Shown in pieces: positions 1 through 22,906 of a stretch of DNA of 22,906 nucleotides. Position 1 is the stretch's first letter. Each line of letters opens with the position of its first letter. Source of the stretch: a virus. The notes under the pieces are model-generated. The model had not been told where the DNA came from. It saw only the letters and a program-made list of their open reading frames with translations, and searched no databases. Location of the stretch: IMG/VR virus record IMGVR_UViG_3300025109_000073, positions 1 to 22,906 of that record; one strand, given 5' to 3'. Position numbers and translations under genes: made by a program.

Positions 1-4
1 CCAT
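1..4 (-). CDS. Start codon of the next gene downstream, cut by the window edge
   Basis: An ATG on the minus strand occupies 2-4, immediately after the fibre gene in transcription order. It is preceded by a purine-rich AGAGAGAGAGAAAG stretch that could serve as a ribosome binding site. Only the start codon is inside the window, so nothing can be said about the product. Another tail or lysis gene would be usual here. Confidence 0.35.
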
Positions 5-27
5 GACTTTCTCTCTCTCTTTCTATA

Positions 28-1005
28 TTATCCCAAGGCAATTGCTAGTGCTGTTACCGTACTCTCTTTGGCTAGCTGTGCGCCCTCGACAGAAATCTCA
101 CCGGCAGATGCCCGTGCAATAGTGGTATCAGTAGCGTGGCCCAGTTCAATTCCGGTAAGTTGCGGGCTGTCTCCAGTACCAACACCAACCGACGTTCGTA
201 GAGTAGCACCACTCTCCCAGGCAAGGGCGCCAGCACCAGTAGCAACCGCAATCTCCCCATCAGATGATGCTGCGCCGAGTGTGTCCAAATCCTGGAGATT
301 ACCGTCAAGTTTTGCTAGCTGTGTACCTTCGACAGAAATCTCACCAGCGGATGCCCGTGCAATTGTTGTGTCGCTAGCGTGGCCCAATTCGATCCCGGTG
401 AATTGCGGGCTATCCCCAGTACCAACACCAACAGACGTTCGGAGTGTAGCCCCACTCTCCCAGGCCAAAGCACCAGCGCCAGTGGCTACTGCAAACTCCC
501 CATCGGATGATGCTGCGCCGAGAGTATCCAAATCTTGAAGGTTGCCGTCCAATTTTGCTAACTGTGTACCTTCTACAGAAATCTCACCGGCAGATGCTCT
601 TGCGATTGTCGTATCGCTCGCGTGGCCCAGTTCAATTCCGGTGAATTGGGGGCTGTCACCAGTACCCACCCCCACACTAGTTCTAAGGGTTGCACCACTT
701 TCAAGGACAGGGTCAGTTGTACCATCACCTACAAGCATCTCACCGTCTGCCAACACTGCCGTTGCCGTTATAACACCAGTGCCAGACCCCAACAACACCC
801 CACCATCAGTTAGAGTGGCAACACCAGTCCCACCACCAGGGACGGTAATAATTGGTCCCTCCCCAGTAGTCCCATCGTGACTATGGCCAGAGGTACCGTC
901 AAAGGCATCTTCAAGTGCCTCAAACTCATTGTTGAAATCACTGGCATCAGCAACCTCGCCATCAATGATCTCAGTGTCAGACTGTCTTGTATATCCAGTA
1001 CCCAT
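28..1005 (-). CDS. Tail fibre-like protein with 81-residue tandem repeats
   Basis: A 325-aa protein. The N-terminus (about residues 1-60) contains the motif HSHDGTTGEG followed by a Gly-rich stretch, which is common near the start of phage fibre proteins. From residue 102 the protein consists of an 81-residue repeat: two full copies (102-182, 183-263) and a partial third (264-313), each with the signature DTTIARASAGEISVEG. Such repeats usually form trimeric beta-rich shafts. The last 12 residues are unique, and there is no obvious C-terminal receptor-binding or chaperone domain, so further fibre subunits may lie beyond the left edge. A good ribosome binding site (GGAG, then ATAAAA) overlaps the end of the nozzle gene. 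Family identity rests on repeat style and position. The exact role (short fibre, adaptor or collar) is inferred. Confidence 0.7.
   Translation of the reverse strand: MGTGYTRQSDTEIIDGEVADASDFNNEFEALEDAFDGTSGHSHDGTTGEGPIITVPGGGTGVATLTDGGVLLGSGTGVITATAVLADGEMLVGDGTTDPVLESGATLRTSVGVGTGDSPQFTGIELGHASDTTIARASAGEISVEGTQLAKLDGNLQDLDTLGAASSDGEFAVATGAGALAWESGATLRTSVGVGTGDSPQFTGIELGHASDTTIARASAGEISVEGTQLAKLDGNLQDLDTLGAASSDGEIAVATGAGALAWESGATLRTSVGVGTGDSPQLTGIELGHATDTTIARASAGEISVEGAQLAKESTVTALAIALG
67..702 (-). repeat. Tandem 243-bp coding repeat in the fibre gene
   Basis: Copies lie at 460-702, 217-459 and (partial, 150 bp) 67-216. The encoded copies differ at only a few residues (for example F to I, F to L, S to T, T to A). 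Nucleotide identity is high but not perfect, with many third-position changes. Unequal recombination between copies would change shaft length by 81 residues without breaking the frame. Confidence 0.9.
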
Positions 1006-1007
1006 TT

Positions 1008-2540
1008 TTATCTCCGATAATATGGAACGTATTCAATCACAAATCCCTCAATGGAGTGGGGAGACTTGGTATCATCTGTCACAAATTCTAGGGCGGCTGT
1101 GAACCCTGACCCTTCAACATTCTGTCTGGTACTAGGCTCAAAGGTGGCTGCGTATTTGGATGCCCCATATGTAAATGAAATGCCATAAATAGCTGCGGCA
1201 CCACTGTTTACAAGAGTATATTGAGTGGGCTGTTCAGTGCCAGCTTTGTTGTAGTCATAATAGACCTTCATACCAATGCTGACATCACCCTCTACACTGT
1301 AGAATACACGGACTGAGTGGAGGGTCTTTCTTATTGTAATATCATCGAAGAAGTAGTCTGGTGTCCGGTAAGCTGACTGGACACTGGAGCCGTCAAAGTC
1401 ATCCCCACTCTCTTGTTGGTGGATATACCCGTTGGCATAGCTACCATGTAATACTATCTCAGCATCTCCCACATAGCTACTGTCACACACTCGGGGTTTA
1501 ACCCCCTTCATCTCAGACCACTCCCAACCAACATTCCCATCAGGGCTGCGTCGGATGGCACCAATGATACCCTTGCTCTGAGCTACACTCACACTAGACA
1601 CCGGGTAGAATAATCTATACTGGCTCTTCTCCCTGATCACAACTGAACTAATCTCGGTGCTGGAGAAGTTGGAGATGGTGGACATGTCGTTGATGAGTGG
1701 CTGGATATTCCTGGAGATGCTCCCCAGTTCAACATCATCAAGTTTCTCAGTACCAGCTATTGTCCTGATACCATCCGGTGCTAGAAAAATAACATCACCA
1801 CCAATCTCTTGGACAGACCCCTTTGCCAAACACCCAATATTGTCTGTAATCCTCTTCAACTGAAAATCTGCAACTGATGTACCTACAAGCTGGTGGATGG
1901 AGTTTTTACATAAAATAATAAGGCGATCCCTCCAAGACACCATATCAATGATAGTGTCCCCTACCTGAATAGTTCCTGATCCCTGTGCTGGGTCAAAAAC
2001 TGTGTCAGAGAAGGGCTGGGTGAAGGTGATGAGGCCAAGGTTTGCACTCTCTCCTGCGAAGAACAGGTGGTCAGAGTGGGCAGCACAAATTCCAGGGTTT
2101 GTGGGAGCATTAGTACCGTTGAGAAGAGTGTAGGTAGAACCATCGTAAATAGCGGCTTGGTTGACACCATCACACATGACGATATTAGCGGTACCATCCC
2201 AGTTATATATATCAAAGTCGTACACCCCTGCACTTGTTCTAGTGGCTACAGTGGCCCAAGTTGTCCCCGTCCCAAAGTAGACTGTATTCAATCTACAAAC
2301 TACTACGCCAGAGTTGAATATTTTGACACCCAAGACTACACCAGATCCAGACACCTCAGTGGAAGAATATTTGGAGTGCCCAGTAATACGACGGTAGCCA
2401 CCATTCAAGCCTACCTCATAATTGAGGAGATTGAGAGCCTCACTCTTGTTTTCCCGCAACACGTTCTCGTTTGTTACAAGACCGCCGTGTGCCTTAATTA
2501 GGTCAGAAGTTACAAGCTTGTGTGCAGCGGTTGTAGCCAT
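1008..2540 (-). CDS. Tail nozzle / stabilisation-type protein (beta-propeller-like)
   Basis: A 510-aa, beta-rich protein. Near the N-terminus (about residues 35-58) it carries a segment of the form LNLLNYEVGLNGGYRRITGH, which I associate with phage tail-nozzle or 'stabilisation' proteins playing the part of P22 gp10 or T7 gp12. The middle has repeated short beta-blade-like segments (for example DRLIILCKNSIHQL, GDVIFLAPDGIRTI), consistent with a propeller. Its position directly after the adaptor gene matches neck and tail gene order in podoviruses. The ATG overlaps the adaptor stop codon (TAATG), so translation is probably coupled. The family assignment comes from pattern recognition and synteny. 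The blade count was not determined. Confidence 0.7.
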   Translation of the reverse strand: MATTAAHKLVTSDLIKAHGGLVTNENVLRENKSEALNLLNYEVGLNGGYRRITGHSKYSSTEVSGSGVVLGVKIFNSGVVVCRLNTVYFGTGTTWATVATRTSAGVYDFDIYNWDGTANIVMCDGVNQAAIYDGSTYTLLNGTNAPTNPGICAAHSDHLFFAGESANLGLITFTQPFSDTVFDPAQGSGTIQVGDTIIDMVSWRDRLIILCKNSIHQLVGTSVADFQLKRITDNIGCLAKGSVQEIGGDVIFLAPDGIRTIAGTEKLDDVELGSISRNIQPLINDMSTISNFSSTEISSVVIREKSQYRLFYPVSSVSVAQSKGIIGAIRRSPDGNVGWEWSEMKGVKPRVCDSSYVGDAEIVLHGSYANGYIHQQESGDDFDGSSVQSAYRTPDYFFDDITIRKTLHSVRVFYSVEGDVSIGMKVYYDYNKAGTEQPTQYTLVNSGAAAIYGISFTYGASKYAATFEPSTRQNVEGSGFTAALEFVTDDTKSPHSIEGFVIEYVPYYRR

Positions 2541-3607
2541 TAACGTGCCCGGAAGTTTTGTGGACGTTGGATTAACTCAGTCCTCATACTTGCTACAATA
2601 TCCTTGTAGTTGGTTTCACTGTCAGAGGCTGCTGCCATATCTTGCCTGAACCTGTAACAGTACATAAGTGCCCGCTCCCTGATGGCATCCTTCCACCTGT
2701 CTGGGATACTCACCGTAGAGGCATTAACAGTGGCATCGGTGTGGATTACCCAATATTTATATTCAACAGTGTACTGGCTACTATCAGGAATGTTGCTGAG
2801 GGAGTACTTGTCATTCTGACGCCTAACAACACTGTCAGGGGTAGAGAAGTTAGCTGGGCTTTGGTACTTCTCATCAGCCCGTCTAGTATTCTCCCACTCT
2901 TCCAGGTCCATACTTTCAAGTTTCACAGGTGCATCTTTGAAGAACACCTGGAGAAAGTCAACATCATGGTTGGCATTTGTAGAGTTTGCAAATTGGATAT
3001 ATGAACATTGGGAGGTGGCGGAAAACTCTACACGATGGAACTCACCAGCTCCCAAGTCTGAAACTGTATATGCTGTAGAACTTTGAATGTCTTGGGCACC
3101 TGTGCTAGTACCCACTTGTAAATTAACTGTCCCACCTACAATCCTAAAATCAAGAACATACCTTTTGTTCTCAACAGTGGATATTGACTGTTCCATAGCC
3201 CCCACACCAGAAGCCCCACCAGCTAGCCTAGCACGACCATTACCATCAGTAGTGTGAGTAAAACTACCAGTGTCACTAGAATTATCAGTCCAAGAGGTAA
3301 TAGATGAAGCAAAAGCACCATTAGTAGCAAGGTCTGTAGAATAGAGAAAGAAACTCTCCCAATCAATTTGGCGGTATGAAGACGGGAGGTCGTAGTCTTG
3401 TTGGCCAACAACAGTTGAATCATTTTGAGTTTGAACAGCAAACGGCCACTCAATCTCTTCATTGTATATATCACGGACGGCACGGTTGACTGCCGTGTTA
3501 ACATATTTTGTAAAGCCACTAGTAGTCGAGACATCAGTAATCTCCACCTCGTTCAACTCTCGGAGAACATCATTCACCAGTGTCAAAAAGGTCACTGTAG
3601 TAGCCAT
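2540..3607 (-). CDS. Head-tail adaptor (gp4/gp11-like) with an inserted jelly-roll-like domain
   Basis: A 355-aa protein. Residues 1-90 (VNDVLRELNE, AVNRAVRDIYNE, WPFAVQ, DYDLPSSYRQID) and 225-355 (LESMDLEEWENTRR, PDSVVRRQ, RWKDAIRERALMY) read as the two halves of a short-tail adaptor, the protein that docks below the portal and connects to the nozzle. Between them, residues about 91-224 form a separate module starting NGAFASSITSW and ending VDFLQVFF. Its pattern resembles carbohydrate-binding jelly-roll domains (CBM4/9-like). The protein is therefore longer than usual family members of about 200 aa. AAGGA six bases before the ATG supports the start. Adaptor identity is fairly secure; glycan binding by the insert is inference. 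Confidence 0.72.
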   Translation of the reverse strand: MATTVTFLTLVNDVLRELNEVEITDVSTTSGFTKYVNTAVNRAVRDIYNEEIEWPFAVQTQNDSTVVGQQDYDLPSSYRQIDWESFFLYSTDLATNGAFASSITSWTDNSSDTGSFTHTTDGNGRARLAGGASGVGAMEQSISTVENKRYVLDFRIVGGTVNLQVGTSTGAQDIQSSTAYTVSDLGAGEFHRVEFSATSQCSYIQFANSTNANHDVDFLQVFFKDAPVKLESMDLEEWENTRRADEKYQSPANFSTPDSVVRRQNDKYSLSNIPDSSQYTVEYKYWVIHTDATVNASTVSIPDRWKDAIRERALMYCYRFRQDMAAASDSETNYKDIVASMRTELIQRPQNFRAR

Positions 3608-3637
3608 TACAAGTCCTTATGGTCATTAGAGGATACT

Positions 3638-3660
3638 GGGGGAGCCATAAAGACCCCCCC
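3638..3660 (-). terminator. Intergenic G/C hairpin between decoration and adaptor genes
   Basis: In minus-strand RNA, 3660-3653 (GGGGGGGU) pairs with 3645-3638 (GCUCCCCC), giving an 8-bp stem with two G-U pairs and a 7-nt loop. The wobble pairs exist only in the minus-strand transcript, which fits the direction of transcription. No U-tract follows, so it is either a weak or partial terminator or an RNA-stability element that lowers expression of the neck genes relative to the capsid genes. Confidence 0.45.
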
Positions 3661-3670
3661 AATATTGTGG

Positions 3671-4138
3671 CTAGGAGTTGGTAGCAGTCTCGCGGTGACC
3701 AGACACATCCAACAGGACAGCCCAGATGCGAACAAGACCAGCGGTAGCAGCTGCGGTGTTCACGGTAATATCAATAGTATCACCAGTGGTAGCCGTAACC
3801 ATAACGCGCTGATTGGTAGCAGAAGGGGAAACAGCAGTACTGTAACCCGCAGACGTACTATCCAAAGCAGCAGCCCAACCGTTAGCAGCTTGACCGGCAC
3901 CATCCAAGTCTAGAGTTGGGGTGCCATCTGAGGTGAATGCAGTTAGAACCTCAAGACCAGCAGCCAAGATCAAAGTCTCCTTGGGAACTGCGATGGCCTG
4001 AAGAACGTCAGACGCAGCCACGCCCGCAGAACTATTGATGAGGCCCACGTTAATGGTGTTCTCCATCAGATAGGGGAAGCGGTTTGTAGCAGCATGTCCA
4101 CCAGCCTCTGCACCCAGCGTCATATCATAAGTAGCCAT
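3671..4138 (-). CDS. Putative head decoration / accessory capsid protein
   Basis: A 155-aa, Ala/Thr/Ser-rich, beta-strand-rich protein with no membrane segment or signal peptide. It lies just downstream of the major capsid gene (24 bp gap), a usual place for decoration or stabilising proteins. Recognisable segments are VLQAIAVPKETLILAAGLEV near residues 45-64 and the C-terminal VRIWAVLLDV. The start has a clear ribosome binding site (AAAGGA, 9 nt, ATG). I do not recognise a named family. The role is inferred from size, composition and position. Confidence 0.6.
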   Translation of the reverse strand: MATYDMTLGAEAGGHAATNRFPYLMENTINVGLINSSAGVAASDVLQAIAVPKETLILAAGLEVLTAFTSDGTPTLDLDGAGQAANGWAAALDSTSAGYSTAVSPSATNQRVMVTATTGDTIDITVNTAAATAGLVRIWAVLLDVSGHRETATNS

Positions 4139-4162
4139 AATTTTATTCCTTTCTTATGATAA

Positions 4163-5068
4163 CTAGTCGATGCTGACGTAAGCAACGGCAAGGGCTTCGG
4201 GGCGAATGACCTTACGACCATAAAGGTGTAGGCCACGGACGATATCCGCGAAACTATCGGGGTCACGGAAAGCTTCAGTCTTGGCAATCTGACTGGCAGT
4301 TGCGGTACTGGACATGTGGCCAGCAACACTAGCATACCAAGTGGAACCAGACTTAGGCGCATTGTTGGTCTTGTAGCAGCGGAAGCCACGGATAAGACCA
4401 TCAAATACCCGACCATTCCGTAGGGGGGACTGGTTGTCACCAGTAACCTCAACAGGAAGGATTTTACTGTTGACATCAGACATCTGTTCCCAAAAGATAG
4501 GAGCCGCTACAAAGAAACGGTTCTCTTCAGGAACATCCTGATCGTCAAGCAGGCGCTGTAGCCGTGCCATTACGGTTAGGGGGTCTACCTCACCAGCGGA
4601 GAAGCCGGTATCAATGGGAGAACCAGTTGAACCATAATAGTTGGCGGCAAGAGCGTTCTGGCGCATGTATTCAAGAACTTCACTATCAAAAGTGTCCTTG
4701 AGCTTGTAGGCGCCACTGGAGGTTGAGAGGGCTTGCCAATTTACATGTGACTGACGCTCTTCAATGTCATCCACCTTAAACTGGAAGGCATTTGCCTTAT
4801 CCACCTGCATCTCAATCTCATCGTCTGCTAGGTCTTGCGTGGTTAGCTTCTGCCCACGAGCATAAGCGGCCACGGTGATTGCTGGCTCCTTGATGATATT
4901 TACCTTATCACCAAACGAGGAAATCTCACCGGCATAATCGGTGTTTGTAACATCTTCCACAACACTTGCGCGACGGAAGAATTTAAGCACCTTCTGGGAC
5001 CAAATTTCTGGAACCCAGTTACCAGTGTTGAGGTTTCCCCAGCCAGCAGCTTTAGCAACTACGGCCAT
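4163..5068 (-). CDS. Major capsid protein
   Basis: A 301-aa protein following the scaffold gene, as expected for an HK97-fold capsid. Segments typical of podoviral major capsid proteins are WVPEIWSQKVLKFFRRASVV (residues about 18-37), GDKVNIIKEPAITV, the E-loop-like KLTTQDLADDEIEMQVDKAN, QFKVDDIEERQSHVN, and the late FRDPDSFADIVRGLHLYG. There is no sign of an N-terminal protease-cleaved delta domain, consistent with a separate scaffold. GAGGT upstream of the ATG supports the start. The assignment rests on family pattern plus scaffold-capsid-decoration synteny. Confidence 0.88.
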   Translation of the reverse strand: MAVVAKAAGWGNLNTGNWVPEIWSQKVLKFFRRASVVEDVTNTDYAGEISSFGDKVNIIKEPAITVAAYARGQKLTTQDLADDEIEMQVDKANAFQFKVDDIEERQSHVNWQALSTSSGAYKLKDTFDSEVLEYMRQNALAANYYGSTGSPIDTGFSAGEVDPLTVMARLQRLLDDQDVPEENRFFVAAPIFWEQMSDVNSKILPVEVTGDNQSPLRNGRVFDGLIRGFRCYKTNNAPKSGSTWYASVAGHMSSTATASQIAKTEAFRDPDSFADIVRGLHLYGRKVIRPEALAVAYVSID

Positions 5069-5086
5069 TTTGTGTACCTCATGTGT

Positions 5087-5929
5087 TTAATCATCAACAA
5101 TCCGGCCCTCTTCAACGGCAGCGTCTATTTCAGCCTCATGCTTCTCAAACTCTGCCCCTTTGAGGGACCTGATTTCTGATAGTTTCCAAATGCGTTTACC
5201 GTCATCTGTTTTCAAGGGTGTTGATCTTTTAGACCCAACAGAAGTGGCGGCATCGCGGTTTCTTTGGTTCTTAGTCCTCTTGGGTTTGTCGGACTTTTTA
5301 ATGCCTACCTCTGCTTTATACATATCCACAACACGGGATGCCCACATGACATTTGTGTTGTTTTTGAAGATTGCGTCCGAAATTTCTTCGGGTTGGGCGT
5401 TTAACCACCCCAGGAAGTTTTTATCCTCACGCAACTCATCAAAGTCTGTGTGTGTATTCAACAGTTCTTGGTAAGCGGTCTGTGCCTCTTGCCCCCTGTT
5501 CTTCTGTTGCAGTTCGGCAACTTCAGCAGTTAGGGTAGCAGCACGTTCCTGTGCCTTCTTTTCGGCTACTGTCTCTACAATCTCCATGACATCTGGATAT
5601 TCGGACCTAAACTCTTCAAGCTCTTCGTTGGTCTTTTGTGGGGCTTGCCTAGCAGCAGCACTCACTTCAGCCTTGAATTGCTCTTGTTCAGCTTTGACCT
5701 CGTTTAACTTTTTGTCATGGTAGGACTTGAGATCGCCATAACGCTTCTTCCAGTCCGTTGTATCCGCAACCTGTTCAGGAGTGGTTGTGAAGCTCTCACC
5801 CTCTTCATCAGGGTCCTCTTCAGGTTCTGGATCCTCGGCAGGGTCGCTATCATACAAACCTTCACGGTATTTGTTACGATAGAGAGTATCTTCCGGGGTG
5901 ACAGTCTCCTCATTAGTGGTAGGCATCAT
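5087..5929 (-). CDS. Capsid scaffolding protein
   Basis: A 280-aa, highly charged protein. The N-terminal 50 residues are strongly acidic (DPAEDPEPEEDPDEEGE). The centre (about 80-165) is Glu/Lys/Ala/Gln-rich and predicted coiled coil. The C-terminal region carries a basic patch (KKSDKPKRTKNQRNR, about 217-231), as in scaffolds that contact the capsid through a positively charged helix-loop-helix. It directly precedes the capsid gene (18 bp gap). The ribosome binding site GAAGGAG lies upstream of two consecutive ATGs (5929 and 5926), either of which could be used. There are no protease motifs. Confidence 0.85.
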   Translation of the reverse strand: MMPTTNEETVTPEDTLYRNKYREGLYDSDPAEDPEPEEDPDEEGESFTTTPEQVADTTDWKKRYGDLKSYHDKKLNEVKAEQEQFKAEVSAAARQAPQKTNEELEEFRSEYPDVMEIVETVAEKKAQERAATLTAEVAELQQKNRGQEAQTAYQELLNTHTDFDELREDKNFLGWLNAQPEEISDAIFKNNTNVMWASRVVDMYKAEVGIKKSDKPKRTKNQRNRDAATSVGSKRSTPLKTDDGKRIWKLSEIRSLKGAEFEKHEAEIDAAVEEGRIVDD

Positions 5930-6042
5930 ATTATCTCCTTCAAATTAGGGCCACAAAAATGTGGGTGGCTAGTTTGAAGCTACTCAAGGGGCCAGAATAT
6001 TCATGATTAAATTTCTGGGTAGCCTCACTCTATTTGTTGTAA
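5930..6042. other. 113-bp intergenic gap upstream of the scaffold gene, with a small hairpin
   Basis: This is one of the larger gaps in an otherwise packed gene block. Positions 5951-5964 form a perfect 5-bp stem with a 4-nt loop (CCACA/TGTGG), about 20 nt before the scaffold start. A short palindrome, TTGTAGTTACAA, lies near 6037-6048. No convincing -35/-10 pair was found. It may help set high scaffold and capsid expression (processing site or leader), but this is speculative. Confidence 0.35.
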
Positions 6043-6489
6043 CTACAAAGCATTCTGCTCATATTTAGACACGAAGTCTTCTACTTCGCCAGCCCCCTTG
6101 GGGGTATTGTAATAGGTCTTCCAGTATTGTGCTAAACCTATTACATTATCCTCATGTGGTAGTTTCTCTGGCTGCATCCAATATTTTAACCGGGCTACTT
6201 GTGTCTGGAAACCCAGGTCAGTCTTCAATACATATTCCAACTCACCGTGGTAGAGTGGTATCTGTATCTGTGGTCTTTCAGTGGCGTACCTCATGACATC
6301 CTGGGCAGTTGTTGGCTCTATTTGATAAACACCACAAGCTGGACCGGGGCCGTGTTGTTTCAGGAAGGTTAAGTGGCTCTCAGTAATCGCAGTACCCACC
6401 AGTAAGTTTTCAGCAGCTTGTGTGTGCATCCCCATAATTACAAGAGTGGGTCTGACTACATAAATGCGGAAGTGGTGGGGGTTAATCAT
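6043..6489 (-). CDS. Lysozyme-like / lytic transglycosylase-like virion protein
   Basis: A 148-aa protein. The segment AAENLLVGTAITESHL (about 25-40) contains a Glu followed by Ser (E37-S38), as in the catalytic ES motif of SLT-type lytic transglycosylases. GPGPACGVYQIEPTTAQDVM (47-66) matches the GxYQxxP motif that follows it. The N-terminal INPHHFRIYVVRPTL is of a type often found in such phage proteins. There is no signal peptide or holin-like helix, and the gene sits between the large hydrolase protein and the scaffold, so a role in local peptidoglycan opening during ejection is more likely than host lysis. The ATG overlaps the end of the preceding gene region by position only (1 nt gap). 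Confidence 0.65.
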   Translation of the reverse strand: MINPHHFRIYVVRPTLVIMGMHTQAAENLLVGTAITESHLTFLKQHGPGPACGVYQIEPTTAQDVMRYATERPQIQIPLYHGELEYVLKTDLGFQTQVARLKYWMQPEKLPHEDNVIGLAQYWKTYYNTPKGAGEVEDFVSKYEQNAL

Positions 6490-6490
6490 C

Positions 6491-9400
6491 CTAATCCCAT
6501 ATATATGTGTGGTCCCCTAACTTCACTGTTTCAGTCTTACCCTTATGGTAAGGGGGGGTAGGTCCGCTGTAAAATGATGTTGCTCCCTCTGTGGGGTCTT
6601 CATGTACCTCTGTGTTTAGAGCATCCACTACATATTTTCTGTACTTGTGAAAATCTTTGTCCTTCAAATGCTTAAGATGGTAACCTTTGAAATCCCCACT
6701 GGTTATAACTGCCATTACCGGGTCTACGTGTTTACTCTTCTTAAACTTTAAATCACCTACTTGATGTTCCCTCACCCTATTTAAAGCTACCCAGATTGGC
6801 CCTTTGAAAGCATCTGTACCGTGGCCTCTTGTTATTTGGTTCCTACCCTCTCCAATAGCCATAGCGGTTAGATGGTCAATGGCCTCTTCAGATGCTCCAC
6901 CCAGAAGCTTGTTGTAGGTTGAGCGGTTATACTCTACGGGGTCTGCCTCTGCCTCTGGAATGAAGGGTGGGTCAGGTACTTCACTCATCTTTTTTTTTAC
7001 GGGGGCTGGCTTCTCTTCTTCCCCGCCAAATATGAAGTCAACGGCATCTTTAATGCTGGGCCAATTACCACTTACGCCCTTAAACCCATACGCCCAGTTG
7101 CCCAACGCTTGGAATACATTCTGGTGTTTTACCTCTCCACCATCCTTATAAGATCTACCATCGATAATGCCTTGAAGTTGTTTTTCCATTACGTCGTCAT
7201 CGATAAAGGGGACTATCTTTCTCCAGAAAATCTCCAGCAAGTTTTGGCGTTTTTCTAAAGGTACATCCCTAGGCTCCATAAATCCGGGAGGGACTGCCCC
7301 GGGGCCATACTCCATGATGCCAGGGCTAAAGTTGCCCCTGAATTTATTACCTCGCCTGAATTTATTACCTCGCCCAAGAGCTTCAGCTTCTTCCTGGTCA
7401 TCAAACGCACCTCTACTCAGGGCATCATAGAAGTTTTCTTCAAGCCTACCCCCCATCATTTTAATCTGTTCGGCAATTGGGAGTTTACTACGTTCTTTCC
7501 TAGCTTCCTCTCTAAATTTAAGATGGTCTTGCCAATTGGGGTTATAGCTTTTTTTGTGCATAGGGTCAGTGCTGCCACCAGTAGCAAACCCACCCTTTGA
7601 AAGGTCTGTTTGTGGTTTATTTTTTAGATTACCAGAATACCCACCCATATTCAGACCAGTACCCTTCCAGAACGTGGGGTGATCTCCACTTTTGTAATCA
7701 CTAGGCCAGTGTTGCTCCCCAGTCTCTAAATCAAGTCCTGGCTTAACCCCAGCCATGTAGGCTGCTCTATAGTCATACTGTTTGGTATTTAAGTCTGGTT
7801 CTTCCCCATATTTGTTTACATATTCATCCCACCACTTTGTTTTCTTTATAAAGCTTTGAAATTCTTCCTCTACAAAATTTTCTGGTTTTTTTACACCACC
7901 ATCTTGGTATTTATCTTTTGTATACCCACCCCCATAAAAACCAGCGGGCTGCCCCATCTCCTGCATCTGGTCTGGGGTTAAGGTTTCCTCTGGGATACTC
8001 TCACCAGTCCCCTCAAGCCCTTGCTCCCGTCTTTTCTGGGTGGCACCAGACTGGGCAAAACCCTTATCATTAATCTTATCAAAAGTCTCTACACCAAAAT
8101 AGTCTACAAATGGACCAGGGAAGACAAACTCTCCAGCCGACACGTTAATAACCTCAAGAGAGGGGTCTTGTGGGTCAGGTTGCCATCCAGTAGCTTGTGC
8201 CCCTTCCTCCAACATCTTTTGTAGTTTCTTGATACCCACTGTCTGAACAGCGTCGGTATTGACCACATATGAGTTTGCAGGAACCCTTGTCTGAATGCTG
8301 TCACTATCTTCAGTGCCTGGACCCCGTACCATTCCAACAATAATTGGGATGGACTGGGGTGGGGGTTGTTGTGGCTGTTCTACAAACCCTTCCCCACCCA
8401 TCATCTCTGGGGGCATACCAGCTTCTGGGGGGCCTTGGGGTGGCCCACCTTCCCCTGCCAACATACCCATCAACTCTGGGGGTAATCCCCCTCCCATTTC
8501 TGGCCCTGGTTCTGGGGGTGGGGCGAAACCGCCGTCTTGATATTCTGTACTTATAAGCCCCCCTTGTTGTAGTTGTCCGCCAGCGTCAGCTTCTGCATCA
8601 CTTCCAGCAGGACCAGCACTAGCAGTACCCTCTCCTCCAGCACCAGAAGTCCCTTCACCTGCCCCACCCACAGATGCATCAGGATTACCTGACCCAGCTC
8701 CCGCATCACTCAGCCCATACTCAGCCTCAATACCATATGAGCTACCTGCGGGGACACCAGAGGTAGCGGGATCATCCAGCCCATACTCAGCCCCAATACC
8801 TTTTGAGCTACCTGCGGGGACACCAGAGGTAACACCAGGTGGTGCTGCTCCGTAGGGATCAAAAACTACCCCCTTTAGTAACGCCTCCTGGAGCGCAAGG
8901 GCGCGATCCTCCTGTTCTTCGCCAGCCTTCCGACCTAGATAGGCAGCTTCTTCTAGCTCATCCATAGTCGGTAGTTGGATAAAATCCCACTTATACCCTG
9001 TACCCTTACGCTCTCTATCCTCCTCGGTAGCTTCGCGCGCTGCTTTTTCATGCTCACTCTCCAATTTTGCTTCTTCTTCTTCTGCTTTTTCTTTTTCTTC
9101 TGTCTGGGTTATGGCTCTCATTGCGGCGTTAATCTGCGCATTAGTAAGGGTTTTATCAGTAGCGTCGAAGATTGCCCTTATATTGTCTACAGGGCTGAAC
9201 CCTCCGGCCGAGCCATCATTTGAGCCAGCCCATCCACCTTCTTGGTAGTTTACTTTCCCGCCTTTTGCCCACGGGGAGAGTCCGGGACCGGTTTGGCTGG
9301 AGGTTGGATCAAAATCACCCGGACTGTCCCCAAACATACCTTCAGTACCTTCAACACTTTCGGCAGCAGCATTAGCAGCCATAGCATCCGCAGCATCCGC

Positions 9401-10243
9401 AATACCAGTTGGGCCAGCGGTTGTAGTGGTGGTAGGGGTAATTGATCCTGATCTCTGCGGAGGTGGCGGAGGTGTAGGAGAGTGTTCTTCCTTTGCTGCC
9501 GTTGGCGATCTCTTCGGCAAAGGCATCCTCGGCTCGATCAACGTCAGCTCGGGTTGTTGAACGGCTAATGCTCTAGCAGCACTTTTTTCTACTCCATCTT
9601 TCATATGAGCAGTCATAGTCTCTACTTGAGCCTCGGTTAAATCAACAACATCTTCATCATTAATACCCAACCCCCAGTTAGTCCCAGGTAAAGAATAACT
9701 ACCATATGTACCAATATTACCATACGCATCAGGGGAAATGTCTTCTCCAAATGCGATGGTTCTAGCATGTGCTGCCCCAATAGTTCCGGGGGCGAACCCC
9801 AAGCTAGCACCGCTCGTAGCAGCATCTCTGTCTTTAACTTGCTGTGCCCTTTGAAGTGATAGTTCATAGTAAGATTTCTCTTCTTTATTCATTTTACCAA
9901 GATTAAAATTACCAATGCCAAACTTACCCTCCATAGCAGCCTTAGCATTAGCTTCGACAGAAGCTTTTGGGTCCATACTAAATGTGCTTGAGATATTATC
10001 AATCAGCCCCGGAATACTTGTGGGTATATCAACAATCTTGCCGAAAGTAAAATCAGTAGTATCAAACCCAGCAGGATCACCAGCCCCTACATCCCCACCA
10101 AAAACCTCATCCAACCTATCCTTAACCTTGGCATCAATATCAGGATCAGATATGGGGTCATCAGGGTCCAAACTAATATTAGGGCCACTAGCCGCAAAGG
10201 GGTGTGGACGGAGAGTTGTAAAAGGTACGGGGTAGTTAGGCAT
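6491..10243 (-). CDS. Large virion (ejection-type) protein with C-terminal SleB/CwlJ-like cell-wall hydrolase domain
   Basis: A 1,250-aa mosaic. Residues 1-240 are mixed; 240-350 Pro/Thr/Gly-rich; 380-455 charged helical; 470-640 Gly/Pro low complexity. Residues 645-730 hold two similar segments (RVPANSYVVNTDAV..., VSAGEFVFPGPFVDYFG) like the 'GEYVVPADVV' element of many phage virion proteins. Residues 803-860 carry YDYRAAYMAGVKPG...HWPSDYK...HPTFW, another recurrent phage motif. Residues about 1118-1250 (MAIGEGRNQ, GPIWVALNRV, MAVITSGDFKGYH, DPTEGATSFY) match the Hydrolase_2 / SleB pattern, with E1132 as candidate catalytic Glu. A YQxGG-type motif recurs (residues 333, 568, 779, and YKDGG at 1032). 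The ATG overlaps the preceding stop by 8 bp. Likely role: injected or internal wall-degrading protein. Confidence 0.7.
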   Translation of the reverse strand: MPNYPVPFTTLRPHPFAASGPNISLDPDDPISDPDIDAKVKDRLDEVFGGDVGAGDPAGFDTTDFTFGKIVDIPTSIPGLIDNISSTFSMDPKASVEANAKAAMEGKFGIGNFNLGKMNKEEKSYYELSLQRAQQVKDRDAATSGASLGFAPGTIGAAHARTIAFGEDISPDAYGNIGTYGSYSLPGTNWGLGINDEDVVDLTEAQVETMTAHMKDGVEKSAARALAVQQPELTLIEPRMPLPKRSPTAAKEEHSPTPPPPPQRSGSITPTTTTTAGPTGIADAADAMAANAAAESVEGTEGMFGDSPGDFDPTSSQTGPGLSPWAKGGKVNYQEGGWAGSNDGSAGGFSPVDNIRAIFDATDKTLTNAQINAAMRAITQTEEKEKAEEEEAKLESEHEKAAREATEEDRERKGTGYKWDFIQLPTMDELEEAAYLGRKAGEEQEDRALALQEALLKGVVFDPYGAAPPGVTSGVPAGSSKGIGAEYGLDDPATSGVPAGSSYGIEAEYGLSDAGAGSGNPDASVGGAGEGTSGAGGEGTASAGPAGSDAEADAGGQLQQGGLISTEYQDGGFAPPPEPGPEMGGGLPPELMGMLAGEGGPPQGPPEAGMPPEMMGGEGFVEQPQQPPPQSIPIIVGMVRGPGTEDSDSIQTRVPANSYVVNTDAVQTVGIKKLQKMLEEGAQATGWQPDPQDPSLEVINVSAGEFVFPGPFVDYFGVETFDKINDKGFAQSGATQKRREQGLEGTGESIPEETLTPDQMQEMGQPAGFYGGGYTKDKYQDGGVKKPENFVEEEFQSFIKKTKWWDEYVNKYGEEPDLNTKQYDYRAAYMAGVKPGLDLETGEQHWPSDYKSGDHPTFWKGTGLNMGGYSGNLKNKPQTDLSKGGFATGGSTDPMHKKSYNPNWQDHLKFREEARKERSKLPIAEQIKMMGGRLEENFYDALSRGAFDDQEEAEALGRGNKFRRGNKFRGNFSPGIMEYGPGAVPPGFMEPRDVPLEKRQNLLEIFWRKIVPFIDDDVMEKQLQGIIDGRSYKDGGEVKHQNVFQALGNWAYGFKGVSGNWPSIKDAVDFIFGGEEEKPAPVKKKMSEVPDPPFIPEAEADPVEYNRSTYNKLLGGASEEAIDHLTAMAIGEGRNQITRGHGTDAFKGPIWVALNRVREHQVGDLKFKKSKHVDPVMAVITSGDFKGYHLKHLKDKDFHKYRKYVVDALNTEVHEDPTEGATSFYSGPTPPYHKGKTETVKLGDHTYIWD
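7337..7372 (-). repeat. Perfect 18-bp tandem duplication
   Basis: Positions 7337-7354 and 7355-7372 are identical. The protein reads GRGNKFRRGNKFRGNF (residues about 957-972 of the large virion protein). Being 18 bp, it keeps the frame. It looks like a recent slippage duplication. Confidence 0.9.
8707..8832 (-). repeat. 66-bp imperfect tandem repeat in the Gly/Pro-rich region
   Basis: Positions 8707-8766 and 8773-8832 are near-identical with a 66-bp period. They encode two 22-residue copies, TSGVPAGSSKGIGAEYGLDD and TSGVPAGSSYGIEAEYGLSD, at residues about 472-513 of the large virion protein. Confidence 0.85.
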
Positions 10244-10514
10244 CAGAAATCCAACCTTCTTGTTGTGCTACCTTCTCATCCCTGTCAGATAGCTCGAAAT
10301 TTTCAAGTGTAGTTCTAACTTGTTTGTCAAGCTGCTGGAGCGTTTCCAGTAAAGCCAGCTTCCCCAGCGCCCGGAACGCTTCCAACTCCGATGGTGCCAC
10401 CACCGCGTCCTGAACTGTCTTCCGGGTTAGCTCCTGGAGGTACTCCTCCAGCGCCACCAGGGCCTGGGGGTTGTTGACCAGGATTAGCAGCTTGCGGGCT
10501 TGTTCCTTGTTCAT
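10236..10514 (-). CDS. Small helical protein overlapping the portal 3' end
   Basis: A 92-aa protein predicted mostly alpha-helical (MNKEQARKLLILVNNPQALV, LEEYLQELTRKTVQDAVVAP, LGKLALLETLQQLDKQVRTT), soluble and with no membrane segment. The first 188 bp overlap the portal gene in a different frame, and the last 8 bp overlap the next gene. AAGGGG lies 13 nt upstream of the ATG, somewhat far. The amphipathic, ordered sequence looks more like a selected protein than the Gly/Pro-rich portal tail it overlaps. The function is unknown. Small proteins between portal and ejection proteins often act in assembly, but that is only context. Confidence 0.7.
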   Translation of the reverse strand: MNKEQARKLLILVNNPQALVALEEYLQELTRKTVQDAVVAPSELEAFRALGKLALLETLQQLDKQVRTTLENFELSDRDEKVAQQEGWISDA

Positions 10515-12447
10515 TTTGTACTTGCATCCCCTTTAATATCTCAGCAAATATTGCTGCGTCATCCATGTTGTTTACCATGCTCTCTGGCTCAATATCCATT
10601 GTAACTGCCAGTTCCCTCAACAAGTTTGGCATTTTGAAGAAGGGGGCAAGCATGGGATTACTGGCAACTTGTAGGAGGGTTGTCAAGCGTTGTGATCTAA
10701 CCTCTTTCTGCATCAGGGCAGCGGTACCACTTGCCTTGATTTCTAGATCACCTACAATCTCGGGGGTGTCCTCATTGAACTGCATGTTCCACTGGTAGAA
10801 TGCTTCCCCCAAGGGTTTTAACAAATATTCATCCAGGTTTTTGACCACTGTTTTAATGTTGACAGAACCGGCATTCATCAACATACTCAAACCTGATGCT
10901 GTTCGACCTGTTCCCGTGACCCCTGTCTGCCCGTGCATCACTGAGGGGATACCAGTCTCCTCGTCAGCTAGCTGTCTAGCCTTGTCATACATTTGTAGGT
11001 TTTCAGGTGCTGTATTGGGGAATTTAATACCGTGGATAGCTTGCCCCGGTTGCCCAGACTGCCGTCTAAACACTTTCCCGGGCCACACCTCATAACTTTG
11101 ACCGGCTACAAGCATTGTCTCATCCACATCAAAGACGAGGTTGCCAGCCAGTGCTAGGTTATCAACAGCCATTCTAACATGCCCGTTCATCAGGAGTTGG
11201 GCATCTTCCATGTTTTCAGCCACCCCAACACCGAAGAACTGGTAGGGGTTCTCTTCATAGGGGACTACATGATAGGGGATACGCGCAGGAGTGAAAGGAT
11301 TAATAACAGCACGAAGTATCTCATGACCACAAATCCACGCATTGATTTGTACCTCATCATCGTACTCTTCAATCTCATCCAGGTCGATCCCAGCTTTAGT
11401 GGCCGTATCTTTATCAACCAAACCCCAATATTCATGCACATCAAACCTGTCAAAGTCTTGCTCTTGGGTGTTGTCTTCTAGGTTGTAGAGACTATCCTCA
11501 TAATCCCGCTTCTCATAGTTGGGACCCTTTTCCAAGCATCTTGTGATGGCATCCCCCCGGAAATATGGGAGGTTTTTGAGGTTCCTCAACTCTCCCCTGT
11601 TCATCCGGTGACGCTGGATCACCCACTCAGCCTCATGTATATTGCGGGCTGCTGGGTCAGGGTAGAAATCCCAACAAGATACTGAACTAATCTCCGGGAC
11701 CAGTTTTTCCTCTGGCTCGTATAGTCTGCCACCCTCCCCCTTGGTCCACTTGTGTACGGTTTTAAACGTGTTAAATGGACCCTTTATAATACCGGACCCC
11801 AACAAGCACATTTCAAAGGATGCTTGCCTAATGGCCATACAAGACTTATTGTATAGTAGCTGATCCCTGATAATACGCTGCATGTGTTCGGCAGACAACT
11901 TAGAGGGGCTGATTTGTGGCTCACCACCCCTTGCAGGACCCTCTTTTAGGTTTGCACCCGCATATTGTTCTTCCAGGCCACCCAAGAAATGGGGTTTTGT
12001 AGCCTCAAGGGCACCTGGGGGGAGACTGCGACCATCTCCCTCAAACCCTGCCGGGTCGAGTGGTGGCTGTTCTTGTGGTTCCTTTGAGAGGTGGGCATAC
12101 TTGGCAATCCCATAGGGGTCATCAGTAGCTGCTACCTCAAGGGGGATGCGGTTATTTGCAAAGAGTATTTCCAGAATTTGACCATAAGCGGCCAGAACCT
12201 TAACCTTTGTGATCTTAATAAATACCTTAGACCGTTCCTTTTCACGGAACTGTGTAGTAGTATCATAAATACCACGGTAGTTCTTATAAGCGAGTAGCCA
12301 GCGGACTTCTTCAGTCTCTTTCCCATCCTCTGCCTCATTACGACGTTCATAGATCATTCCAATCAATCCGTGACCGGAAGTTTCATCTATATTCTCAGCG
12401 TCATACCCGCCCTCTTCGCCACTTTCAAGAATATCTGGATTTACCAC
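10327..12447 (-). CDS. Portal protein
   Basis: A 706-aa protein, the size class of P22-like podoviral portals. Recognisable segments: FREKERSKVFIKITKVKV (67-84); SCWDFYPDPAARNIHEAEWV (257-276); INPFTPARIPYHVVPYEENP (382-401) followed by FGVGVAENMEDAQ; and GVTGTGRTASGLSMLMNAGS (509-528), typical of phage portals. The C-terminal 62 residues are Pro/Gly/Ala-rich low complexity and encoded in the overlap with the next gene. The reading frame begins with GTG (12445-12447), because an in-frame TAA stop lies only three codons upstream; the ribosome binding site is weak (GGGTAA). The portal forms the dodecameric ring at the packaging vertex and binds TerL and the adaptor. Confidence 0.88.
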   Translation of the reverse strand: MVNPDILESGEEGGYDAENIDETSGHGLIGMIYERRNEAEDGKETEEVRWLLAYKNYRGIYDTTTQFREKERSKVFIKITKVKVLAAYGQILEILFANNRIPLEVAATDDPYGIAKYAHLSKEPQEQPPLDPAGFEGDGRSLPPGALEATKPHFLGGLEEQYAGANLKEGPARGGEPQISPSKLSAEHMQRIIRDQLLYNKSCMAIRQASFEMCLLGSGIIKGPFNTFKTVHKWTKGEGGRLYEPEEKLVPEISSVSCWDFYPDPAARNIHEAEWVIQRHRMNRGELRNLKNLPYFRGDAITRCLEKGPNYEKRDYEDSLYNLEDNTQEQDFDRFDVHEYWGLVDKDTATKAGIDLDEIEEYDDEVQINAWICGHEILRAVINPFTPARIPYHVVPYEENPYQFFGVGVAENMEDAQLLMNGHVRMAVDNLALAGNLVFDVDETMLVAGQSYEVWPGKVFRRQSGQPGQAIHGIKFPNTAPENLQMYDKARQLADEETGIPSVMHGQTGVTGTGRTASGLSMLMNAGSVNIKTVVKNLDEYLLKPLGEAFYQWNMQFNEDTPEIVGDLEIKASGTAALMQKEVRSQRLTTLLQVASNPMLAPFFKMPNLLRELAVTMDIEPESMVNNMDDAAIFAEILKGMQVQNEQGTSPQAANPGQQPPGPGGAGGVPPGANPEDSSGRGGGTIGVGSVPGAGEAGFTGNAPAA

Positions 12448-12453
12448 GTTTTA

Positions 12454-12696
12454 TTACCCGTGTTTTACCGTCAATGAAAAGTCAGATGCACCGGCACTCT
12501 CTAGACCCTTGATACCAAGACCACCACCGGAAGAGTTGTGGCTAGCTTCCATCAGTCCATTCTGATTATCAGCGGTCTTTGTAATTTTGCTGTCGTTGGA
12601 ATAACGGTGAAGGCTGTGCTTCTCTGGCTTTGCAAGCTCACCTTGTTTGTGGCGCTTCAATACATAACTAGCACCATAGGGTTTCTTACCGTCCAT
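12454..12696 (-). CDS. Small hypothetical protein upstream of portal
   Basis: An 80-aa, hydrophilic protein (MDGKKPYGASYVLKRHKQGE..., Gly/Ser-rich middle SSGGGLGIKGLE). It has a strong ribosome binding site (AAAGGAGA, then GAGAAC, ATG), so it is very likely translated. It lies 6 bp before the portal start and 23 bp after the recombinase fusion gene. There are no recognisable domains. Its position just before portal makes a small virion or assembly role possible. Confidence 0.65.
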   Translation of the reverse strand: MDGKKPYGASYVLKRHKQGELAKPEKHSLHRYSNDSKITKTADNQNGLMEASHNSSGGGLGIKGLESAGASDFSLTVKHG

Positions 12697-12719
12697 GTTC
12701 TCTCTCCTTTTTTTAACTA

Positions 12720-15700
12720 TTAAGGACCTGTGGCGTATTTGCCGTAGTCTATAAACCCACCGGGGTGTGTCCTGGGGGCATTATATTCCTCAGATGGTGT
12801 ACCTTTAGCGAAGGCTTCATCCATTGGGTGTTCTGGTTCTACATCAAGTGGTTTTGGTTGTAGTCTAGTAATTTTAGCCCTTTGACGGTCTTGCCTAAGT
12901 TTACCCCGCACCCTCCAGTCACTTAAATCTATTTTGGTTTCGAAAGCTGGGCTGTAATCAGAGGCAGCCTCAAAAGGAAAATTACCAACTTCCATGATAT
13001 CTGAAGGCGGGTGTAAAGTTGTGGGTTCTAATGATGGTTCAACATCTTCAACGGGGTCTTGAAACCACATATCCTCACTTTCAACCCCATGAATTTGTTT
13101 GGGTGCCCCCACCATTTCTTGTATGTGTAGACCACCACTTTCAGGAGTTTCCCCAACACCAACTGGTTCTCTACTATCTGCATACCCAGGATCACCCTCA
13201 TCTGGGAACCCAGCATATATACTGTCTATATCTGTATCTATATTATATTCATCTTCAAACAAAGCTAGTGCTGCTTTTCTTCTAGCATCTTTTAAAGAAG
13301 AAGCCCGTTCATCATCAGCCACCTTAAAGGCTTGTTCTTCTTCACGCTCTAGTTTAGTTTTTAAAATTTGGTCAGGATATTTTACATTAAAATCTTCTGG
13401 TCTTTCAATAACCTCTTTAAAAACTTTTATGTTATCTCTAGCCTCAGATACAAGATTCATTAATTCGTTATTGTTTTTATGCATTTCAGCATTAAAACTA
13501 CCAAGTATCATTTGTAAAGCAACAGATTTACTATCCACATCTTCAAATACTTGTTGGGTTAATAACCCACCTAAAAGATTTTTAGTTCTCCAAGCTACTC
13601 TTTCTGAGTTGTTATCTAAACTATTAACATTTAATGTGAACCAAGCTGAGGCTATGTCTGCTACAACAGGATTAACTAGAGGTACAGCAATTTCACCCCC
13701 TTCTATACCTTCATAAGGTATCCCAACACTGCTAGGAGAAGTAAATGCTGTTCTAAATAGCTTATTTAAGTCTACATTTTTTGTAGCAAATTTTTGCCAC
13801 AACCATTTCATGTCATGATCATCAGTGCTTAAAAAGTGTCTAAGTTCCTCTTTAGTTACGTGCCCATCATTATGTGCGGCTATAGCTAACAGAGGGTTGT
13901 AAACAGACCTCATATACTTTGAAAAATGTGGGATAGCCATAGTCGCACCAGCAGCAGCTACGCCACTATTAACTATACCATTATAAGCTTCAGCCATAGC
14001 TGTTGACAACATACCAAGACGAGCAAGACTAAGTAAAGCACCCCTAACAAATTTTAAACTATCATAAACTTTATCTTGATACATTTTAGTTCTAGCTTGG
14101 GCTTTTTTGAAAGCCTCCTCAGCCTCACTTAAAGCTTCCCAACTAAACCCCTTCATATATTTGAATATACTTTTCCCCATCCAGTGTCGGGGTGTAGATG
14201 TGCGTTGTTCTGGGGGGGTGTATTTGGTTATATTAGATGGTGAAGTACCACCAGTACCACCAGTACCACCAGTACCACCAGTACCACCAGTACCACCAGT
14301 ACCACCAGTACCACCAGATTTTGGAGAAAAGGCTCGTCTAAATTGCTCTTTAACGCTTCTTCTAACCTCCTTTTCTTTCTCTAAAGGTGCTGGGACTTTT
14401 TCTCTATCTCTAGGCCCTTCAAAAGGTACTCCTGGTTTATTCCCAAGCCGTAACTTTTCTGCATGACGCTTAACAGCCTCCTCAGCAGCTTTTTCAATCC
14501 ACTCACGGGGTATACCTATATTAGACCTATACCCAGACATCATTTTTTCTAATACTTTTTTAGCTGTCTCTACACTTGCTAAACCAGCAAAGACTTCAAG
14601 AATTTCTAAAAATCCAAGTTCGTTTTCATCTTCCTGGCTTAAATCTTCACCAGTTTCTTGTAAGTGCCACTGATTAATTTGGTCTGCTGCAAAACTAGCA
14701 GCATCAGATACTGTAGAAGCAATATTCACGGCATCCTCGGCTGCTTCTTTAAACACACCAACAGTATCATTATAAAAATTATCTAACCAATCGTATTCTT
14801 CATCTTGCAGGGCTTCTACTACTTCTTTTTGTACAACACCTTCTTTTGCCCCGGGTACCACCCTAGCAGCCCAAAGGGCATTACTACCAGAAGTGTTTTC
14901 CCCCTTTTTCAAAGCATTAGCATAAATTTTAAACATTTCTTCCCTGGACTTTTCAGAGTGCCCAGTATAAAGAGAAATTTGTCTTGGGTCTAACCCAGCC
15001 CTAGCTAATTGAACATACCTAAAATTTCTTAATGATCTAAATGTAAAATGACCACTATCTAAAAGTGTATCTTCAGTAGGGTTACTGGGGTCCTTGTATT
15101 TATCCCAATTTTTTGTTTTTTTAACAAAATTTTGGATTTGTTTCATCACTGTAGCTAGTTTTACAGGTTTTGTCCCTTTTGCATTCATCCAAAGATTATT
15201 ATTGTTACTAACCTTTTTACCAATAGCGCGGTAAGCTTCTTTTAGTCTTACAAGTTGCTCTGTGATTTGTTCTGGGGTATACCCTACATTAACACCGGCA
15301 GGATCAACCAGTGTTAATTCCATAGGTATATCTTCATCAGCATCCTTTTTAGCTGCCCTTGTTTGAACAGAGGGTTGGAAAACATTATCGGGGAAAATAT
15401 CTCCCCAAGTAATAGTTAAAGCATTTGCACCCTCTAATTCACTAGTCCTCCCAGCAGTATTAGCCCCAAGCATAACTGCCAAAGCATTTCTTGTACTTTC
15501 TACAGTTCCCTCAGCATTTAATAAATCTATTAATTCTTGTACACCTTGTTCATTTGGTACGTCTTGCGCCTCAGCAGGCTTTTTAGAAACACGTTTTGGG
15601 AATTTCATTTCAGACGCCCAGGGGTTATCCACCCTCAAATGCTTGGGTGGGAACCGAGAAATTATGTCATAAAACCCCTTACCCTCAGCTATTAAATGAT

Positions 15701-16076
15701 CGTGTTTTGCTCTAAAACCAGCTACCTCTCTTTCATCACCAGCTATAGTTAATGAATGAACATCGTCCATATATTCATGAAGATGGTCACCTTCAATTAT
15801 TTCAAGTATTTCTTTAGATATAGCCCCTTCTACAGCCCCATCAACCCACTCGTATTTTAATTCACCACTTTCGTCAACTCTACGATCTTGTATTTGCCTG
15901 TCAATCCACTCAAGGTGTTGTTTAGTTGGGCCTATGTACACTGTATTTTTTTGAGAATGCTTTACATCTATACTAGCAATCCTTTTATGGTATGCTTTCA
16001 TAATCTTTAAAGCATCTGGAGTAAATTTAAGCCCAGACGTAAATTCTTCAAATGACATAGGAATTTCTGAAGCCAT
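12720..16076 (-). CDS. Tyrosine recombinase-like domain fused to a long uncharacterised virion-type protein
   Basis: About 1,118 aa. Residue numbers here count the upstream TTG (16077-16079) as 1; I prefer the ATG at 16074-16076, 3 nt after the terL stop. Residues 30-150 resemble a core-binding domain, followed by a linker (LRVDNPWASEMKFPKRVSKK). Residues 172-395 resemble the catalytic domain: NTAGRTSELEG gives Arg I (R211), K244/K245 lies in a possible beta-hairpin, TFRSLRNFR gives the HxxR region (His replaced by R348, R351 kept), YTGHSEKS gives H374, FKIY gives Y386. After a helical stretch come eight GGT triplets (589-612) and about 500 residues with no recognised family, ending acidic and Pro-rich. 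The gene is AT-richer than portal or terL (for example 17/60 GC at 13441-13500). It could be an integrase, a DNA-end or dimer-resolving enzyme, or a virion-delivered protein. Confidence 0.7.
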   Translation of the reverse strand: MASEIPMSFEEFTSGLKFTPDALKIMKAYHKRIASIDVKHSQKNTVYIGPTKQHLEWIDRQIQDRRVDESGELKYEWVDGAVEGAISKEILEIIEGDHLHEYMDDVHSLTIAGDEREVAGFRAKHDHLIAEGKGFYDIISRFPPKHLRVDNPWASEMKFPKRVSKKPAEAQDVPNEQGVQELIDLLNAEGTVESTRNALAVMLGANTAGRTSELEGANALTITWGDIFPDNVFQPSVQTRAAKKDADEDIPMELTLVDPAGVNVGYTPEQITEQLVRLKEAYRAIGKKVSNNNNLWMNAKGTKPVKLATVMKQIQNFVKKTKNWDKYKDPSNPTEDTLLDSGHFTFRSLRNFRYVQLARAGLDPRQISLYTGHSEKSREEMFKIYANALKKGENTSGSNALWAARVVPGAKEGVVQKEVVEALQDEEYDWLDNFYNDTVGVFKEAAEDAVNIASTVSDAASFAADQINQWHLQETGEDLSQEDENELGFLEILEVFAGLASVETAKKVLEKMMSGYRSNIGIPREWIEKAAEEAVKRHAEKLRLGNKPGVPFEGPRDREKVPAPLEKEKEVRRSVKEQFRRAFSPKSGGTGGTGGTGGTGGTGGTGGTGGTSPSNITKYTPPEQRTSTPRHWMGKSIFKYMKGFSWEALSEAEEAFKKAQARTKMYQDKVYDSLKFVRGALLSLARLGMLSTAMAEAYNGIVNSGVAAAGATMAIPHFSKYMRSVYNPLLAIAAHNDGHVTKEELRHFLSTDDHDMKWLWQKFATKNVDLNKLFRTAFTSPSSVGIPYEGIEGGEIAVPLVNPVVADIASAWFTLNVNSLDNNSERVAWRTKNLLGGLLTQQVFEDVDSKSVALQMILGSFNAEMHKNNNELMNLVSEARDNIKVFKEVIERPEDFNVKYPDQILKTKLEREEEQAFKVADDERASSLKDARRKAALALFEDEYNIDTDIDSIYAGFPDEGDPGYADSREPVGVGETPESGGLHIQEMVGAPKQIHGVESEDMWFQDPVEDVEPSLEPTTLHPPSDIMEVGNFPFEAASDYSPAFETKIDLSDWRVRGKLRQDRQRAKITRLQPKPLDVEPEHPMDEAFAKGTPSEEYNAPRTHPGGFIDYGKYATGP
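14244..14315 (-). repeat. 9-bp minisatellite, eight units, encoding a Gly-Gly-Thr linker
   Basis: Eight tandem 9-bp units (GGTGGTACT on the coding strand), nearly perfect, encoding (GGT)x8 at residues 589-612 of the recombinase fusion protein. Slippage would change linker length without a frameshift. It separates the recombinase-containing half from the uncharacterised C-terminal half. Confidence 0.95.
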
Positions 16077-16079
16077 CAA

Positions 16080-18743
16080 CTAATACCCAAAAGTAGCATC
16101 CATCATAGGCGGTGGTTGCCTAGATTTGGATACTCTGAAATCTTGGATCATATCTCTAGCCGCACGGGGGCGAGACATGGACATGTATCTAAAAGCATCG
16201 TAAGCGTGGTCCTCTGACTTGGTGTCTACATCCTCGGGGTTATTCTTACAAAGCGGGATGGTGGGCATGGTCCTAATGGTGTTGAGGCAGTTGCTGAAAA
16301 ATACAACACCACTACCCTCCTCGGGTGTGGCTTGTAGTCGGCGGTGGACTTCTAATTTACCTGCCATCCTGTTCTTGTCAGCCCTTCTCCACTTAATACC
16401 ACGGTTAACCATTATCTCAGCGATTGATGGCCCTGTTTGACCTCTCATATCCCAACATGAACCGTCCAGAACGTGGTCTTGTATGTAGGGATCACTAGCT
16501 TCAACCTCTATGATTAAATCAGCCAGCTTTTCGGCATTCCACCCCTTACCATACAATTCCCTGTACACCCATATATTGCCATCAAAGTCTACAGCACCCC
16601 AAAGTACACAGGAAGGAGAAGCATAGCCATAATCACAAGCCCTAATTCTTGTCCACGAACTCGGAATTTCAAAGGGATCACAAACATGCTTTCCTCTATC
16701 AAATTCTGTAAATGCGGCTCCTTCTGCAACATCCCAGTCTCCTTCCAATAAACGCCGCCGCTCAACCTCTGGAAGGGACATCAACATTGCTTCATAGTCA
16801 CCTGTTTCCATCAAACTTGGGTTGTCTGTCAAGCGAGCGGGGATGAACTTGCGATAAAAAAGTGGTTGCCCAGCCTTGGGGTGTGTTGAGGGGTATTTTA
16901 GAGTTGCCCCACTTTCAATATCAAGGGCTGGGAAAGCTGTGTTGGGTGGGCAAGGGTCAATATACATCTTTTTAACCCACCAGCCACCTATCCCTCCCGG
17001 GTTTGCTGTATTTCCAGATACCCACACATAGTTTTTTTGCCTCAATACAAAGTTTTCTGTGTCTTTTACTGTGATACAAAACACTTTACCACTATAATGT
17101 TCAGGGGTGACATCGTTTCTAGTATTAAGGTCTACTTTAGTAGTTGGACTATCCTTAACAAAATATATACAATACTTGTCATTGTGGTTGGGATTATCTA
17201 ACACATATTTTTTATACTGTGTTTTGTACCCAAGTTTGACAGCAATTTCTTGTAGGTCGTTTACTAGTTGAGGGCTTGTGGTGTAAGCTGTGCAGGCTGT
17301 GTCAGATTGCCAGTTTCCATCCCCAAGTATATAAGCTCTGAAAGCTAGGTCTAGCTGTCTGTAGGTAGCAGATTTCAAAAACTCACGAGGAAAATGCTTA
17401 TCTTTAGATTTACCAAACTGTTTTACATACTCCCATAATTCTTTGTTGGCTATCTGGAAGTCTCCATTTTTGGAGTAACAAAAATTATAGCAGCCAAGAA
17501 GTTTTTGTATAAACGGGTGGTTTTCCTTTTTTAGTTGGGAGATTATAACTTTGTAATTACCACCAGTAGATTTCCCAAAAGACCCCTCAGCAATATACAA
17601 ACCTAAAAACTGAGCGGCAGCGTCATCATTAAATTTACCAAAACCCCCAAACCCACCAGCGTAATATTTTTCAGAGGTTCTAACTACATTAATACTACCA
17701 CCTACATATTCATTCCACTTGACCAAATCGTTTGTAGGTTTTCCATGTTTTTTATATAAAACCCTGTGGTCATTGGTCATACTCATATACAAATTCTTTT
17801 TATATATACGAGTAATTTCTTCATCTACATCAAAGCTTGACACTGAGGTTACTGGTTTTATTACTAACTTGCCATCTTTCTCAACTGAATATACTAAATC
17901 CCCAACGTTTACATCCTGGATATTTTTCCACCCATCAACTGTCAGGGCTTCCCCTTCATCGACGCAACACCGCATGTATGGAATAATGCTAGGGTCAGTA
18001 GTGCGGAGCCTAGAACGAAGGTAATCCCATACATATGGGGTAGGGTAATGAGTGATTTCATCTATTGCTATGTAGGTATATGACTGGCCCTGGTAGCGGG
18101 TAACATCCCGGTCACGGTCACAGTAGGAAAAGTGGACAGAGGCACCGGAGGGAAAGAACCAAGTATTTTTGCCCTCCCTCCACTGTGCCTTTGGGAATGC
18201 GATTTTGTAGACCTGATGAGATTTCTCAATTAACTCACGGAGTTCATCAAGTGTGCGACGGAGTATGATAGCGCGGTGGTTGGGGTTGTCAGCATACCTG
18301 AGAACATCTAGGAGGACAGCAAAACTTTTACCCCCACCAGCGGCCCCCCCATAAAGGACATCCTCTTCCGGGGAAGCAAGGAAGTCGGTTTGTGGTCCTG
18401 GGTGGGGTTTAAATGTGGCATTCTGTTCTACATAATCCCTTGTAGCCTTGGGGAGGATTTCAATGTCATCCTTCACCAGTAGTGAGTTGCCCTCTTTAGA
18501 GATAGCCTTCTCAACCTTCTTGGCACCCTTCTCAATGTGCCGTATCTTGTCATACTCTTTCTTGGAAGCCCTGTCATGTTTGAGCTTCTGTTTGCGAGCA
18601 GTTACAAGCTTCCTCTGTGTCTCTCTCCTGGCTAGTTCAGCCTTGGAGAAATTATACTGACGCTTGGGTTGGGAAGGAGCATCCCGTTTTTTAGGTGGCT
18701 CCTTCCCATCCAAAAAAGCTTCAAGGTCAGAGGGGTCAGCCAA
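16080..18743 (-). CDS. terL: Terminase large subunit, intein-containing precursor
   Basis: An 887-aa precursor: extein 1-259, intein 260-578, extein 579-887. The spliced product would be 568 aa, normal for TerL. ATPase: Walker A YGGAAGGGKS (131-140), Walker B SYTYIAIDEI (221-230), and the coupling motif rebuilt by splicing as RC/TANPGG. Nuclease: acidic residues in ACDYGYA (D704), VLDGSCWD (D760) and DHAYDAFRY (845-853). The N-terminal 90 residues are basic (KKxxK-rich). The frame has no ATG at its start: a TTG (18741-18743) lies one codon after the upstream gene's TAA, in the same frame, with no clear ribosome binding site, so initiation may depend on coupling. TerL translocates DNA through the portal and cuts the concatemer. 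Confidence 0.92.
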   Translation of the reverse strand: MADPSDLEAFLDGKEPPKKRDAPSQPKRQYNFSKAELARRETQRKLVTARKQKLKHDRASKKEYDKIRHIEKGAKKVEKAISKEGNSLLVKDDIEILPKATRDYVEQNATFKPHPGPQTDFLASPEEDVLYGGAAGGGKSFAVLLDVLRYADNPNHRAIILRRTLDELRELIEKSHQVYKIAFPKAQWREGKNTWFFPSGASVHFSYCDRDRDVTRYQGQSYTYIAIDEITHYPTPYVWDYLRSRLRTTDPSIIPYMRCCVDEGEALTVDGWKNIQDVNVGDLVYSVEKDGKLVIKPVTSVSSFDVDEEITRIYKKNLYMSMTNDHRVLYKKHGKPTNDLVKWNEYVGGSINVVRTSEKYYAGGFGGFGKFNDDAAAQFLGLYIAEGSFGKSTGGNYKVIISQLKKENHPFIQKLLGCYNFCYSKNGDFQIANKELWEYVKQFGKSKDKHFPREFLKSATYRQLDLAFRAYILGDGNWQSDTACTAYTTSPQLVNDLQEIAVKLGYKTQYKKYVLDNPNHNDKYCIYFVKDSPTTKVDLNTRNDVTPEHYSGKVFCITVKDTENFVLRQKNYVWVSGNTANPGGIGGWWVKKMYIDPCPPNTAFPALDIESGATLKYPSTHPKAGQPLFYRKFIPARLTDNPSLMETGDYEAMLMSLPEVERRRLLEGDWDVAEGAAFTEFDRGKHVCDPFEIPSSWTRIRACDYGYASPSCVLWGAVDFDGNIWVYRELYGKGWNAEKLADLIIEVEASDPYIQDHVLDGSCWDMRGQTGPSIAEIMVNRGIKWRRADKNRMAGKLEVHRRLQATPEEGSGVVFFSNCLNTIRTMPTIPLCKNNPEDVDTKSEDHAYDAFRYMSMSRPRAARDMIQDFRVSKSRQPPPMMDATFGY
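17010..17966 (-). mobile_element. LAGLIDADG homing-endonuclease intein in terL
   Basis: A 319-residue in-frame insertion (precursor residues 260-578). Block A starts CVDEGEALTVDGW with C1, then VNVGDLVYSV. Block B is SMTNDHRVLY with the conserved T and H (T323, H326). Two LAGLIDADG helices are AQFLGLYIAEGSF (about 377-389) and DLAFRAYILGDGNW (465-478). Block F is SGKVFCITVKDTENFVLRQK. Block G ends VWVSGN followed by Thr+1, with Gly instead of the usual penultimate His. Its base composition is AT-richer than the extein (15/60 GC at 17161-17220 versus 30/60 at 16741-16800), consistent with separate acquisition. Both endonuclease motifs keep an acidic residue (E387, D475), so homing activity is plausible. 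Confidence 0.93.
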
Positions 18744-18746
18744 AGT

Positions 18747-19322
18747 TTATGCGGCTGAACTTAGTGGGGTAGCTTCAGAACCACCACTCTGTTTAATCAT
18801 GCCCTCTAGAAGCCAAACATCAGTAGCTACGTCAGTCATACGAATCCAATCGTATATCTTGCCACCTGTAGCAACTCCATTCAAAGTGATTGTGTCTTGG
18901 GTACCAGTGGCAACCCAGTTGTAGTTAACAGCAGAATCAGTATCTGAACCCATGATAAAACCGTGGAAGCCAGCGTTGGCAGTGTCAGCGGTTACAATGG
19001 TTGAAGAGGTGGCTGCGATGCCTTGCATGACAGTGTAGACATTGCCGGTGCCTGTGGCTTCTGGCAAAGTGACAGCAAGAGTGGCATCCAAGACAAGGCA
19101 AATCTTGTTGCCGTGAGTGGTGGGGTCTAGGGTGAGAGTGTTAGTACCATCAGCGATAGATACTAGCTTAGTAGAAATGTCAGCCGCATCATTAATCTCA
19201 GCAGCCGTAGCCGTAACACCATCCATGATATTTAGTTCGGCATTTGTAGAGGTAAGTGTGGTACCTGCACTGTCAATCTTGAGTGCGTACCGTTCGTCTG
19301 GATTTACTGTTAGTGAAGCCAT
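18747..19322 (-). CDS. Virion structural / decoration-like protein
   Basis: A 191-aa, Thr/Ala-rich, beta-rich protein. It includes LTSTNAELNIMDGVTATAAE (about 23-42), the 'AELNxxDGVTATAAEIN' motif frequent in phage fibre and capsid-associated proteins. The rest (VLDATLAVTLPEATGTGNVY, NYNWVATGTQDTITLNG) resembles small surface-exposed virion domains. Strong ribosome binding site: AAGGAG, eight bases, ATG. It lies immediately before terL, sharing its frame across a single stop codon. The specific location in the particle is unknown. Confidence 0.6.
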   Translation of the reverse strand: MASLTVNPDERYALKIDSAGTTLTSTNAELNIMDGVTATAAEINDAADISTKLVSIADGTNTLTLDPTTHGNKICLVLDATLAVTLPEATGTGNVYTVMQGIAATSSTIVTADTANAGFHGFIMGSDTDSAVNYNWVATGTQDTITLNGVATGGKIYDWIRMTDVATDVWLLEGMIKQSGGSEATPLSSAA

Positions 19323-19399
19323 TTTATTTTCTCCTTAGTTTATGTTTGTAGTACTATTAATATAAATCAGTTATCTCAGTCTGTCCTAAGAGGTGAACA

Positions 19400-19951
19400 T
19401 TAAGCGGCATCGTAGAAACCGTTTACCATTATCTCAGCAATACCAGTGGTTCCTGTATCATATTCAATCGCAATAGCACCCCCCGGAGGAATTATAATAC
19501 TGTCATTTGGAATAAATACTCCGTGGTTAGCTGCACTTGTTCGCATCGAAGCTAGTTGCCCGTCTGTTGAAAAGCCACTAATGGCACTAACACCAAGAAC
19601 GGTAGCTGAAGCAGTAGCACCGCTACCAACTTTTGTATTTACTGGGATTATTGCAGTACCACCCGTTGCCGTTCCTGTAGCTCTCCAAACTTTCCATAAC
19701 ACCGATTGAACAGCCCCCACAACTATGCGATCAACAACAAAATTTTGTGTAGCATTATCGTTTTTAAAATAAAAAATATAATCCCCCGCCTCAGCATCAG
19801 CATCATGAGAATTCATCATGTAGCCATCATCATTGTCACGGGAACGATAATAAAAACGACTGTTCGCACTGGAACTAGTCTCTACTCTAAACTCTTTATT
19901 AACACCAGCAGAGTTACCTCTACCCTTACCATCAAAAAGTTGAAATAACAT
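19400..19951 (-). CDS. Hypothetical virion-type protein
   Basis: A 183-aa, beta-rich protein without signal or membrane segments. The first half (FRVETSSSANSRFYYRSRDN, YIFYFKNDNATQNFVVDRIV) and second half (GTAIIPVNTKVGSGATASAT, NDSIIIPPGGAIAIEYDTGT) look like jelly-roll or Ig-like strands, suggesting a head or tail surface protein. AGGAG precedes the ATG by 7 nt. A 77-bp gap follows before the next gene. I do not recognise the family; the role is inferred from neighbours. Confidence 0.55.
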   Translation of the reverse strand: MLFQLFDGKGRGNSAGVNKEFRVETSSSANSRFYYRSRDNDDGYMMNSHDADAEAGDYIFYFKNDNATQNFVVDRIVVGAVQSVLWKVWRATGTATGGTAIIPVNTKVGSGATASATVLGVSAISGFSTDGQLASMRTSAANHGVFIPNDSIIIPPGGAIAIEYDTGTTGIAEIMVNGFYDAA

Positions 19952-19969
19952 ATCAGTACTCCTAGCTCA

Positions 19970-20143
19970 TTATCCGTTTAATTTAAAGTTGATTAGTTGT
20001 AACTCGTAAATAATTTGTTGAAGCAGTTGTAATGTGTCTGTATTACTATCAATAGTTTCTACAGCATCCTTGATACTACTGTCACCATAAATAGATTTGG
20101 GGTCTACAAGACCTGCATTCCTATCCCTTGAAATACTACCCAC
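19970..20143 (-). CDS. Small protein, 57 aa, GTG start
   Basis: An open frame of 57 codons fills the gap between two virion-type genes. It starts at GTG two bases after the preceding stop and ends 18 bp before the next start. The sequence starts GSISRDRNAGLVDPKSIYGD, followed by a helical, Gln/Leu-rich half (DTLQLLQQIIYELQLINFKL) that could be a short coiled coil. The ribosome binding site is weak (GTGAG), so translation would be coupled to the upstream gene. Function unknown. Confidence 0.55.
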   Translation of the reverse strand: MGSISRDRNAGLVDPKSIYGDSSIKDAVETIDSNTDTLQLLQQIIYELQLINFKLNG

Positions 20144-20145
20144 TT

Positions 20146-20523
20146 TTATGTTCTCACTCTAATGTTTGGGTTGAGGGGAATACGACACACAAAACCAGAA
20201 ATCATAATTTGGTTTGCAGAACTGACAAAAGCACGAATGACCAAAGAGTTTTGTAGAATTAACCCTGGTACCACTTGTATCAAACCAACACCAGCCGCCA
20301 AGGTTGTCTTCAAAAGGTCATCGGGGTCAGTCACTCCCCCCCACTCAATTGTAAGGTCAACATTATCCGTGGCATGAGTATTGGTAGCCCATATCCAAGC
20401 CTCATCATAATCTGACACACCGGATATACAAGTGTGGAGGAGTGTTCCCGGGGTGCTTGTAGCTGCAACTTTAATCTGTCTCCCGTTGGTACTCCCGGAG
20501 AGTGGGTAACGAGTACCGGACAT
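20146..20523 (-). CDS. Hypothetical small virion-type protein
   Basis: A 125-aa, beta-strand-rich protein. Segments such as GTLLHTCISGVSDYDEAWIW, VDLTIEWGGVTDPDDLLKTT and NSLVIRAFVSSANQIMISGF look like a compact beta-sandwich of the kind found in phage head-surface proteins. It begins 3 bp after the LamG gene stop with no clear ribosome binding site, suggesting coupled translation. No named family recognised. Confidence 0.55.
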   Translation of the reverse strand: MSGTRYPLSGSTNGRQIKVAATSTPGTLLHTCISGVSDYDEAWIWATNTHATDNVDLTIEWGGVTDPDDLLKTTLAAGVGLIQVVPGLILQNSLVIRAFVSSANQIMISGFVCRIPLNPNIRVRT

Positions 20524-20526
20524 ATT

Positions 20527-21339
20527 TTAGGTTTTCAGGTTGAGGTCGAAGAAGGCGTTACACCACACTCTGATGTTGTCGAGGTCTAGGGCTGTCAGAG
20601 CTTTACCAACCATAAGGATCATGGCCATCTCACCGTCGAAGAAGTTGATATTGGTTCCACCAGTACCCTCATAATCTCCGAAACTAGGTACAACTGTCAA
20701 ATTTTCAACATCTACAAATGTTCCTGTGTCGTCAGCAGTGGCTGCTAATTCAGTACCATTTTTGTAGAGTTTAATGCCAGAACTTGCAGCAGTATTATCC
20801 CAAGTGGCTGATAATAGCTGCCACTCATCCTCAGTAATGGTGTCCTTGGAAGCCTTCCCAATCTTGGCAGCAGCACTTTCATCCCACAGTTCTAGGTTCA
20901 ACTTGTCGGCTGCATCCAACCAGAACAACCACTCACGAACTTCTGCGCCAGATGTAAGATCAAGTTTACTCCCAATAGTACTGTTAGTGCTATCAACAGG
21001 ATTAACGAGAGCAACCCAGCTAATAGCCGCTGCGGGAGTGAAGGCTGCGATGTCGGGAGTATCAAATTCCTCATCTGTACCATTCATCTTCAATGCAATA
21101 CCCAAACCAAGATGGCGGGCACCAGTGTCATATGTTGCAATGCTGTGGTTGTATGTGAATGTCAAGCCACCAACAGCACTTTCATCACCAGTTGTGGTGG
21201 TGGTGTCAGATGCCTGGGGTAGCCAAAACATGTGGCAGTTCCCAGTAATCTTCCTAATACCTCTAGTAAACTCTGCCCGTGTCATTAGTGGGTTTTGGAG
21301 CAGGGTATTTACCTTGAGGCCAGAAACCGTGTTAGCCAT
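20527..21339 (-). CDS. LamG/concanavalin A-like lectin-domain virion protein
   Basis: A 270-aa protein. Residues about 78-255 follow the laminin-G-type pattern: ISWVALVNP (strand), EWLFWLDAADKLNLELWDES, EWQLLSATWDNTAASSGIKL with YKNGTEL (the classic 'W..v..t.d.....lYvNG' signature), and FFDGEMAMILMVGKALTALD near the C-terminus. Phages use such jelly-roll domains for capsid or fibre decoration and glycan or host-surface attachment. Strong ribosome binding site (TAGGAGA, TAAAT, ATG). Ligand unknown. Its position between terS and terL is unusual for an adhesion-type protein. Confidence 0.75.
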   Translation of the reverse strand: MANTVSGLKVNTLLQNPLMTRAEFTRGIRKITGNCHMFWLPQASDTTTTTGDESAVGGLTFTYNHSIATYDTGARHLGLGIALKMNGTDEEFDTPDIAAFTPAAAISWVALVNPVDSTNSTIGSKLDLTSGAEVREWLFWLDAADKLNLELWDESAAAKIGKASKDTITEDEWQLLSATWDNTAASSGIKLYKNGTELAATADDTGTFVDVENLTVVPSFGDYEGTGGTNINFFDGEMAMILMVGKALTALDLDNIRVWCNAFFDLNLKT

Positions 21340-21356
21340 ATTTATCTCCTAGTGTT

Positions 21357-21494
21357 CTAGACCCTGCCACCTTTGGAGAGGTCTTTTGTTTTTTGTATAA
21401 ATCCGCCGTTGGCGTTGTTTGAATTTAATTCTGCGGGAGCATCTGAAGGATAGAAAGGTGTGGGGGCATCAAACCCAGTTTCATTTTCAGCCAT
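21357..21494 (-). CDS. Small protein, 45 aa
   Basis: A 45-codon frame beginning MAENETGFDAPTPFYPSDAP and ending KTKDLSKGGRV. Its ATG overlaps the end of the preceding gene by 8 bp (ATGGCTGA), and it stops 17 bp before the next start codon. It is hydrophilic and Pro/Asn-rich. The tight overlap supports it as a real gene, but its function is unknown. Confidence 0.55.
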   Translation of the reverse strand: MAENETGFDAPTPFYPSDAPAELNSNNANGGFIQKTKDLSKGGRV

Positions 21495-21765
21495 AAACCC
21501 TAACCTTCCCCGACTTCAACCTCTTGTGCAAACCTACATGGGAAAGGTACCTCCCAGTAGCCTCAAGCAACCAGTCAGACAACTCCCTCAATGAATAATC
21601 ACCAGTCTTGTGGTAGTCAAAAACTCTTTGTAGTGCTGTGAGTTCCAGGGGGACCTCTTCAATCTTTTTCCCATATTTATAGGGTCCAGGTTTTGCATCC
21701 TCTGGGTCTACATATTTATAACCAAACGGAACGGTGGGATTACGCCTCGTGAAAGTCTGCGTCAA
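21487..21765 (-). CDS. Small helix-turn-helix protein with recombinase-domain-like pattern
   Basis: A 92-aa protein with TTG start (21763-21765) preceded by a good GAGAGG ribosome binding site. It reads VPFGYKYVDPED, then LELTALQRVFDYHKTGDYSL, RELSDWLLEATGRYLSHVGL. This resembles the 'Recombinase' DNA-binding segment of large serine recombinases (GYk...l..vf..y..G..Slrei...L), but no catalytic resolvase domain is present. It overlaps terS by 26 bp. The closest role by context is a DNA-binding partner of the small terminase (site recognition). That is inference; it may also be a regulator. Confidence 0.6.
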   Translation of the reverse strand: MTQTFTRRNPTVPFGYKYVDPEDAKPGPYKYGKKIEEVPLELTALQRVFDYHKTGDYSLRELSDWLLEATGRYLSHVGLHKRLKSGKVRVYG

Positions 21766-22153
21766 TTATCCTCTCCGTTTTTGCTGGTAATAATACAACA
21801 CCGTGCATGACCTCCCCCTCGTGCTGCACTATCTCCCTTTTACCAATCCCAACCCTATCCAACACCTCTTTGGCTGCTTCAAATTTAGCTTTAGAGGCTG
21901 GGTCCTCAAGACCACCAGTCTCCATCCTGTCGACAATCTGTCTGGCAGCACCAGGAGAGTGGAGAGCCAAATAAGATTGAGTGAGGGCTAAAATCTCATC
22001 AGCAAGGGACTTGACAACCTTATATTTGCTAGTGGGGTTATAACCGGCAGAAATAAGGGCAGCATCAACATCAAACTCCTCCTCGAAAGCCTCAAGGAAG
22101 CGGGTTTGTTGTTCAGTCCGTTGCCTTTGAGGTTGTTGAGGGAGGAGGTGCAT
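21740..22153 (-). CDS. terS: Terminase small subunit-like protein
   Basis: 137 aa from the ATG at 22153, chosen because AAAGG lies 8 nt upstream. The frame remains open to an earlier ATG at 22207, but that one lies within the leader repeat and has only a poor AAAAAG upstream. N-terminal RTEQQTRFLEAFEEEFDVDA with ALISAGYNPTSKYKVVKSLA forms a helix-turn-helix-like DNA-binding region. The centre, SYLALHSPGAARQIVDRMET and KAKFEAAKEVLDRVGIGKRE, is the oligomerisation or 'AAxxVLDRxGxxK' segment typical of TerS. Its job would be to recognise the packaging site and recruit TerL, which here is encoded about 3 kb downstream. Confidence 0.72.
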   Translation of the reverse strand: MHLLPQQPQRQRTEQQTRFLEAFEEEFDVDAALISAGYNPTSKYKVVKSLADEILALTQSYLALHSPGAARQIVDRMETGGLEDPASKAKFEAAKEVLDRVGIGKREIVQHEGEVMHGVVLLPAKTERIIDADFHEA

Positions 22154-22175
22154 GTTTTCCTTTATTTTAAAAGGG

Positions 22176-22207
22176 AGAGGGGTGGAGGGAGCCAAGCAAC
22201 ATTGCAT
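22176..22207 (-). repeat. Leader repeat copy 1 (upstream of terS)
   Basis: A 32-nt sequence matching 22416-22447 with one mismatch, exactly 240 bp apart. It ends 22 nt before the terS ATG at 22153. On the minus strand it begins ATGCAATGTTGCTTGG and contains the short palindrome GCAATGTTGC. In this copy the ATG directly follows the stop of the preceding small gene and is in frame with terS. Confidence 0.9.
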
Positions 22208-22392
22208 TTATTTCTTTTTACGTTTCTCAAGTCGGCTGCGAGTTTTCATTTTCTCAGCAGCCCCCTTAATATAATCTAAAGCCTTACCAGCAGGGGTGCG
22301 TGGGGGTTAGGAACACGAACTTTACCAGGGTCAACCGTAATCCCCCCATTAATGGAAGACTTTTTCTCTTTAGGAACTAACATAATACCCAT
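22208..22392 (-). pseudogene. Small basic protein gene with a -1 frame break in a C run
   Basis: It starts at ATG 22392 with AAAGG 7 nt upstream and reads MGIMLVPKEKKSSINGG..., then VDPGKVRVPNP. In frame it stops at 22276 after 38 codons. In the -1 frame beyond a five-C run (22302-22306), the reading continues RTPAGKALDYIKGAAEKMKT and ends in a Lys/Arg-rich tail at 22208, one base before the terS leader repeat. The two halves look like a single protein of about 60 aa. One extra C would restore the frame. It may be a sequencing error, a real mutation or a programmed -1 frameshift. Confidence 0.6.
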
Positions 22393-22415
22393 AATTATAC
22401 CTTTGAAATAAAAAA

Positions 22416-22447
22416 AGAGGGGTGGGGGGAGCCAAGCAACATTGCAT
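22416..22447 (-). repeat. Leader repeat copy 2 (upstream of the frameshifted small gene)
   Basis: It is the same 32-nt element as at 22176-22207 (mismatch G/A at 22426/22186). It ends 23 nt before the ATG at 22392, almost the same distance as copy 1 is from terS. The 9-mer AACATTGCA within it occurs a third time at 22691-22699, in the AT-rich region just upstream of the promoter. Confidence 0.9.
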
Positions 22448-22495
22448 CACCTGTTGAGAACCTAGGAACACCCTCCACCCCTTAAAAAGTGGGTA

Positions 22496-22600
22496 TCATG
22501 GGGCATTTTTTACTCTAACAACTCCCCCCAACATTTGGCAACCATGCTTCCTAATCTCACTTGTTATTTGTTGGTGATAAGATTTAAGCATGGATGCCAT
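22496..22600 (-). CDS. Small protein, 34 aa, first gene after the promoter
   Basis: ATG at 22598-22600 preceded by AAAAGG (good spacing), then MASMLKSYHQQITSEIRKHG and a short tail ending KNAP, stop TGA. The start lies about 30 nt downstream of the expected transcription start. Nothing in the sequence indicates a function. The alternative is a non-coding leader. Confidence 0.5.
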   Translation of the reverse strand: MASMLKSYHQQITSEIRKHGCQMLGGVVRVKNAP

Positions 22601-22636
22601 AATCCTTTTATAAAACTATACCACTACCTATATACT

Positions 22637-22664
22637 ATTGTATCCACTTTTGAGGGTTTGTCAA
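22637..22664 (-). promoter_or_regulatory. Sigma70-like promoter for the minus-strand late genes
   Basis: On the minus strand: TTGACA at 22664-22659 (perfect -35), 16-nt spacer, TACAAT at 22642-22637 (5/6 match to -10). A/T-rich sequence upstream (22670-22720) could act as an UP element. The -35 lies inside an inverted repeat GGGTT-gaca-AACCC (22656-22669), which could be an operator. Expected start near 22630. It is the only convincing promoter found in the window. Confidence 0.75.
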
Positions 22665-22774
22665 CCCCCTTTTTAATAAAAAATCAAAAAAACATTGCAA
22701 TTTTAAAATAAACTTTGAGATATACAAGAATATTATCCAAAAAAATATGGAAATGGGGGGTTCAGGTGAGGGGT

Positions 22775-22828
22775 TCACGCTGGTATGCCGCAACTTTTAC
22801 CCCCACAACCCCTACAATACTGCCACAT
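22775..22828 (-). CDS. Possible 17-aa Cys-rich peptide
   Basis: ATG at 22826-22828 with AAAGGA just upstream, reading MWQYCRGCGGKSCGIPA then TGA. The CxxC plus a third Cys resembles half of a zinc knuckle. It may be the remnant or stand-alone version of a small zinc-finger protein, but at 17 codons chance is hard to exclude. The rest of 22665-22906 holds A/T-rich DNA and no other gene that I can support. Confidence 0.25.
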   Translation of the reverse strand: MWQYCRGCGGKSCGIPA

Positions 22829-22906
22829 TTCCTTTATATATAAATACCCTGTCAAAAATACCCCACTTAACCCCTTGCAATTAAACAACAAACTGAAAAC
22901 ATGCAC

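Follow-up and report, generated by a model that had tools for sequence, protein, structure and literature searches.

Phages of the HMO-2011 type form one of the dominant groups in the sea, and the related phages HMO-2011 and CRP-1 carry a stand-alone integrase (292–373 aa) located upstream of the replication module, near the other genome end from the locus described here. That integrase and the proteins at the present locus belong to the same superfamily, and the latter share with Cre, Xer and lambda Int (PF00589, PHROG 1) a catalytic-domain fold and an R-K-R-H-Y set of residues. They differ from Cre, Xer and lambda Int in being two to three times longer, in carrying a variable C-terminal fusion, in their location within a packaging/head operon, in their hypervariability between near-identical phages, and in having no His at the first position of the HxxR box. 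For HMO-2011-type subgroups IV–X, no lysogeny genes have been reported (PMC9038755). A further point of comparison is provided by the polyvalent proteins (Iyer et al. 2017, PMC5512222), which are likewise large and modular, occur in portal-terminase phages, are encoded beside virion genes and display conflict-type diversity. The protein described here consists of one enzymatic domain and a C-terminal part, in a position that fits that class; recombinases/integrases have 0 occurrences in the polyvalent-protein survey (PMC5512222). The variable islands reported for marine phages (Mizuno et al. 2013, PMC3861242) also resemble the present case, in that near-identical phages differ in small regions; the passages searched in that paper mention no recombinase placed between terL and portal, and no description of such a slot was found in open-access full text.

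The window analysed here is the whole of a 22.9-kb virus record (IMGVR_UViG_3300025109_000073; 22,906 nt). Its genes are arranged on the minus strand in the order terL, a gene occupying the interval that we call the slot, a small ORF, portal, a large ORF, capsid and tail genes. The portal protein is ~50% identical to the portals of HMO-2011, Pelagibacter phages HTVC033P and HTVC115P, and Roseobacter CRP phages. Given this HMO-2011-like portal and the gene order, we therefore conclude that the window represents the late region of an uncultured, HMO-2011-related podovirus, which is most probably marine. Scanning the window for Rfam families and tRNAs returned nothing, and none of the PADLOC defence models matched.

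The slot ORF begins with an ATG at position 16076 or an upstream TTG at 16079, continues for 1118 codons without interruption and stops at 12720 (Table 1). An earlier note on this DNA had described, without giving a strand, one uninterrupted frame between terL and portal (an unusual place within the packaging/head operon), in which RxSEL, RxxR, GHS and Y motifs are followed by a (GGT)8 linker and about 500 residues of unknown sequence. All of these points were borne out, the fused C-terminal part being long and unrelated. The ORF lies on the minus strand, its motifs read AGRTSEL (R210), R347-S-L-R350, G-H373-S and Y385, accompanied by K243/K244, and the linker corresponds to residues 588–611 (residue numbers count from the ATG; the R348 and Y386 of the earlier note count from the TTG). 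Contig L003, a partial sequence from another sample, is identical to the window protein over residues 1–340, and contig L002 encodes a complete window-type protein with 99% identity and (GGT)6 rather than (GGT)8; an assembly join of two genes is therefore excluded. The C-terminal part (residues 612–1118) gave no family match in profile searches.

Table 1. Features of the slot and its flanking genes (positions are those of the window; residues are those of the slot protein)
Feature	Position	Strand	Remarks
terL (large terminase) with intein	16080..18743	-	flanks slot gene
Slot gene: 1118-aa tyrosine recombinase plus long C-terminal part	12720..16076	-	between terL and portal
Residues 1-165, N-terminal region, core-binding (SAM-like) position	15582..16076	-	pLDDT 37-50
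Residues 166-410, tyrosine-recombinase catalytic domain	14847..15581	-	fold match; R210, K243/244, R350, H373, Y385
Codon, catalytic R210	15447..15449	-	invariant in alignment A4; 55/56 in alignment A3
Codon, catalytic R350 (HxxR box, R347 in place of His)	15027..15029	-	family alignments
Codon, catalytic H373 (GHS)	14958..14960	-	His in 43/56 relatives
Codon, nucleophile Y385	14922..14924	-	Tyr in 51/56 relatives
(GGT)8 linker, 9-bp tandem repeat	14244..14315	-	6 units in L002
Residues 612-1118, C-terminal part with hydrophobic stretches	12723..14243	-	no family match
Residues 1048-1118, tail of C-terminal part	12723..12935	-	62% identical in homologue L098
Segment swapped for another recombinase gene in L096	12715..16071	-	flank identity stops and restarts here
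Conserved small ORF between slot and portal	12454..12696	-	seen in relatives; 93.5% median identity in close pairs
Portal, SU10/HMO-2011 type	10327..12447	-	flanks slot region

PF00589 matched residues 179–388 of the window protein with an E-value of 0.0012 and 19.1 bits (under the 27.1 cut-off) and was found at E-values up to 0.05 in 15 of 56 relatives; the phrog_1 integrase profile matched the window protein with E=1.3e-5. Membership in the recombinase superfamily rests on the fold, the catalytic residues and the family profile, not on the Pfam score. A model of residues 1–430 of the window protein, built with 31 relatives, has a low mean pLDDT (56), with values of 65–91 in most blocks of residues 171–220 and 260–370. 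When residues 166–410 of this model were compared with known structures, they matched Cre (Z 12.9), XerA (Z 12.5), Tn1549 Int (Z 11.7) and lambda Int (Z 10.6), and every row of the structural alignment with a Z of at least 11 was a tyrosine recombinase; plain Foldseek E-values were modest, the best being 2.3e-3. A compact relative (L125, 593 aa) yielded a full-length model with a pLDDT of 74.5, in which the N-terminal domain is helical and the catalytic domain is followed by two long helices (residues 369–410 and 416–469) and a further helical tail. The first 320 residues of that model match Xer and lambda integrases, and the alignment of residues 1–282 with lambda Int (Z 11.8) takes in its core-binding domain; the core-binding region of XerH aligns there as well. 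A profile of the 56-protein alignment described below, compared with the PDB, matched XerA, XerC-like, XerH, XerD, Tn1549, SSV and lambda Int proteins with E-values down to 2e-7. The XerD/integrase fold expected for the first part of the protein was recovered by structure prediction and structural search at residues 166–410, and the fold and catalytic residues together support the identification of this region as a tyrosine recombinase.

An alignment of 56 diverse slot proteins has a mean column identity of 11%, and its nearly invariant columns are the start Met, R, K, a position occupied by F or W, Y, and a Pro. In addition to the counts for the first catalytic Arg, the His and the Tyr listed in Table 1, the catalytic Lys is present in 54 of the 56 proteins and the second catalytic Arg in 50 (with 6 more one column off), and the catalytic His is replaced by Arg in 10. 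Because nearly all of these proteins retain R, K, R and Y of the active site despite this divergence, most slot recombinases are probably catalytically active. The replacement of His by Arg in the HxxR box had been flagged as a possible alteration of activity in the window protein. The Arg is indeed present (R347), but it is not a peculiarity of this protein: no His is common at that position in the slot family, where S, A, T and K dominate, and the first HxxR position is variable across the tyrosine-recombinase superfamily, being a typical rather than a defining residue. Since His is not common in the box across the family and the other catalytic residues are kept, R347 does not argue for inactivity.

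About 150 further loci were gathered by scans with portal and TerL. Many of these relatives contain a large ORF in the same place, followed by the conserved small ORF and the portal. Within the 139 loci in which TerL was placed and the slot could be scored, the slot contains a recombinase in 69, another protein in 32 and no ORF of at least 200 aa in 38 (two of the loci scored in the second class, the partial L003 and the weak L104, are probably recombinases). The window gene is thus not a one-off odd fusion, but belongs to a positionally conserved, hypervariable family. On the TerL tree, the recombinase state requires at least 6 changes, versus a mean of 45.8 after shuffling. In the cultured relatives that were inspected the slot is empty or holds a few tiny ORFs, without a large recombinase, and one environmental genome has a 220-aa ORF there; in rhizobial relatives the product of the gene before the portal is either an SGNH/GDSL hydrolase or a BNR-repeat protein, both of a kind compatible with a virion or host-interaction role. 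Because some slots are empty or contain non-recombinase proteins, the function of the slot is not essential. Pairwise BLAST and single-sequence profile comparisons between the window protein and its relatives were too weak to link them, and none of 50,697 phage records was matched in tblastn searches with the window protein and with two relatives; the tie of the window protein to the slot family rests on the homologue in L098, the motifs, the fold and the position.

Between close relatives, the slot protein diverges far more than the products of the surrounding genes. In 98 locus pairs whose TerL proteins share 96% identity or more, the median identity is 98.4% for TerL, 94.4% for the portal, 93.5% for the small ORF and 28.1% for the slot protein, where ~20–24% is the value obtained by the same measure for pairs without BLAST similarity. 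These pairs are non-independent, and a few near-copies among them push the slot identity up. Contig L096 matches the window at 99.7% identity over the 6.1 kb up to position 16071 and at 98.2% from position 12715 onwards, and between these breaks encodes an unrelated 1121-aa protein with its own recombinase motifs; in L097, the break and the start of the alternative allele are the same as in L096. A true homologue of the window protein is found in L098 (TerL 87% identical to that of the window), with 36% identity over the recombinase part and 62% over the last 66 residues. The 5' breaks coincide with the slot start codon, which is also the end of terL, and the 3' breaks lie 0–293 nt inside the gene. 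With the 5' breaks also falling at the end of terL and the 3' breaks variable, homologous exchange is sufficient, and we rejected a precise site-specific insertion. Direct repeats of 32 bp near 22190/22430 were considered as allele-specific recombination sites and discarded, since the repeat is found with both alleles. In several pairs the gene after the portal varies as well, so that the slot is not the sole variable late gene.

The slot gene of the window has a GC content of 39%, versus 48–49% in the TerL exteins and the portal. The median for slot recombinase genes is 38.2%, versus 46.1% for terL and 44.9% for portal, and the slot gene lies below both neighbours in 55 of 56 recombinase loci. 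The proposal that the low GC of the window gene reflects separate acquisition is strengthened by this recurrent AT-richness and by the swapping of the whole gene between near-identical phages. Such swapping suggests an unrecognised way for these phages to diversify a recombination enzyme.

Slot proteins were also compared with one another in close pairs. Some pairs have only the recombinase part in common (L112/L114, residues 1–389, 94%; L123/L135, residues 1–538; L107/L115, residues 1–537), and others only the C-terminal part (L123/L125, last 56 aa; L133/L148, last 148; L010/L016, last 250; L167/L171, last 28). Judged by these sequences, the recombinase and C-terminal parts are shuffled independently. 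A short C-terminal Q[ML]xx[LI] motif is present in 23 of 88 distinct slot tails, compared with 1.3 expected from shuffling, and sits also on bodies without mutual BLAST similarity. It is not common to all alleles: other tails have other recurring endings, and the window tail is of another type (GFxDYGKYAxGP in the window group). The gene after the portal was considered as a carrier of the same C-terminal tag and rejected (1 of about 75). Of 60 slot recombinases, 50 have a hydrophobic stretch within their last 230 aa, compared with 28 expected from shuffling and 169 of 408 control ORFs; the strongest such stretch of the window protein is located further in, near residues 790–800. A P-F-V-G-type membrane motif was dropped as a mark of the family, being found in 18 of 60 slot recombinases and 85 of 408 control ORFs.

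We believe, although tentatively, that the best explanation for these observations is that slot genes encode late-made, modular, virion-delivered site-specific recombinases, with a recombinase part under diversifying selection and alleles that spread via recombination in the flanks. The constant place by the portal, the shuffled C-terminal parts with recurring endings and the preserved catalytic residues fit a particle-associated late protein best. Starting from the place, the fold, the catalytic conservation, the allelic replacement and the independent shuffling of the parts, we infer the activity of the protein, its late expression, its carriage in the virion, its DNA target and the cause of its diversification as follows. 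The window gene is one allele of a hypervariable slot that recurs across a large group of uncultured HMO-2011-related marine podoviruses. Its product would be made late, together with the head genes, would be docked into or onto the particle by its C-terminal part, and would enter a new cell along with the DNA. There, the recombinase part would bind a specific DNA site and cleave it through Y385 with R210, K243/244, R350 and H373, and the incoming phage DNA would be recombined, resulting in circularisation or integration. Diversifying selection on the recombinase part would act on its DNA specificity, and recombination within the conserved flanks would carry alleles from phage to phage. The long paired helices and a hydrophobic helix of the L125 model were also counted in favour of this explanation. 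Counting against it, no candidate target site was found, not every allele has the Q[ML]xx[LI] motif, and some slots lack a recombinase.

With somewhat greater reserve, we would describe these proteins as virion-delivered tyrosine recombinases whose parts are shuffled like those of polymorphic effectors, at a terL-portal locus of phages without another recognisable integrase. If many relatives carry an overlooked late-operon recombinase, the life cycle of HMO-2011-type phages needs rethinking, and if the enzyme travels in the particle, a recombinase is delivered as a protein alongside the genome. Extremely diverse alleles that share a conserved active site amount to a natural library of site-specific recombinases, and the possible causes of that diversity (host-site choice, phage competition or defence evasion) can now be tested.

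The main rival to virion delivery is an ordinary temperate-phage integrase that has moved into the late operon and been enlarged, with alleles corresponding to different attachment sites and with no carriage in the virion; we regard it as unlikely. Integrase modules are swapped among temperate phages, and the catalytic residues of the slot proteins are conserved. HMO-2011 and CRP-1 have their stand-alone integrase, which shows no detectable sequence relationship to slot proteins, and PF00589 matches nothing beyond the slot in the 52–57 kb records of the group, which is weak evidence of absence because this model misses many slot proteins too. The slot genes could therefore be overlooked lysogeny genes, if the group falls within subgroups IV–X (PMC9038755). 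An integrase of this kind is nevertheless difficult to reconcile with a late-operon position, almost zero intergenic space beside the gene and 300–700 aa of additional C-terminal sequence, and the window contains no tRNA-type attP core. Searches of 84,980 bacterial and archaeal genomes with two short patterns, which can miss some cases, identified two related portals, on a Pelagibacteraceae contig and a Paracoccaceae contig, and this scarcity may also speak against an integrating phage.

Action late in infection on replicated DNA beside the terminase, in the form of concatemer or dimer resolution or of end processing before packaging, appears improbable to us. The terL neighbourhood and probable late co-expression would suit such a role, as would the Cre- and Xer-like fold, and a similar proposal has been made for the recombinase of the lytic phage phiCbK (PMC3556154). 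That protein, gp143, is also a tyrosine recombinase, and lysogeny is not known for its phage, but unlike the slot proteins it has 208 aa, is described among replication genes and has no fusion (PMC3556154). Housekeeping would need a fixed site, leaving the extreme allelic diversity, the empty slots and the C-terminal parts unexplained.

Less probable still is a selfish mobile element, in which the recombinase would move its own gene into or between the terL-portal slots of co-infecting phages as a homing endonuclease does. Whole-gene replacement with ends at gene boundaries, the empty slots of relatives and the GC content below both neighbours would all be consistent with such mobility. However, no conserved terminal sequence was seen, the variable distance at which shared 3' sequence stops within the gene is what homologous flank recombination predicts, the recombinase state shifts rarely on the TerL tree, and mobility needs no long, independently varying C-terminal part.

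The least probable of these explanations is reuse of the recombinase fold as a non-catalytic DNA-binding regulator or structural protein, as in the YopR and SroF repressors of SPbeta-like phages (SPbeta/phi3T): both are among the structural matches of the window model, SroF recurs for L125, and in some alleles the catalytic His is replaced by Arg, while a few are without an aligned Tyr, but the slot proteins, while having the fold in common with those repressors, retain the catalytic residues and long C-terminal parts, and R, K, R and Y, none of which is needed for pure binding, are among the best-kept positions of a barely alignable family.

At the position following portal (minus strand), several pairs of close relatives have no nucleotide similarity, and the gene found there is therefore another fast-changing late gene. 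On the other side of portal, the product of the small ORF that separates it from the slot (the place between terL and portal) carries a pattern, such as MPxGNKQMYGxGYIMGQMSKQGEMSDANESALYRE, that is common to the relatives. The gene before portal is not alike between the Sinorhizobium and Rhizobium relatives (L177, L178 and L179), where its products comprise an SGNH/GDSL hydrolase, a BNR-repeat protein and an uncharacterised 850-residue protein.

The slots of nine related loci (L117, L122, L130, L137 and L141; L037, L041, L043 and L044) are occupied by shorter, non-recombinase proteins with tails resembling YAMGGKVYxNSVRKPKFK or YAMNRGGKVASVRKPxRA.

The late region varies at a second site as well, located at its head, where 32-bp direct repeats lie on either side of a small ORF, itself upstream of the gene for a TerS-like protein. 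The segment between the repeats is missing from L097, and the end of a long gene (over 1.2 kb) lies at this site in L096 (a contig with near-identical flanks and a different slot allele, the start of which L097 shares); L003, a contig from another sample, displays a hybrid arrangement.

The TerL intein is common to the window, L002 (the near-identical contig), L003, L096 and apparently also the homologous locus L098; TerL of other relatives is without it.

Coordinates of features in the window
Feature	Position	Strand	Remarks
Three 243-nt direct repeats	67-795	minus	in tail-fibre-like gene; 66-84% alike
Gene after portal	6491-10243	minus	
Small ORF between slot and portal	12454-12696	minus	
GGT tract	14244-14315		length-polymorphic: 8 units in window, 6 in L002
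LAGLIDADG-type intein in TerL	17010-17957	minus	inside terL (16080-18743); GC 36%
32-bp direct repeats	22176-22207 and 22416-22447		small ORF between them
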